Assembly (NCBI GenBank): GCA_905181955.1
Contig: CAJJAC010000004.1
Coordinates: 1 to 64,000, forward strand
Source: SAR86 cluster bacterium SAR86B
GTDB taxonomy: Bacteria > Pseudomonadota > Gammaproteobacteria > Magnimaribacterales > D2472
Length of the DNA stretch: 64,000 nt
Direction: 5' to 3'
Each line of letters begins with the position of its first letter. The first letter of the stretch is position 1. The position numbers and the translations under genes were made by a program. Shown piece by piece: positions 1 to 64,000 of this stretch. The notes beneath the pieces were generated by a model that made no database searches, had not been told where the DNA came from, and saw only the letters and a program-made list of their open reading frames with translations.

Positions 1-30
1 ATTTCAAAAAAAAGTTTTTTTACAAGCAAA

Positions 31-47
31 AGCTTAGAGACTAAGCT
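31..47. terminator. Hairpin, probable bidirectional terminator
   Basis: A perfect 7-bp stem (AGCTTAG / CTAAGCT) with a 3-base loop is followed on the plus strand by a T-rich tract (51-64) and on the minus strand by TTTTGCTTG. It could end a plus-strand gene lying left of the window, or the small minus-strand ORF whose stop codon lies inside the hairpin. The stem is short, so strength is uncertain. Confidence 0.45.
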
Positions 48-172
48 CTATTCTTTTTTATTTTCCTTACTTTTCTATAAAGATTTTCTTTGTGTTCTAA
101 AACAATCTTTTTAATTGATTTTCGCTTTTTGCTGGCCTGTTCTGAGTTTGCCAAACGTTCTGCTTTATTGAT
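41..172 (-). CDS. Possible 43-codon basic protein with ATC start
   Basis: This is a short open frame ending in TAG inside the hairpin at 31-47. The peptide is basic and charged (starts I/M-N-K-A-E-R-L, ends KIKKNRA), which does not look like random A+T-rich translation. There is no ATG, GTG or TTG at the 5' end. The best-placed codon is ATC at 172-170, which follows a good Shine-Dalgarno sequence (AGGGAG, 184-179) by 6 bases. An in-frame TTG at 154-152 would give a shorter protein. No family is recognised. It could be a real small gene with an unusual start, a decayed gene, or chance. Confidence 0.3.
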   Translation of the reverse strand: MNKAERLANSEQASKKRKSIKKIVLEHKENLYRKVRKIKKNRA

Positions 173-189
173 TCATCTCTCCCTAAACA

Positions 190-218
190 TTAAAAATTAA
201 TGCCTACCTAAATATAAT
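190..218 (+). promoter_or_regulatory. Predicted sigma-70 promoter of hflX
   Basis: The -10 is a perfect TATAAT (213-218). TTAAAA (190-195) lies 17 bases upstream and matches the -35 consensus at 4 of 6 positions. Expected transcription start is near 225, leaving a short leader before hflX. Confidence 0.6.
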
Positions 219-245
219 AGCAAAAAATTCGATAAAGGTTCTACA

Positions 246-266
246 ATGAAAGCAATATATGATTGA
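246..266 (+). other. Six-codon leader ORF overlapping hflX start
   Basis: ATG at 246 opens a 6-codon frame ending in TGA at 264-266, overlapping the hflX ATG (259) in another frame. The good Shine-Dalgarno sequence AAAGG (234-238) is at ideal distance from this ATG and too far (20 bases) from the hflX ATG. hflX may therefore be translationally coupled to this mini-ORF. Confidence 0.3.
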
Positions 267-1563
267 AGTCCCGGTATCAACACCTCAAAAAGCTATTATT
301 GTGCAAATAGAAGTTACTTCTTTACAAAAAGATCAGTCTGCTATTAATGCTTTTGCTGAATTCAAGGATTTATCAAGATCCTCAGGAGTTGAGATCTTAG
401 GTGAAATATCAGGAAAACAAGATGCACCACTGGCCAGTCATTTTTTAAAAAAGGGCAAGATAGAGGAGATTAAGAGATCCGTTGAGGAGACCTGTGCTGA
501 AATTGTTATTATTAATCATACCCTTTCTCCTTCACAAGAAAGAAATCTTGAAAATGAATTTAATGTCAGAGTTGTCGATAGAACTGGGCTTATTTTGGAT
601 ATTTTTGCTTCAAGAGCTTCAAGTCATATAGGTAAACTTCAAGTTGAACTTGCTCAACTAACCCATCTATCAACTAGATTAATTAGAGCATGGACTCACT
701 TAGAGAGACAAAAGGGTGGCATTGGACTTCGCGGCCCAGGTGAGACTCAGTTAGAGACCGATAAAAGGCTAATCAATAATAGAATTAAAACTATTAAAGC
801 TAGATTAGATAAAAGTCATAAGCAAAAGAAAATAAATCAGTATTCACGAATGAAGAGTCGCAATAAGCTTGTAGCCCTAGTTGGATATACCAATGCTGGC
901 AAGACAACATTATTTAATAGACTCACAGACAATAAGCAATATGCTGCAGATAAATTATTTGCAACTCTAGACTCAGTAACTAGAAAGAATATAGATCCAG
1001 AGCTAAGTTCTATATTATTTTCAGATACAGTTGGTTTTATTTCAGACCTGCCAACTCATTTAATAGAGTCTTTTAAAGGGACATTAGACGAGCTTAAGTC
1101 AGCTGATTTATTGCTTCATGTAGTAGATATTTCAGACCCTGATTACAGATTTAAAGTTTCCCAGGTTGATATCTTGTTAGATGAGCTTGGTATTTCTAAA
1201 ATCCCTCAAATTCGCATCAATAATAAAAGTGATATCAAGAATTATGATGATTATGAATCAAGATCAGATATTGAATCAAGACAGGTATGGATTTCTGCAG
1301 AAAAAAATAAAGGATTAGATCAATTAAGAGAGTCCATAAGCAATACATTATTTGAAGGAATATATAGAGGCTGGATTTCTCTTGATGCAAAATTAGGAAA
1401 TATTAGATCAAAACTTTATAGCATGGGCTGTATTCTTGAAGAAAAAATAAGTGATATCGGCACAATGTATATATTTATTAATATGGGAAATGATGAATTA
1501 AAAAGGTTTACTGACATGGAAGGCTTTAATCTAATAGATGAAGATGATCCATTTATACAATAA
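259..1563 (+). CDS. hflX: GTPase HflX
   Basis: HflX is a ribosome-associated GTPase that splits stalled or stress-damaged 70S ribosomes in the cytoplasm. The 434-residue protein has the N-terminal HflX domain, the conserved GGIGLRGPGETQLE linker, and then a G domain: P-loop GYTNAGKTT from residue 209, G3 as DTVGF, and NKSD as G4. The start at 259 aligns with the E. coli N-terminus, although the strong Shine-Dalgarno sequence fits an upstream mini-ORF better. In most Gammaproteobacteria hflX follows miaA and hfq. Here it stands alone, about 45 kb from miaA and hflK, with its own TATAAT promoter. Identification is secure. Confidence 0.96.
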   Translation: MIEVPVSTPQKAIIVQIEVTSLQKDQSAINAFAEFKDLSRSSGVEILGEISGKQDAPLASHFLKKGKIEEIKRSVEETCAEIVIINHTLSPSQERNLENEFNVRVVDRTGLILDIFASRASSHIGKLQVELAQLTHLSTRLIRAWTHLERQKGGIGLRGPGETQLETDKRLINNRIKTIKARLDKSHKQKKINQYSRMKSRNKLVALVGYTNAGKTTLFNRLTDNKQYAADKLFATLDSVTRKNIDPELSSILFSDTVGFISDLPTHLIESFKGTLDELKSADLLLHVVDISDPDYRFKVSQVDILLDELGISKIPQIRINNKSDIKNYDDYESRSDIESRQVWISAEKNKGLDQLRESISNTLFEGIYRGWISLDAKLGNIRSKLYSMGCILEEKISDIGTMYIFINMGNDELKRFTDMEGFNLIDEDDPFIQ

Positions 1564-1568
1564 ACAAA

Positions 1569-1597
1569 TTGCCTACTTCTCATTTTTTAAATAAACT
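1569..1597 (+). promoter_or_regulatory. Predicted promoter of doxX gene, leaderless
   Basis: TTGCCT (1569-1574, 4/6 to the -35 consensus) and TAAACT (1592-1597, 4/6 to the -10) are separated by 17 bases. The ATG at 1604 is 7 bases after the -10, where transcription would start, so the mRNA may have no leader. No Shine-Dalgarno sequence is visible. Confidence 0.4.
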
Positions 1598-1603
1598 AAT
1601 TAT

Positions 1604-2032
1604 ATGAATAGCTTAAATAAAACATTAGACGCAATAGCAAAACCTTTTCTTGGTATAACCCCTTGGTTATTAAGACTCTCTCTAGGAGTTAGTTTCTTTC
1701 TCCATGGGTACGGTAAATTGCCTTTGCCTCCACAAAATCTCGTTAAGTGGTTTGAGAGTGGAGGAATGCCAGCTCCTGATGTCGTAGCTTCAGCTGTTTC
1801 AATAGGTGAAATGTCAGCTGGACTAGGAATTATCTTAGGTGGCTTCTTCGCTAATAATCTAGGCAATCTAATTACCAGGCTTTCGGGCGGGGCAGTGGTT
1901 GTAATTATGATAGGTGCTTTTTATTTAGGACATCCTGAATGGTTTATAACTCCTAAATTATTTAAATCAGAACAAATTTTCTTATTTACCTTAGGTCTAT
2001 ATTTTGCAATAAGAGGAAACTCTAAAGCTTAA
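1604..2032 (+). CDS. DoxX family inner-membrane protein
   Basis: The 142-residue protein has about four hydrophobic helices and the family pattern of a first helix with SFFLHGYGKL followed by a loop with proline and aromatic residues. DoxX-family proteins are small integral membrane proteins. Some are linked to quinol oxidation or thiol redox homeostasis, but most have no assigned role, and nothing here specifies a substrate. It sits 40 bases after hflX and probably has its own leaderless promoter. The next gene downstream is separated by a Fur-controlled promoter, so it is likely a single-gene unit or a weak extension of the hflX transcript. Confidence 0.8.
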   Translation: MNSLNKTLDAIAKPFLGITPWLLRLSLGVSFFLHGYGKLPLPPQNLVKWFESGGMPAPDVVASAVSIGEMSAGLGIILGGFFANNLGNLITRLSGGAVVVIMIGAFYLGHPEWFITPKLFKSEQIFLFTLGLYFAIRGNSKA

Positions 2033-2091
2033 AAGGTCTTTTAGGTTATATATTCTCTTAATATATCTCTTAAATAAATACATATAAACAC

Positions 2092-2121
2092 TTGTAAATC
2101 TAAATGATAATGATTATCATT
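2092..2121 (+). promoter_or_regulatory. Fur-box promoter of TonB receptor gene
   Basis: The 19-bp element AATGATAATGATTATCATT (2103-2121) is a perfect 9-1-9 palindrome matching the Fur consensus. It overlaps a promoter: TTGTAA (2092-2097), 17 bases, TATCAT (2115-2120, inside the Fur box). Iron-bound Fur would block RNA polymerase directly. The same TTGTA(A/T)-N17-TATCAT arrangement recurs at 9827-9856. Confidence 0.85.
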
Positions 2122-2156
2122 CCCGAATAAAATCGAACATACATGGAATCTTGTTC

Positions 2157-4319
2157 ATGAGCATTAATATAAAAGTCTTAAATTCGTTTGCTTTCTTGGC
2201 ATTATTTAGCTTAAGTGCATATGCTGAAATGGAAATGAATATAGTTGAAACCGTTACTATAGTAGGGTCACAGGAAGATGTAGCAGGTTCTGCAACAGTT
2301 CTTTCTAATGAGGATCTAGCTAAAATGGTTGACACTGATATACACAAAATTTTATCAGCAGTACCTGGAGTTTATGTAAGAACCGAAGATGGATATGGTC
2401 TTAGACCAAATATATCTATTCGAGGAACTGCTCCTGATAGATCTGGAAAAATTACTTTAATGGAAGATGGGGTACTTACTGCTCCAGCTCCATATACATC
2501 TGCATCAGCATATTACTTCCCAACTACTGGAAGAATAAATGCTGTTGAAGTCCTTAAAGGGCCTGCAGCAATTACTCAAGGACCATCTACTATTGGTGGA
2601 GCTATTAATATGATTAGTACTCCAATTCCAGAAGCTAATGGCGGTTTTGTTACTCAAGAATTAGGAAGTGATGGACTTTCAAGAACACATGCTACTTATG
2701 GAGTTAATAATGGAACTCTTTCAGGCTTAGTAGAAATTCATGAAAATTCAGCTGATGGATTTGATTCTATTATGAATGTAGGTGGCGATACTGGTTTTAA
2801 TAAATCTGATTTTCTTGCAAAATTAAGATATACATCAGGCGTTCATGAGCTTACTTTTAAAATGCTAGATATAGATGAAACGTCTAATCAAACTTATGTT
2901 GGTTTAACTCAATCAAGCTTTGAAAATAGCCCTAGAAAAAGATATGGCATGAGTGCTTATGACATTATGAATAATGATGGCGAGCAAACTTCTTTTGCTT
3001 ATATTGGTAATTTTGAAGCATTTACTTTAACTGCAACTAAGTGGAGTAATGACTACCACAGAGATTGGTTTAAAGTTGATAAAGCTAATAGTACTAAAGC
3101 ACATGGTGTGGAAGATGGTATTGATGAAGTTATCGCTGCTGCAAATGAAGGAGATGCTAATGCTCAAGCTATTCTTGATGGTAACTTAGCTGTAACTATT
3201 AAGCTAAAGCATAACAATAGATTCTATACAAATGAAGGCATGCAATTTAATCTTTCAAAAGAAATTGGTAACAATGCTGTAACTTTTGGTTATAGAGATA
3301 TGGAAGATTCTGAAAGCAGACTTCAAAGTTATGAGTGCACTGATCAAGCAGAAGGTGGAAGCCTTTCTGCTTTAGTTTCATGCTCAACTGGCTTTACAGG
3401 AAGCAATAACAGACTAAGAACTACAACAGCAACATCATGGTTTATTCAAGATACTATTACTATGGGTGCTTTAGCAGTTACTGTTGGCTATAGATCTGAA
3501 GAATTTGATAAAGTTGAATTGAGATGGGATGACGGTGTTCCAACAAGAACTATGCTAAATTCAAGCTATCCTAAGAATTCCTCTGGTGACTATACAACTT
3601 CAGGATTTGGAGCTACATATGACATTAATGACAATCTAAAACTTGTTGCAGGTTTTCATCAAGGTATGTCACCTGTGTTTGGTGGAGATGCTGAGCAAGC
3701 TGACAATATGGAGCTTGGTTTTAGATACAACAAAGATGTAACAGCATTAGAAGTAATGTATTTTGCCAGTGATTACGCAAATTTAGTTGGAGAATGTAAA
3801 AATTCTAGCGGGGGAGACTGTGAAGCTGGTGATACTTTTAGTGGTGGAGAGGTTGATGTATCAGGTTTTGAAGTAACAGCTTCAACTGTTGTTGATGGTC
3901 CTGATAGTATTTCATATCCAATGGCATTAACTTATGCAAGAACTACATCTGAATTCCAATCAAGCTTTGATTCAGATTACTTTGGAACTGTTGCTTCGGG
4001 CGATGACATACCTTACCTTCCTGCATCTCAATTAGCAGCTGTTGTAGGTTTTGTTACAGATACTGGCTTAAGTGGAGACATGAGACTTGTTAAGTATGGA
4101 AGTGCTTGCTCAACTGCTCAGTGTGGCCAATTTGAAAATATAGAATCATATACATTCCTTGATCTAAGTCTTAGACAAAAATTAAGTGAAAGCATGACTT
4201 TATACACTGTTGTTGAAAATATAAATGACGACGTAGATATAGTATCGAGAGCACCAAAAAATGGAGCAAGATCGCAAAAACCTAAATCTATAAAAGTTGG
4301 TTTTACTTTCAACTTCTAG
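2157..4319 (+). CDS. TonB-dependent outer-membrane receptor, FecA-like
   Basis: This is an outer-membrane beta-barrel receptor for energised uptake, most likely of a ferric chelate given its Fur-box promoter. From ATG 2157 the product is 720 residues. It has a signal peptide ending SAYA, then a plug domain resembling FecA-type plugs (RGTAPDRSGKITLMEDGV, APAPYTSASAYYFP, VEVLKGPAAITQGPSTIGG), and a barrel ending in GFTFNF with the terminal Phe typical of BamA substrates. The N-terminal signalling domain of FecA itself is absent. ATG 2157 was chosen over the upstream in-frame TTG 2151 because GGAA at 2145-2148 is correctly spaced for it. The substrate is not determined. A strong terminator follows. 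Confidence 0.9.
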   Translation: MSINIKVLNSFAFLALFSLSAYAEMEMNIVETVTIVGSQEDVAGSATVLSNEDLAKMVDTDIHKILSAVPGVYVRTEDGYGLRPNISIRGTAPDRSGKITLMEDGVLTAPAPYTSASAYYFPTTGRINAVEVLKGPAAITQGPSTIGGAINMISTPIPEANGGFVTQELGSDGLSRTHATYGVNNGTLSGLVEIHENSADGFDSIMNVGGDTGFNKSDFLAKLRYTSGVHELTFKMLDIDETSNQTYVGLTQSSFENSPRKRYGMSAYDIMNNDGEQTSFAYIGNFEAFTLTATKWSNDYHRDWFKVDKANSTKAHGVEDGIDEVIAAANEGDANAQAILDGNLAVTIKLKHNNRFYTNEGMQFNLSKEIGNNAVTFGYRDMEDSESRLQSYECTDQAEGGSLSALVSCSTGFTGSNNRLRTTTATSWFIQDTITMGALAVTVGYRSEEFDKVELRWDDGVPTRTMLNSSYPKNSSGDYTTSGFGATYDINDNLKLVAGFHQGMSPVFGGDAEQADNMELGFRYNKDVTALEVMYFASDYANLVGECKNSSGGDCEAGDTFSGGEVDVSGFEVTASTVVDGPDSISYPMALTYARTTSEFQSSFDSDYFGTVASGDDIPYLPASQLAAVVGFVTDTGLSGDMRLVKYGSACSTAQCGQFENIESYTFLDLSLRQKLSESMTLYTVVENINDDVDIVSRAPKNGARSQKPKSIKVGFTFNF

Positions 4320-4332
4320 TCAATAATTTAAG

Positions 4333-4368
4333 AGAGAGCTATTTTTAATTAAGTAGCTCTCTTTTTTT
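4333..4368 (+). terminator. Rho-independent terminator of TonB receptor gene
   Basis: A 9-bp perfect stem AGAGAGCTA (4333-4341) / TAGCTCTCT (4354-4362) with a 12-base loop is followed by a run of seven T (4362-4368). It lies 14 bases after the receptor stop codon. Confidence 0.9.
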
Positions 4369-4422
4369 ATGCAACAAGGAAAAGATCTCTAACGAATTAA
4401 TTATTTTATCGGTTACACAGGG

Positions 4423-4451
4423 TTACAAGTTAATCTTTAATAAAGTACAAT
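4423..4451 (+). promoter_or_regulatory. Predicted promoter of tRNA-Ala
   Basis: TACAAT (4446-4451, 5/6 to the -10) lies 17 bases after TTACAA (4423-4428, a weak -35). The predicted start near 4458 is a few bases before the tRNA. Confidence 0.45.
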
Positions 4452-4466
4452 TATCGACTCATTCAT

Positions 4467-4542
4467 GGGGCTATAGCTCAGCTGGGAGAGCACCTGCTTT
4501 GCAAGCAGGGGGTCCGCGGTTCGATCCCGCGTAGCTCCACCA
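4467..4542 (+). tRNA. tRNA-Ala (anticodon TGC)
   Basis: A 76-base cloverleaf: the acceptor stem GGGGCTA pairs with TAGCTCC, the D arm is GCTC...GAGC, the anticodon stem CCTGC/GCAGG has loop TTTGCAA with anticodon TGC (4500-4502), and the T arm is CGCGG TTCGATC CCGCG. The 3' CCA is encoded. It is a lone tRNA-Ala, not part of an rRNA operon here. Confidence 0.97.
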
Positions 4543-4577
4543 CTCATCAAATCTGAAATTTTATAGAAAGATAAGTT

Positions 4578-4586
4578 TGTTATAAT
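4578..4586 (+). promoter_or_regulatory. Extended -10 promoter of LOG gene, leaderless
   Basis: TGTTATAAT is a consensus extended -10 (TGN plus TATAAT at 4581-4586). The ATG at 4593 is 7 bases downstream, at the expected transcription start, and there is no Shine-Dalgarno sequence, so the transcript is probably leaderless. Confidence 0.5.
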
Positions 4587-4592
4587 ATACTT

Positions 4593-5360
4593 ATGAATAA
4601 ACCTAAAGATACAAAAATCCCAGTAATAGAAAAAGCCTACAAAAATTTAGATTTTTTGACCAGCAAGGATGCTCGCCCTCTAAGAATTTTATCTGAATAC
4701 CTTTACCCAAAATTACAACTTGAAGAACAAAAGGTCAAAGATACCATAGTGATTTTTGGATCAGCAAGAGCGCCATCTCCTGAAGATCTAGGTGGAGAAG
4801 AAAGACTCAGTAAAAATACCAAATTAGCTGAGTATTATGATGCCACAAGAGAGCTCTCAAAAAAATTGACAGAATGGTCTCTTAATTTAGAAGGTCAGTA
4901 TCAAAAATATATTGTTTGTTCAGGCGGAGGTCCAGGTATTATGATCGCAGCGAACAGAGGAGCAAGTGATGCTGGAGGCAAAAGTATGGCGCTTAGAATT
5001 TCTCTACCATTTGAAAATATTCCAAATCCATATGTGACACCAGAGTTAGATTTTGAATTCCATTATTTTTTTACAAGAAAATTTTGGTTTACCTATCCAG
5101 TAAAAGCCCTAGTAATTATGCCTGGTGGCTTTGGAACCATGGATGAATTTTTTGAAATTCTCACACTTATTCAGACTAAAAAAATTACAAAAAATCTACC
5201 CATAGTTCTATTTGGAAAAGAGTTCTGGAGCAAGTTAATTAATTTTGAAACCTTGGTTGAATTTGGAACAATAGACAGAAAAGACTTAGATCTATTTTTT
5301 GTTACCAGCAGTTTGGACGAAGCTTTTAATCACATTACGTCCAGACTCCATCCGGAATAA
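4593..5360 (+). CDS. LOG family protein (nucleotide 5'-monophosphate hydrolase-like)
   Basis: A cytosolic Rossmann-fold protein of the LOG / lysine-decarboxylase-like family. Relatives hydrolyse nucleoside 5'-monophosphates to base and ribose 5-phosphate (PpnN-like) or release cytokinins. Family signatures are IVIFGSAR at the first strand, CSGGGPGIM in the nucleotide-binding turn, and the catalytic PGGFGTMDE motif. The length (255 residues) lies between short LOG proteins and long PpnN, so the exact activity is not fixed. A leaderless promoter directly precedes it. It is followed by a 228-base stretch without an intact gene. Confidence 0.88.
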   Translation: MNKPKDTKIPVIEKAYKNLDFLTSKDARPLRILSEYLYPKLQLEEQKVKDTIVIFGSARAPSPEDLGGEERLSKNTKLAEYYDATRELSKKLTEWSLNLEGQYQKYIVCSGGGPGIMIAANRGASDAGGKSMALRISLPFENIPNPYVTPELDFEFHYFFTRKFWFTYPVKALVIMPGGFGTMDEFFEILTLIQTKKITKNLPIVLFGKEFWSKLINFETLVEFGTIDRKDLDLFFVTSSLDEAFNHITSRLHPE

Positions 5361-5588
5361 TCAATACACGAACGAGCTACGGAGACAATTTTTTTGGTAG
5401 GTGTTAGGCTTTCTTCATCTTCTAACTTGAGCTAATTGCTTAGAGAAGGGGACTAATTGGCTCCAGTCTTGAAACAGCAGCCTCACCATTTTTTTAATGT
5501 ACTAACCAACTGGTAAAAAATTAATAATATAGTTTTTACTCTAAAGATCAGAGTGTGTTTTATTATTTATTGATGCGAGTCTTGTAAC
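5361..5588. other. Intergenic stretch with possible gene remnant
   Basis: There is no intact gene here. On the minus strand (about 5490 down to 5417) one frame reads GEAAVSRLEPISPLL then stops. The frame shifted by one base continues SKQLAQVRR then stops at about 5416, as if a single-base insertion split a longer coding sequence. The stretch looks less A+T-rich than its surroundings. Direct repeats CTAATTG occur at 5432 and 5453. No family is assigned. Confidence 0.3.
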
Positions 5589-6086
5589 TCAGCTTGATGG
5601 AGAAATATTATTGTACTTACCAATGTCGCTTAATATTCTCTTCTTCTTATATTTATTAAAATATTCAAATAGCAGATAAAACCAAAAACCATTTACTAAA
5701 GGCTCTACAAATGCATCAATAACTGCAAGATTTAAAGGCGCCCCTGTTAGCAATCTATTGCATGTCATAGCAATAAGAATGTGACCAATCGTATAGAAAA
5801 ATGCTAATAAAAAACCAATCTGATTAACACTTATAAATGTTAGATTACTTGATTCAATTTTTTTAACCAATGTTTTCTTTAGATAAACTAAAAGAAAATA
5901 GAACCAAAATCCATTAATTATGGGTTCTATAAATGCATCTGCTACAGCCATATCAAGAGATGCGCCGGTAATAATTCTATTACATGCCATAGCAACAAGA
6001 ATATGACCGATGGTATAAATTATAGATAGATAAAGATTCTCATATTTGAAAATTTTTATATCATCATATTGTAAGTAATTTATCAT
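5589..6086 (-). CDS. mntX: Tandem DUF2061 membrane protein, MntX-like manganese importer
   Basis: The 165-residue membrane protein is built of two homologous halves. Residues 23-71 and 97-145 align without gaps at a 74-residue offset, sharing YTIGHIL, CNR, TGA, DAF(I/V)EP and NGFWFY. The repeat resembles DUF2061. MntX, described in marine Alpha- and Gammaproteobacteria as an inner-membrane manganese importer repressed by a manganese-responsive regulator, is my best match from memory; I cannot confirm it by alignment. Context supports it strongly: the gene is divergent from mntR, and an MntR-type operator lies in its promoter spacer. The ATG (6086) coincides with the predicted transcription start, so it is probably leaderless. 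The conserved Cys, His, Asp and Glu in each half are candidate metal ligands. Confidence 0.68.
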   Translation of the reverse strand: MINYLQYDDIKIFKYENLYLSIIYTIGHILVAMACNRIITGASLDMAVADAFIEPIINGFWFYFLLVYLKKTLVKKIESSNLTFISVNQIGFLLAFFYTIGHILIAMTCNRLLTGAPLNLAVIDAFVEPLVNGFWFYLLFEYFNKYKKKRILSDIGKYNNISPSS

Positions 6087-6092
6087 AAAACG

Positions 6093-6121
6093 AATGTAGC
6101 AATGGCTACGGATGATGTCAA
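6093..6121 (-). promoter_or_regulatory. mntX promoter with MntR operator in spacer
   Basis: On the minus strand, TTGACA (6121-6116, perfect -35), a 17-base spacer and TACATT (6098-6093, -10) form a promoter whose start falls on the mntX ATG. The spacer region contains GTAGCAATGGCTAC (6096-6109), a palindrome with the core TAGC-N4-GCTA of the enterobacterial MntR box. Manganese-bound MntR here would block mntX transcription and could also affect the divergent mntR promoter. Confidence 0.7.
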
Positions 6122-6124
6122 GAG

Positions 6125-6130
6125 TATAAT
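6125..6130 (+). promoter_or_regulatory. -10 box of mntR promoter
   Basis: A perfect TATAAT. The MntR box (6096-6109) covers the corresponding -35 region, suggesting autoregulation. The predicted start near 6137 lies downstream of the ATG at 6102, which supports the GTG at 6171 as the real mntR start. Confidence 0.5.
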
Positions 6131-6170
6131 TTATTTAAAAGCTAATTTAAAAAAAAGGGGGAGGAAACCA

Positions 6171-6581
6171 GTGAAAGATAAAATTAAAGCACGTTCGGTT
6201 CCTTTTTCACGAACCCGTTCACGTCATGCCAGTGAGACCGCTGAAGATTATGTTGAAGCTGTTATGGAGTTGATTGAGGAGCAAGGTGAGTGCAGGGTAC
6301 TCGATCTAGCTCGATATTTTAATGTTAGCCATGTTACCGTTTCTCGTATAGTTAAACGACTGCAGGATGAAAACCTTTTACATTCCAAGCCTTATAAACC
6401 AGTAGAACTTACAGCTAAGGGCTCTAAACTTGCAAAACAAGTTAAGGAGCGTCATGAAGTTGTTTTAGACTTTTTAATTAAGCTAGGCGTTGATAAGGCT
6501 AATGCTGAAATAGACAGTGAGGGTATTGAGCATCATGTAGGCTCAAAAACGCTTGCTGCGATGAAAAGATTTTTAAAATAA
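6171..6581 (+). CDS. mntR: Manganese-responsive regulator MntR (DtxR family)
   Basis: A cytoplasmic DNA-binding repressor that senses Mn(II) and controls manganese transport. From GTG 6171 the product is 136 residues. It has a winged helix-turn-helix (RVLDLARYFNVSHVTVSRIVKRL) and a metal-binding dimerisation half with ERHEVVLDFLIKLGV and EGIEHHV, as in E. coli MntR. GTG 6171 is preferred over ATG 6102 because it follows a strong Shine-Dalgarno sequence (GGGGGAGGA) by about 5 bases, and the promoter -10 lies between the two. It is divergent from the mntX-like gene across an MntR operator. Its end overlaps the convergent sodX end by 9 bases. Confidence 0.9.
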   Translation: MKDKIKARSVPFSRTRSRHASETAEDYVEAVMELIEEQGECRVLDLARYFNVSHVTVSRIVKRLQDENLLHSKPYKPVELTAKGSKLAKQVKERHEVVLDFLIKLGVDKANAEIDSEGIEHHVGSKTLAAMKRFLK

Positions 6582-6863
6582 TTTAAATACAACCCTACCA
6601 ATAACTGCATCCAAGTCATGCGTCATATCATATAAGGGTGAATAATAAGATTTATTGTCACCTAATATTTTTAAAGAATCTCCTGATATAGACTGAACTC
6701 TTTTTACTACTTTTCCAAGATCATTAGTTTCTAAAACAATTACATCATCCACATTAATATTTTTTGTTTTTAAACAAACAACGTAATCATTTGGTTTATA
6801 GGCTGGAAGCATACTGACACCAACTACTTTAAAAAGTCTAAGCAGATTTAAGTACCGGCACAA
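6573..6863 (-). CDS. sodX: Nickel-type SOD maturation protease (SodX-like)
   Basis: A small signal-peptidase-like serine protease (S26/S24-type fold) that removes the N-terminal propeptide of NiSOD so that the mature His1 can bind nickel. Visible motifs are GVSMLPAYKPNDYV with the nucleophilic Ser, and GKVVKRVQSISGD with the general-base Lys. The open frame extends far upstream inside sodN in another frame, and no ATG precedes the catalytic Ser except at implausible positions. TTG 6863-6861, overlapping sodN by 26 bases, gives 96 residues, about normal for SodX; the start is uncertain. It is the last gene of the small protein-sodN-sodX operon. Confidence 0.82.
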   Translation of the reverse strand: MCRYLNLLRLFKVVGVSMLPAYKPNDYVVCLKTKNINVDDVIVLETNDLGKVVKRVQSISGDSLKILGDNKSYYSPLYDMTHDLDAVIGRVVFKLF

Positions 6864-7311
6864 CCATTGCAAGATTAGGTGCGTAGGGTGAAATCTTCGT
6901 TTCAGTTTCAACTTCTTTAGTAGACCAAAACATTTCAGCAAAATCATTAATTTTTGCAAGCAAACTAAGACCATCCTCTCTATGCAAACCTTGCTTACAT
7001 TTAGACCCATCCATCATGATTGAATGAACTAAATCATGCACACCAGGATATTTCTCTATTTGAGCAGCTTTAAAGTAATCACCCCAAATAATAGCAATTT
7101 CATTCTTGGCTATTATTGAATGTTCTTCTTTTTGCTGAACAAGCCTTGTAAATTTTGCTAAATTGTCTTTATCACAACAAGCCGAATCTGGCATTTCATT
7201 AATCAGGTCTATAAACCTAATAACACTTAATGCAGCGTATTGAGCTGCGCCTGGGTCATACACTCCACAAGGTATATCACAATGAGCACTTACCTTTTCT
7301 ACATTAAACAT
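6838..7311 (-). CDS. sodN: Nickel superoxide dismutase
   Basis: It disproportionates superoxide to oxygen and hydrogen peroxide using a Ni(II/III) centre. The 157-residue precursor has a 9-residue propeptide (MFNVEKVSA) followed by the nickel hook HCDIPCGVYDP, in which His1, Cys2 and Cys6 are the known ligands. The rest is the NiSOD four-helix domain. The start ATG 7311 follows an AAGGAG Shine-Dalgarno sequence that lies in the end of the upstream small gene, with 1 base between that stop and this ATG. SodX is directly downstream. The operon promoter carries a Fur-like operator. The peroxide produced is a substrate of KatG, encoded divergently. Confidence 0.96.
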   Translation of the reverse strand: MFNVEKVSAHCDIPCGVYDPGAAQYAALSVIRFIDLINEMPDSACCDKDNLAKFTRLVQQKEEHSIIAKNEIAIIWGDYFKAAQIEKYPGVHDLVHSIMMDGSKCKQGLHREDGLSLLAKINDFAEMFWSTKEVETETKISPYAPNLAMVVPVLKSA

Positions 7312-7312
7312 A

Positions 7313-7486
7313 TTACGTCTCCTTAGTTAAAATTGATTTCGATAAAAAATACACTGGAACTGCTAGCAAAATCGCTAAAACTCCAAGACCTAAAACAGAA
7401 TTACCATGAATATGGATTCCCACTCCATGAGCGCTTAAGTTAAATGATGCGATTGTAAAAAATACTATAGATGTTAGTTTTTTCAA
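7313..7486 (-). CDS. His-rich small membrane protein of NiSOD operon
   Basis: This 57-codon gene starts with TTG (7486-7484), correctly spaced from Shine-Dalgarno AGGA (about 7 bases) and about 24 bases below the predicted promoter start. The product begins KKLTSIVFFTIASF, a signal-peptide-like stretch ending NLSA. It continues HGVGIHIHG, then one hydrophobic helix (about residues 31-49) and a short polar tail ending KET. Cleavage after LSA would expose an N-terminal His in an H-x4-H-x-H motif, a plausible nickel or other metal site. The sodN precursor also has an SA-His junction, so the same protease could conceivably process both. The stop lies 1 base before sodN, implying coupling. No family is recognised, and a nickel role is inference. 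Confidence 0.75.
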   Translation of the reverse strand: MKKLTSIVFFTIASFNLSAHGVGIHIHGNSVLGLGVLAILLAVPVYFLSKSILTKET

Positions 7487-7506
7487 GATATTTTCCTATA
7501 TTTTAT

Positions 7507-7545
7507 ATGTAAAATAATTATCATTTAGTTTATATTTATTAGCAA
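7507..7545 (-). promoter_or_regulatory. sodN operon promoter with Fur-like operator
   Basis: On the minus strand TTGCTA (7545-7540, 4/6), a 17-base spacer and GATAAT (7522-7517, 5/6) form a promoter starting near 7510. The 19-bp element at 7507-7525 matches the Fur box at 2103 in 14 of 19 positions, with one half-site (ATTATCATT on plus) perfect, and covers the -10. Fur or a Fur-family nickel sensor could act here. The region also lies upstream of katG. Confidence 0.6.
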
Positions 7546-7617
7546 TAAAGTTTTAATATAAATTATTAGAATAATGATTTTATTTTACTGTAAAATCATG
7601 TCTATATATTTTCATAA

Positions 7618-9777
<2,160 letters not shown>

Positions 9778-9826
9778 TATTTAGCTAAGTTAATTCAAAA
9801 TTAAGCATCTTTTTTGAGATAAAAGG

Positions 9827-9856
9827 TTGTATTCCTAGATGAGAATGATTATCATT
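9827..9856 (+). promoter_or_regulatory. Fur-box promoter reading into a gene-free region
   Basis: The 19-bp element GATGAGAATGATTATCATT (9838-9856) matches the perfect Fur box at 2103-2121 in 17 of 19 positions. TTGTAT (9827-9832), 17 bases, TATCAT (9850-9855) repeats exactly the spacing of the TonB receptor promoter, so it should fire to the right with a start near 9862. It lies between the convergent ends of katG and the S46 peptidase gene and cannot serve either. Confidence 0.72.
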
Positions 9857-9861
9857 TACGA

Positions 9862-9991
9862 ACTCGAAGGTTGTTGTTTTAAGGTGTTGAGTTTCCCTTA
9901 TCTACATAGAACCTTAAAAGTGTGTTTTGATGATCTCCTATAAAAAATCAAAGCAAAGTTTCTCTAAAATTTAACCTTCGAGCTCTTTCTT
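9862..9991 (+). ncRNA. Candidate Fur-regulated structured small RNA
   Basis: From the predicted start, nested inverted repeats fill the region. CTCGAAGGTT (9863-9872) pairs with AACCTTCGAG (9973-9982), 10 bp, joining the two ends. Inside, TTTTAAGGT (9877-9885) pairs with ACCTTAAAA (9911-9919), 9 bp with a 25-base loop. AAGGTT (9867-9872) can alternatively pair with AACCTT (9910-9915). CTCTTTCTT follows the outer stem as a modest U-tract. The only ORF noticed is a 14-codon one at 9930-9974 without a clear Shine-Dalgarno sequence. RyhB is the classic Fur-repressed sRNA in this class of bacteria, but no RyhB core sequence is seen. The 3' end is uncertain. Confidence 0.55.
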
Positions 9992-10002
9992 AAATACTAA
10001 CG

Positions 10003-12150
10003 CTATCTAACAATGTTCATTTCATTAATGAGCCTTGTATCTTCCTCAAAGACTTCTAATGTCCAAAGTAGATATCTAGAATCTACATGAATAGTTCTTG
10101 TTTCTGGTACAAATTTATAATCAGAAATAATAGTTTCCAACATTCCATCAAAAGCTAATCCAACAAACTCGCCCTTAGCATTAATTGTTGAAGAGCCAGA
10201 GTTTCCATTGGTTATATCTAAATTAGAAATATAATTAACTGGAACACTTCCAATTGGATCAAACTTGTAGCTGCCATAGTTTTTATCATTGATTAATTTT
10301 AGTTGCTTTACATCAACTTCAAATGGTGAAACTCCAGTATTTTTTTCAGCTATGCCTTCAAGTGTGGTGAAAGGTTTGTAGTAAATACCATCATTCAATT
10401 CAACCCCCATTACATTTCCAAAGGTAACTCTCAAGGTTCCATTAGCATCAGCATATATATCTTTACCCTGTGATTTATAAAATTTTCTAAGTGATTTTAT
10501 AAAGACAGATTTATTTTTTTGCTGCAAACTAGATCTAGCTTTGTTTTTCATTTCACGTTCCATTCCCTCATCAAACATATCTCTTGCAAGCATAATAAAT
10601 GGATCTGATGAACTATTTAGCTCTTCAAGTGATGCATCCAATAAAGCAATTCTTTTAGTCATATCTAATAGATCTGATGGATATGAATACATACCATCAA
10701 CCTCGGCAATAGTAACGTTATATGGCTCATCTAATTTTAGTGCACTACTAAAAATTACTCGCCTATCTTTACTATCAACATCTCTATATCGATTTAATCT
10801 AAAAAGAAAGATACCTTTATCTACCTCTGCATCAAATCTGTATTCCATACCACGCATTCTATTAACTAACCTTTCGTAGTCTCTTTCTTGATAACCAGGT
10901 TCTCTTTCGTTATTAGGCTTAGTTTTTTCATAAGCATGTCTGTATAAACTTGCAGCGGTATTTAAAAGAGTTGATCCGCCATAATACACATTAGTTAAGT
11001 TTTCACTATTTATCTCATTAGTAATCTCTAGCAATGCATCAAGAGCATCTTGCTCAGCAGAACTGCCATTCATCTCTATAAAATCAAGGAATTTATTCCA
11101 ATTCTGTCTTTCTTGTTTAAGTAATTTAAAATTCTTAGCTCCCTCTATTTGCCCACTTATTTTTTTATAATAATTTTCAAATCCACTAATACTGCCTCTG
11201 TACTTTAGCGCCTTCTCTTCATCATCCTTGGTTAGGTCTCTCATTAAATCAATTCCTGATTTCAAATACTCAACATAATTTTCAAATCCAAACTGGACAT
11301 CAAATCTTATTTCTGGGTATGTTAAAAGCCTGTTAGTTCTTCCTGGGTAACCAGCTATCATTACAAAATCACCTTCTTTTACACCTTTTTTAGAGACCTT
11401 TAGAAAGTCCTCTGATTTGTATGGAACATTGTTCTCTGTATATTCTTTACTTTCATTCTCAGGGCTTACATAAGCTCTTAATAGAGCAAAGTCACCGGTA
11501 TGCCTTGGATACATCCAGTTATCTACTTCACCACCATATTCACCAATTGATTGAGGTGGCGCATATACTAATCTCACATCTTTGATGATCATTTTTTTAA
11601 TTAATTGATAGGTTTCACCAGAATAAAAGCTCCTCACCTCACACTGAAATTCTTCACTAGTTTCACAGCCCTTAATTAATTCTTTTCTATTGGATTGAAT
11701 AATTTTATATCTATCATTTTCAGATTTAGCTTGGCTAGCTCCCTCCAAGACTGCTGCAGTTACATTAGTACTCTCTTTGGTGATATAAACTCTAGCACCT
11801 GGTGCAGATGGCGCTTCTTCATCTAAACTTCTTGCAAGAAATCCTGTTTTAAATAAATCTTCTTCCATTCTCTTAGCATTAAATTGTAGATAAGAGCCTT
11901 CAACACAATGGTAGTTTGTAGCTATAAGGCCTGAATCAGATATAAATGCAGCTGAACAACCGCCGAGACTAACCATAGCGCTTAAAGGATGTTCAAATAA
12001 GTCACTAAATTTCTTGATATTACCTTTAAATCCAGCTGCTCTAATATCTTTTTCAATATTTGGAAGCTGGGATGGCTCCCACATACCTTCATCTGCAAAA
12101 AGAGAATCGATTGGTGTTAATAATAAAATAAAAAGAAAGAATCTAGTCAT
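10003..12150 (-). CDS. S46 family dipeptidyl-peptidase, DPP7-like
   Basis: A secreted (periplasmic) serine exopeptidase that removes dipeptides from oligopeptide N-termini. The 715 residues match DPP7/DPP11 length. It has a signal peptide ending SLFA, the catalytic His in TNYHCVEG (His81), a region with the catalytic Asp (DNWMYPRHTGDFALLR), and the nucleophile in TNGNSGSS. In the family, Gly or Arg in the FD(G/R) motif after the nucleophile separates DPP7 (hydrophobic or broad P1) from DPP11 (acidic P1). Here LAFDGM has Gly, so a DPP7-like preference is inferred. It is a single-gene unit, divergent from cysE, with a GGCGGTG Shine-Dalgarno-like sequence. It suggests growth on peptides. Confidence 0.92.
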   Translation of the reverse strand: MTRFFLFILLLTPIDSLFADEGMWEPSQLPNIEKDIRAAGFKGNIKKFSDLFEHPLSAMVSLGGCSAAFISDSGLIATNYHCVEGSYLQFNAKRMEEDLFKTGFLARSLDEEAPSAPGARVYITKESTNVTAAVLEGASQAKSENDRYKIIQSNRKELIKGCETSEEFQCEVRSFYSGETYQLIKKMIIKDVRLVYAPPQSIGEYGGEVDNWMYPRHTGDFALLRAYVSPENESKEYTENNVPYKSEDFLKVSKKGVKEGDFVMIAGYPGRTNRLLTYPEIRFDVQFGFENYVEYLKSGIDLMRDLTKDDEEKALKYRGSISGFENYYKKISGQIEGAKNFKLLKQERQNWNKFLDFIEMNGSSAEQDALDALLEITNEINSENLTNVYYGGSTLLNTAASLYRHAYEKTKPNNEREPGYQERDYERLVNRMRGMEYRFDAEVDKGIFLFRLNRYRDVDSKDRRVIFSSALKLDEPYNVTIAEVDGMYSYPSDLLDMTKRIALLDASLEELNSSSDPFIMLARDMFDEGMEREMKNKARSSLQQKNKSVFIKSLRKFYKSQGKDIYADANGTLRVTFGNVMGVELNDGIYYKPFTTLEGIAEKNTGVSPFEVDVKQLKLINDKNYGSYKFDPIGSVPVNYISNLDITNGNSGSSTINAKGEFVGLAFDGMLETIISDYKFVPETRTIHVDSRYLLWTLEVFEEDTRLINEMNIVR

Positions 12151-12223
12151 GTCACCGCCTATAAAAAATAATTAGACTTTATTATATCCGTCTTTTATAT
12201 AAATAATGCTTTCTAATCTAGTC

Positions 12224-12229
12224 TATAAT
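12224..12229 (+). promoter_or_regulatory. -10 box of cysE promoter, probable leaderless start
   Basis: A perfect TATAAT whose expected start falls at about 12236-12238, on the cysE ATG (12238). No Shine-Dalgarno sequence and no convincing -35 box are visible. Confidence 0.45.
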
Positions 12230-12237
12230 CGCTGATT

Positions 12238-12972
12238 ATGGATAGAGAACTTTGGAAAACAATAAAAGAAGAAATAGATCTTCGTATAGATGCCGAGCCT
12301 AGTCTTGGACCATTTTTACATTCTTTAATATCCTCACAAGCAGATTTATTAGCTGCTGTCGCCTCCATATTATCTTCAAAACTCCATTCAGACGCACTTT
12401 CAGCAACTGATATTAAAAAATTTATCTTAGAAGTCTACACAGATTGCGAACATATAGAGTCAGCTCTTGAGCAAGATTTAATATTTTTTAAAGCTAATGA
12501 TCCAGCTTGCGACTACTTATCTACCCCCTTGCTTTTTTATAAAGGCTTTTTGGGATTAGCTACTCACAGGGCAGCAAATTGTCTTTGGAATAATGACAGG
12601 CACACAATGGCATTATTTTTTCAGAATAGAGCCTCAGAGGTCTTCGGAATAGATATACATCCAGCTGCCACTATTGCAGGCGGAGTCATGTTGGACCATG
12701 CTACCGGTATCGTTATTGGTCAAACCTGTAATATCGAAACAGAAGTATCTATATTTCAAGGAGTAACGCTTGGCGGAACGGGTAATGAATCTGGAAAAAG
12801 ACACCCTGATGTCAAACAAGGTGCGACTATATATGCTTCAAGTACAGTTTTAGGAAATATTGAAATTGGAGAAGGCTCCACCATTGCTGCTGGAAGCTTG
12901 GTTTTAAAAAGTGTAAAACCCGGCCTTACTGTTGCTGGCATTCCTGCAAAAGACGTAACAAATTCTAATTAG
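12238..12972 (+). CDS. cysE: Serine O-acetyltransferase
   Basis: Transfers acetyl from acetyl-CoA to L-serine, the first step of cysteine synthesis, in the cytoplasm. The 244-residue protein has the N-terminal alpha-helical SATase domain and a C-terminal left-handed beta-helix of hexapeptide repeats (HPAATIAGGVMLDHATGIVI, NIEIGEGSTIAAGSLVL). The Asp-His of LDHATG corresponds to the catalytic pair, and QGVTLGGTG is the typical acetyl-CoA loop. The C-terminus is short after GIPAK, so whether it keeps the tail that binds cysteine synthase is unclear. The end overlaps the convergent hydroxylase gene by 8 bases. Confidence 0.95.
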   Translation: MDRELWKTIKEEIDLRIDAEPSLGPFLHSLISSQADLLAAVASILSSKLHSDALSATDIKKFILEVYTDCEHIESALEQDLIFFKANDPACDYLSTPLLFYKGFLGLATHRAANCLWNNDRHTMALFFQNRASEVFGIDIHPAATIAGGVMLDHATGIVIGQTCNIETEVSIFQGVTLGGTGNESGKRHPDVKQGATIYASSTVLGNIEIGEGSTIAAGSLVLKSVKPGLTVAGIPAKDVTNSN

Positions 12973-14218
12973 TAGATTCTTTTAAAGTGTATCTTTGTAT
13001 AGGTATTCCAATGCCTATATATAAAACATTGATAAATGCATGAATCATTATAATTTGTGATGCAATCAAGGTACTACTTACAGCGCTTCCTGAAAATATA
13101 AGTAGAATTAGGCCAGATGATACAAATAACTGAGTATTAAAACTATTTTCTTTATTCTGAAGAATTGAAGACGTCAAAATAACAGTTAATAAAAATATTA
13201 ATCCAAAAATTCCAGTTTCTTGATAAGTCTGACTTCCGGCTGTGAGTATTACAGAAGCTGCTAATATTACAATTGAAAAAATCTGAAAGACCCCAAATAC
13301 TTTTTGCTCTTTACTTAATGGCGGATTATATTTCTCACTAATCATTGCTGGATTTTGGTTTAGTTTATTGTCAATAACATCATCAGGGCGCCAGCTTGTT
13401 GATCCGTACCATATCTTAATTTTATCTCTAACTCTTTTTGTATGAATAGTATCTTGAACCATTTGATAAAAAACTTGGAAGTTTGCCCAAATTGGGTTCC
13501 AACTATTTAGAGGCTTTACAGTTCCATAAATAGGTTTTATATCCGATCTTTCTGAAATATAAGTTCCAAACATTCTGTCCCATATAATAAATACCCCGCC
13601 ATAGTTAGCATCAATATATTCAGCATTTTTTGCATGGTGGACTCCATGATTCATAGGAGTTATAAATATTTTTTCTAAAATTCCAAGATGACCAATATGT
13701 TTTGTATGAACCCAAAATTGATACACAAGATTAACACCTGCAACAGTTACAAAAACCTCTCCTGGGACTCCAACCATTATCATTGGGATATAAAATATCC
13801 ATTTCCAAAGCCAACCAGTACTAGTTTGTCTTAATGCGGTTGAGAGATTATATTCCTCACCATGATGATGAACACTATGAGTTGCCCATAAAACTTTAAT
13901 CTCATGATGCATTCTATGCATCCAATAGTAAGAAAGATCATACAAAAGAAAGCCTACAATCCATGTGATAGGACTATCAAGTGGAAGTAATTTTAGATTT
14001 AAATAAGACCCAACATAAACAAATGCTGCGCCCTGTAATCCAATACCTAACATTGGAGGAAATCTACTAATAAGGCCTAATCCTAAGCTGGTAAAGGTAT
14101 CACTAAGTTTATAATTATTTTTACCGACCTTTAATCCATAAAGATATTCAACTATTATCAATAGCAAGAAGACCGGCACAGCCAGAGTAATTATTATAGA
14201 TTTATCAGTAATGATCAT
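12965..14218 (-). CDS. Sterol desaturase / fatty acid hydroxylase family membrane protein
   Basis: A membrane-bound di-iron oxygenase family protein. The eight-histidine pattern is visible as HRMHH, HSVHHHGEEYN, and a later MNHGVHH cluster, placed between hydrophobic helices in the N-terminal two-thirds. The C-terminal third (about residues 295-410) is a further block of four hydrophobic segments, as in alkylglycerol-monooxygenase-like members. The substrate is unknown; lipid or fatty-acyl hydroxylation or desaturation is the family expectation. It has an AAGGA Shine-Dalgarno sequence and a TATAAT just upstream of ATG 14218. The pantothenate kinase gene lies 39 bases upstream on the same strand. 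Confidence 0.85.
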   Translation of the reverse strand: MIITDKSIIITLAVPVFLLLIIVEYLYGLKVGKNNYKLSDTFTSLGLGLISRFPPMLGIGLQGAAFVYVGSYLNLKLLPLDSPITWIVGFLLYDLSYYWMHRMHHEIKVLWATHSVHHHGEEYNLSTALRQTSTGWLWKWIFYIPMIMVGVPGEVFVTVAGVNLVYQFWVHTKHIGHLGILEKIFITPMNHGVHHAKNAEYIDANYGGVFIIWDRMFGTYISERSDIKPIYGTVKPLNSWNPIWANFQVFYQMVQDTIHTKRVRDKIKIWYGSTSWRPDDVIDNKLNQNPAMISEKYNPPLSKEQKVFGVFQIFSIVILAASVILTAGSQTYQETGIFGLIFLLTVILTSSILQNKENSFNTQLFVSSGLILLIFSGSAVSSTLIASQIIMIHAFINVLYIGIGIPIQRYTLKESTN

Positions 14219-14257
14219 TTTAAATTTTCCTTAGAGATATTATAGATGAAAGTATGC

Positions 14258-15088
14258 CTATGTATCTATAGATGCTAAGACACCAATAGCATTTCCAAAT
14301 CCTCTATCTTCATGATAAACACCCTCGATACCTGCTAAAGCTAACCGGTCATCAATACCTTTTTTAACTTCACTGAGCATACTAGTTCTTCCTAAAAAAT
14401 AAGCTTTATTAGAGCCAATGAGTAGGGCATTTAGATAAGCAACAGTTCCTATTACCTCACCAACCATATTGCATAATGATGCAGATATATTTTCAATTGA
14501 ATGATCAGATGCACTTCGTGCTTTTGCAAAATTAGCTGCTGTAATTTCAGCATTAAGTTTTCCAATCTCATTTACAGCCTCACCTATCATGATATCTAAA
14601 ATCTTTCTATCTCCTTTTAACGCTAAACCATTAACTTCAGAGACATTTGAATTATTGATCATGAGATTTGATAGTCCCTCAAGCATACCACCACCGACAG
14701 ATATACCACCTAGATGATTTGTTAAAGTATTTTGAATTTGAACACATGCTGTTCCAGTTCCTGAGCTAACCACAAGCGCTGATTCTTCTTTTATCTTGTA
14801 CAAAGATCTTGCACCTTTACCAATTGCATCAATTTCATTAATTTTAGTAATAGGCACATTACAAATGCTATCAGGAAGATCTGCAGATTTACTACCTGTT
14901 ACACCTATAGACTTAATTTGTTTAATATCAATATTTAATTTTTGTAATATCTTGAGCACATGATGTTCTGTGAGATTAAAATCTCCATTTTCACCATTAA
15001 AGGCAGAAGGGGCACTTAAATATTGAATAGAATTATCTTTTATTGCTAGATCTGTATTAGTAATACCAAAATCAAAAGCTACAATCAT
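14258..15088 (-). CDS. coaW: Type II pantothenate kinase
   Basis: Phosphorylates pantothenate with ATP, the first step of coenzyme A synthesis. The 276-residue ASKHA-fold protein shows phosphate-1 motif FDFGITNTDLAIK, phosphate-2 region SSGTGTA, and the Fumble-type signature HLGGISVGGGMLEGLSNLM followed by LALKGDRKILDIMIGE. Type II enzymes are usual in staphylococci and eukaryotes but rarer in Gammaproteobacteria, where coaA or coaX is common, so this may be the organism's only pantothenate kinase (inference). It lies downstream of the DUF305/propeller gene with a 24-base gap and may be co-transcribed with it. Confidence 0.78.
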   Translation of the reverse strand: MIVAFDFGITNTDLAIKDNSIQYLSAPSAFNGENGDFNLTEHHVLKILQKLNIDIKQIKSIGVTGSKSADLPDSICNVPITKINEIDAIGKGARSLYKIKEESALVVSSGTGTACVQIQNTLTNHLGGISVGGGMLEGLSNLMINNSNVSEVNGLALKGDRKILDIMIGEAVNEIGKLNAEITAANFAKARSASDHSIENISASLCNMVGEVIGTVAYLNALLIGSNKAYFLGRTSMLSEVKKGIDDRLALAGIEGVYHEDRGFGNAIGVLASIDT

Positions 15089-15112
15089 ATTTCTAAAGAT
15101 TATCTACTTTAT

Positions 15113-17311
15113 TCAAAGAGATGCATCTGAAGCATCGTTAGGCCAGATTAATGGTATTTGTTGTTGAGGATTAAACACGCCGGGTCCTAATGCTGGGTAG
15201 GCCTTTGAGGCTTTACTAATATCATCTTCATTTAAAAACTCACTAGGAATTAGTTTAAAAACATCTAGTCCACGTATGATCTCTGTTCCATAAATGTAAC
15301 CTTTATAAAAATATGCAGACCAGTAACCACCAGTAATTAACATATCCTTATTAATGGGACCTCTATCAAAATAAGCTATTTCTTGTGGATTAGAAGAATC
15401 AGTGAAATCCATGATTGAGATGCCACCTTGATACCAGGCTTGAACAAAAATATCACGACCAGGAACTGGAATAATAGATCCATTATGAGCAACACAGTTT
15501 TCTGTTTCTAGTTGTGGAGCAGGCATCTTATAGTGACTTCTAAATTCAAGTTTATTGTCGACAATGTCATAAATAGCATCTGCACCCCAAGTAAGAGGAT
15601 CCCAAGCTCGACAACGAGCACGACCGCCGCCGCCCCATTCATCAGTGAATATTACTTTTGTTCCATCATTATTAAATGTTGCTGAATGCCAATAAGCAAA
15701 ACCTTCATCAGTTACAACATCTAATCTTTTCGGATTATATGGATCAGTTATATCAAAAAGAATACCGTTACCAGAACATGCGCCAGCAGCTATATTTGCT
15801 GAAGGAAAGACCGTAATATCATGACATTGATCAGTTCTATTTGTATCCTGAGTTTCATCTCCATGGTCACCACCACGCCAAAGTCCACCAAGCGCTCCTG
15901 TTTCAAGGTCAGCAAATACCGCAGGGCTACTCACTATTCTCGATTTTGAAGGATCAGATACTGGAATTTCAATAACATCTATTCTAAAAAGAGCCGTTCT
16001 TTCATCACCAGGTATATTTCCTATACATTGCTCTAACTCTTCTTCATCTCTAACACTGCCAGTTCCTGAGTTATATATAATAATCTTTCCATCTGCAGTG
16101 GGACCAGATACAACAGAGTGCGTATGAGAACCACGGCAGGTTTGAACTGCACCAACTTGTTTTGGACGACTAAGATCTGAAATATCAAAAATTCTTATTC
16201 CTCTAAAACGTTCCGGACTTGCGTCTCTTCCAACACCTTCTCTCCCGCAATCAATTCGACCACGAGTCTGTTCTACAGACATAATAAGTAAATCTCCAAC
16301 TATAGAGACATCACCTTGACCACCAGGGCATACTATTGAGGATAAAAGGTTTGGAATACCATCTTTATCAATCTTATACATATTAAAACCATGGTAGCTA
16401 CCAGCTACAAGCAAATCATCTCTAAAGGCCATATCTGTATTGGAAAAACTTAACATCGGGGAACGAAGAGATCTTGAGGCTGCCTCTGTTGTAATTGCTT
16501 TATCTTCATCCTCATTTTTTGTTAAATCTTCTGAACCACGCTCCTCAGGATTATTTGGATCAAAAAATCCAACAGGTTTTCGTAGAGAAGTCACTAATTC
16601 CATATTCATTATTGCCTCATCTGCAAAAAATAAACCTGGTGACAAGCCTGATCTTGGATCATCTGAAAGACCAACTGCTATGGTATTCATTCTCTCTATT
16701 TCTACCCCTTGATCATTAACTAAGTCAGAAACAAATTCATTTAATATTGGATCATAAGCAGAACCTGAATATTTTTTTAGCTCTTTTACCATCTCTAAAG
16801 CGCCATCATGATGAGCAATCATTAGTTGAAGAAAGAGTCGATCAAAATCAGTACTTTTTGAATCTGCTAGATCCTCTAACTGCTTTGGAGTCGCCATACC
16901 AATCATATTAATATGCATATGATTTTTTTTAGACATATCAGCTGCATTTTCATTGCGCTCTGCAAGCCAGCTTTCCATAAAATTTATTTCATCATCTTGA
17001 GATACATCTATTCTTTTTGCTAGATCAACAATAGTTTTATTGTTTGTTCTCTTGTCTGCCATAGTAGACATTAAAATTGCTTGTTCATGATGGACAATCA
17101 TGCCCTGCAGAAATCTGACGTCAGCCTTAATATAAGAAGTATCTGCAATATTTGAGGCAGCTTTAGGATCAAGATTTTTAGAAGATTCTCCTGGAGCACC
17201 TGGTTGTATTATTGTTGGATTAGAAGGGTTATCAGCTGCTAGCACTAGTTGGCTTGAGAGAATCGAAATAATAACGATCATATGAAAACTTTTATTAATT
17301 TTTTTAAACAT
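15113..17311 (-). CDS. Secreted DUF305 / LVIVD beta-propeller fusion protein
   Basis: The 732-residue exported protein has a signal peptide ending LVLA. Residues about 60-210 form a duplicated DUF305 ferritin-like four-helix domain, with MIVHHEQAILMS and LMIAHHDGALEM each giving the His-His-acid helix. Residues about 290-715 form a beta-propeller of LVIVD-type repeats (for example GIRIFDISDLSRPKQVGAV, GILFDITDPYNPKRLDVV, GISIMDFTDSSNPQEIAYF). DUF305 domains have been linked to metal binding; the LVIVD propeller family has no firm function. Fusion suggests a periplasmic or surface metal-associated protein. It starts 1 base after the preceding small gene (17313-17519), so translation is probably coupled. 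Confidence 0.82.
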   Translation of the reverse strand: MFKKINKSFHMIVIISILSSQLVLAADNPSNPTIIQPGAPGESSKNLDPKAASNIADTSYIKADVRFLQGMIVHHEQAILMSTMADKRTNNKTIVDLAKRIDVSQDDEINFMESWLAERNENAADMSKKNHMHINMIGMATPKQLEDLADSKSTDFDRLFLQLMIAHHDGALEMVKELKKYSGSAYDPILNEFVSDLVNDQGVEIERMNTIAVGLSDDPRSGLSPGLFFADEAIMNMELVTSLRKPVGFFDPNNPEERGSEDLTKNEDEDKAITTEAASRSLRSPMLSFSNTDMAFRDDLLVAGSYHGFNMYKIDKDGIPNLLSSIVCPGGQGDVSIVGDLLIMSVEQTRGRIDCGREGVGRDASPERFRGIRIFDISDLSRPKQVGAVQTCRGSHTHSVVSGPTADGKIIIYNSGTGSVRDEEELEQCIGNIPGDERTALFRIDVIEIPVSDPSKSRIVSSPAVFADLETGALGGLWRGGDHGDETQDTNRTDQCHDITVFPSANIAAGACSGNGILFDITDPYNPKRLDVVTDEGFAYWHSATFNNDGTKVIFTDEWGGGGRARCRAWDPLTWGADAIYDIVDNKLEFRSHYKMPAPQLETENCVAHNGSIIPVPGRDIFVQAWYQGGISIMDFTDSSNPQEIAYFDRGPINKDMLITGGYWSAYFYKGYIYGTEIIRGLDVFKLIPSEFLNEDDISKASKAYPALGPGVFNPQQQIPLIWPNDASDASL

Positions 17312-17312
17312 T

Positions 17313-17519
17313 TTATGTATTATCCTTATCCTCTTCTTTAATTTCCTCTGCCTGACCCTCTATGATTGTTGGTTGACCTTGCGGTTGTTTCTGACGTCTT
17401 CCAAAACGATTAATTCTATCATCACGATTTGTTTGTTTTTTTGAAGCTTTAACTTTTCCTAAATTACTTATAAGAAACAAAGATCCCACAATAACTAAAA
17501 CCCAGAAAAATGTATTCAT
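17313..17519 (-). CDS. Small single-pass membrane protein
   Basis: The 68-residue protein has one N-terminal hydrophobic helix (about residues 4-19), then a basic stretch (KASKKQTNRDDRINRFGRRQKQ) and an acidic C-terminus (EEIKEEDKDN). There is no Cys or His cluster and no family is recognised. It is sandwiched between the Bax-inhibitor-1 gene (1-base gap) and the DUF305/propeller gene (1-base gap), so it is almost certainly translated within that operon. The basic-then-acidic tail would face the cytoplasm if the N-terminus is outside. Confidence 0.7.
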   Translation of the reverse strand: MNTFFWVLVIVGSLFLISNLGKVKASKKQTNRDDRINRFGRRQKQPQGQPTIIEGQAEEIKEEDKDNT

Positions 17520-17520
17520 A

Positions 17521-18264
17521 TTATCTACTTCTTATCTTCATTAATAATCTAAGTATTTCAAGATACAACCAGACTAAAGTAACCATAAGAGAGAAAGCTC
17601 CATACCATTCCATAAATTTAGGGAGTCCCTTTTCAGCACCTTCTTCAATAAAATCAAAATCTAGTACTAAGTTAAGCGCAGCAATACCAACAACAAATAC
17701 AGAAAAGCCTATTCCCATAAGTCCATTAGAATGAATAAATCCTATAGGAGAGCCAAACATAGACATAATAAAACTTACAAGATATAAAATAGCTATTCCA
17801 GCAGTCGCTGAGAAAATCATCAGTCTAAAATTTTCAGTTGGCTTAATAATCCCACTTTTATAACAGAACAATAAAGATGCCATAATACCAAAAGTTAACC
17901 CCAAAGCTTGAACAGCTATACCTGGATAGACGCTTTCAGCATACATTGTTACTCCACCTAAAAATACACCTTGCGATAAAGCGTAAAAGGGAGCTGTTGA
18001 TGCAACCTTTTCAGGACTTCTAAAAATTGTCACCATACCCAAGATAAATCCTAATAGTGCACATGGAATCGTTAATAGTGGAACGTTCCAGCCTACAAAG
18101 GCACCACTAAAACAAAGAGCAAGTAAAATACCTGTTTTATTTACTGCTCCATCAAGAGTCATTCTTTCTGAAGCTGGAATAGAACCCGCAGCATGAGAAA
18201 AGTTTTTCCGAAAAGCAGGATTACCTGAACGACCAAATGTATTTATTGCTGAATGTTTTGACAT
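17521..18264 (-). CDS. Bax inhibitor-1 / YccA family membrane protein
   Basis: The 247-residue inner-membrane protein has seven or so hydrophobic segments in the BI-1 (TMBIM) arrangement, and its C-terminal region has the DFDFIEEGAEKGLPKFMEWYGAF pattern typical of the YbhL/YccA branch. Family members act as pH-sensitive calcium leak channels, and YccA modulates FtsH. The short cytoplasmic N-terminus (about 45 residues, with GNPAFRK) also fits the YbhL-like branch. It is the first gene of a three-gene string with a small membrane protein and the DUF305/propeller protein. An AGGAG Shine-Dalgarno sequence precedes ATG 18264. Confidence 0.88.
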   Translation of the reverse strand: MSKHSAINTFGRSGNPAFRKNFSHAAGSIPASERMTLDGAVNKTGILLALCFSGAFVGWNVPLLTIPCALLGFILGMVTIFRSPEKVASTAPFYALSQGVFLGGVTMYAESVYPGIAVQALGLTFGIMASLLFCYKSGIIKPTENFRLMIFSATAGIAILYLVSFIMSMFGSPIGFIHSNGLMGIGFSVFVVGIAALNLVLDFDFIEEGAEKGLPKFMEWYGAFSLMVTLVWLYLEILRLLMKIRSR

Positions 18265-18327
18265 AAAAAATCTCCTTAAGTCTCTATATTAAATATCTAT
18301 GGGCTTTTAAACAAATTAAAAGGCTTT

Positions 18328-19371
18328 TTATAAGCTTTTAATCCAATTACCAACAAGCTCTACAGCCTCTTTGTGTTCAAGCGCTCTTCCAGATTCTGGC
18401 ATCATAATACCTGGATCCAGTGATTGCATTCTGAAAAGCAGAATAGACTCATCTGGCTTGCCTGGCACTATAGAGTAACTTAGATCATTACTAGCTCTGC
18501 CAGTGGCAATAGGTTTCTTAAAGTAACCTAAATGTATTTCCCTATTTTCTTTAAAATCTAAATATAAACCAGTTGTATCAGCAGAACCACCATCAATATG
18601 GCAATGGCCACAATTAATATCTAAATAAGATCTAGCCCTGTCATCCAGTGAAGCTGATTTATCTTCCCAATCTGCCATAGTTTTAAATTGCATATCCTTT
18701 GATATCCAGCCTTGCTGGTGCCACTTCATTAATTGATTCATGGAGCCATCTTCGTAAGCAATGGATGTATTTAAATTTCTAGCTTTAGGACCAATAGGTT
18801 GAATGGTTTTATCAGACTGATGACATTCTTTGCATTGATTGATATTAGGAACTCTATACCTGACATCTTGAATATCACCGGTATTATTAACAAACTGAGT
18901 TGATATAGTTTTTCCCGCAATGCTTAAAAATGCATCATTTTGCTCTTCATTCCATACATAACTTACGTTTTTCCATTTATCCTGCTTTTTAATCAAAAGC
19001 CTCGTTTCTAACAGCTGAGGATCTAAGTTTGAAGTTTCATGCGCATTCAAATAGGCAAATGTTTTAATAAGAACTGTTCCATTAGGAAAATCAAAGACTT
19101 TATTAGGCCTATATTCAGCGAAACTCTCAGCAGGCATATATACAAACCTTAACTTGTCTGCATAATCTGAAAAAAGAGGGGTGATTAATTCGTAGGGTAG
19201 TACTCCTTCGGCAGGAGATTGAGAATTGAGTTCCTGAAAAAAACCATAGTCTGAAAGTTTAGAAGCAACTTTATTATTTTGAATAACAGCGTCATTTACA
19301 GCGGCAATAGCTGGTTGAAAACTAGAAAGATTAAAAAGAAGAGCTATAAATAGATATTTAGAGTGTTTCAC
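18328..19371 (-). CDS. SO2930-family diheme c-type cytochrome
   Basis: The 347-residue periplasmic protein has a signal peptide ending PAIAA and two haem-attachment motifs, CKECH (about residue 180) and CGHCH (about residue 255). The C-terminal MMPE segment offers a possible axial Met. Overall it resembles the uncharacterised SO2930 / HNE_0200 group of diheme cytochromes, which I recall as being paired with a parallel beta-helix protein, exactly as here. Its start overlaps the end of the beta-helix gene by 14 bases, so the two are co-translated. A role in periplasmic electron transfer is expected; donor and acceptor are unknown. Confidence 0.85.
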   Translation of the reverse strand: MKHSKYLFIALLFNLSSFQPAIAAVNDAVIQNNKVASKLSDYGFFQELNSQSPAEGVLPYELITPLFSDYADKLRFVYMPAESFAEYRPNKVFDFPNGTVLIKTFAYLNAHETSNLDPQLLETRLLIKKQDKWKNVSYVWNEEQNDAFLSIAGKTISTQFVNNTGDIQDVRYRVPNINQCKECHQSDKTIQPIGPKARNLNTSIAYEDGSMNQLMKWHQQGWISKDMQFKTMADWEDKSASLDDRARSYLDINCGHCHIDGGSADTTGLYLDFKENREIHLGYFKKPIATGRASNDLSYSIVPGKPDESILLFRMQSLDPGIMMPESGRALEHKEAVELVGNWIKSL

Positions 19372-20602
19372 TAAATTCTACTGGAGATAGAGGTATTATT
19401 TTTCCTGTAAATTTTTCATAGCTTCTTTCAACTGGATCAAAAAAAGGTAGCATATATTTAATGGGATTTATTGTTAGAAAAGAAGCATCACCATTATCAC
19501 CTAATACAATCTTATCCTCATCAGGCTGACCAAATATTATTTGTCCAAGGGGAACAATGCCATCCCAGAATATATCAGGCATATCACCTTCAGATAATTC
19601 ATAAAGAATTTTAGCAAGCTCTCCTGTCTCTAGGTCGGGATTATATCCAGTTTTACCAAATCGATTGCCATGAATTTGAATTGCTTTTGGATGTGGATAA
19701 TAGTTTTTATCTTCTGTTTCGTAACCATAGGTAACAACAGCAATATTAATGGTTTCATTATCACCAATGTCGTTATCAAAGATTTCTACATGTGAATTAG
19801 CCTGAATAATGATTCCAGTTCCTCTTGGAACCTCTCCAACAATATTACCTTCAGGGGCGAAGTTATCAGTATTATTATTAATAGATTTATTTCTAAAGAC
19901 TCTTATATGATGACCACCTTGTTGAGGTATATCAGGCAGGTCAAAAACTAAAATACCACCAGTATTATTCTCAGCATGATTATCAAAAACATCAGCATAA
20001 TAGGAATTTTCAATTTCGATTCCTGCAACATTAAATTCTGCTCTAGAATTTTTAACAATAATATTTTCTGATTGACCAACATAAATCCCTGCATCAGATG
20101 CTCCTATAGCAACACAAGAATCTATAAGTACATTTTTAGATTCGACAGGATAGAGTCCATAAGCTCCATTATCTGAGCTAACTCCACCAGTCCATTCTGT
20201 TCTTACTCTTATAAAACTAATTCCATCGACACCTTTAACTTTTATAGCATCACCTTTGGCATCTTCTATTGCAAAGTCCTGTAAGACTACATTGTCAGAA
20301 GTTACTGATAATCCTTGAGCCCCAGATTTTTGATTTTTAAAAGATAAAATAGTTGTATCAATACCTTCACCTTCAAACCTAATATTGTCTACATCAATTG
20401 ATAAACTATCTTCTAATTCATAGAATCCAGCAGTCAATCTAACAATATCACCAGGCTCAGCAAGAATTAAAGCTTCTTGAATAGCAGAGTAGGGATCATC
20501 GGAGGGACTAACAACTGTAATAGCTCCATAACAGTTAATACTGATAAAGAGACTAAAAAATAGTAACTTAGACTGCTGTAGGTATTTTATCGAAATCTTC
20601 AA
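19358..20602 (-). CDS. Exported parallel beta-helix repeat protein
   Basis: From TTG 20602 the product is 414 residues: a signal peptide (MKISIKYLQQSK, a hydrophobic core, then INCYGA) and a right-handed parallel beta-helix made of about ten short coils (NIIVKNSRAEFNVAGIEIEN, YADVFDNHAENNTGGILVFD). Such folds bind or cleave polysaccharides or act as C5-epimerases, but no catalytic set is evident. An open frame extends to 20656, but that start would place about 18 non-signal residues before the signal peptide and overlap the upstream gene more, so TTG 20602 is preferred. It overlaps the di-iron gene by 35 bases and the cytochrome gene by 14. Confidence 0.8.
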   Translation of the reverse strand: MKISIKYLQQSKLLFFSLFISINCYGAITVVSPSDDPYSAIQEALILAEPGDIVRLTAGFYELEDSLSIDVDNIRFEGEGIDTTILSFKNQKSGAQGLSVTSDNVVLQDFAIEDAKGDAIKVKGVDGISFIRVRTEWTGGVSSDNGAYGLYPVESKNVLIDSCVAIGASDAGIYVGQSENIIVKNSRAEFNVAGIEIENSYYADVFDNHAENNTGGILVFDLPDIPQQGGHHIRVFRNKSINNNTDNFAPEGNIVGEVPRGTGIIIQANSHVEIFDNDIGDNETINIAVVTYGYETEDKNYYPHPKAIQIHGNRFGKTGYNPDLETGELAKILYELSEGDMPDIFWDGIVPLGQIIFGQPDEDKIVLGDNGDASFLTINPIKYMLPFFDPVERSYEKFTGKIIPLSPVEFSETL

Positions 20603-21674
20603 GTGGCTTCTCAAGTTCAACCCAATCCACTTCAAAGTCATCAGGTGCATTTTCATATTCTAATAACCCTAAAGCTTCAAATTTAGGCCTTACTGAGTCT
20701 GTTAATAAGCCAATTCTAGAAAGATTTGGAATCACTCTTGAAAATAAGAAGTTTCTAAAAGTAGCATTTGCACTAGTGCTTAGGGAGAACTCTCTTGCTT
20801 CTTCTTCTGACATCTTTAAGTACTTCTGCATAGCTGTTGTATTAATAAGTCTTTCTCTTGAAATAACACATGCCTCATACGCAAACTCAGCTCTCTCTTC
20901 AATTTCTTCAGGAGTTAAAGTTTTAATAAAATCTTCTAAGTAATTAATACCAAAGGTTACGTGCCTAGCTTCATCTCTAACTACATAGTGAAGTAGTTGT
21001 TTTAATAAAGGATCTTTAGTTAACATTTTTAACATCTGGAAAGCAGCCAATGCTAGACCTTCAATGATAATTTGCATGCCTATAAATTTTAGATCCCATC
21101 TTTCATCAGTTAAGATTTTATCTAAAAGTGCTTTTAAATTTGGATTGATTGGATAATGAACTCCGATTTTTTCTTGGAGATATCTATTAAAGACTTCAAC
21201 ATGTCTAGCTTCATCAAATGTTTGAGATGCTGCATAAAGCTTAGCATTGTATGTTGGTGCACATGATACCAGCTGAGAAGCAACCAAGAGAGCGCCTTGC
21301 TCGCCATGTAAAAATTGGCTTAAAAGTTCAGCAGTGTCATGTCTATCAAACTCAATCTTCTCTTCTTCAGTAAGATTCACATAAGCTTCTAAAGTTTCAT
21401 GAGGTAAATCCTCATCAGCTTCCACTAATTTTTCATCTGCAGGGTGAGTGTAGTCCCAATTTAAATCAAGGGAACCATTCCAGTTAAGCTCTTTTCCAAG
21501 CTCATAGAGCCTTTTAATCCTATTATCAGAGACCGTATAGTCCCAGTTATATGATCCTGTTAAAGGGGTTTTAAAAATTTCAGCTACATCTTCAACATCT
21601 TTTTGCTGGAGATCCATTTCTTCATCAAAATATAGTAAATCTTTAGGTGGTCCATCTGTGTGAGTTATTTTCAT
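20568..21674 (-). CDS. Ferritin-like di-iron protein
   Basis: The 368-residue soluble protein has the four-helix di-iron carboxylate pattern of the ribonucleotide-reductase-R2/oxygenase superfamily: Glu in FLHGEQGALL, ExxH in TFDEARHVEVF, Glu in IIIEGLAL, and ExxH in VRDEARHVTFG. No signal peptide is seen, so it is cytoplasmic. The substrate is unknown; hydroxylation, N-oxygenation or desaturation are all family possibilities. It is first in a three-gene set with the beta-helix and diheme cytochrome genes, overlapping the former by 35 bases. That set mixes a cytoplasmic oxygenase-like protein with two exported ones. ATG 21674 has a purine-rich AAGGGAAAA upstream. Confidence 0.8.
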   Translation of the reverse strand: MKITHTDGPPKDLLYFDEEMDLQQKDVEDVAEIFKTPLTGSYNWDYTVSDNRIKRLYELGKELNWNGSLDLNWDYTHPADEKLVEADEDLPHETLEAYVNLTEEEKIEFDRHDTAELLSQFLHGEQGALLVASQLVSCAPTYNAKLYAASQTFDEARHVEVFNRYLQEKIGVHYPINPNLKALLDKILTDERWDLKFIGMQIIIEGLALAAFQMLKMLTKDPLLKQLLHYVVRDEARHVTFGINYLEDFIKTLTPEEIEERAEFAYEACVISRERLINTTAMQKYLKMSEEEAREFSLSTSANATFRNFLFSRVIPNLSRIGLLTDSVRPKFEALGLLEYENAPDDFEVDWVELEKPLEDFDKIPTAV

Positions 21675-21743
21675 AATTTTCCCTTAATTATTCTTAAATC
21701 TGCAGGTATCTATACTACCTTGTACCATATTCTATAGGAATTT

Positions 21744-23513
21744 CTAATTTTTAAAAAGCTCAGTTAGCTCTTCAAGTAAAACTTCACCTAACTCTTCTGC
21801 TCTATTAATAGTGATGGCTCTTTTATAATATTTTGAAACATCGTGGCCAATTCCTATTGCCAAGAGTTCAATTTTATTATCTTCCTCAATTGAGTTAATA
21901 ATAGTTCGTAAATGATCATCTAAAAATAGAGGATGATTAGTTGAAAGAGTAGAGTCGTCGACTGGAGCACCATCAGAAATAACAATAAGTATTTTTCTTT
22001 CTTCTGGTCTTTTTAATAACTTTTGAAAACTCCAAGATAAAGCTTCACCATCAATATTCTCTTTGAGTAAGCCCTCTCTTAGCATGACTCCAAAGTATCT
22101 CCTTGCTCTTCTCCATGAATTATCTGCATTCTTAAAAATAATATGCCTAATATCATTTAATCTTCCAGGATTTCCAGGACTTCCATTAGCTAACCAAAGT
22201 TTCTTAGATTCACCACCTTTCCAGTTTTTAGTAGTAAATCCTAATACTTCAGTTTTAATAGAGCACCTTTCAAGCGTACTCCCAATAATATCTGCACAGA
22301 TAGCAGCTAGACTTATAGATCTACCTCGCATGGATCCGGAACTGTCTATTAAAAGACTCACAACAGTATTTTTAAAATCTTTTTCAGTTTCTTCTTTAAA
22401 ACTAAGAGGAGCACCAGGTTCAGTTACAACTCTACTTAGTCTTGCAGTATCAAGCACACCTTCCTCTAGATTAAAATTCCAACTCGTATTTTGTTTAGAT
22501 AAAAGAAGTCTTTGCAGTCTATTAGCTAATTTGCCTATAGTGGTTAGATGAGGTTTTATAAGATTATCTAATTGGTTTCTTAATCGTAAAGCCTCTTCTC
22601 TAGTAGAGAGATCTTTTGCTTCAATAATTTCATCAAATTTTGTAGTAAAAATTGAGTAGGGGATTTTAGTTTTCTCTGTTTCGATGTCCTTATAGCTTCC
22701 AGAAAGTTCAATTTCTTCCTCTATAGATTTAGCATCCATGTCTATAGATGCTTCTTGTAAAAGATCATCATTCACATCATCAACAGCATCCAAAGTCTCA
22801 GTAATATTCTCTGATTCAATCTCCATGCCTGATTCGGTTAGCTCTGCATTGTCTTGCTCCATAGATCCTGGAGATTCAACATCATCATCTTCCTCCATTG
22901 AATCATTAGAATGCTCTTTTAATAAATTGAGTTGACGTAATAGATTCAATGATTCTTTTTCAAAGGCAGACTGATCATCAAGATTTTTAATAAAATTATC
23001 ATGAAGAGTTAAATTATCTTCTGGTAAAAATACAGTTTTAAAGTTAGTAACAATTTCTTTAGCCGCACCTGAGAATTTATAACCACTTACATGTTTAAGC
23101 CACAGGTTTACAGCAAAAGGTATTTGGTTTTGAATTTTTTCGTTTATTAATTCAGAACTCTTTTGCTCAATATGAGAAATAATATTTTGTTTAGCACCTT
23201 TATATTTTTTGCCGCCCAATATCTCAACTCTAGATAATTCCAGTTCTTTAAAGATTTCTCTAGCATCTTTTTTTAAAGGCAATACTTCTAAATCTTGATG
23301 ATAAAGATTCCAAAATGCTTGAAAATCGGCCTCACCCCTCCATGCATTTATTTTTGCAGAAGAGCGCGGTGCTGATGTTAAAGATATTTCTCCTAGATTA
23401 GGAGATCTATTGGAAGTTGTATTTTTTGAAGCTAACTCTTTATTTTTTGAAATAGCTTTTGCAGAGGATATTGCTGCAATATGAAGGTTTTCTCTATCCT
23501 TTACCCAGGCCAT
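21744..23513 (-). CDS. cobT: CobT-like VWA protein (cobaltochelatase subunit)
   Basis: The 589-residue protein has a helical N-terminus, an acidic low-complexity linker (about residues 200-285) and a C-terminal VWA domain with the metal-ion-dependent adhesion site [11 protein letters not shown] and the downstream [10 protein letters not shown]. This matches CobT, which with the AAA+ CobS and the large CobN inserts cobalt in aerobic cobalamin synthesis. It follows the cobS-like gene by 2 bases. No cobN or other cob gene is in the window. Orphan CobS/CobT pairs are known in bacteria lacking B12 synthesis, where they may act as a MoxR-VWA-type chaperone. Confidence 0.85.
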
Positions 23514-23515
23514 AT

Positions 23516-24502
23516 TTATTTTGTATGAGGGTTGTGACTTTCCTCAAGGTCTTCACCAAAACAGCGTTGAAAGTATTCAGCGATAATTGGCTTTTCGGTA
23601 TCATCACATTTATTAAGAAAGGTAATAGAGAAAGATTTTTTAATATCTTGAAAAATTACCCAATTTTCCGCCCATGAGATAACGGTTCTTGGAGACATCA
23701 ATGTTGAAATATCGCCATTAGCAAAACCTTCGCGAGTTAGTGTTGCTAATTGAATCATTTGAGTTAAAAGTTTTTTATTTTTTGCAGATTTAAAGCTTTT
23801 TAACTTAGAGCTCACAACATTAAATTCTTGCTTCTCAGATAAATAGTTCAGTGTAGTTAAGATATGCCATCTATCCATTTGACCCTGATTGATTTGTTGG
23901 GTTCCGTGATAGAGGCCAGTAACGTCGCCAAGCCCAACTGTATTAGTAGTAGCAAAAAGCCTAAAAGATGGATGTGGAGATAAAACTTTATTTTGATCAA
24001 GCAAAGTAAGCTTACCTTCAACTTCTAATATTCTTTGGATTACAAACATCACATCAGGTCTTCCAGCATCATATTCATCAAAAACTAAAGCTACTGGATT
24101 TTGGATAGACCAAGGAAGCAAGCCTTCCTTAAAATCAGTAATCTGCTTTCCATCCTGAAGCTTAATGACATCTTTGCCCAATAAATCAATTCTAGATATA
24201 TGACTATCTAAATTAATTCTAAGACAGGGCCAATTTAGCCTAGCTGCAACTTGTTCTATATGCGTTGACTTTCCTGTTCCATGAAAACCTTGAATCATAA
24301 CTCTACGGTTATGCTCAAATCCAGCAAGAATTGCTAATGTTGTTTCAGGATCAAATTTATATGATTTATCTATTTCAGGAACCCACTGAGTCCTTTCTTT
24401 ATATGCAGAAACAGTAAGTTCTGATGGAAACCCAAACAGATCAGACACCTTGACTTTAATATCAGCTTTTTTAGGTAATTCTATTTTTTCGTCTATTATC
24501 AT
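23516..24502 (-). CDS. cobS: CobS-like AAA+ ATPase (cobaltochelatase subunit)
   Basis: The 328-residue AAA+ ATPase has Walker [10 protein letters not shown], Walker [11 protein letters not shown], sensor-1 FATTNTVG, and the N-terminal segment ([20 protein letters not shown]) characteristic of CobS. In cobaltochelatase it forms a hexameric ring with CobT. The two genes are separated by 2 bases and certainly form an operon. It is divergent from tesB across 107 bases. A chelatase function requires cobN elsewhere; otherwise a general metalloprotein-remodelling role is more likely (inference). Confidence 0.88.
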
Positions 24503-24609
24503 AATTTTTCTTTTTTGAAGATAAGTATCCTACCTTTTGAGAATGCAAAGTTCTAGTTTTTTGTTAATCATTGTAAGATTAGTATTATTATAAAACAGCT
24601 CATCGCAAT

Positions 24610-25509
24610 ATGAATAAGAAATCAGATAATTCACTCCCACTTTTAGAAGATAGATTAAGTCTATTCAAGCTTAATAAGATAGATAGAGATATTTTTACTT
24701 GGACTGGTCAAAGTGTTGGTTGGGCAAGAATTTTTGGTGGTCAGGTTATGGCTCAAACACTTATAGCAGCCTATGAAACGATAGAGAAAAAACATTTAGC
24801 TCATTCATTTCATGGATATTTTTTAAGACCAGGGCAGATGGATAAGCCAATAGTCTTTGATGTCGATAGAATTAGAGATGGAAGAAGCTTCTCAACTAGA
24901 AGAGTTCGAGCAATTCAAGATGGAGAAGCTATATTTAACTCATCAATATCTTTTCAAAAAAGAGAAAAAGGTCTAACTCATCAAATTGATATGCCTGATG
25001 TTCCAGGCCCAGAAGGTCTTTTAAATGAATGGGAGCATAGAAAAAAAATAAGTCATAAAATTGATAAAAAATACTTACCTATGTTTTTAAGAGAAAGAGA
25101 AATTGAGATGAGACCAGTTGAAGATCAAGATTTTTTAAATCCAAAGAAAGCTCCTCCTTATAAAAATACATGGATGAAGCCTGATGGAGCAATGCCAAAA
25201 GATGAAAAAATTCATCAAGCACTTCTTTTATATGCATCTGATATGGGCTTGTTAGGAACAGCTAATAATCCTCATGGATTAAATTTTATGTCTCCACTAC
25301 TCCAAAGTGCTAGTTTGGATCATGCTACTTGGTTTCATAGTAAATTAGATTTTAGTGACTGGCTTTTGTATCACATAGATAGCCCTGTATCAGGTAATTC
25401 TAGAGGTTTTTCTAGAGGATCTATCTACAATAAAAAAGGTCAACTCGTTGCTTCTTGTGTCCAAGAGGGCCTTATGCGTTTATGGGATAAGCCTAAATCA
25501 AAAAAGTAG
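24610..25509 (+). CDS. tesB: Acyl-CoA thioesterase II
   Basis: Hydrolyses medium- and long-chain acyl-CoA to free fatty acid and CoA in the cytosol. The 299-residue double-hotdog protein shows FGGQVMAQTL and SFHGYFLRPG in the first hotdog. In the second it has YASDMGLL, SLDHATWFH and ASCVQEGLMR, which carry the Asp-Thr-Gln catalytic set of E. coli TesB. A TTGTTA-N16-TATTAT promoter (24561-24588) gives a leader of about 15 bases. It ends 2 bases from the convergent hemE stop. Confidence 0.93.
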   Translation: MNKKSDNSLPLLEDRLSLFKLNKIDRDIFTWTGQSVGWARIFGGQVMAQTLIAAYETIEKKHLAHSFHGYFLRPGQMDKPIVFDVDRIRDGRSFSTRRVRAIQDGEAIFNSSISFQKREKGLTHQIDMPDVPGPEGLLNEWEHRKKISHKIDKKYLPMFLREREIEMRPVEDQDFLNPKKAPPYKNTWMKPDGAMPKDEKIHQALLLYASDMGLLGTANNPHGLNFMSPLLQSASLDHATWFHSKLDFSDWLLYHIDSPVSGNSRGFSRGSIYNKKGQLVASCVQEGLMRLWDKPKSKK

Positions 25510-25511
25510 AC

Positions 25512-26548
25512 TTATAACTCTCTAACGGTATCGGTTACAAACTTAATCTTATCTGGATTAATATCAGGCGTAATGCCATGCCCTAGGTTAAAGATATAAC
25601 CAGGATAGTCTTTAAACTTATCCAGCATGATTTTAAGTTCGTTATAAATAATGGAATTTTCTTCCTTTAAAATTAAAGGATTAAGGTTGCCCTGTATAGC
25701 AGTATTACCTTTTAGAATATGAATTGAATCTTCAATAGATTCATCCCAATACAAACTAATACACTCAGGCTTGCAGGCGCTTAGTTGCTCAATCCCACCC
25801 TTTGGTTGACGAGCAAATATAATCACAGGAGTATCTTTAGTAACATCATCTTCTTTAAGTTGTTGAACAAGATCATTAATATAATTAAGTGAAAATACTT
25901 TATAGTCCTCTTTGCCTAAGAGGCCTGCCCAAGAATCAAAGATTTGGATTGCATCAATACCTGCCAATACTTGCTCTTTTAAATATTCAAAACAAGCATC
26001 TGTATATACCCCTAAAAGATGTTGAGTTTCCTTAGGATTCTCAGAAATAAAATTCCTTGTAAAGGCAAAATCTTTTGATGAGCCTCCTTCTATAGAATAG
26101 GCAGCAAGAGTCCAAGGACTTCCACAAAAACCTATTAAAGGAAGACTGGTTGGAAGGGCGCCCCTAATATTACTGACACACTTATAAACATAGGAAAGTT
26201 CTTGAGGGTCAAACGAAGGTAAATTAGCAATAGCTTCAATATTTCTTATGGGATTATTAAAAACAGGACCTTCTCCCTCTTTAAATTCAACACCTAGATT
26301 AAAAGCATCAGGGATGGTCAAGATATCTGAAAACAGTATGCTTGCGTCAAGATTAAATCTATCAATAGGTTGCAAAGCTAGCTCGCAACAGACATCTGGA
26401 TTCTTGCACATATCCAGAAAATTTTTAAATTTTGATCTTACAGCTCTATATTCTGGTAGGTATCTTCCTGCTTGACGCATATACCAAATAGGAGGTACTG
26501 AATTGGTTTTTTTGTTTAAAGCTCTTAAAAATAAGGATTGATCTAACA

Positions 26549-26549
<1 letters not shown>
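25512..26549 (-). CDS. hemE: Uroporphyrinogen decarboxylase
   Basis: Decarboxylates the four acetate groups of uroporphyrinogen III to give coproporphyrinogen III in haem synthesis. At 345 residues it is typical in length. The N-terminal signature PIWYMRQAGRYLPEYRAVR contains the substrate-binding Arg residues, FSDILTIPDA carries the conserved Asp, and IQIFDSWAGLL and the C-terminal FNLGHGI complete the barrel motifs. The ATG shares one base with the gltD stop (TAATG), so it is translated by re-initiation after gltD. Neighbouring haem enzymes in the window (KatG, diheme cytochrome) depend on this pathway. Confidence 0.97.
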
Positions 26550-28210
<1,661 letters not shown>

Positions 28211-28213
28211 TTA

Positions 28214-28233
28214 AGTATGACACAGTATGACAC
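28214..28233. repeat. Two tandem 10-bp repeats in gltD-gltB intergenic region
   Basis: AGTATGACAC occurs twice, directly adjacent (28214-28223, 28224-28233), so the copies are one helical turn apart. They begin 4 bases from the gltD ATG in the 65-base gap between the divergent gltD and gltB. Each copy contains ATGACA, a 5/6 match to a -35 box for gltB; GATATT at 28240-28245 is a possible -10, 17 bases after the first. They look like an operator. Confidence 0.6.
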
Positions 28234-28275
28234 TTTTATGATATTATCAACAATTAACTCACACCATTAACATAA

Positions 28276-31200
28276 ATGCCCGGACTATATAAAGATAATA
28301 GTTTTAAAGATAACTGCGGTTTTGGTTTAATTACTAATCGTAATGGCATTAGATCTCATTCTGTAATTACTAAATCTATTAATGCACTTAAAAGTATGAA
28401 GCATCGTGGTGGCATAGGTTCAGATGGGAAAACCGGAGATGGTTGCGGGCTTCTTTTTAATCTAGATCATGGTTTTTTTAGAGATTCAATTCTTAAAGAG
28501 CAAAACCTTGTATTGCCAAAATATTTTGCTGTAGCCCAACTATTTCTAGACTCTTCACTAAAAGAGCTTCCCCCCAAGTTAAATAATATTTTAAAAAAAG
28601 AAGGCTTAAGATTAGATACAACAAGACTTGTTCCTATTAATGTTGATATTTTAGGACCTATTGCTTTAGATTGCTTGCCAAAAATATACCAACTTTTTAT
28701 ATCGCCGATGCAAGATGATCTTTCAGAAGAATTATTTGAATCAGCTCTTTTGCAGGCAAGAAAATTTATTGAAGTTATATTTGATGATGATGAATTATTG
28801 TATGTATGCAGCATGTCTAGCCAAACAATTGTTTATAAAGGCTTAATGCTTCCAGATGCCATAGATTTATTTTATAAAGACTTACGTCAAAAGAACTTCG
28901 TAGCATCGATTTGTGTTTTTCATCAAAGATTTTCTACTAATACCAGCCCAAGATGGTACTTAGCTCAACCTTTTAGGTTATTAGCACATAATGGTGAAAT
29001 TAATGCTATTAGAGGTAATAGAAACTGGGCAAAAGCACGAAAACCAAGATTTATTACTCCTCTAATACCAAAACTATCACAGTTTAAACATTTAATTAAT
29101 GAATCTGGCTCTGATTCCTCTTCTTTAGATAATATGGTTGAGTTATTAGCAAAAGGTGGAATTAATATATTTAGAGCTATAAGAATGGTTCTTCCTCCTG
29201 CATGGCAGAATGGGCAAATTCTTGATGCAGAAATAAAATCATTTCATGAATATAACTCCATGCACATGGAAGCATGGGATGGCCCTGCAGGAATAGTAAT
29301 GACTGATGGAAAGTGGGCTATCTGTGTTTTAGACAGAAATGGATTGAGACCTGCTAGATATCAAATAGATGAAGAAGGTTTAATTACCGTTGCTTCAGAG
29401 ACTGGGGTTAATCCAACTGATGATTTATCTATCCTTACAAAAGGAAGAGTCAAGCCAGGTGGAATATTAGCTATTAATACTGAAACTGGTGAACTTCATG
29501 ATGAAGAATATATAGACAATCATCTCAAAACTCAGAACCCTTACAGAAAGTGGTTAAAGAAACATGCTGTGTATATTGAATCTTCTTTAAATGATTTTGG
29601 TGGTCCTGGCTTAAAAAAAATATCACAAAAAGATTTTTTAACTGCATCAAAATTATTTCTTTTATTTAAAGAGGAGCGAAGCTCGGTTATAAAACCTTTG
29701 GCAGTTGATTCTCAAGAAGGCACTGGCTCAATGGGCGATGATACTGCCTTAGCAGTCATGTCAAAAATGCATAGACAGTTATATGACTTTTTCAGACAAC
29801 AATTTGCTCAAGTAACCAATCCCCCAATTGACTCTTTAAGAGAAAAAAGTGTTATGTCTCTTGAAACATGTTTTGGGCCTGAATTAAATGTATATGAAGA
29901 AACAGCTGAGCATGCAAAAAGATTAATTACATCTTCGCCATTACTCTCACACAGAAAACTAGCTACGATATTAGAAAATAAATATTTTAAAGTTGCTGAA
30001 TTTTCTTTATCTTTTGATAAATCAATAAGTCTCAAGAAAGCAATAAAATTACTGAAGACTGATGTTGTAAATGCTGTTAAGTCTGGCGCATCAATTATTC
30101 ATCTAGATGAGCATCTTCCAAAGAAGGGGCAACTCCCTCTTAATGCTTTATTGGGCTTAGGGGCTGTTCACCAAGAGCTTGTTAGGCTTGGGTTAAGAGC
30201 AGATACAAATCTGATTGTTAGTTCAGCATCTGCTCGAGATACTCATCATATCGCATGCTTGATTGGTTTCGGAGCCACGGCAGTATTTCCATGGCTTGCT
30301 TATCAAAGTATCTTAGATTTAACTCATAAAAATGAGTTGAAGGGCGATGCAAACGAGAATTGCGCAAGATATAGAAAAGGAATTAATAAAGGATTGTTAA
30401 AAATAATTTCAAAAATGGGAATTTCTACTATATCTAGTTATAGAGGCTCACAACTTTTTGAAATAGTTGGCTTAAATACTCAAATTGTTGAAACTTGCTT
30501 TACTAATACCACTAGTAGAATTGAGGGAAAAAGTTTTAAAGATTTAGATAAATCACTTAGAAAGTTAGATGATTATGCCAGATCCAATCTATCAGATATG
30601 AATGTTGGTGGCTTATTAAAATACATTCATGGCGGCGAATACCATACATATAATCCTGAGATAGTTAAAAAACTACAAGAGGCAGTTTCTTCAAATTCAA
30701 TTGATTTGTATCAAGAGTATTCCAGGCTTGTAGATACTAGACCACCAGCAATGCTTAGAGATTTATTGGAAGTAAAAAAAGAAAACCCAATTTCTATAAA
30801 AAGTGTAGAAGATCAAAAATCAATCTTAACAAGATTTGATTCAGCTGGAATGAGCCTGGGTGCTTTATCACCTGACGCTCATGAGACTCTAGCTCAAGCT
30901 ATGAATTCCATAGGCGGTAGGTCAAATTCTGGAGAGGGCGGCGAAGCTGTCGAAAGATATGGCACAGATAAAATGTCTAAGATTAAACAAATAGCCTCAG
31001 GGAGATTTGGGGTGACACCTCATTATTTAGTAAATGCTGAAGTGCTACAAATTAAAATTGCACAAGGAGCTAAACCTGGAGAGGGTGGTCAATTGCCTGG
31101 TGGAAAAGTAAATAAATTAATTGCTAAATTGAGATATTCAACTCCAGGAGTTACTTTGATATCTCCCCCACCTCATCATGATATTTACTCAATTGAAGAC

Positions 31201-32703
31201 TTGGCGCAACTCATTTATGATCTTAAACAAGTAAATCCAAAAGCCTTAGTTTCGGTAAAACTAGTATCAGAACCCGGAGTAGGGACTATCGCTGCAGGAG
31301 TAGCTAAAGCTTATGCAGATTTAATTACGATATCAGGACATGATGGAGGAACGGGGGCAAGCCCCTTATCTTCAATCAGATATGCCGGTTCACCATGGGA
31401 GCTTGGTTTAGCAGAAGCTCATCAAGCTCTCCGTGAAAGTGGCTTAAGAGGAAATATTAGACTCCAAACAGACGGCGGAATGAAAACTGGATTAGATGTA
31501 ATTAAAGCTGCTGTTCTTGGAGCAGAATCATTTGGTTTTGGAACAGGCCCAATGATAGCTATGGGATGCAAATATTTAAGAATATGCCATCTTAATAACT
31601 GCGCAACAGGAGTTGCCACTCAAAGAAAAGACATTATTAATCATCATTTTATTGGTGAGAAAGAAAAAGTTGTAAATTATTTTAAATTTATAGCTGATGA
31701 TGTACGAAAACATTTAAGTGAAATGGGGGTCTCTAAATTAGAGAATATTATTGGGCAAACAGAATACTTAAATGTAATTAAAGATATGGAATCTCAGTAT
31801 AAAAAAGTAAATCTTGAAGATCTACTGTATCAAAATAAAACTATTAAAGAGCCTTATTATTGCCAAGTAAAACAAAATGATCCATGGGACAAAGGTACTC
31901 TTGCTAAGAAAATATTAAAAGATATAAAGCCATGTATAAAAGCAGGCAAGACAGAATCATTTGATTACAAAATAATGAATACAGATAGATCTATAGGAGC
32001 TTCGGCATCTGGATTTATAGCTAATACATTTGGTGAATCTGGATTAGAGAAACCAATAACTCTTAACTTTAAAGGTTCTGCAGGTCAAAGTTTTGGTTGT
32101 TGGAATGCAAGTGGTTTAAATATAGTTTTAGATGGAGATGCTAATGACTATGTTGGAAAGGGAATGAATGGTGGGAAAATAGTCATTAAAAATACAAGTC
32201 ATTACGCACAAAGTAGTGAGACAACTTTAGTTGGTAATACTTGTTTATATGGTGCGACAGGTGGGGAAATATATGTTGCTGGCTCAGCTGGTGAAAGATT
32301 TGCAGTTAGAAATTCAGGAGCAAAAGCTACAATTGAGGGAGCTGGAGATCATTGTTGCGAATACATGACAGGAGGCCAGGTTACCGTTTTAGGCCCAGTA
32401 GGTAGAAATTTTGGTGCTGGTATGACGGGTGGCTTTGCGTATGTTTTAGATGAGGATAGAACCTTCTTTGATAAATGTAATAGAGGTCTAGTAAATATAG
32501 ATAGAATTATTAATGAGGAAATGGAATCTCATAGAAAACATTTAAAAGAAATTATATTAAATCACTATCAAGAGACTAAAAGCTTAAGATCCAAAGAAAT
32601 GTATGACGATTTCGATAAATATGAACAACTTTTTTGGCTAGTTTCACCAGTAGCGCTAAATGTTAAAGATTTATTAAAAGCTACTACAGCGAATGCTGCA
32701 TAG
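28276..32703 (+). CDS. gltB: Glutamate synthase large subunit
   Basis: The 1475-residue catalytic subunit of NADPH-GOGAT. Residues 1-13 are a propeptide before Cys14 (DNCGFG), the N-terminal nucleophile of the glutaminase domain. The central and FMN-binding synthase barrel follow (SSLDNMVELL region, then GRSNSGEGGEAVERYG, SVKLVSEPGVGTIAAGVAK, ISGHDGGTGASP). The [3Fe-4S] cysteines are C-x5-C-x4-C in GCKYLRICHLNNCATG. A C-terminal right-handed beta-helix carries Gly-rich repeats (GMNGGKIVIKN, GMTGGFAYVLD). It is divergent from gltD, whereas the two usually form a gltB-gltD operon. It ends 1 base from the convergent aroB stop. Confidence 0.97.
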   Translation: MPGLYKDNSFKDNCGFGLITNRNGIRSHSVITKSINALKSMKHRGGIGSDGKTGDGCGLLFNLDHGFFRDSILKEQNLVLPKYFAVAQLFLDSSLKELPPKLNNILKKEGLRLDTTRLVPINVDILGPIALDCLPKIYQLFISPMQDDLSEELFESALLQARKFIEVIFDDDELLYVCSMSSQTIVYKGLMLPDAIDLFYKDLRQKNFVASICVFHQRFSTNTSPRWYLAQPFRLLAHNGEINAIRGNRNWAKARKPRFITPLIPKLSQFKHLINESGSDSSSLDNMVELLAKGGINIFRAIRMVLPPAWQNGQILDAEIKSFHEYNSMHMEAWDGPAGIVMTDGKWAICVLDRNGLRPARYQIDEEGLITVASETGVNPTDDLSILTKGRVKPGGILAINTETGELHDEEYIDNHLKTQNPYRKWLKKHAVYIESSLNDFGGPGLKKISQKDFLTASKLFLLFKEERSSVIKPLAVDSQEGTGSMGDDTALAVMSKMHRQLYDFFRQQFAQVTNPPIDSLREKSVMSLETCFGPELNVYEETAEHAKRLITSSPLLSHRKLATILENKYFKVAEFSLSFDKSISLKKAIKLLKTDVVNAVKSGASIIHLDEHLPKKGQLPLNALLGLGAVHQELVRLGLRADTNLIVSSASARDTHHIACLIGFGATAVFPWLAYQSILDLTHKNELKGDANENCARYRKGINKGLLKIISKMGISTISSYRGSQLFEIVGLNTQIVETCFTNTTSRIEGKSFKDLDKSLRKLDDYARSNLSDMNVGGLLKYIHGGEYHTYNPEIVKKLQEAVSSNSIDLYQEYSRLVDTRPPAMLRDLLEVKKENPISIKSVEDQKSILTRFDSAGMSLGALSPDAHETLAQAMNSIGGRSNSGEGGEAVERYGTDKMSKIKQIASGRFGVTPHYLVNAEVLQIKIAQGAKPGEGGQLPGGKVNKLIAKLRYSTPGVTLISPPPHHDIYSIEDLAQLIYDLKQVNPKALVSVKLVSEPGVGTIAAGVAKAYADLITISGHDGGTGASPLSSIRYAGSPWELGLAEAHQALRESGLRGNIRLQTDGGMKTGLDVIKAAVLGAESFGFGTGPMIAMGCKYLRICHLNNCATGVATQRKDIINHHFIGEKEKVVNYFKFIADDVRKHLSEMGVSKLENIIGQTEYLNVIKDMESQYKKVNLEDLLYQNKTIKEPYYCQVKQNDPWDKGTLAKKILKDIKPCIKAGKTESFDYKIMNTDRSIGASASGFIANTFGESGLEKPITLNFKGSAGQSFGCWNASGLNIVLDGDANDYVGKGMNGGKIVIKNTSHYAQSSETTLVGNTCLYGATGGEIYVAGSAGERFAVRNSGAKATIEGAGDHCCEYMTGGQVTVLGPVGRNFGAGMTGGFAYVLDEDRTFFDKCNRGLVNIDRIINEEMESHRKHLKEIILNHYQETKSLRSKEMYDDFDKYEQLFWLVSPVALNVKDLLKATTANAA

Positions 32704-32704
32704 T

Positions 32705-33778
32705 TTATTTTTTAAAGGCTTTTAATAAATTTAGATTGTTAAATTCATTTGTTTTAAAAGCATTACCTACTTTATTGAGTAATATTAAATTTAACTTACC
32801 CTTAGACACCTTCTTATCATTCATCAGGTAGGGTTTTAATTCAGCATAAGTATATTTTTTAAAATTTGGATTTAATCCCAATGAGGTAATTAAATGTTTA
32901 ATTTCATCTAAATCTTTTTCATTAATATAATTTTCAAGATAAGAAATTTCAGAAGCAATTACCATCCCTAATACAACCGCTTCCCCATGCGAGATGCCTT
33001 TATAATTATTTTTAGCTTCAATTGCATGACCAAAAGTATGCCCAAAATTAAGTAGAGCTCTGACTCCATTTTCTTTCTCATCTTGTGTAACAATTTTTGC
33101 TTTAGTCTTAATTGATTCGTAGACAATCTCTTCAAGGATTTTGAGATCTCTAGAAAGAACTAACCCTGTATTAGATTTTAAAATTTTATGAAGTTTTTTA
33201 TTTAAAATAAATGCATATTTTATAACTTCACCTAAACCAGATTTATATTCTTTGTCTGATAAAGTTTTTAGATAATCTAATGATATGAGTACTTTTTTAG
33301 GATTATAAAAAGCTCCTACTAGATTCTTTCCCTGTGCAATATTTATTGCCGTCTTGCCACCAACTGAAGAATCAACTTGTGATAAAAGTGTTGTAGGAAT
33401 TTGAATAAAATCTATGCCTCGAAGATATGTAGAGGCAACAAAACCAGTAATGTCTCCAACCATTCCTCCTCCAAGAGCAATCAAACAGTCTGTTCTGTCA
33501 AACTTAAGAGATGCTAGGTTTTCAAGAATTAAATTGAAAGATTTTATTGATTTAGATTTCTCTCCAGCAGGAAGAATATAGACATGAACTGTTTTAGAGC
33601 TTGGAATAAGTTTCTTTATTTCAAGTAGATATTTCTTAGGAATACCATCATCAGAAACTATAAGTATTTTATTGTATGGTTTGATTGCTAGAGAGATATT
33701 TCTTTTAGATATGGGCTTATCTAAGATTTCAACCTCATAATTAGTAGGTTTTTTACCAACTAAAATAGATTTAGCCAT
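32705..33778 (-). CDS. aroB: 3-dehydroquinate synthase
   Basis: The second enzyme of the shikimate pathway; it converts DAHP to 3-dehydroquinate using NAD and zinc. The 357-residue protein has the NAD-binding Gly-rich stretch ALGGGMVGDITGFVASTYLRG, IPTTLLSQVDSSVGGKTAIN, and the zinc ligands in GEVIKYAF (Glu), LNFGHTFGHAIE (His) and SHGEAVVLGM (His). It overlaps aroK by 8 bases, the usual aroK-aroB order, and both sit next to mrcA as in other Gammaproteobacteria, but the pil genes that often separate them are missing here. Confidence 0.97.
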   Translation of the reverse strand: MAKSILVGKKPTNYEVEILDKPISKRNISLAIKPYNKILIVSDDGIPKKYLLEIKKLIPSSKTVHVYILPAGEKSKSIKSFNLILENLASLKFDRTDCLIALGGGMVGDITGFVASTYLRGIDFIQIPTTLLSQVDSSVGGKTAINIAQGKNLVGAFYNPKKVLISLDYLKTLSDKEYKSGLGEVIKYAFILNKKLHKILKSNTGLVLSRDLKILEEIVYESIKTKAKIVTQDEKENGVRALLNFGHTFGHAIEAKNNYKGISHGEAVVLGMVIASEISYLENYINEKDLDEIKHLITSLGLNPNFKKYTYAELKPYLMNDKKVSKGKLNLILLNKVGNAFKTNEFNNLNLLKAFKK

Positions 33779-34280
33779 AGTTCTTAACTAATTTAATAAT
33801 CTCATTAGCAACTTCTTGACTACTTTTGTTTGAGGTTTCTACGATATAGTCAGCAACACTTTGATATAAACTTTCTCTCTTTTCATGAAGGTCGGTTAAG
33901 ATTTTTCTTGGATCTCCATCTTTAAGAAGAGGTCTGTCTTTATCTTTAGAAGTCCTATCTAGCTGAACATCAATTGGCGTATCTAAATAAAAAACCGTTC
34001 CTCTTGCTGACAAAAGATCTCTATTTACATCAGATAAAATGATACCTCCACCAGTCGAAAGAACAATAGAATTCATTCCAGCTAAATCATTTAACACAGA
34101 ACTTTCTCTTTTTCTAAAACCCTCTTCACCCTCAAGATCAAATATCCAATCAATAGTAACGCCTGTACCTTTTTCGATTTCATCATCTGTATCTAAAAAA
34201 GACAAAAATAATTCACTAGCAATAATTTTGCCAACTGTTGATTTTCCTGATCCCATAGGACCAACTATAAAAATATTCAT
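33771..34280 (-). CDS. aroK: Shikimate kinase
   Basis: Phosphorylates shikimate at the 3-OH with ATP. The 169-residue P-loop kinase shows Walker A GPMGSGKST, substrate-binding Asp in LDTDDEIE, Arg in GFRKRES, and GGG (STGGGI) of the shikimate-binding domain, with a lid around RTSKDKDRPLL. It is the first gene of aroK-aroB and is divergent from mrcA across a 109-base gap. Confidence 0.96.
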   Translation of the reverse strand: MNIFIVGPMGSGKSTVGKIIASELFLSFLDTDDEIEKGTGVTIDWIFDLEGEEGFRKRESSVLNDLAGMNSIVLSTGGGIILSDVNRDLLSARGTVFYLDTPIDVQLDRTSKDKDRPLLKDGDPRKILTDLHEKRESLYQSVADYIVETSNKSSQEVANEIIKLVKNYG

Positions 34281-34389
34281 ATTATGGGAAGGATTTTAAC
34301 ATTGAACTCTATAAAATAGTCTTTTAGTGCAATAAAAGATATATTCATTAAATCTTAGATTAAAATATGCACAATCAATTTTTAAAGTT

Positions 34390-36846
34390 ATGGCAAAAGT
34401 AATTAAGTTTTTATTCTGGTCTAGCATGGCTGTGACAAGCCTTGGAATATTAACAACATTAATCATTTTTCTTTATTTAAAACCTGATTTACCTGAGATC
34501 AGCTTAGTAAATCAATCCCAACTTCAAATACCCTTAAAGATTTATACCAATGATGGTGTTCTTATAGGAGAGTTTGGAGAAAAAAAACGAAGACCAATCA
34601 GTTTTGATGAAATACCAAATAATCTTAAAAATGCTTTTTTAGCTGCAGAAGATAATGGATTCTTTAAACATCAAGGCATCAGTTACACAGGAATTATTAG
34701 ATCTTTTGTAAGATGCATTGGTCCAAATGGATGCTTTGGTGGTGGTGGAACTATCACTATGCAGGTTGTGAGAGGATATGTCTTAACAAGAGATCAAACA
34801 GTAATAAGAAAATTGAAAGAAATTTTTCTTGCCTATCAGCTTGAAAGCTCGGCCAATAAAACTGAAATTTTTGAACTTTATGTAAATAGTATCTTTTTAG
34901 GAAATAGATCCTATGGAATTGAATCCGCCGCTGATACTTATTTTGGTAAAACCTCTAAAGAGTTGACTCTTGCAGAAAGCGCCTTGATTGCTTCATTAGC
35001 GCAGCTTCCATCAAGAGTAAATCCTATAAGAGCTCCAGAAAGAACAAAATCAAGACGAAATTGGATTCTTGGAAGAATGCTAAAACTAAAGTATATAAGT
35101 CATGAGGATTATTTAGTGGCCGTATCTGAGCCTGTAAATATTTCAAAGAATATCAAGTCTTATGATCTAGATTCACGACACTTAGCTGAATTAATTCGAC
35201 AAGAGGTCATAAATAGATATGGCTTAAGAGCCTATAGTGAGGGCTGGAAAGTCTATTCAACAATAGACTCAAAACTTCAGAGTAAAGCAATAGAAAGTAT
35301 ATCGGAAAGATTATCAGAATATGATAAAAGGCACGGATGGCGTTCAAAAAATAATTATTTAGAGATATTTTCTATAGAGGATTTAGATGCTTTATCAAAT
35401 CTTAATTACTCTCCTCTTACAGAAGGACTCGAAGAAAGTTTTGATTTTTTAGATATAAAAGACACTCTAATTATTAGAGTAAGAAATACTTTTGATTCTA
35501 ATATTTTTATGCATTCTCATCAAAGAGGGATAGTTATTGATGTAAATGAAGATAATTTTAAATACCTAAATGAAGATCTTAAAATTGTAATTCTTGAATG
35601 GAATGATGAAATTTATAAATGGGCGAGAAGGTATATATCTATTAATTCAAGAGGATCAGCACCGCAGAATTTTTATGATTTAATTAAACCAGGCGACTTC
35701 ATTTATCTCAAAGCTACGCAAGATAGTATCTTTTTAGATCAAATTCCTTTGGCTGAGGCTGCACTTATTTCTATAAATCCAATCACAGGGAGTATTTCAA
35801 GTTATGTAGGAGGTTCATCTTTTAATGATGGTCTTTTTGACCGAGTTAGACTGTCGTTTCCTCAAACTGGCTCAAGCTTCAAACCATTTGTGTATGCATC
35901 TGCCTTTGCAAATAATTACAATCCATCATCTCTTATTAATGATGCACCAATAATATTTAATGATGAGAATCTTGAAAGTTTTTGGAGACCAGAAAATTAT
36001 ACTGGAAAGTTTTATGGACCAACTAGATTAAGAGAGGGGTTGGTTCAATCTCTCAATATTGTATCTATTAAGCTTTTAAGGGAGCTAGGTATTTCAAAAG
36101 CAAATAATTATATATCTAAGTTTGGCTTTGAAAGAGATAGGCTCCCAAATGATTTATCTTTAGCGCTTGGATCAGGAAATTTTTCACCAGCTGAAGTAGC
36201 AAGATCTTATGGCGTGATAGCCAATAATGGTTACTTGGTAGATTTACACTATGTATCAAAAATTCTAGATAGGAATGGAAATCAAGTTTTTTTGCATAAA
36301 AATCTTGATGAGAATAAAGCAACAGATATAACTTCCAATATGACAGCATTTCCTTGGTTGAATACTACAGAGCTAGAGGCTAAAAAGCCGTATAGTCTGC
36401 TCAAAGAGGTATCTAATTCTGAGAGGGTTGTAGACGAAAGAGTAACGCATATTGTTAAAGATATTTTAAGGGAACATACTCGAAGAGGGTCTACTGGTCG
36501 TAAAACTAGCATCTTAAAAAGATCAGATATTGCAGGAAAAACAGGAACAACCAATGATGCAAAAAGCACTTGGTTTTCAGGCTTTCATGATGATCTTGTT
36601 ACAACTGTTTGGGTTGGTACTGATGATTTTACTTCTCTTGGTGATAATGAATATGGCTCAAGTATCGCTCTTCCAATTTGGGTCGATTATATGAGTTTGG
36701 CATTAGAGAATTTACCTGAATCAGAAGTTAAAATTCCAAGTGGTATATCTTATGTAAGGGTAAATAAATCAACTGGAGAAATTGCAAATTCTGGTGATAT
36801 AAATACTTATTTTGAATTATTTCTCAACGAGAATATTCCTAATTAA
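34390..36846 (+). CDS. mrcA: Penicillin-binding protein 1A
   Basis: A bifunctional class A PBP that polymerises and cross-links peptidoglycan. The 818-residue protein has a short cytoplasmic tail, one transmembrane helix (about residues 9-32), then a GT51 transglycosylase domain with catalytic Glu in AAEDNGFFKHQGIS. After an OB-like insert comes the transpeptidase with SSFKP (SxxK), SLN and KTGTT. The location beside aroK-aroB is the usual one for mrcA. Its stop overlaps the convergent slmA-like gene by 4 bases. Confidence 0.96.
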   Translation: MAKVIKFLFWSSMAVTSLGILTTLIIFLYLKPDLPEISLVNQSQLQIPLKIYTNDGVLIGEFGEKKRRPISFDEIPNNLKNAFLAAEDNGFFKHQGISYTGIIRSFVRCIGPNGCFGGGGTITMQVVRGYVLTRDQTVIRKLKEIFLAYQLESSANKTEIFELYVNSIFLGNRSYGIESAADTYFGKTSKELTLAESALIASLAQLPSRVNPIRAPERTKSRRNWILGRMLKLKYISHEDYLVAVSEPVNISKNIKSYDLDSRHLAELIRQEVINRYGLRAYSEGWKVYSTIDSKLQSKAIESISERLSEYDKRHGWRSKNNYLEIFSIEDLDALSNLNYSPLTEGLEESFDFLDIKDTLIIRVRNTFDSNIFMHSHQRGIVIDVNEDNFKYLNEDLKIVILEWNDEIYKWARRYISINSRGSAPQNFYDLIKPGDFIYLKATQDSIFLDQIPLAEAALISINPITGSISSYVGGSSFNDGLFDRVRLSFPQTGSSFKPFVYASAFANNYNPSSLINDAPIIFNDENLESFWRPENYTGKFYGPTRLREGLVQSLNIVSIKLLRELGISKANNYISKFGFERDRLPNDLSLALGSGNFSPAEVARSYGVIANNGYLVDLHYVSKILDRNGNQVFLHKNLDENKATDITSNMTAFPWLNTTELEAKKPYSLLKEVSNSERVVDERVTHIVKDILREHTRRGSTGRKTSILKRSDIAGKTGTTNDAKSTWFSGFHDDLVTTVWVGTDDFTSLGDNEYGSSIALPIWVDYMSLALENLPESEVKIPSGISYVRVNKSTGEIANSGDINTYFELFLNENIPN

Positions 36847-37412
36847 TCTTTAAAAGTTGCTAAGACTGCCAGTTTCCATATATTTTCAGAATAACTCGAA
36901 GGAGCTTCTTTGAATTTAGAGCGTATATACCTAGATACAGTTCCCTCTAACAAAGTAACTATTAATTGAGCAGATATACCTGGTTGAACAATAAGTTTAT
37001 TAGGATCTTCAGCCAATATTTGTTTAATATTTAACTCCAATCTCTCAAAAAATTGATTTACTGCATCTGTTACGTTTTGCTCATCAGAACTGAGTGCTTC
37101 TCTGGATAAAATTCTTGCAAAACCTTTATTCTTTTCAAGAAATATAATAAAAAATAGAAATATATTTTTTATTTTCTCTTCAGAACTAAGATCAGTTTTT
37201 CTAATTTCAGAACATTTAGAAAAAATAGCATCATCACAAAACCTAAAGAGTTCAGAAAATATTGATCTTTTACTAGGAAAATGCCTGTATAAGGCCGCCT
37301 CAGTTACTCCTGATTTTTTAGCTAAAATAGCTGTAGTTACTTTTGATAAGTTTCTTTCTTCTAGAAGCCCAGCTAGTGATTGAAGTATTATTTGTTTTCT
37401 ATCGCCTTTCAA
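36843..37412 (-). CDS. slmA: TetR-family regulator, SlmA-like nucleoid occlusion factor
   Basis: The 189-residue protein has an N-terminal TetR helix-turn-helix (TTAILAKKSGVTEAALYRHFPSKRSIFSELF), closely following the SlmA pattern including the IILQSLAGLLEE lead-in and the dimerisation half with RILSREAL and VSRYIRSKFKEAP. SlmA binds DNA sites over the chromosome and blocks FtsZ ring assembly there. Adjacency to algC also fits the usual slmA neighbourhood (coaBC-dut-algC/argB-slmA). A general TetR repressor remains possible. It lies 26 bases after algC on the same strand. Confidence 0.8.
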   Translation of the reverse strand: MKGDRKQIILQSLAGLLEERNLSKVTTAILAKKSGVTEAALYRHFPSKRSIFSELFRFCDDAIFSKCSEIRKTDLSSEEKIKNIFLFFIIFLEKNKGFARILSREALSSDEQNVTDAVNQFFERLELNIKQILAEDPNKLIVQPGISAQLIVTLLEGTVSRYIRSKFKEAPSSYSENIWKLAVLATFKD

Positions 37413-37438
37413 TTTTTAAATAGTAGTTTTAATTCATT

Positions 37439-38812
37439 CTAATGCATAGTTGGATCAATTTCAGGACATATTCTTTTAAATTCATTCATAAAATTTTCTT
37501 GTATTTCATTAAGATCAATTTCACTAGAACCTTCAAATCTTAATACTAGTTTAGGAGTTGTATTTGATGCTCTTAATAAACCCCATCCATTACTGAATTC
37601 AATTCTTAAACCATCAATTGTTATTTTCTTTCCATCCAAAGAGCACTCCTCTGCAAACTTTTTAACAATATCAAACTTACTATCATCACTCGCATAGATA
37701 TTAAGTTCGGGTGTAGAAAATGATTTTGGTAATTCAGAAATCATTTCATCTATTGAGGAATTTGATCTATTAATTAAATCTATTATTCTTACTCCTGCAT
37801 AGTGACCATCATCAAATCCATACCAATCATCATTAAAAAATATATGACCACTCATTTCTCCTGCAAGCAAAGCATTTGTTTCTCTAAGCTTATTTTTTAT
37901 ATGGAAATGTCCGGTGGGTGACATAATTGGCTCTCCACCATTTGTTTTAATAATTTCTGCAAGTAAGTTTGAGCACTTCACATCAAATATAATTTGACCG
38001 CCATTGTTTCTTGCTAATATATCTTTAGCAAAAAGCATCATAATTTTATCTGGAAAAACCACATTTCCTTTTTCGGTAACTAATCCAACTCTGTCGCCAT
38101 CACCATCAAATGCAAGACCAAGATCAGCATTTTCAGATTTAACCGATTTAATCAGGTCCTGAAGGTTTGCAAGCTTTCCCGGATCTGGATGATGATTAGG
38201 AAAATTGCCGTCAATCTCAGGGAAGAGATTAATTACATTGCAGCCTAGTCTTTTAAATAATTCAGGAGCAACACATCCAGCAGCGCCATTGCCGCAATCA
38301 ATTATAACTTTTAAATTTTCCGGTTTATCTAATGTTATTTTTTGTAAAACATCATTTATATAATCTTCAATGATATCTAATTTAATTATTTCTTCTTTGA
38401 TTTCATTGAAATCAAGAACAGATTTGGTCAATGATAATATTTCAGTACCTGACACAGGTTTATTATTAATTACCATCTTAATCCCATTATCATCTTTGGG
38501 GTTATGACTACCAGTAATCATAATACCGCTCTTAGAATCACTGTTCTTAGCTGCATAATACAAAATAGGGCTTGTAACTAATCCAATATTTGTAACTGAA
38601 ATACCTGATCTGGCTAAAGAGCTGCACATAGAATCCAATAACGTCTCTCCAGATAACCTCCCATCTCTTCCTACTGAAATTTGTGAAACGCCTTCTTCTT
38701 TGCATTTTAAAGCTATAGCTTGCGCAATAAGAGAAATTATATTTTCGTTAATTTCCGAAGGATAAGTACCTCTAATATCATATTCTCGAAATATAGATTC
38801 AATAACATTCAT
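37439..38812 (-). CDS. algC: Phosphomannomutase / phosphoglucomutase
   Basis: Interconverts hexose 1- and 6-phosphates, supplying GDP-mannose or UDP-glucose for envelope polysaccharides. The 457-residue protein is a four-domain alpha-D-phosphohexomutase with active-site Ser in MITGSHNPKDDNG, the Mg-binding loop FDGDGDRVGLV, sugar-specificity loop GEMSGHIFF, and C-terminal phosphate-binding RASNTTPKLVLRFEG. The length is close to Pseudomonas AlgC (463). It is divergent from ilvE, and slmA follows on the same strand. Confidence 0.95.
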   Translation of the reverse strand: MNVIESIFREYDIRGTYPSEINENIISLIAQAIALKCKEEGVSQISVGRDGRLSGETLLDSMCSSLARSGISVTNIGLVTSPILYYAAKNSDSKSGIMITGSHNPKDDNGIKMVINNKPVSGTEILSLTKSVLDFNEIKEEIIKLDIIEDYINDVLQKITLDKPENLKVIIDCGNGAAGCVAPELFKRLGCNVINLFPEIDGNFPNHHPDPGKLANLQDLIKSVKSENADLGLAFDGDGDRVGLVTEKGNVVFPDKIMMLFAKDILARNNGGQIIFDVKCSNLLAEIIKTNGGEPIMSPTGHFHIKNKLRETNALLAGEMSGHIFFNDDWYGFDDGHYAGVRIIDLINRSNSSIDEMISELPKSFSTPELNIYASDDSKFDIVKKFAEECSLDGKKITIDGLRIEFSNGWGLLRASNTTPKLVLRFEGSSEIDLNEIQENFMNEFKRICPEIDPTMH

Positions 38813-38875
38813 ATTCTTCCTTTAGTATTTACTTCTAGTTTGTCATAATACTTTACCTAAATTAACTCGCAACAA

Positions 38876-39799
38876 ATGTTTATAAATACTGAAACAAAAT
38901 TTATATGGAAAAATGGATCTTTTCAGGCATGGGATGATTCAAATATTCATATTCTTACTCATACGTTTCATTATGGATTGGGAGTATTTGAGGGAGTTAG
39001 AGCCTACAGCACTTCTAAAGGGCCAGCAATATTTCGATTAAATGATCATACTGATAGACTATTTTCTGCAGCAGATAAGGTAAATATTGAAATACCATGC
39101 TCAAAAAATGAAATCAATGATGTCCAAAGAGCTATTTTCTCTAAAAATAATTTAGAAGAAGGCTATATAAGACCCATGATTTATTTAGGAAGTGAGTCAA
39201 TGGGACTCAGAGCTACAGACTTATCAGTAAACACTGCTGTTGCTGCCTGGGAATGGCCGTCTTATATGAGCCCTGAATCTAAAGAGAGCGGCATTTCAAT
39301 AATTAAATCCCCTTTTCCACAATATTCAAATCCTCTATATTCTGGTAATAAGATTATGGGAAGCTATATTAATTCTATAATGGCTCTTCAGGATGCTATA
39401 AAGAAGGGAGCAGATGAGGCGCTTTTAATGGATGAAAATGGTTTTATTTCAGAAGGTAGTGGAGAAAATATATTTATCATAAAAAATGATGAGATATATA
39501 CACCCAAAATTGAACATTGTTTAAATGGAATAACCAGACAGTCTGTAATAACTATAGCTGAAGATTTTGGCATAAATGTTTTTGAAAAAGATCTTACTTA
39601 CGAAGACCTAAGTGATGCGGACGAAGCGTTTTTTACCGGCACAGCTGTTGAAATAACTCCAGTAACAAAAATTGATTCAAAACCAATTGGAACTGGTGCA
39701 AGAGGCCCAATTACTAAAAAGCTCCAAGAAACATATAGCCTAATAGTAACTGGTCAAAGTGATCAATATAACTCCTGGCTTACATATACCGACTCCTAG
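38876..39799 (+). CDS. ilvE: Branched-chain amino acid aminotransferase
   Basis: A PLP-dependent fold-type IV transaminase for the last step of Leu, Ile and Val synthesis. At 307 residues it has HYGLGVFEGVRAYST, YIRPMIYLG, the Lys-bearing segment around GNKIMGSYINSIMA, and EGSGENIF followed by GITRQSVI, all family hallmarks. No Shine-Dalgarno sequence is obvious before ATG 38876. The following glycosyltransferase gene begins at or just before its stop, so ilvE may head the envelope operon. Confidence 0.95.
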   Translation: MFINTETKFIWKNGSFQAWDDSNIHILTHTFHYGLGVFEGVRAYSTSKGPAIFRLNDHTDRLFSAADKVNIEIPCSKNEINDVQRAIFSKNNLEEGYIRPMIYLGSESMGLRATDLSVNTAVAAWEWPSYMSPESKESGISIIKSPFPQYSNPLYSGNKIMGSYINSIMALQDAIKKGADEALLMDENGFISEGSGENIFIIKNDEIYTPKIEHCLNGITRQSVITIAEDFGINVFEKDLTYEDLSDADEAFFTGTAVEITPVTKIDSKPIGTGARGPITKKLQETYSLIVTGQSDQYNSWLTYTDS

Positions 39800-39803
39800 A
39801 AAT

Positions 39804-41072
39804 TTGAAATCTTTAAAGATACTTATCTTAAGCTACAGAAGTGCACCCTTTGGTGGTGGGCAGGGAATCTATGTAAAAGATTTATCAAAGTCTTTAATGG
39901 ACTTAGGTCACGATGTAACTGTATTTTCAGGACCACCATATCCACAACTAGATAATAAAATAAAATTAATACAATCTCCTGGCTTAAATCTATTCGAAAC
40001 CTTTGATTTTAAAGATAGATTTTTTAAATTCATAAATTATAAAAATAAAACAATTACTGATTTATATGAATTTCTATCTGTACTTTTTGGAGGATTTCCA
40101 GAAATGAGAACTTTTGGTGCAAGAGCTAAAAAATATATTTTAAAAAATCAATATGATTTAGTTATTGATAATCAATCAGTAAGTTATGGCATGGAATATA
40201 TTCAAATTCTTACACCTTTGATTGAGGTTATTCATCACCCGATTACTATGGATCTGAAGCATGAATTAGAAACAAATACTAATCTTATATATAGTCTTTC
40301 AAGACGAAGATGGTATTCCTTTTTAAGAATGCAAAAAAAAGTAGCACCTTTGTTACAAAATATACTAACTCCTTCATATAGTTCAAAAAAAGATATTATT
40401 AATGATTTTCACGTTGAGCCTAAAAATATTTCTGTTATACATAATGCTATAGATTCTAATATATTTAGGCCTTATCCTGAGATAGAAAGGATACCTCATA
40501 GACTAATCACAACTGCTAGTGCAGATGTCCCTCTAAAAGGTTTAGATTTCACGCTTCACGCTATAGCTGCATTAGCTAAAGACTTTGACGATATTGAGTT
40601 ATTAGTCATAGGGAGTTCAAGAGAAGGTGGACATACAGAAAGATTGATCAAAAAATTGAATCTCAATGAAAGAGTTACATTTAAAACTGGAATTACAAAA
40701 GATGAAATTGCCCAAGAATATGCTAGAAGCTCAGTCGCTATAGTTAGTTCTTTATATGAAGGCTTTGGATATCCTGTTGCTGAAGCTATGTCATGCTCTA
40801 CGCCTTTAATTGCTACAGACGTAGCATCAATTCCAGAAATAACAGATGATTATGCAATATTAATTCCTCCAAAGAATTCTGTGGCTATAAATGATTCCAT
40901 TAGAAAAATATTTCTTAAACCTAATCTGTATAATGAGATAGCAGATAGAGGCAGGCAGCATATAAAGACCAAATTTAATTGGCTTTTTATAGGCAAACAA
41001 TATGAAGAATTAATGTATAAAGTCATAAAAAATCATAAAACAATTATTAAAGGCAATAATGCTAACTTTTGA
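39804..41072 (+). CDS. Glycosyltransferase family 4 protein
   Basis: A GT-B fold, retaining glycosyltransferase. The N-terminal acceptor domain begins LKILILSYRSAPFGGGQGIYVKDL. The C-terminal nucleotide-sugar domain has TASADVPLKGLDFTLHAIA, the E-x7-E motif region SSLYEGFGYPVAEAMSC, and ATDVASIPEI. TTG 39804, 4 bases after the ilvE stop, places the Rossmann strand at the N-terminus. A GTG at 39759 in the same frame would overlap ilvE by 41 bases; neither has a clear Shine-Dalgarno sequence. It overlaps the next methyltransferase gene by 14 bases. The sugar and acceptor are unknown; context suggests lipopolysaccharide or another surface glycan. Confidence 0.88.
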   Translation: MKSLKILILSYRSAPFGGGQGIYVKDLSKSLMDLGHDVTVFSGPPYPQLDNKIKLIQSPGLNLFETFDFKDRFFKFINYKNKTITDLYEFLSVLFGGFPEMRTFGARAKKYILKNQYDLVIDNQSVSYGMEYIQILTPLIEVIHHPITMDLKHELETNTNLIYSLSRRRWYSFLRMQKKVAPLLQNILTPSYSSKKDIINDFHVEPKNISVIHNAIDSNIFRPYPEIERIPHRLITTASADVPLKGLDFTLHAIAALAKDFDDIELLVIGSSREGGHTERLIKKLNLNERVTFKTGITKDEIAQEYARSSVAIVSSLYEGFGYPVAEAMSCSTPLIATDVASIPEITDDYAILIPPKNSVAINDSIRKIFLKPNLYNEIADRGRQHIKTKFNWLFIGKQYEELMYKVIKNHKTIIKGNNANF

Positions 41073-41763
41073 TTTCAACAAAATTAATATTCCAGATGGT
41101 GCAAAGGTTCTAGATCTTGGTTGTGGAGAAGGGCGACATATATTTGGAATAATGGACAAATATCCTAATGCTTATTGTGTGGGCTTAGATCTTCACACTG
41201 AATCTTTGAAAATTGCTCAAGAGGGTGCAGAATATTTTGAATCTATATCTAATGAAGGAGCAGGTTTTACTTTGGCTTCTGGTTATCAAATGCCTTTTGC
41301 TGACTCTTCATTTGATATGGTAGTTTGTTCTGAAGTGCTAGAACACTTAATTAATTACGAAGATGCTTTAAATGAAATTCAGAGGGTATTAAAACCAGAT
41401 GGTTATTTCTTACCCAGCTTTCCTGCATATTGGCCTGAAAGAGTATGCTGGATGCTATCAGAAGATTATCACAACATGCCAGGCGGGCATGTAAGAATTT
41501 TTAAGAAGAAACAGGCAATTAATACAATTTCAAGTCACGGTTTTAATTATATTTCCTCTGAAAAATTTCATTCACTCCATGCCCCATATTGGTGGTTAAG
41601 ATGCATGTTTTGGAAAACACAAGAAACAAATATATTAGTTAGAGCTTATAAAAAGGTTCTGGAAAAACAGATACTTAAAAAACCTTTGTATCTTGAGATA
41701 CTTGATAAGATTCTTAATCCAATACTTGGAAAGAGTATTGCCATGTATTACCAAAAAAAATAA
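41059..41763 (+). CDS. Class I SAM-dependent methyltransferase
   Basis: The 234-residue protein has SAM-binding motif VLDLGCGEGRHIFG, acidic motif II VGLDLH, and VVCSEVLEHL, the Methyltransf_11/25 pattern. The C-terminal part (from about residue 125) has PAYWPERVCW and a basic tail that may contact membrane or a lipid-linked substrate. It overlaps the glycosyltransferase upstream by 14 bases and shares one base with the next gene. The target is unknown; from its neighbours, a glycan or polyprenyl-linked intermediate is likely. Confidence 0.85.
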   Translation: MLTFDFNKINIPDGAKVLDLGCGEGRHIFGIMDKYPNAYCVGLDLHTESLKIAQEGAEYFESISNEGAGFTLASGYQMPFADSSFDMVVCSEVLEHLINYEDALNEIQRVLKPDGYFLPSFPAYWPERVCWMLSEDYHNMPGGHVRIFKKKQAINTISSHGFNYISSEKFHSLHAPYWWLRCMFWKTQETNILVRAYKKVLEKQILKKPLYLEILDKILNPILGKSIAMYYQKK

Positions 41764-42821
41764 TGTATATACCTACAAAGAAGACATTTGAAGGTCTTGA
41801 GTATAGTCACCTAGATTTTTATAAACCACTAGAAGGTTACATAAAATCGTGTCAGTCACTTTCAGGGGCAATTCCTTCCTTAAAATGCGGCAAGCTTGAT
41901 CCATGGGATCATGTCGAATCCTTAATGGGTCTAACCACTTTAGGAAATTTAGAGGGTGCAAGGCTTGGATTTGATTGGTTGATCAGTAATCAAAATAAAG
42001 ATGGAAGTTGGTATAGCGAGTTTGTTAATGACAAGGCAACTCAAACAAATAAACAGACTCATTTTTCATGCTATATGAGCACCGGATTACTTCATTATTA
42101 CTTAATAACTAAAGACTTAGAATACGTTAAATCAATTTGGCCTCACGCTAGCAAGGGTATTAATTTTTGCTTAAACCTGCAAAATAATAAAGGAACAATC
42201 CCATGGTGTCTCAACAAGGAAGGCTTGCCTGGAGATGATTATTTAATTACTGGCTCATCCTCTACTTTAAAAAGTCTAGAATGCGCAATTGCCTTATTTA
42301 AAATTATTAAAGATACAGATAAATTGATGTTAGATAGTTGGGAAACTGCATATCTTAAATTAAGAAAAGCCATAAGGAATCCAGAAGGCTTATTTGATAT
42401 CCAAATAGATAGAAAAAGGTTTTCTATGGATTGGTATTACCCAATAATTTCAGGAGCTTTTAACACAGATGAAAGCAAAGAAATCATAAATAAAACTCTT
42501 TCAGAATTTTACGTCAAAGGAATAGGAATTAAATGCGTTAAAGAAGAGCCATGGGTAACTGTTGCTGAAACTAGTGAATTTGTAATTGCTGCAGCAAAAG
42601 CAGAAGAGCTAAATTTAGCACAAGACATATTTTTAGAATCCTTAAATATCTCTGATAACAATAATATTCCTTTCATGGGATGGCAGTATGTTGAAAATAT
42701 ATTTTGGCCTGATGAAAAGCCATCATGGACTGCGGCTGCGGTAATATTAGCCGCAGATTCTCTTTATAAATTTACTGATGGATGTAATTTATTTATTGAT
42801 TCACAGATTAAAAATCTTTAG
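41763..42821 (+). CDS. Alpha/alpha-barrel (prenyltransferase/squalene-cyclase-like) protein
   Basis: The 352-residue soluble protein is built of helical-hairpin repeats with Gly- and Trp-rich turns (GFDWLISNQNKDGSWYSEF, GINFCLNLQNNKGTIPW, MGWQYVENIFWPDEKPSWTA), as in (alpha/alpha)6 barrels of the prenyltransferase, terpene-cyclase or glycoside-hydrolase type. The squalene-cyclase DxDD motif is not seen, so cyclase activity is unlikely. It forms a tight string with the glycosyltransferase and methyltransferase genes (1-base overlap). The end overlaps the convergent methyltransferase gene by 14 bases. A glycan- or lipid-related enzyme is inferred from context. Confidence 0.7.
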   Translation: MYIPTKKTFEGLEYSHLDFYKPLEGYIKSCQSLSGAIPSLKCGKLDPWDHVESLMGLTTLGNLEGARLGFDWLISNQNKDGSWYSEFVNDKATQTNKQTHFSCYMSTGLLHYYLITKDLEYVKSIWPHASKGINFCLNLQNNKGTIPWCLNKEGLPGDDYLITGSSSTLKSLECAIALFKIIKDTDKLMLDSWETAYLKLRKAIRNPEGLFDIQIDRKRFSMDWYYPIISGAFNTDESKEIINKTLSEFYVKGIGIKCVKEEPWVTVAETSEFVIAAAKAEELNLAQDIFLESLNISDNNNIPFMGWQYVENIFWPDEKPSWTAAAVILAADSLYKFTDGCNLFIDSQIKNL

Positions 42822-43419
42822 TTAAGCATACTATCGTGTCTACTCTTTCATACAATTTATAGCCTTCACCTAGAGCTCTTTTATATATCTCATATGGGGC
42901 TTGTCCGCCAAGCTCAGGATCTTCAAAAATATCATGGATAACTAAAGCTCCTCCTTTTTTAATATAAGATTGCCAACTCTCATAATCTAAAGTTGCAGAC
43001 TCTAATGAATGACTTCCATCTATAAAAACCATACCAAGATTTTTATTCCAGCCTTTTGCTGCTGCTGCTGATGAGCTAACTATAGGTATTACCGTATCCT
43101 CTAGATCAAATGCTCTTATATTTTTTATAAAGAGTGGGAAAGTATTTACTGCATTTAAGCTGTAGTCAAAAATCTCAGAGTCAAAATACTCTTCATTAAG
43201 CTGATGCTCTTCAGAGCCTTTATGATGATCAATAGTAAAAACCACTTGATCTTCTTTTTTAGAAGCCAAGCCTAGATAAATTGAAGACTTACCACAAAAA
43301 CTACCTATTTCAAGCAAGGGACCAATTTGAGAGAATATTTTAGCCCAGGACATGAGAGCTTTACCTTCATGATCGGGCATAAAGCCTTTTATATCTTCGA
43401 TTCCTTTAAGACCAATCAT
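42808..43419 (-). CDS. Class I SAM-dependent methyltransferase (type 24)
   Basis: The 203-residue protein has LLEIGSFCGKSSIYLG as motif I, FTIDHHKG as motif II, and MVFIDGSHSLESATLDYESW with VIHDIF, the Methyltransf_24 pattern often found in polysaccharide or macrolide clusters. ATG 43419 overlaps the LpxL-like gene's stop by 4 bases, so these two are co-translated. The substrate is not evident; pairing with a lipid A acyltransferase suggests an envelope lipid or sugar target. Confidence 0.82.
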   Translation of the reverse strand: MIGLKGIEDIKGFMPDHEGKALMSWAKIFSQIGPLLEIGSFCGKSSIYLGLASKKEDQVVFTIDHHKGSEEHQLNEEYFDSEIFDYSLNAVNTFPLFIKNIRAFDLEDTVIPIVSSSAAAAKGWNKNLGMVFIDGSHSLESATLDYESWQSYIKKGGALVIHDIFEDPELGGQAPYEIYKRALGEGYKLYERVDTIVCLTKDF

Positions 43420-44288
43420 TTATAAAAATTATCCTTACCAAGTGTTGATTTGAATCTGCGATGTTGCCATAAATATTCATCAGGATGAAGCTTAATTTTG
43501 TTTTCTATAAAATCATTTATTGATTGTGAGAAATTTATTGGCGAGCTCATATCCCCAATAAAACTTTCTATTGAAAGAATCAAAGTATTGTTCTCAATAT
43601 AGCTATTTAAAAAATATGTCTTACATTTGGCGCTTTCTACTATTTTATAGGGCGCAGTTATAGTTGCTGCATTGTTACCAAAGAATTTCATCACTTCTGA
43701 TGAATTAATTCCATAGTCTTGATCAATTGCATAGAGCACAGTTTTACCTGTTTTTAACCATCTAATAAATTTAATAGGTTGGTTTTTATCAGCAGAGTCT
43801 TTTAGACCTTTTAATCTTCCAGAGGACTGAACCGAATCAAAATAATCAGAGTTATGAACTCTCTCTACCCCGTATACAGGTATATTCATTCCCAAGATCC
43901 TTGAATCTAATTCAAGATGAAGAGAATGCTTAAATATAAGCAAAACGCCATTACCGTCTTCTTGCTGCTTAACCAAGCCATCCAAGCCCTTAATATTATA
44001 TTTAATTGATCTATTTATCCTTTTATTCGTCCAAAACCAGGCTATACCAGTGCTTATAATTGTTATGCCAGAATTGAATATATTTTTTCTATAAATCTTA
44101 CTTCTTTGATCAGAATCTAATTCTGCAAAACAAAGGTCAATATTTTTTTTGCTATACAAATTGCGGTTTAGAGGGAGTATGTAAAAAATTAGACCAATGA
44201 AATAACCAAGAGGTTTGTGCATAAATCTTGGCAGACTAACTAGCATCTTCCAGAGATTAATTATTATTATTAATATTTTTTTCTTCAT
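43416..44288 (-). CDS. LpxL/HtrB-family lipid A acyltransferase
   Basis: A late acyltransferase that adds a secondary acyl chain to Kdo2-lipid IVA at the inner membrane. The 290-residue protein has an N-terminal membrane anchor, the catalytic H-x4-E motif in FKHSLHLELDSR, and YGVERVHNSDYF followed by a Gly/Arg-rich loop and AIDQDYG. The length is slightly below the 300-310 of E. coli LpxL. It lies divergent from waaA, the Kdo transferase that makes its substrate. Acyl-chain specificity cannot be told. Confidence 0.85.
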   Translation of the reverse strand: MKKKILIIIINLWKMLVSLPRFMHKPLGYFIGLIFYILPLNRNLYSKKNIDLCFAELDSDQRSKIYRKNIFNSGITIISTGIAWFWTNKRINRSIKYNIKGLDGLVKQQEDGNGVLLIFKHSLHLELDSRILGMNIPVYGVERVHNSDYFDSVQSSGRLKGLKDSADKNQPIKFIRWLKTGKTVLYAIDQDYGINSSEVMKFFGNNAATITAPYKIVESAKCKTYFLNSYIENNTLILSIESFIGDMSSPINFSQSINDFIENKIKLHPDEYLWQHRRFKSTLGKDNFYK

Positions 44289-44326
44289 AGATAATTTCTT
44301 CCATGTATTATTACATGTATTAATTT

Positions 44327-45927
<1,601 letters not shown>

Positions 45928-45949
45928 ATTTTATAAAAAGAGTTACAAG

Positions 45950-46900
45950 ATAAAAAATCTTAAAAAACCAGTAATATTTCTTTTAGGGCCAACAGCTTCT
46001 GGTAAGACTGAATTGGCGATAGATCTTTACTCAGAAATTCCTATTGAAATTATTAGTGTTGATTCGGTTATGGTTTATAAAGATTTCAATCTAGGCTCAG
46101 CCAAGCCAAACCAAATAACATTAAAGAATTATCCCCATCATCTCATAGATGTTATTTCAGCTGAAACTGTATACACAGCTTCAGATTTTACAAAAGATGC
46201 AATCAAACTTATACAAAAAGCTCATCATGATGGCAAAGTGCCCCTGCTTGTTGGTGGATCTATGATGTACTTTCAAAGACTGATAAAAGGTCTTGATATC
46301 TTGCCTGAAAGAGATGATCTATTTAGGGATGAAATGAAAGCAATAAAAGAATCTGAAGGCATTAATGCTCTATATCAAGAATTAAAATTAAAAGATTTAG
46401 ATTATGCAGACACGATAGAAGAAAATGATTCGCAGCGCATTATAAGAGCTCTAGAGATTATACATCTGTCAAAGAAAAGCCTCACATCTCAATTGGGAAG
46501 AATTTCTAACAATCATTTTTTAAATGATAATCATGTTATGCAATTAGGTATTTTTCCAAAAAATAGAAAATTATTACATGAAAGAATTGAGCAGAGGCTA
46601 GAGAAGATTATTGGAGATGGTTTAGTAGAAGAAATAAAAAACATTATAAATACTTATGCAATAAAAGATGATCACCCTGCTTTAAGGGCAATAAATTATA
46701 AACAAGCCTTAAGTTTTATAAGTGGTGAATATGACCATGAAACTTTTTATCTAAAAGCTCTATATGCCACCAGACAGTTTGCTAAGAGACAGATTACATG
46801 GATGCGATCATGGGAGAACTTGGAATTATTTGACATAAACGAAGAGCAAAAAATATTAAAAAAGATAAAAAATACAAAAGAAATCAAAAGTTTTGTTTAA
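45950..46900 (+). CDS. miaA: tRNA dimethylallyltransferase, non-standard start
   Basis: Adds a dimethylallyl group to A37 of tRNAs reading UNN codons. The P-loop GPTASGKTEL (from 45986) is followed by SVDSVMVYKDFNLGSAKP, LLVGGSMMYFQ and the DSQR/TRQFAKRQITW region. The first ATG, GTG or TTG in frame is TTG 46013, which lies after the P-loop and cannot be the true start. The frame is open back to 45896 but contains only near-cognate codons. ATA 45950, 7 bases after purine-rich AAGAG (45938-45942), gives 316 residues, the length of E. coli MiaA, and an N-terminus KNLKKPVIFL that fits the family. An assembly error or a shift from glnB are alternatives. Confidence 0.85.
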   Translation: MKNLKKPVIFLLGPTASGKTELAIDLYSEIPIEIISVDSVMVYKDFNLGSAKPNQITLKNYPHHLIDVISAETVYTASDFTKDAIKLIQKAHHDGKVPLLVGGSMMYFQRLIKGLDILPERDDLFRDEMKAIKESEGINALYQELKLKDLDYADTIEENDSQRIIRALEIIHLSKKSLTSQLGRISNNHFLNDNHVMQLGIFPKNRKLLHERIEQRLEKIIGDGLVEEIKNIINTYAIKDDHPALRAINYKQALSFISGEYDHETFYLKALYATRQFAKRQITWMRSWENLELFDINEEQKILKKIKNTKEIKSFV

Positions 46901-46928
46901 TTATTAAATTTAATACCCAAATAGACTT

Positions 46929-46934
46929 TATAAT
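46929..46934 (+). promoter_or_regulatory. -10 box of possible hflK promoter
   Basis: A perfect TATAAT in the 59-base gap between miaA and hflK, with only a weak -35 (TTAAAT at about 46904). An AGGA Shine-Dalgarno sequence (46948-46951) precedes the hflK GTG. Confidence 0.4.
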
Positions 46935-46959
46935 ATAAAAAACATACAGGAATTTAACA

Positions 46960-48000
46960 GTGAATTGGGATAATAAAAATAATAAAGATCCATGGGGCAA
47001 TAATCAAAATGATGCTCCGGATTTCGATGAATTAATAAAGAAGTTTTCTGCAATATTTGGAGGAGGCAACAGCAATAAATCAAACGGCTCATCATCGGGT
47101 GATGGTTTTAAGATGCCTGTTAAAAGAATCTTTGGCTATGGGTTTTTTGCATTTGCAATTATTTATGGATCGCTTTCTGTTTATCAGCTTGATTCATCTG
47201 AGCAGGCGGTTATCTTAAGATTTGGGCAATACCATGAAACTGCTGAAGAGGGTCTTAATTTTATGCTTGCAGGTGTTGATGAAAGATATATAGAAAATGT
47301 AACACTTACTAGAAGATATTCTCAGTCTGCAAATATGCTTACAAAAGATGAAAATATTGTAGATGTAACGGTTTCAGCACAGTATAGAATTGCGAATCTT
47401 AAAGACTTTGTTCTAAATGTTAAGGATCCAGAGGCAAGCTTAAGACAAGCTACAGAAAGCGCTCTAAGACACGTTGTTGGCGATAATACCCTTGATCAAA
47501 CGCTTACAGTTGAAAGAGAGAATATAGCAATACGAGTTGGAGAAAGATTGCAAAGTTACCTTAATATATACCAAACAGGATTAATCGTTCAGCAAATAAA
47601 TATTGAAAAAACTGATCCGCCAGCTGCTGTTAAAGATGCATTTGATGATGTTGTTGCAGCTAGAGAGGATAAAGAAAAACTCCAAAACGTAGCTGAAAGA
47701 TATGCTTTAACAATTGTTCCTGAAGCAAGAGGTCAAGCTCAAGCTACAATTCAAGAAGCAGAGGGTTACAAAAAAGAAGTGGTATCAAATGCAGAAGGTG
47801 AAGTTGCAAGATTCAATAAATTGCTTGAAGAATATAAAAAAGCTCCAGAAGTTACTAGGGCGCGTTTATTCATAGATACAAGGCAGTCAGTACTATCAAA
47901 TTCAACAAAAATCATGATCGATGTAGAGGGTGGAAATAATCTTCTATACCTACCTTTGGATAAAATTATGGAACAAAATAAAAAGAGAGAGGAAGACTAA
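46960..48000 (+). CDS. hflK: FtsH protease modulator HflK
   Basis: An inner-membrane SPFH protein that with HflC forms a large periplasmic cage around FtsH and restrains its proteolysis. At 346 residues it has a Gly/Asn/Asp-rich cytoplasmic N-terminus (NWDNKNNKDPWGNN), one transmembrane helix (about residues 52-70), and the SPFH/band-7 domain (SSEQAVILRFGQYHETAEEG). A charged helical region follows (QAQATIQEAEGYKKEV). It starts with GTG 46960 after AGGA. The hflC ATG overlaps its stop by 1 base. hfq and hflX, which normally lie between miaA and hflK, are absent here. Confidence 0.95.
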   Translation: MNWDNKNNKDPWGNNQNDAPDFDELIKKFSAIFGGGNSNKSNGSSSGDGFKMPVKRIFGYGFFAFAIIYGSLSVYQLDSSEQAVILRFGQYHETAEEGLNFMLAGVDERYIENVTLTRRYSQSANMLTKDENIVDVTVSAQYRIANLKDFVLNVKDPEASLRQATESALRHVVGDNTLDQTLTVERENIAIRVGERLQSYLNIYQTGLIVQQINIEKTDPPAAVKDAFDDVVAAREDKEKLQNVAERYALTIVPEARGQAQATIQEAEGYKKEVVSNAEGEVARFNKLLEEYKKAPEVTRARLFIDTRQSVLSNSTKIMIDVEGGNNLLYLPLDKIMEQNKKREED

Positions 48001-48866
48001 TGAATAGATCCACAACCATGACAGTATTAGCAGCACTAATTTTAGGAATTATGCTTAACAGTGTTTTTGTTGTTAATGATAAGGAGCATGCCATCGTCTT
48101 TCAGTTCGGTGAAGCTATTAGACCAAATGTTGATAAAGGCTTAAACTTTAAAATTCCAATAATTCAAAATGTTAAGAAGTTTGACTCTAGACTTCAAACT
48201 TTAGATGAAGAGCCTGATAGAATTCTTACTGTCGAGAGTAAGTATCTATTAGTAGACTCTTTTGTAAAATATAAAATTACAGATGTTCTAAAATTCTATC
48301 AGGCAAATAATGGTAGTTTTAATAGCTTAAATAGCTTACTAGCTCAACGAACAGAGTTTGAATTAAAGAATCAGTTTGGTAAAAGAACTGTAACAGAGCT
48401 TGTTTCTGGTGAAAGGGATGAATTAATGGATACTATGCGATCAGGCCTTAACGATGTAGTTGCTGACTTAGGAATTGAAATTATTGACTTTAGAGTCAAG
48501 CGGATTGATCTTCCATCTAACCTAAGTAATTCTGTTTATGAAAGAATGAGAACTCAAAGAAATCGTTTAGCTGAAGAGTTAAGATCTCAAGGTAAAGAAA
48601 TCTCTAGAGAAATAAGAGCTATAGCAGATAAAGATAAGGTTGTTATCTTAGCTGAGGCATATAAAACTGCTCAAGAGATTAAAGGTGATGGCGATGCTGA
48701 AGCTACAGGAATTTATGCAAATTCTTTTTCTCAAGATCCAGAATTTTATGAATTTACAAGAAGCATGAGGGCTTACACTGAGATCTTCCAAGATAAATCA
48801 GACGTTATGTTAATTGACACAGACTCAGATTTCTTTAAATATTTAAATCAATCTAAGACAAAATAA
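48000..48866 (+). CDS. hflC: FtsH protease modulator HflC
   Basis: The partner of HflK in the FtsH-controlling membrane complex. The 288-residue protein has an N-terminal membrane helix (about residues 5-24), the SPFH domain beginning NDKEHAIVFQFGEAI, and a C-terminal helical part with EISREIRAIADKDKVVILAEAY and the family end DTDSDFFKYLN. It shares one base with the hflK stop and is followed after 10 bases by purA, the conserved gammaproteobacterial order, with hisZ absent. Confidence 0.95.
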   Translation: MNRSTTMTVLAALILGIMLNSVFVVNDKEHAIVFQFGEAIRPNVDKGLNFKIPIIQNVKKFDSRLQTLDEEPDRILTVESKYLLVDSFVKYKITDVLKFYQANNGSFNSLNSLLAQRTEFELKNQFGKRTVTELVSGERDELMDTMRSGLNDVVADLGIEIIDFRVKRIDLPSNLSNSVYERMRTQRNRLAEELRSQGKEISREIRAIADKDKVVILAEAYKTAQEIKGDGDAEATGIYANSFSQDPEFYEFTRSMRAYTEIFQDKSDVMLIDTDSDFFKYLNQSKTK

Positions 48867-48876
48867 GGCCTAAATA

Positions 48877-50106
48877 ATGTCACTAAATACTCTTGTGCTT
48901 GGCTTGCAGTGGGGTGATGAGGGCAAAGGCAAGATTGTTGACGCTTTAAGTAAAAAAATTCATGCAGTATGTAGATTTCAGGGTGGCCACAATGCTGGAC
49001 ATACTATTAAAGTAAATGGCCAACAAACAGTACTTCACTTATGCCCATCAGGGGCTCTTCATCCTCAGGTTCAATGCGTAATAGGCAATGGAGTAGTATT
49101 ATCTTTAGAGGCATTAGATAAAGAGTTAAAGGGCTTAGAAGAGCTTGATGTTACTTTTAATAATAGGATGCATATCAGTAATGCTTGCTCATTAATTCTT
49201 CCAAGTCATATTGCTATTGATAAGGTTAGGGATAAGCAAGAATCTATAGGAACTACTGGAAGAGGAATAGGTCCTGCATACGAAGACAAAGTGGCAAGAA
49301 GGGCGGTCAGATTTGGAGATCTAGGAAATGAAGATCTTTTAAAAGAAAAAGTTACTACTTTAGTTAATTATCATAATAAAGTCCTTCAAAATTTATATGG
49401 TGCTGATACTTTTAATATCGATGATATTTTAGAAGAGTTAAATAGCTATAAATATTTATATGACAATTACGCTAGTGATGTTCAGGATATTGTTTATAAG
49501 TGGAATAAAGAAAAAAAATCAATTTTATTTGAAGGCGCCCAAGGCTCGCTATTGGATATCGATCATGGGACTTATCCATACGTTACCTCATCAAGCACTA
49601 CTGCAGGCGGAGTTTCAACTGGTATTGGAGTTGGACCAAAATTCATTGATAAAATTGTAGGCATTTCAAAAGCTTATGCAACAAGGGTTGGAGAAGGACC
49701 TTTTTTAACTGAATTATTTGATGATAATGCAAAAATGCTTGCTGAAAGAGGTCATGAATTTGGTGCAACAACAGGAAGACCTAGAAGATGTGGATGGCTT
49801 GATCTAGTTTCACTAAAGAAAACAGTTTTTTTAAATTCTGTAACCGATCTATGTTTAACCAAGTTAGATGTTCTTGATGCTTTTGAAGCTATAGAAGTTT
49901 GCGTAGCTTATGATGAAAAAGGAGAACCAGTTTTTAAAACTTTTCCAGGCTGGATGTCAGAAACTGAAGGTATTAATAAGTTTGATGATTTACCAGATAA
50001 TGCTAAAAGCTATATAAAATTCATTGAATCATTCGTTGAATGTTCTGCATCTATAATATCAACAGGGCCTTCAAGAGAGCAGACTATTTATCTTTCTTCA
50101 TTTTAA
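48877..50106 (+). CDS. purA: Adenylosuccinate synthetase
   Basis: Joins IMP and aspartate with GTP to form adenylosuccinate, committing IMP to AMP. The 409-residue protein (slightly short against about 430) has the N-terminal LGLQWGDEGKGKIVD with the catalytic Asp and GTP loop, GGHNAGHTI with the catalytic His, GTTGRGIGPAYEDK, FEGAQGSLLDIDHGTYP, and TGRPRRCGWLD. The 3' end overlaps the convergent nusB by 23 bases. Confidence 0.97.
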   Translation: MSLNTLVLGLQWGDEGKGKIVDALSKKIHAVCRFQGGHNAGHTIKVNGQQTVLHLCPSGALHPQVQCVIGNGVVLSLEALDKELKGLEELDVTFNNRMHISNACSLILPSHIAIDKVRDKQESIGTTGRGIGPAYEDKVARRAVRFGDLGNEDLLKEKVTTLVNYHNKVLQNLYGADTFNIDDILEELNSYKYLYDNYASDVQDIVYKWNKEKKSILFEGAQGSLLDIDHGTYPYVTSSSTTAGGVSTGIGVGPKFIDKIVGISKAYATRVGEGPFLTELFDDNAKMLAERGHEFGATTGRPRRCGWLDLVSLKKTVFLNSVTDLCLTKLDVLDAFEAIEVCVAYDEKGEPVFKTFPGWMSETEGINKFDDLPDNAKSYIKFIESFVECSASIISTGPSREQTIYLSSF

Positions 50107-50506
50107 TAAACTTATCTAGATAGACATTTATAAATTTATACGAATCTGGGCTTGAAAATTTTCTTGAGAGCCTAATACATTCATCAATAACAACCTCTTT
50201 TGGAAGTTCTTTGTTATCAATTTCATAGATACCATAATAAAGGATTGCTCTATCAACCAACTCTACTTCAGAATTCTTTAATCCCAGATCATCTTGTAAT
50301 ATTGAAGCAAGAGATTCTTTGGTTTTATCTATATTTGTTAAAACTTTATTAAAATTTTCAAAGTCTACTTTTTTAGTTGCATGCTCATCTTCAAATTGTT
50401 GAAGGATATTATCCTTATCCTCATTATTAAAAAGTAATTGGAAGATAGCTTGAACTAGGTATTCTCTAGTCCTTACAGCAACTTTAAATTTAGCTAGATT
50501 TTTCAT
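50084..50506 (-). CDS. nusB: Transcription antitermination factor NusB
   Basis: An all-helical RNA-binding protein that with NusE binds boxA in rRNA leaders. The 140 residues show the N-terminal Arg-rich RTREYLVQAIFQLLF and C-terminal VDRAILYYGIYEI, LPKEVVIDECIRLSRKFSSPDSYKFINVYLDKF, the most conserved NusB segment. It is the last gene of the riboflavin operon as in other Gammaproteobacteria, overlapping ribH by 17 bases. thiL and pgpA, usually next, are 6.5 kb away here. Confidence 0.93.
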   Translation of the reverse strand: MKNLAKFKVAVRTREYLVQAIFQLLFNNEDKDNILQQFEDEHATKKVDFENFNKVLTNIDKTKESLASILQDDLGLKNSEVELVDRAILYYGIYEIDNKELPKEVVIDECIRLSRKFSSPDSYKFINVYLDKFIKMKKDK

Positions 50507-50921
50507 TAATTAAGTCCACCAAGGCTCTGGTATTATTTTGAGTATTCTTCTCTATTCTTTCTTCTAACTGACCCTGATTCTCTACACATATAATATTATT
50601 AATAATAGAAATTTCAGGAAAATCCATCGCCAAACTGCCAATAGATCTAAATGCCTCATTAGTTACCAATTCGTAATGTGAAGTGCCACCTCTAATTACA
50701 ATGCCTAAAAATAAAACTCCAACATAGTCATTTGCTTGTTCTGGAACTTGTTTCTTCACTAATATTTTATTTTTAGCCAGCGCAGCTAACTCTATAGCTC
50801 CTGGAGCACACGAAAAATTAATAGAAAAATTTGATTCATTTAATATATGTGAGGCAGTATCAACCATCATATCAATATACTCTTTATACCAAGAGGTATG
50901 AACTATAAGAATTTTACTCAT
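50490..50921 (-). CDS. ribH: 6,7-dimethyl-8-ribityllumazine synthase
   Basis: Condenses the pyrimidine and dihydroxybutanone-phosphate precursors to form lumazine, the penultimate step of riboflavin synthesis. The 143-residue protein has the SCAPGAIELAALAK loop, FLGIVIRGGTSHYELV with the catalytic His region, and ITNEAFRSIG-like sequence; it is slightly shorter than E. coli RibH (156). It overlaps ribBA by 8 bases and nusB by 17, so the string is translationally coupled. Confidence 0.92.
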   Translation of the reverse strand: MSKILIVHTSWYKEYIDMMVDTASHILNESNFSINFSCAPGAIELAALAKNKILVKKQVPEQANDYVGVLFLGIVIRGGTSHYELVTNEAFRSIGSLAMDFPEISIINNIICVENQGQLEERIEKNTQNNTRALVDLINEKSS

Positions 50922-51993
50922 TTATAAAACCTGTAATTTCTATATTGAAGCCAGAAACAGCATTGTACTTAGTAGGCGTTCCAAGGACAGTAATTTCCTT
51001 CAATCCTAGTGCTCTTAATATTTGTGAGCCAACTCCAATTACTCGCCTATTTCTTTTTGGCTCCACCTCTTTATTATCAAGTATATTCAGCCAGTAACTT
51101 TTTGCATCTCTGTGGTTAATTAAAACAAAAATACCCGCATCTTCTTTTGCAATTCTTTCTATTGATTTTCGTATAGACCAATTTTTACCAAGTTCTTCAA
51201 TTCCAAGGGTGTCCTGAAGAATACTTTGAGTTTGTACTCTAACAAGGGGCGATTTTGCTTTTGCTAAGTCACCCTTGCTCAATGAGAAATGATACTCATC
51301 ATTAATCATATCTCTCCATACAATAAGATTAAATTCACCAAATTCATTTTCTATTTTTCTATCATGAACTACCTCAACAGTTGAGTCTGATGAAAGTCTA
51401 TAATCAATAAGATTAGCTATGGTACCAACTTTTATCCCATGCTTTTTGCCAAATTCAATCAAGTCATCTCTCCTGGCCATAGTGCCATCTTCATTCATAA
51501 TTTCGCAGATGACTCCAGCAGATTGCAGTCCAGCTAGTTTAGCAAGATCGCAAGCAGCTTCTGTATGCCCAGCTCTACTTAAAACTCCTCCATCCATAGC
51601 CTTTAAGGGGAATATATGGCCTGGCTGGACAATATCAGCTGGCTTTGAATTTTTATCTACAGCAGTTTTAATGGTGTGAGATCTATCTGCTGCAGATATA
51701 CCGGTAGTTATACCTTCTGCAGCCTCAATTGAAACAGTAAATGCAGTTCTATTTGCAGCTCTATTCTTACGAGTCATCATTTGCAGATCATATTTATTAC
51801 ATAAATTAGCACTCATTGGTAAACAAATTAATCCTTTGCCATTAGAAGCCATAAAATTAATTATTTCTGGAGTCACAAGATCAGCTGCACATACTAAATC
51901 ACCCTCATTCTCTCTTTCCTCATCATCAAGAATGATTACCATTTTTCCTTGCTTTATGTCTTCTATGATTTCAGCAATATTATCTTTTAACAT
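50914..51993 (-). CDS. ribBA: DHBP synthase with degenerate GTP cyclohydrolase II domain
   Basis: The N-terminal half (residues 1 to about 200) is 3,4-dihydroxy-2-butanone 4-phosphate synthase: ILDDEERENEGDLVCAAD carries the metal-binding Glu cluster, followed by DRSHTIKTAVD and GHTEAACDLAKLAG. The C-terminal half has the RibA fold but not its active site. Where RibA has a three-Cys zinc site (C in HSEC, then RCDC), this protein reads VRVQTQSILQDTLGIEELG with no Cys, so GTP cyclohydrolase II activity is not expected. A separate ribA elsewhere would be needed. It overlaps ribD by 14 bases and ribH by 8. Confidence 0.92.
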   Translation of the reverse strand: MLKDNIAEIIEDIKQGKMVIILDDEERENEGDLVCAADLVTPEIINFMASNGKGLICLPMSANLCNKYDLQMMTRKNRAANRTAFTVSIEAAEGITTGISAADRSHTIKTAVDKNSKPADIVQPGHIFPLKAMDGGVLSRAGHTEAACDLAKLAGLQSAGVICEIMNEDGTMARRDDLIEFGKKHGIKVGTIANLIDYRLSSDSTVEVVHDRKIENEFGEFNLIVWRDMINDEYHFSLSKGDLAKAKSPLVRVQTQSILQDTLGIEELGKNWSIRKSIERIAKEDAGIFVLINHRDAKSYWLNILDNKEVEPKRNRRVIGVGSQILRALGLKEITVLGTPTKYNAVSGFNIEITGFINE

Positions 51994-53002
51994 TTTTTTT
52001 ATATATATATTTTGTATCAGTCTTAATTTTATAAGAGGATTCTAGTTTAAAACCTAGATTTTCTATAGCATTATCTTTTTTAAACCAATCTACTCCATTT
52101 AAACCAAGTAAATCTTGGGATTGATAAATGATTAGCTCATCAATAAGATCATTTAATAAAAAAGCATTTACTAATTTTGGTCCTGCCTCAATAAGAATTG
52201 AGCAATATTCTAAGTCTTGAAAACTTGATATTATCTTTTTAAGATTTATTTCGGTTATAACTTGTACCTCAGCATCTCTAAAAAAATTATTCCCTGTTTC
52301 TTTTAGATCATGCTTATTTGAAAGTAATATTTTTTTTGGTTGGTTTACTTCAAAATTAACTCTTGCATTCATTCTCGGGTTATCGTCTCTAACTGTATTT
52401 CCTCCAGTCAGAATGGCGTCATACTTAGCTCTTACTCTTTGAACGTCCTGTCTTGATTCTTCACAAGTTATCCAGGTGCTCCTTCCATCTTTTTTATGAG
52501 ATTTTCCATCAGCAGAACTAGCTATTTTTGCAGTTAAATAAGGTCTTTTATTTTTATGCTTGAAAAAAAAGAATTTATTTTGTCTTTCAACTAAATTCTT
52601 ACAAAGGCCAACTTCAACATTAATACCATTTTCAATAAGTTTATCTATTCCTTTTCCAGCAACTATTGGATTAGGATCTTCACTACCAATAATAACTTTC
52701 TTAATACCTGAATCAATAATAGCTTTAGTGCATGGACCCGTCTTGCCAGAATGATTACATGGCTCTAGAGTGCAAATTAATATTAAATCAGCAAAAGACT
52801 CAAAACTTTTTCCAAATTGCTTATTTGCACCTTCAATAGCATTTATCTCGGCATGATTTTCTCCAAATCTTTCATGAGCTCCTTCAGAAATGATTATTTC
52901 ATCTTTAAGAATTAAAGCGCCAACTACTGGATTTGGTTTTGCTGTATATTTATAAGTATCTGCAAGAGATATAGCTCTTAGCATATACTTCTCGAAATTC
53001 AT
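51980..53002 (-). CDS. ribD: Bifunctional riboflavin deaminase/reductase RibD
   Basis: It deaminates and then reduces the pyrimidine intermediate of riboflavin synthesis. Residues 1 to about 145 are a zinc deaminase domain with HAEINAIEGA and CTLEPCNHSGKTGPC ligands. The C-terminal reductase (about 146-340) has DGRSTWITCEESRQDVQRVR and LIEAGPKLVNAFL. At 340 residues it is slightly short. It overlaps nrdR by 4 bases. The riboflavin synthase gene ribE, usually next, is missing from this operon. Confidence 0.94.
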   Translation of the reverse strand: MNFEKYMLRAISLADTYKYTAKPNPVVGALILKDEIIISEGAHERFGENHAEINAIEGANKQFGKSFESFADLILICTLEPCNHSGKTGPCTKAIIDSGIKKVIIGSEDPNPIVAGKGIDKLIENGINVEVGLCKNLVERQNKFFFFKHKNKRPYLTAKIASSADGKSHKKDGRSTWITCEESRQDVQRVRAKYDAILTGGNTVRDDNPRMNARVNFEVNQPKKILLSNKHDLKETGNNFFRDAEVQVITEINLKKIISSFQDLEYCSILIEAGPKLVNAFLLNDLIDELIIYQSQDLLGLNGVDWFKKDNAIENLGFKLESSYKIKTDTKYIYKKNVKR

Positions 53003-53496
53003 TTTTTTTCAGTCTTTGCTTTCTTGGATTTCTTTTCAACAGAAGATGATTTACTCAATGAATTTATTTCCTCAGAAAAGTCTTTGATATCTTGAAAATC
53101 TCTATAGACAGATGCAAATCTAACATAAGCTACCTGATCTATGTCTTTAAGAATTTTCATCATAATTTCGCCTACTGCGTAAGATTTAATTTCTCTTACA
53201 CCACTAGTTCTAATTTCATTCAAAACCTTTCCAAACGCAGTATCAATCTCTTCAGTTGATAAAGGTCTCTTTTCAAGAGCTCTCAACATCCCTCTTTTAA
53301 GCTTAGAGCCATTAAAAGGCTGCCTTTCACCATTATTTTTTATAACTCTTGGGAGCGCTAAATCAGCTGTTTCGAAAGTTGTAAATCTTGACTGGCAAAC
53401 CTCACAAGATCTTCGTCTTTTTGTTTGAGAGCCATCAGCCACTAACCTTGAATCAACAACTTTGGTATCTTCGGCTTGGCAAAATGGACAATACAT
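52999..53496 (-). CDS. nrdR: Transcriptional repressor NrdR
   Basis: An ATP/dATP-sensing repressor of ribonucleotide reductase genes. The 165-residue protein has an N-terminal zinc ribbon (CPFCQAEDTKVVDSR and RRRSCEVCQSRFTTFE), an ATP-cone domain (about residues 47-137), and a Lys/Ser-rich tail (SSSVEKKSKKAKTEKK) longer than usual. It sits between glyA (2-base gap) and ribD (4-base overlap), the standard gammaproteobacterial position. Confidence 0.96.
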   Translation of the reverse strand: MYCPFCQAEDTKVVDSRLVADGSQTKRRRSCEVCQSRFTTFETADLALPRVIKNNGERQPFNGSKLKRGMLRALEKRPLSTEEIDTAFGKVLNEIRTSGVREIKSYAVGEIMMKILKDIDQVAYVRFASVYRDFQDIKDFSEEINSLSKSSSVEKKSKKAKTEKK

Positions 53497-53498
53497 AA

Positions 53499-54776
53499 TT
53501 AGATATTATATACGGGATAGTCTTTACACATCTCAATGACATTAGCTTTAATCTCATTAAGAATTTTTTCATTATCATTATTCAAGACAGCATCACAAAC
53601 CCAGTTACTTATTATAGAAACTTCTTCTTCTTTAAATCCCCTGGTAGTAATAGCAGGAGTTCCAAGTCTAATTCCAGATGTTACAAAAGGAGATTGAGGA
53701 TCATTTGGAACAGTATTCTTATTAACAGTAATATTCGCTTGGCCTAATGCTTTCTCTGAATCCTTGCCTGTAATTCCTTTACTTCTAAGATCCATCAAGA
53801 TTATATGATTCTCTGTTTTACCAGACACTATATCTATGTCTCTTGATAAGATCGTTTCACACATAATTTTTGCATTATTTAAAACTTGTTGACTATATAC
53901 CTTAAATTCAGGCTCCAATGCCTCTTTAAAACATAAAGCCTTGGCAGCTATGACATGCATCAATGGACCACCTTGAGAGCCAGGAAATACTGCTGAATTT
54001 AGCTTTTTCTCTAATTCAGGATTACTTTTTGCCATAATTATTCCTGATCTTGGACCTCTCAGCGTTTTATGGGTTGTTGATGTTACAACATCAGCAAAAG
54101 GAACTGGAGAGGGGTATAAGCCTGCTGCCACTAAGCCAGAAACATGCGCCATATCTGCAAGAAAATAAGCTCCAATCTCATCTGCAATTTCCCTAAAAAT
54201 AGACCAGTCGATTATTCCAGAAAATGCAGAAAATCCAGCTATTATTAATTTAGGCTTATGCTCATGAGCTAAAGACCTGACTTGATCATAATCAATATCA
54301 TGAGTTTCAGGATGAAGCCCATATTGAATACCTTCATAATTTCTTCCTGAAAAATTAACTTTAGCGCCATGGGTTAAGTGTCCACCATGACTTAAACTCA
54401 TTCCTAAAATTTTATCATTTGGCTGAAGCATAGCTAGAAAAGCAGCCGCATTTGCTGAAGATCCTGAGTGAGGCTGAACATTTGCATAATCTGCACTGAA
54501 GAGTTCTTTAGCTCTGGATATTGCTAAATCTTCTGCTATATCAACATATTCACAACCACCATAATATCTTTTAGATGGATACCCTTCAGCATATTTGTTG
54601 GTAAGAATTGACCCTTGGGCCTCAAGAATTCTTTTACTTGCATAATTTTCTGATGCAATTAGTTCTATGTGCTCTTCTTGTCTTGACGCTTCATTATCTA
54701 GTGCATTCCATAGATCTGCATCATATTGTTCAATAGAATCATTATTCTTAAAAATAGAGTCTGCTCTAGATAACAT
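53499..54776 (-). CDS. glyA: Serine hydroxymethyltransferase
   Basis: A PLP enzyme converting serine and tetrahydrofolate to glycine and methylene-THF, the main one-carbon source. The 425-residue protein has [52 protein letters not shown], and the PLP Lys in [20 protein letters not shown] 54776 is followed 2 bases after its stop by nrdR. An AATATCTGTTC leader of 42 bases separates it from the upstream nth gene, and no obvious glycine or folate riboswitch is seen. Confidence 0.97.
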
Positions 54777-54818
54777 TTTTTCTCCAAATAGAAATTTTGA
54801 ACAGATATTTTAAATGAA

Positions 54819-55478
54819 CTAAGGTCTCTTGTGGGCAAAAGGTTTGGTTCTTTTTGGAAAACATGCAACACATATTTTACATTTAATACCAAAACACTCT
54901 CTAGCCTGACAAAATTCTCTACCCCAAAAAATTATTTGTAGATGTAATTTATTCCAGTCATCTTTTAGAAATAATTTTTTCAGGTCATTCTCGGTATGAA
55001 CTACATTTTTTCCCTTAGTTAGCCCCCATCTTTGAGCTAGTCTGTGGATATGAGTATCTACTGGAAAAGCAGGTATGCCAAAGCCTTGAGAGATAACTAC
55101 AGAAGCAGTTTTATGACCTACACCTGGTAATTTTTCTAATTCATTTATATCTCTAGGAACTTGTCCAGAAAATTGTTTTACTAATATTTTTGAAAGTTCA
55201 AGAATAGCACTCGATTTTTTTGGACCAAGACCACATGGCTTTATGATTTCATAAATTTTTTGTTGTGATACTTTTGACATATCCTCAGGACATGATGCAA
55301 CATCAAATAGAGCAGGAGTTACTTTATTTACTCTCTCATCAGTGCATTGAGCTGATAGCAAAACTGCAATGAGTAATGTATATACAGATTCATGGTCCAA
55401 AGGAACAGGGGTTTCAGGGTAGTGCTCGTTTAAGATATTTGAGACTAATTTTGCTCTATCAGCTTTTATCATAATCAA
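54819..55478 (-). CDS. nth: Endonuclease III
   Basis: A DNA glycosylase/AP lyase that removes oxidised pyrimidines. The 219-residue protein has the helix-hairpin-helix LEKLPGVGHKTASVV with the catalytic Lys and PVDTHIHRLAQRWG with the catalytic Asp. The C-terminal cluster region reads FCQARECFGIKCKICVACF, five cysteines spaced C-x4-C-x4-C-x2-C-x2-C instead of the classical C-x6-C-x2-C-x5-C, so the [4Fe-4S] ligand set may differ. It is divergent from the LETM1-like small gene. Confidence 0.93.
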   Translation of the reverse strand: MIMIKADRAKLVSNILNEHYPETPVPLDHESVYTLLIAVLLSAQCTDERVNKVTPALFDVASCPEDMSKVSQQKIYEIIKPCGLGPKKSSAILELSKILVKQFSGQVPRDINELEKLPGVGHKTASVVISQGFGIPAFPVDTHIHRLAQRWGLTKGKNVVHTENDLKKLFLKDDWNKLHLQIIFWGREFCQARECFGIKCKICVACFPKRTKPFAHKRP

Positions 55479-55521
55479 AATCTATCATATTGAATTAACC
55501 ATGTAATACAATAGTTACTAA

Positions 55522-55839
55522 ATGTTTTTAAATTCAAAAAAAATCCAGTTATATTTGCAGAGGTTGCAAGAAAGTTTTCTTGAAGAAAATGAAGAAAATA
55601 GAAAAATGTTGGATATCTATATAAGTTATATTGAAGATGAAGCATCAGAAGACGATATTGAATATGCGAATAATCAGCTTAAACAAAATTTTAAAAGTTT
55701 AGGTCTTGGAGTTTTGGTCGCTCTTCCGTTTAGCCCTATTACAATTCCATATATTCTTAAAAAAACAAAAGAGCTCAATATCGATATTATTCCTAATTGG
55801 TATAAAGCTTTAAGTCGCGATAAGGATAGTCTAAAATAG
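55522..55839 (+). CDS. Small LETM1-like hypothetical protein
   Basis: The 105-residue protein has a charged helical N-terminal half (residues 1-57, Glu-rich, predicted coil) and a C-terminal half with one hydrophobic segment, LGLGVLVALPFSPITIPYIL, followed by KKTKELNIDIIPNWYKAL. The second half recalls the membrane-proximal segment of LETM1-domain proteins. The ATG lacks a strong Shine-Dalgarno sequence. It sits between nth and the thiolase gene, 28 bases before the latter. The function is unknown; membrane association is inferred. Confidence 0.65.
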   Translation: MFLNSKKIQLYLQRLQESFLEENEENRKMLDIYISYIEDEASEDDIEYANNQLKQNFKSLGLGVLVALPFSPITIPYILKKTKELNIDIIPNWYKALSRDKDSLK

Positions 55840-55867
55840 CACGGAAAATTTTATTATTGGAGATACC

Positions 55868-57055
55868 ATGAAAAATGCAGTAATCGTAGATAGCGTAAGA
55901 ACAGGACTAGCTAAATCACATAGGGGTGGTTTTAATATGACCAGACCTGATGACATGCTTGCACATATTATTAATTCTTTATTAGAGAGAAATCCTAATC
56001 TTCCTGCATCAGTTGTAGAAGATGTGATTATGGGTTGCGGAAGTCCAGAAGGAGCTCAAGGGCATAACTTAGGCAGAAATGCTGCAGTTTTATCAAATCT
56101 TCCTATTACAGTAGGTGGCACTACAGTGAATAGATATTGTTCATCAGGAATGCAAACTATTTCAATGGCAGCATCTCAAGTTATGGCTGGTTGTTATGAC
56201 GCTGTTATTGCTGGCGGAGCAGAAACAATTTCTATGATGGGCGCACAAAACCTGGATAATTTTGTAAATCCAAGATTAGCTGAAGAATATCCTGGCATTT
56301 ATCATCCAATGGGCATCACTGCTGAAACAGTAGCTAATAGATACAATGTTTCAAGAGAGGCACAAGATGAGTATGCTTTAGAAAGTCAAATAAGAACAGC
56401 TGCAGCTCAAGAAGCGGGTATTTTTGATGATGAAATAGTTCCTATGGATACTAAAATGATGTTAATGAACAAAGAAACTGGTGAAGCTAAAGAGGTGGAT
56501 GTAACTGTAGGAAAAGATGAATGTAATAGACCTACAACTACTCTTGAAGGACTTTCTTCATTAAAGCCTGTTTTTGCAGAGAATGGCTCAGTAACAGCAG
56601 GAAATTCTTCTCAATTATCAGATGGCGCAGGAGTTTCATTAATAATGTCTGAAGAAAAAGCTCTTGAGTTAGGTTTAAAACCAGTTGCTTATTTTAGAGG
56701 ATTCACAACAATGGGATGTGAGCCAGATGAGATGGGTATAGGCCCAGTTTTCTCAGTACCCAAGCTATTAAAGCAAAATGGATTATCTGTAAGTGACATT
56801 GACCTCTGGGAGCTAAATGAAGCTTTCGCAGTTCAAGTGGTTTATTGTAGAGATACTCTAGGTATCCCAATGGATAAATTAAATGTAAATGGCGGATCTA
56901 TATCTATTGGTCATCCTTTTGGAATGACTGGTGCTAGATGCGTAGGTCACATTACTAGAGAACTTCAAAGATCTGATAAGCAATTCGGTGTCGTCACTAT
57001 GTGTGTTGGTGGTGGTATGGGGGCTTCAGGGTTATTCGAAAGATACCCTAGCTAG
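55868..57055 (+). CDS. Acetyl-CoA C-acyltransferase (thiolase)
   Basis: It cleaves 3-ketoacyl-CoA with CoA (beta-oxidation) or condenses acetyl-CoA. At 395 residues it has the nucleophilic Cys in VNRYCSSGMQTI, GGAETISMM, NSSQLSDGAG, WELNEAFAVQ, the catalytic His in GHPFGMTGAR, and the second Cys in MCVGGGMGASG. The chain-length preference (FadA, FadI or AtoB type) cannot be told. A GGAG Shine-Dalgarno sequence precedes ATG 55868. thiL follows after 3 bases on the same strand. TesB in this window acts on related substrates. Confidence 0.92.
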   Translation: MKNAVIVDSVRTGLAKSHRGGFNMTRPDDMLAHIINSLLERNPNLPASVVEDVIMGCGSPEGAQGHNLGRNAAVLSNLPITVGGTTVNRYCSSGMQTISMAASQVMAGCYDAVIAGGAETISMMGAQNLDNFVNPRLAEEYPGIYHPMGITAETVANRYNVSREAQDEYALESQIRTAAAQEAGIFDDEIVPMDTKMMLMNKETGEAKEVDVTVGKDECNRPTTTLEGLSSLKPVFAENGSVTAGNSSQLSDGAGVSLIMSEEKALELGLKPVAYFRGFTTMGCEPDEMGIGPVFSVPKLLKQNGLSVSDIDLWELNEAFAVQVVYCRDTLGIPMDKLNVNGGSISIGHPFGMTGARCVGHITRELQRSDKQFGVVTMCVGGGMGASGLFERYPS

Positions 57056-57058
57056 TTC

Positions 57059-57937
57059 TTGTCTTCAGAATTTGAACTGATTGAATTATTTCAGCATATA
57101 GGCGCTGAATATTATAAAGAAAATGGCGTACTCATTGGCCCAGGCGATGATTGTGCCATTTTTGATTTAAGCACTCCAATTATCACATCTGTTGATTCAT
57201 CAGTTGTAGATATTCATTTTCCATCTAATGCTTCTCCTCAAGATATTGGATATAGAGCTGTCGCTGTTGCATTAAGTGATATTGCTGCTATGGGTTGTAG
57301 ACCGATAGCTTTTAGCCTTTCAGTATCCTCTCCTGTAACCGATGATGTTTGGTATAAAAAATTAGCTGAAGGTGTTGAAGATATAGCTAAGGAATTTGAA
57401 ATATCCCTAATAGGAGGAGATTTAACTAAAGGGCCATTAAATTTAAATGCAATTGTTTATGGAACTCCATATTCAGGAAAAATATTGATGAGAAATACTG
57501 CTCAGCCAGGAGATTATATTTGTATAAGTAGCCCTACCGGAAGAGCAAGAAGGGGTTTAAATGATTGGAAGAATACCAATAATAACTCTGAGTATTTAAC
57601 AGATTACTTAAGGCCTCTTGCTAAAATTGAACTAGGAAAAACAATAGTTAATTTTGCTTCAGCATGCATAGATACATCAGATGGTCTCTTGGCTGACCTT
57701 GGTAAAATACTTAAATTATCAGAATGTGGAGCACTAATATATCTAGATGATATCCCTATAACAACCGACATAGATGACATCAATTCCGGAGATGACTATG
57801 ACTTATGTTTTACTGTTCCCAAAGATAAGTTTGATAATAATTATTTTAAGATTGGTGAAGTTACAAGTGACAGACAAATTAAGTTAATTTCTAATAAAGG
57901 TTATGATATTAATATTAAAGGATACGAACACTTCTAA
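57059..57937 (+). CDS. thiL: Thiamine-monophosphate kinase
   Basis: Phosphorylates thiamine monophosphate to thiamine diphosphate. The 292-residue protein (short against about 325) has IGPGDDCAIF, SVDSSVVDIHF, GYRAVAVALSDIAAMG, LIGGDLTKGP, and CIDTSDGLLADLG, the PurM/ThiL-family motifs. TTG 57059 is used, 3 bases after the thiolase stop and lacking a better alternative. The product TPP is the cofactor of Dxs, encoded 0.5 kb downstream. pgpA follows by 6 bases. Confidence 0.92.
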   Translation: MSSEFELIELFQHIGAEYYKENGVLIGPGDDCAIFDLSTPIITSVDSSVVDIHFPSNASPQDIGYRAVAVALSDIAAMGCRPIAFSLSVSSPVTDDVWYKKLAEGVEDIAKEFEISLIGGDLTKGPLNLNAIVYGTPYSGKILMRNTAQPGDYICISSPTGRARRGLNDWKNTNNNSEYLTDYLRPLAKIELGKTIVNFASACIDTSDGLLADLGKILKLSECGALIYLDDIPITTDIDDINSGDDYDLCFTVPKDKFDNNYFKIGEVTSDRQIKLISNKGYDINIKGYEHF

Positions 57938-57943
57938 ATAATA

Positions 57944-58432
57944 ATGAAAAATTTTCCAGATCTTAAAAATCCTATTCATTTTATTGCTACTTTGGCAGGC
58001 GTTGGTAAGTTACCTTTTGCACCAGGAACATGGGGCTCCTTATTTGCATGCATCTTATTTATTTTTCTATCTCATTACGTCACTAGTATTGAGATTCTCA
58101 TAGCTGCAGTTATTATTTTTTCAATATGGATATGTGAAAAAGCTTCAGCTGAATTAATTGAGAAAGATCATAAATCTATAGTGATTGATGAGCTAGCAGG
58201 AATGTGGATTGCCTTATACCCCGCAATTTTTTATGAGACCCAGGATGAAAGGGTTACATTTGTTTTATTAGCTTTTTGTCTTTTTAGACTATTTGATATT
58301 CTAAAACCATTTCCAATATCATATATTGATAAAAATATGAAAGGTGGTCTTGGTATAGTATTGGATGATATTGTAGCTGGGATTATTGCAGCACTTATAT
58401 CAGTTGGCGTAATGATTCTTCTATTTGCCTAG
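57944..58432 (+). CDS. pgpA: Phosphatidylglycerophosphatase A
   Basis: Dephosphorylates phosphatidylglycerophosphate to phosphatidylglycerol in the inner membrane. The 162-residue protein shows the family start FIATLAGVGKLPFAPGTWGSL, VIDELAGMWIAL with acidic residues, and FRLFDILKPFPISYID followed by GGLGIVLDDIVAGI, among four hydrophobic segments. It directly follows thiL, the usual order. Its end overlaps the convergent dxs by 38 bases. Confidence 0.94.
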   Translation: MKNFPDLKNPIHFIATLAGVGKLPFAPGTWGSLFACILFIFLSHYVTSIEILIAAVIIFSIWICEKASAELIEKDHKSIVIDELAGMWIALYPAIFYETQDERVTFVLLAFCLFRLFDILKPFPISYIDKNMKGGLGIVLDDIVAGIIAALISVGVMILLFA

Positions 58433-60263
58433 CAGTCAATCCAACCTCTTCAATCATCTCTTCTCTAGAGGCATGTTCGATGAATATATCAGGAATACCC
58501 AGTAATTTTGATTGAATAAGAATATTTTCTTCAGAGCAGAACTCTTGTACGCTGCTTCCAGCTCCTCCTGCAATAGAGCCATCTTCAAGAGAAACAAATA
58601 ACTCAGCATTAGGTAAATATTTTCTTAAAATATCTTTATCTAGAGGTTTAACAAACCTCATATCGATTAAGGTTAAATCTAATTTCTTCGAAACTTCTAT
58701 AGCCTCATGAAGCAAAGATCCAAAGTTTAAAAAAATTACTTTACTCGAACCTTCTCTAATCATATTTGCTTTACCTATCTCAAGAACTTCTAATCCAGGG
58801 TTCACTAGAACATTAGGCCCAGACCCTCGAGGATATCTTACTGATGCTGGGCCTTTATACTCATATGCTGAAGATAGCATCAATCTTGTCTCACACTCAT
58901 TAGCTGGAGTCATTATAAGAATATTTGGAATACATCTTAGATAGGCTATATCATAATTTCCAGAATGAGTTGGACCATCTTCACCTACTAACCCAGCTCT
59001 ATCTAGAGCAAAAGTCACATCAAGATTTTGTAAAGCTACATCATGAATTAATTGATCATAAGCTCTTTGTAGAAAAGTTGAATATATAGCGACTACAGGC
59101 TTTTTTCCTTCGCAAGCGAAGCCAGCAGCAAGAGTAACAGCATGTTGCTCAGCGATAGCTACATCATAATATCTATCAGGAAATTCTTTACTAAAATTAA
59201 CCAAACCAGAACCTTCTCTCATAGCTGGAGTTATAGCTATTAATTTTTTATCAAGCCTCGCTTTATCAACAATCCAATCACTAAAAATATCTTGATATTT
59301 AGGTGTTTTGCTTTTATTGGAATCCTTGGGTTTTATTTTACTAATTGCATGAAAACCAATCCTGTCGTCTTCTGCAGCATTAAGTCCTGCACCTTTTTTA
59401 GTAATAATATGAAGAAATTGAGGGCCTTCAAACTCCTTTAGATTACCTATAACCTCTAAAAGTTCATCAATATTATGTCCATCAATTGGACCAATATAAT
59501 TTAATCCAAGCTCTTCAAATATCATTCCAGGAGCAACCATTGCCTTCATTTGTGTTTCAACTTTTCTAGCAAGATGATGAGCCTGAGGAAGATTTTTAAG
59601 AAAACTAGATCCACTTTTTCTAATACCTTTGTAGAGTTTAGATGCCCAAATTCTTGAAAAATAGTTTGAGAGACCGCCAACATTTTCTGATATTGACATG
59701 TCATTATCATTAAGAATAAAGAGTAAATTTGGTTTTTCATGACCAGCATGACTCAGAGCTTCAAAAGCCATTCCAGCAGTCATTGCTCCATCACCAATTA
59801 CCGCAACAGTATGTTTATTTTTTAAGGAATCTTTGTTAGCTAAAGCCATTCCTAGTGCTGCACCCAGAGAAGTGCTTGAATGACCAACCCCAAATGCATC
59901 ATATTCACTTTCAGCCCTAGCAGGGAATGGAGATAAGCCATCTTTTTGTCTAACTTTATCTATATTTTTCTTTCTACCAGTAAGAATTTTATGAGGATAC
60001 GCCTGATGGCCAACATCCCAAATTAGATTATCTTCGGGTGTATTAAAAAGATAATGCAAAACAACTGTAAGCTCTATAACGCCCAAACCACTTCCTAAAT
60101 GACCTCCTGAAATACCTACTGAATATAATAAAAACTCTCGTAATTCATCAGCTAATTGCTTTAGTTCATGTGATGAAAAAGATCTTAGATCACTTGGAAG
60201 ATTTACTTTATCTAATAGAGGTGTTGATGGTTTTGATTCGGGTATTTGATTATAAATTTTCAA
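58395..60263 (-). CDS. dxs: 1-deoxy-D-xylulose-5-phosphate synthase
   Basis: A TPP enzyme condensing pyruvate and glyceraldehyde 3-phosphate, the entry step of the MEP isoprenoid pathway. The 622-residue protein has GHQAYPHKILTGR, GVGHSSTSLGAALGMA, the TPP-binding GDGAMTAGMAFEALSHAG with NDNDMSIS, and the transketolase pyrimidine domain with DRAGLVGEDGPTHSG. It follows ispA by 1 base, the conserved xseB-ispA-dxs string. Confidence 0.97.
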   Translation of the reverse strand: MKIYNQIPESKPSTPLLDKVNLPSDLRSFSSHELKQLADELREFLLYSVGISGGHLGSGLGVIELTVVLHYLFNTPEDNLIWDVGHQAYPHKILTGRKKNIDKVRQKDGLSPFPARAESEYDAFGVGHSSTSLGAALGMALANKDSLKNKHTVAVIGDGAMTAGMAFEALSHAGHEKPNLLFILNDNDMSISENVGGLSNYFSRIWASKLYKGIRKSGSSFLKNLPQAHHLARKVETQMKAMVAPGMIFEELGLNYIGPIDGHNIDELLEVIGNLKEFEGPQFLHIITKKGAGLNAAEDDRIGFHAISKIKPKDSNKSKTPKYQDIFSDWIVDKARLDKKLIAITPAMREGSGLVNFSKEFPDRYYDVAIAEQHAVTLAAGFACEGKKPVVAIYSTFLQRAYDQLIHDVALQNLDVTFALDRAGLVGEDGPTHSGNYDIAYLRCIPNILIMTPANECETRLMLSSAYEYKGPASVRYPRGSGPNVLVNPGLEVLEIGKANMIREGSSKVIFLNFGSLLHEAIEVSKKLDLTLIDMRFVKPLDKDILRKYLPNAELFVSLEDGSIAGGAGSSVQEFCSEENILIQSKLLGIPDIFIEHASREEMIEEVGLTARQIEESLRQLI

Positions 60264-60264
60264 T

Positions 60265-61146
60265 TTATCTTTTCCTGTTCACCATATATCCACAAAGGGA
60301 TTTAAGCGTTTTAACCTTATGATCAAGTCCGATATTTTCTAAAATATTTATTGATTCTGTGGCTAATTTATTTGCTATCAATGAAGATTGATTCAAGCCT
60401 ATAACATTAACATAGGTTTGTTTATGATTTTTTAAATCAGATTTAGCAGATTTACCTAAGACTAAAGATTCACCAGTTTCATCCAAAATATCATCATAAA
60501 TCTGGAAGGCTAAGCCAATCTTGCTTCCAAAATCAGAAAGCATTTCTTGCTTCTCTTGGCTTATAGATGTCTCTAATTGACCCATAAGAACAGATGCCTG
60601 AATCAATTTTCCAGTTTTTAGAGAATGAATTTTTTCTACCTGCTCTAGACTAATATTCGAAGCTAGTTTTTCAGATGCAATATCTAAATGCTGACCAAGC
60701 GCCATCCCAGAAGAGCCTGAAGCTTTTGCAAGAATATTTACTGCTTTAACTTTAGCAGAATCATTCATATCTTCATCAGATGTAATGAGTTCAAAAGCTA
60801 GATCATGCAGGGCATCTCCTGCAAGAATTGCGTTAGCTTCTCCAAATTTTATGTGATTAGATGCTTTCCCTCTGCGCATTTTATCGTCATCCATACTGGG
60901 TAAGTCATCATGAATTAATGAATAGGTATGAATTAGCTCAACAGCAGCAGCTAAAGTAATTAAACTTTCATCAGTTAAATTATCGTTCAGCATTCCTGAT
61001 GCTATAACCAAACCAGGCCTAATAACTTTGCTATCACTAAGGACTGAATATCTCATAGCTTCTTCAATTAAAGATGAAGAGGGTATTACGGTTGATAGTT
61101 TATGATGTATAAGCTCTCGTGTTCGAGTTAAGAACTTAATAGGCAC
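60265..61146 (-). CDS. ispA: Farnesyl diphosphate synthase
   Basis: Condenses IPP with DMAPP and GPP to make farnesyl diphosphate. The 293-residue protein has the first Asp-rich motif HDDLPSMDDDKMRRG, GDALHDLAFE, and the second Asp-rich motif YDDILDETG, with KTGKLIQASV between. It lies 1 base after xseB and 1 base before dxs. MiaA in this window uses the isoprenoid DMAPP made by the same pathway. Confidence 0.95.
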   Translation of the reverse strand: MPIKFLTRTRELIHHKLSTVIPSSSLIEEAMRYSVLSDSKVIRPGLVIASGMLNDNLTDESLITLAAAVELIHTYSLIHDDLPSMDDDKMRRGKASNHIKFGEANAILAGDALHDLAFELITSDEDMNDSAKVKAVNILAKASGSSGMALGQHLDIASEKLASNISLEQVEKIHSLKTGKLIQASVLMGQLETSISQEKQEMLSDFGSKIGLAFQIYDDILDETGESLVLGKSAKSDLKNHKQTYVNVIGLNQSSLIANKLATESINILENIGLDHKVKTLKSLCGYMVNRKR

Positions 61147-61147
61147 T

Positions 61148-61372
61148 TTATTTATCTTCTAAGTCAGCAGAACTTCCATTCTCAAGTAACTTTTTTACCT
61201 TCAATTCAGCATCACTAAGTTGTTTCTGACAGTCTTTTACTAACTTGATTCCTTCTTCAAAAGACTGGACTGAATCTTCTAAATTTATATCATTATTTTC
61301 AAGTTTTGAAACAATATCTTCTAATTTCTTTAAAGAAGACTCGAAATCTATTTGATCTTTTGGATTTGCCAT
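61148..61372 (-). CDS. xseB: Exodeoxyribonuclease VII small subunit
   Basis: The helical small subunit of the single-strand exonuclease ExoVII. The 74 residues include FESSLKKLEDIVSKLENNDI and EDSVQSFEEGIKLVKDCQKQL, the diagnostic XseB pattern, and normal length. It is the first gene of xseB-ispA-dxs with a 1-base gap to ispA. Confidence 0.95.
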   Translation of the reverse strand: MANPKDQIDFESSLKKLEDIVSKLENNDINLEDSVQSFEEGIKLVKDCQKQLSDAELKVKKLLENGSSADLEDK

Positions 61373-61406
61373 AACCTATTGTAACTTAGTATTATTATAA
61401 ATTTAT

Positions 61407-64000
61407 CTAGACTTGGACTTTTTCAGGAAATCTTTCATAAAACTTTTCTCTAATTTTATACGGGAATGCTAGTGCCGCAGGAGTAAATATCAGAGTTAAA
61501 AAAGTACTAAAGCCTAGTCCAAATACAATTGATAACGCCAGATTTTGCCACCAATCTACTACTCGACTTCCAACCGTTAATTCTCTGCCTATAAGATCAA
61601 GACTTAAACCCATTGCTAGCGGTAGAAGTCCAAAAATAGTGGTCATAGAAGTTAACAAGATCGGCCTTAGCCTTTGTTGACAGGTTGCTCTTATCAACTC
61701 AAGTCTGTCAGTCTCTGGTGATTCAAATTTTAGCCTATTAAAAGTATCTATTAAGACAATATTATTATTGACAACAATGCCTGCGAGCGTAACTATTGAA
61801 ATACCAGTCATAGTTGAACTAAACGGTCGATTGGATATTAATAAGCCTAGCAGGACTCCTACAAATGACATAAATACTGCTGATAATATTAGTAATGATT
61901 GATAAAAACTATTGAACTGGGTTAGAAGCAATATAAGCATTATAAATAGAGCAGTAACACCAGCAAGAATCATAAATTCGTTAACTTCCTCAGTTTCTTC
62001 CTGCATACCGGTAAACGACATAGTAATACCTTGCTTGCTAAAATTTTGTGCCTCAATCCATTTTTGCATTTCAGCAACTTTTTCTGCTACCGCAGACTCA
62101 TCAATAGTTGCTGCAGAAATCTCCTGAACATATTCACCATTTCTTCTACTGACAGAAGATCTATTTTCTCTTGGCGAAAGAGTAATAAATGAGCTAACAG
62201 GAATTAAACCATCCTTAGTAGTTACATTTAAATTATTTATTCCTGTTATAGTTCTATCTTTTGCAGGAAATCTTACTCTTATTTCCACTTCATCCTTTGA
62301 ATCATCAGGCCTAAATTCACCAACCTTAAAGCCTGAAGTTAGCATTTGAACGAGAGCTCCAACATCACCAACCTTGACGCCTAATTGAGCAGCTTTTTGC
62401 TTATCAACCTCAACATTCCATTCTACTGAGGGATATGGCTGACTGGAGAATATATTTGTCAAACCTTTAATATTATTTCGCATATATTCTTCAGCAACTA
62501 CAGATGCCGCAACAACTTCAGATTCAATGTTGCCAGTAATATTTAGCTGAATAGGTGAGTCAAATGAAGGGCCGCCCATATCAGCTGCAGCTTCAACAAT
62601 AATTCCTGGTATTCCCTGCGTTACTTCTGTAACGAGTCTCATTATCTCTAATCCACTAATATCTCTTTCTGAAGGTTCAACTACTTCAACATAGCCACTA
62701 CCAATCTTGTCTCCCCCAGATTCCCACCAGGGCGAGCCAGATCTTAAAAAGACACTTTGCAGTTCATCAATCTGTAGAAGTCTTTCCTCAACATCTTCGA
62801 TTATTTGTTTTGACTCTAATGCAGAAAAATTACCTCTTCCTCTAACTGTAATCTCTGCCTTTACGGGATCAACTATTGCAAAATAGACAGTACCTTTTCC
62901 ATAAAAATTATAAGTAGTTACGATAGTAAATAAGACCGCAAGAGTAAGAATAATAGTTTCACCAGGATTCTTTACAAAAATCTTAGTTAATTTTCCATAA
63001 TATTCAGCTATCTTATCAAATAATGGTTCACCCGTTTGATCGCTATCTTTACCTAATTTTAAGGTAGATGAGCTTTGACCAAAATATGAGCCTAGCACCG
63101 GTATTAAAACAAGAGAATAGAACAAAGAAGAAGCAAGAACTATACTTACTGTTATAGGAAGGTATCTCATAAATTGGCCTGTAAAGCCTGGCCAAAAAAT
63201 TAAAGGAATAAACGCAGCAATTGTTGTTCCTGTAGAAGCTAGAACGGGAGTAAACATCCTTTTAGAAGCAAGTCTATAAGCTTCTAGCCTTGAAAGGCCC
63301 TCGCTTATTTTTCTATCCGCATACTCGGTAACTACAATTGAGCCATCAATAAGCATCCCCATTCCAAGCAATAATCCCATCATTACTAGGAAATTTACTT
63401 CATAATCCAAGAGATACAATATTAAATAAGTTGATAAAAAACAAAAGGGTATTGAAAGACCTACGAGCATAGAAACTCTAAAACCCATACTTGCTACAAC
63501 AAGTATCATTATTAAAACAACTGCAGAAATAATATTACCATTTAGTTCTGATACCATCATACTGGCCCATACAGTGTCATCATTTGTTTTAACAACTGTT
63601 AGATTCTTAGGTAAAATTTTTCTAAATTCGTCTAATTCAATTGCAATTTTATTGGCTGCATCTATTGCATTCGCGCCTTCTCTGAGCATAACCTCAATAG
63701 CAACTGCATCTTCACCATTCACCCTTGCGTATGAATTAAAATCTTTAAATGTTCTTCTGATACTAGCAATATCGCTAAGAGTTACAACAGCTTCTTTTGT
63801 TACCTTAATTGGAATGCTATAAACATCCTCAGCAGTCTCAATGACACTTGGAACTTCAATCATAAAGCTACCAAGTCCAGTATCCTGTCTTCCACCAGGA
63901 ATAATTACATTATTATTAGCAACTGAATAATAGAGATCTGTGAGAGTTACGCCATAGGCCTCCATTTTTGATTTGTTAATAATACCCTCAAGAACTTCAT
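61407..64000 (-). CDS. RND efflux transporter permease (partial, 5' end off window)
   Basis: A proton-driven inner-membrane pump of the RND (AcrB/HAE) superfamily. The frame is open to the window edge: before the Met at 63965 it continues as EVLEGIINKSK, so the true start lies beyond 64000 and about 864 residues are visible. Seen are the porter domain, the transmembrane block with LLLGMGMLIDGSIVVTEY and the TMH4 acidic pattern, ISEGLSRLEAYRLASKRMFTPVLAST, a second porter half, and the C-terminal transmembrane block with SIVTLAGIVVNNNIVLIDTF. The substrate is unknown. Any membrane-fusion partner would be beyond the right edge. Confidence 0.9.
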   Translation of the reverse strand, partial: EVLEGIINKSKMEAYGVTLTDLYYSVANNNVIIPGGRQDTGLGSFMIEVPSVIETAEDVYSIPIKVTKEAVVTLSDIASIRRTFKDFNSYARVNGEDAVAIEVMLREGANAIDAANKIAIELDEFRKILPKNLTVVKTNDDTVWASMMVSELNGNIISAVVLIMILVVASMGFRVSMLVGLSIPFCFLSTYLILYLLDYEVNFLVMMGLLLGMGMLIDGSIVVTEYADRKISEGLSRLEAYRLASKRMFTPVLASTGTTIAAFIPLIFWPGFTGQFMRYLPITVSIVLASSLFYSLVLIPVLGSYFGQSSSTLKLGKDSDQTGEPLFDKIAEYYGKLTKIFVKNPGETIILTLAVLFTIVTTYNFYGKGTVYFAIVDPVKAEITVRGRGNFSALESKQIIEDVEERLLQIDELQSVFLRSGSPWWESGGDKIGSGYVEVVEPSERDISGLEIMRLVTEVTQGIPGIIVEAAADMGGPSFDSPIQLNITGNIESEVVAASVVAEEYMRNNIKGLTNIFSSQPYPSVEWNVEVDKQKAAQLGVKVGDVGALVQMLTSGFKVGEFRPDDSKDEVEIRVRFPAKDRTITGINNLNVTTKDGLIPVSSFITLSPRENRSSVSRRNGEYVQEISAATIDESAVAEKVAEMQKWIEAQNFSKQGITMSFTGMQEETEEVNEFMILAGVTALFIMLILLLTQFNSFYQSLLILSAVFMSFVGVLLGLLISNRPFSSTMTGISIVTLAGIVVNNNIVLIDTFNRLKFESPETDRLELIRATCQQRLRPILLTSMTTIFGLLPLAMGLSLDLIGRELTVGSRVVDWWQNLALSIVFGLGFSTFLTLIFTPAALAFPYKIREKFYERFPEKVQV

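Follow-up and report, generated by a model that had tools for sequence, protein, structure and literature searches.

A probable Fur-controlled structured RNA gene between katG and a peptidase gene in a genus of SAR86 bacteria

The locus and its features

SAR86 are abundant bacteria of the surface ocean with small genomes, and the DNA considered here comes from one such genome (1.29 Mb in 13 contigs, 88.8% complete), in which a Fur protein is encoded. The window is the whole stretch of DNA analysed, 64,000 nucleotides in length. Within it, katG ends at 9777 and converges with an S46 peptidase gene whose stop lies at 10003, leaving between them a gap of 225 bases that is home to the RNA element described here. 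An earlier claim that this element is antisense to the 3′ region of the peptidase transcript can therefore concern only its 3′ UTR. Just upstream of katG, a DtxR/MntR-type metal repressor and a nickel superoxide dismutase (6102-7311) form an oxidative-stress and metal cluster. The features of the element and of its proposed target are:

7628-7634, + strand: ATAGGAG, lying in the Shine-Dalgarno region ahead of the katG ATG at 7645; complementary to loop 2 over 7 nt and proposed as its target
9827-9832, + strand: -35 hexamer TTGTAT, read from the sequence
9838-9856, + strand: Fur box GATGAGAATGATTATCATT, 26.8 bits, overlapping the -10 hexamer
9850-9855, + strand: -10 hexamer TATCAT, predicted RNA start at about 9862; spacing as in SAR86 TonB-receptor Fur promoters
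9863-9982, + strand: structured RNA body of about 120 nt, within a transcript that may run from 9862 to about 9992; folding z -4.26; present in five of five genomes
9863-9873, + strand: 5′ arm of the closing stem, pairing with 9972-9982; A-U to U-A double change in G003
9877-9919, + strand: hairpin 1 (9877-9885 with 9911-9919) with the invariant loop motif GAGUUUCCCUUAUC; from folding and alignment
9923-9955, + strand: hairpin 2 (9923-9931 with 9947-9955) with loop 2, UCUCCUAUAA, the proposed anti-Shine-Dalgarno seed; from folding and complementarity to the katG site in five of five genomes
9956-9971, + strand: unpaired, conserved segment that includes AAAGUUUCUCUAAAA and hardly varies among the five genomes
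9972-9982, + strand: 3′ arm of the closing stem, followed by U-rich CUCUUUCUU; U-rich tail in four of five genomes

A Fur box at a predicted promoter

Fur sites were scored with a matrix derived from SAR86 Fur boxes, mostly of other genera together with the box of the window's TonB receptor, and with the box at 9838 left out. Across 810 kb (63%) of the genome only four sites reached at least 18 bits, the next best scoring 13.8: the TonB receptor box at 2103, the box at 9838 upstream of the RNA element, and sites at an SBP_bac_6-type binding protein gene and a ferritin-like gene. Read base by base, the boxes at 9838-9856 and 2103 match at 17 of 19 positions, in agreement with the original prediction, which had also proposed that the two promoters share their spacing. 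This is borne out, a spacer of 17 nt separating TTGTAT from TATCAT here and TTGTAA from TATCAT at 2092-2120. TTG-N17-TATCAT within the box is moreover how Fur promoters of TonB receptors are usually arranged in other SAR86 genera, and it is on this likeness that the promoter call rests: a generic promoter scan reports none here, and the -35 hexamer is poor by strict E. coli consensus. The predicted start near 9862 falls at the closing stem, as had been described.

Among the relatives, the TTG of the -35 hexamer is retained in G004 (TTGTAT) and G003 (TTGTTT), and no -35 is recognisable in G001, which has CTTAAA at that place. The Fur box is essentially invariant in four of the five genomes and degenerate in G002, yet still scores 18.3 bits there. 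By sequence, a box predicted to bind Fur overlaps the promoter of a non-coding RNA.

Fold and conservation of the RNA body

The + strand of the body folds at -30.2 kcal/mol (z -4.26), a value matched by none of 200 shuffles, and the - strand of this genome folds less well (z -2.55). Both stems of the original prediction, one of 10 bp (9863-9872 with 9973-9982) and a nested one of 9 bp (9877-9885 with 9911-9919), are real and perfectly paired; a third helix (9923-9931 with 9947-9955), absent from that prediction, completes an architecture in which a closing stem surrounds two hairpins. Three conserved C/U-rich segments, UUUCCCUUAUC, CUCCUAUAA and UUUCUCUAAAA, are predicted to be unpaired, with C runs shorter than those of IsrR; they are complementary to G-rich sequence of the Shine-Dalgarno type. 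A canonical hairpin and U-run terminator is absent from the element. At the gathering threshold, Rfam matched only a tRNA in the whole window, and a lax search of 9600-10200 returned only chance-level eukaryotic snoRNA and miRNA matches; the expectation that the RNA would resemble neither RyhB nor PrrF in sequence is upheld, with no match to the covariance model of either family.

A covariance search across relatives, run with strict filters, recovered the element from each of the five genomes of the genus and gave no match in 102 further genomes of the family. A two-motif pattern, searched in 203 genomes, had no match in the order outside the genus, and a motif search over the whole order and viral contigs gave matches in the genus alone. 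Compared with G000, the body is 95% identical in G004, 95% in G001, 91% in G003 and 87% in G002; corresponding values are 78%, 92%, 77% and 77% for the coding DNA of the peptidase, and 82%, 53%, 73% and 52% for the 68 bases upstream. The three unpaired motifs are nearly invariant across the five genomes, and all 28 stem pairs are standard in each (140 of 140 cells). One double compensatory change, from A-U to U-A, occurs in the closing stem of G003; the remaining changes in the main helices give G-U pairs on the body strand that would mostly be A-C on the other, and with weaker inner pairs counted, 156 of 160 cells are paired on the body strand against 146 on the opposite one. Body-strand z-scores range from -3.2 to -5.6 across all five genomes, and the opposite strand folds equally well in some of them. 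The covariation score was reached by shuffles 87 times in 500, and covariation alone is weak support.

The search thus found the stems and Fur box kept throughout the genus, with thin covariation, and no small open reading frame, which would have pointed to a protein product, is kept in all five genomes. Because of this conservation, the kept pairs, the wobble pattern and the lack of a shared small frame, the element is read as a structured non-coding RNA from the + strand rather than a protein gene. That it is a Fur-controlled structured RNA gene is very probable.

An inverted body in G002 and alternative readings

One genome departs from this arrangement. In G002, synteny of katG and peptidase is kept in the order katG, an extra 152-aa open reading frame, Fur box, element and peptidase, and the body (L083 11253-11374; also L005) lies in place but reversed with respect to the Fur box and flanks. 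The inversion lies precisely between 12-bp perfect repeats, ACTCGAAGGTTA and TAACCTTCGAGT, formed by the two arms of the closing stem. As a result, the body runs in the direction of the peptidase there and not in that of katG. G002 substitutions keep the pairing of the body strand, which is opposite to the strand that the Fur box of G002 would transcribe. The original proposal that the promoter drives a structured RNA needs correcting for G002, where promoter and body are oppositely oriented. Each species is represented by one genome, and on this sample the inversion may be recent, a one-off, an artefact of amplification or assembly, or a switch; inversions are known to arise by template switching between inverted repeats. 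The extra frame of G002 (L083 10775-11233, between katG and the Fur box) has a lipoprotein-like start and no Pfam match.

Such an arrangement would be tolerable if the element were mainly a 3′ end structure, a terminator or 3′-UTR-derived RNA of the katG or peptidase mRNA, with the Fur box being incidental or serving regulation of the katG region, since either neighbour's transcript could then supply it; its place between convergent genes fits too. The loops, however, are more conserved than a terminator requires, the canonical terminator is missing, and the Fur box belongs to the top four in 810 kb and stands exactly at promoter distance from the RNA start, all of which leaves this reading unlikely. 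Less likely still is a phase-variable invertible element, whose body would flip by recombination between inverted repeats of 10-13 bp, leaving the Fur promoter to transcribe the RNA in one orientation and its complement in the other. The precise inversion between perfect repeats, with synteny intact, is what such an element would leave behind, but it is the only inversion among five genomes, the conservation of the repeats is explained by their double role as closing stem, and a one-off template switch or an amplification chimera in G002 suffices. A variant in which the RNA gene is itself the switch, its closing-stem repeats flipping the body so that one Fur promoter would yield, by cell or by lineage, the anti-Shine-Dalgarno RNA or a complement acting as off state or antidote, is a shade less probable again.

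Expression of a tiny protein from the Fur promoter is highly improbable: a 19-codon GTG frame, VLSFPYLHRTLKVCFDDLL, is open in four genomes and closely preceded by AAGG, but its start directly abuts that AAGG and adjoins a stem, and in G002 the frame is lost to a stop and a one-base deletion. A MITE-like miniature transposable element, suggested by the terminal inverted repeats and the inverted orientation in one genome, is the least probable reading and largely refuted: each of the five genomes has one copy, always at the same locus, no other copies were found in the order, and the Fur box stayed put while the G002 body flipped. An attC-type integron site was also considered and rejected on sequence and general knowledge, its arms facing the wrong way (AAGGTT...AACCTT).

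Proposed action and candidate targets

The preferred reading is of a non-coding RNA gene of about 125-130 nt on the + strand, with a promoter that Fur represses. In iron-rich conditions Fur-Fe would cover the -10 hexamer and silence the gene; under iron scarcity the RNA would be made, its long closing stem and two hairpins holding out the C/U-rich segments UUUCCCUUAUC, UCUCCUAUAA and GUUUCUCUAAAA. These may pair with G-rich ribosome-binding sites and, with no need of Hfq, lower the translation of particular mRNAs; the likeliest targets to emerge are iscU and katG, the latter encoding a heme enzyme next door. The Fur site, the conserved structure and strand of the RNA and the negative search for Hfq are results of the analysis, and from them we infer expression, Fur repression, pairing and targets. 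Anti-Shine-Dalgarno action, taken by itself, is marginally favoured, and the explanation as a whole, a Fur-repressed anti-Shine-Dalgarno RNA acting without Hfq with katG and iscU as likeliest targets, is moderately probable. Against it stand G002, in which transcription from the Fur box would run through the body in reverse, the missing clear -35 of G001 and the missing canonical terminator.

Hfq was detected neither in the genome itself nor in 60 relatives (61 genomes of the SAR86 order from four families, 34 of them at least 90% complete), with control genomes positive.

Targets were sought in the start regions of 738 genes, sampled from about 63% of the genome. Complementarity between loop 2 and the katG ribosome site exists in all five genomes, spanning 7 nt (ATAGGAG) in four and 11 nt in G002, where loop (CCUCC) and site (GGAGG; TTATAGGAGGT) differ together, each having gained the extra base that matches, to give 11 bp at -18.0 kcal/mol. 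ATAGGAG is carried by five of the 738 sampled genes, katG included, and among genes with this motif before ATG only katG was found in all five genomes. By loop 2 duplex ranking in this genome, katG stands only 53rd of 738, and ATAGGAG is in part merely a Shine-Dalgarno sequence. For iscU, placed in the order iscR-iscS-iscU as read from translations, TATAGGAG in G000, G001 and G003 is complementary to loop 2, with a shorter match (TTTAGGAG) in G002. Target prediction thus yielded sites in katG and iscU without a global excess over shuffled controls, duplex energies of the three segments over the 738 start regions being about the same as those of shuffled segments. Because the two sites were also chosen after looking, they are suggestive leads only, and katG as a real target is possible but doubtful.

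A gene provisionally named quinone-oxidoreductase-like carries TATAGGAGAT in G000 and G004; it has no iron link and is a possible target. Searched with one mismatch allowed, the perfect complement of loop 1 (GATAAGGGAAAC) was no commoner in the five genomes than the reversed control and lay at no mRNA start site common to the genus. A 12-nt match of loop 2 to the 5′ region of the peptidase itself (ATTTTTTATAGG) was set aside because it occurs in this genome only and is absent in three relatives. A possible regulator site of katG lies upstream of it at 7527-7555 of the window, where four genomes (G000, G001, G003 and G004) conserve the block TAGTTTATATTTATTAGCAATAAAGTTTT and G002 retains part of it.

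Comparison with known iron-responsive RNAs

The original prediction took the element for a Fur-repressed sRNA in the manner of RyhB and PrrF. Its first half stands, given the conserved box, stems and loops, the lack of a conserved small open reading frame and the lack of an Rfam match; the manner of action does not, the likeness being to IsrR instead. With RyhB (Enterobacteriaceae) and PrrF (Pseudomonas) the element shares its setting as an RNA gene of a gammaproteobacterium repressed by Fur, here by prediction. Expected targets of RyhB and PrrF include iscSUA-type and oxidative-stress genes. RyhB, however, needs Hfq, a gene for which was not detected in the SAR86 order, and the SAR86 RNA has no Rfam match and a more compact, closed structure than RyhB and PrrF.

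IsrR of Staphylococcus is a Fur-repressed iron-sparing sRNA (PMC9410917, PMC11257911). Both RNAs have a Fur-box promoter, an AT-rich genome, several C-rich unpaired regions pairing with Shine-Dalgarno sites (here by prediction), and conserved stems and loops with little covariation; IsrR is Hfq-independent, in keeping with an order in which no Hfq gene was detected, and it targets the catalase katA where the best predicted candidate here is katG. In contrast, the two belong to different phyla and lack sequence or locus homology, and IsrR consists of serial stem-loops with a Rho-independent terminator, whereas the SAR86 RNA is a single closing stem around two hairpins, with neither such a terminator nor an Rfam match. 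FsrA of Bacillus subtilis likewise combines Fur regulation with a C-rich anti-Shine-Dalgarno motif (PMC9410917), but requires the helpers FbpA/B/C, and the SAR86 RNA, again, matches nothing in Rfam.

By analogy, the SAR86 RNA resembles IsrR more than RyhB and would work like IsrR without being IsrR, a likeness most probably of independent origin. It is probably a new and unrelated addition to the known functional class of Fur-repressed iron-sparing RNAs. In the open-access literature searched, SAR86 and sRNA occur together in a single paper, each of them once. A Fur-run RNA in SAR86 would be a direct candidate for post-transcriptional iron rationing and a gammaproteobacterial case resembling IsrR, and its motif and promoter offer a ready test in ocean metatranscriptomes by comparing iron limitation between sites. 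Separately, a TonB-receptor-like gene in G033 (L008, about 1500-1720) has two Fur-like boxes and leader arms, GACTGGGGGGAAG...CTTCCCCCAGTTTTTTT, that resemble a large hairpin with a U run, and is perhaps preceded by a regulated leader or RNA.
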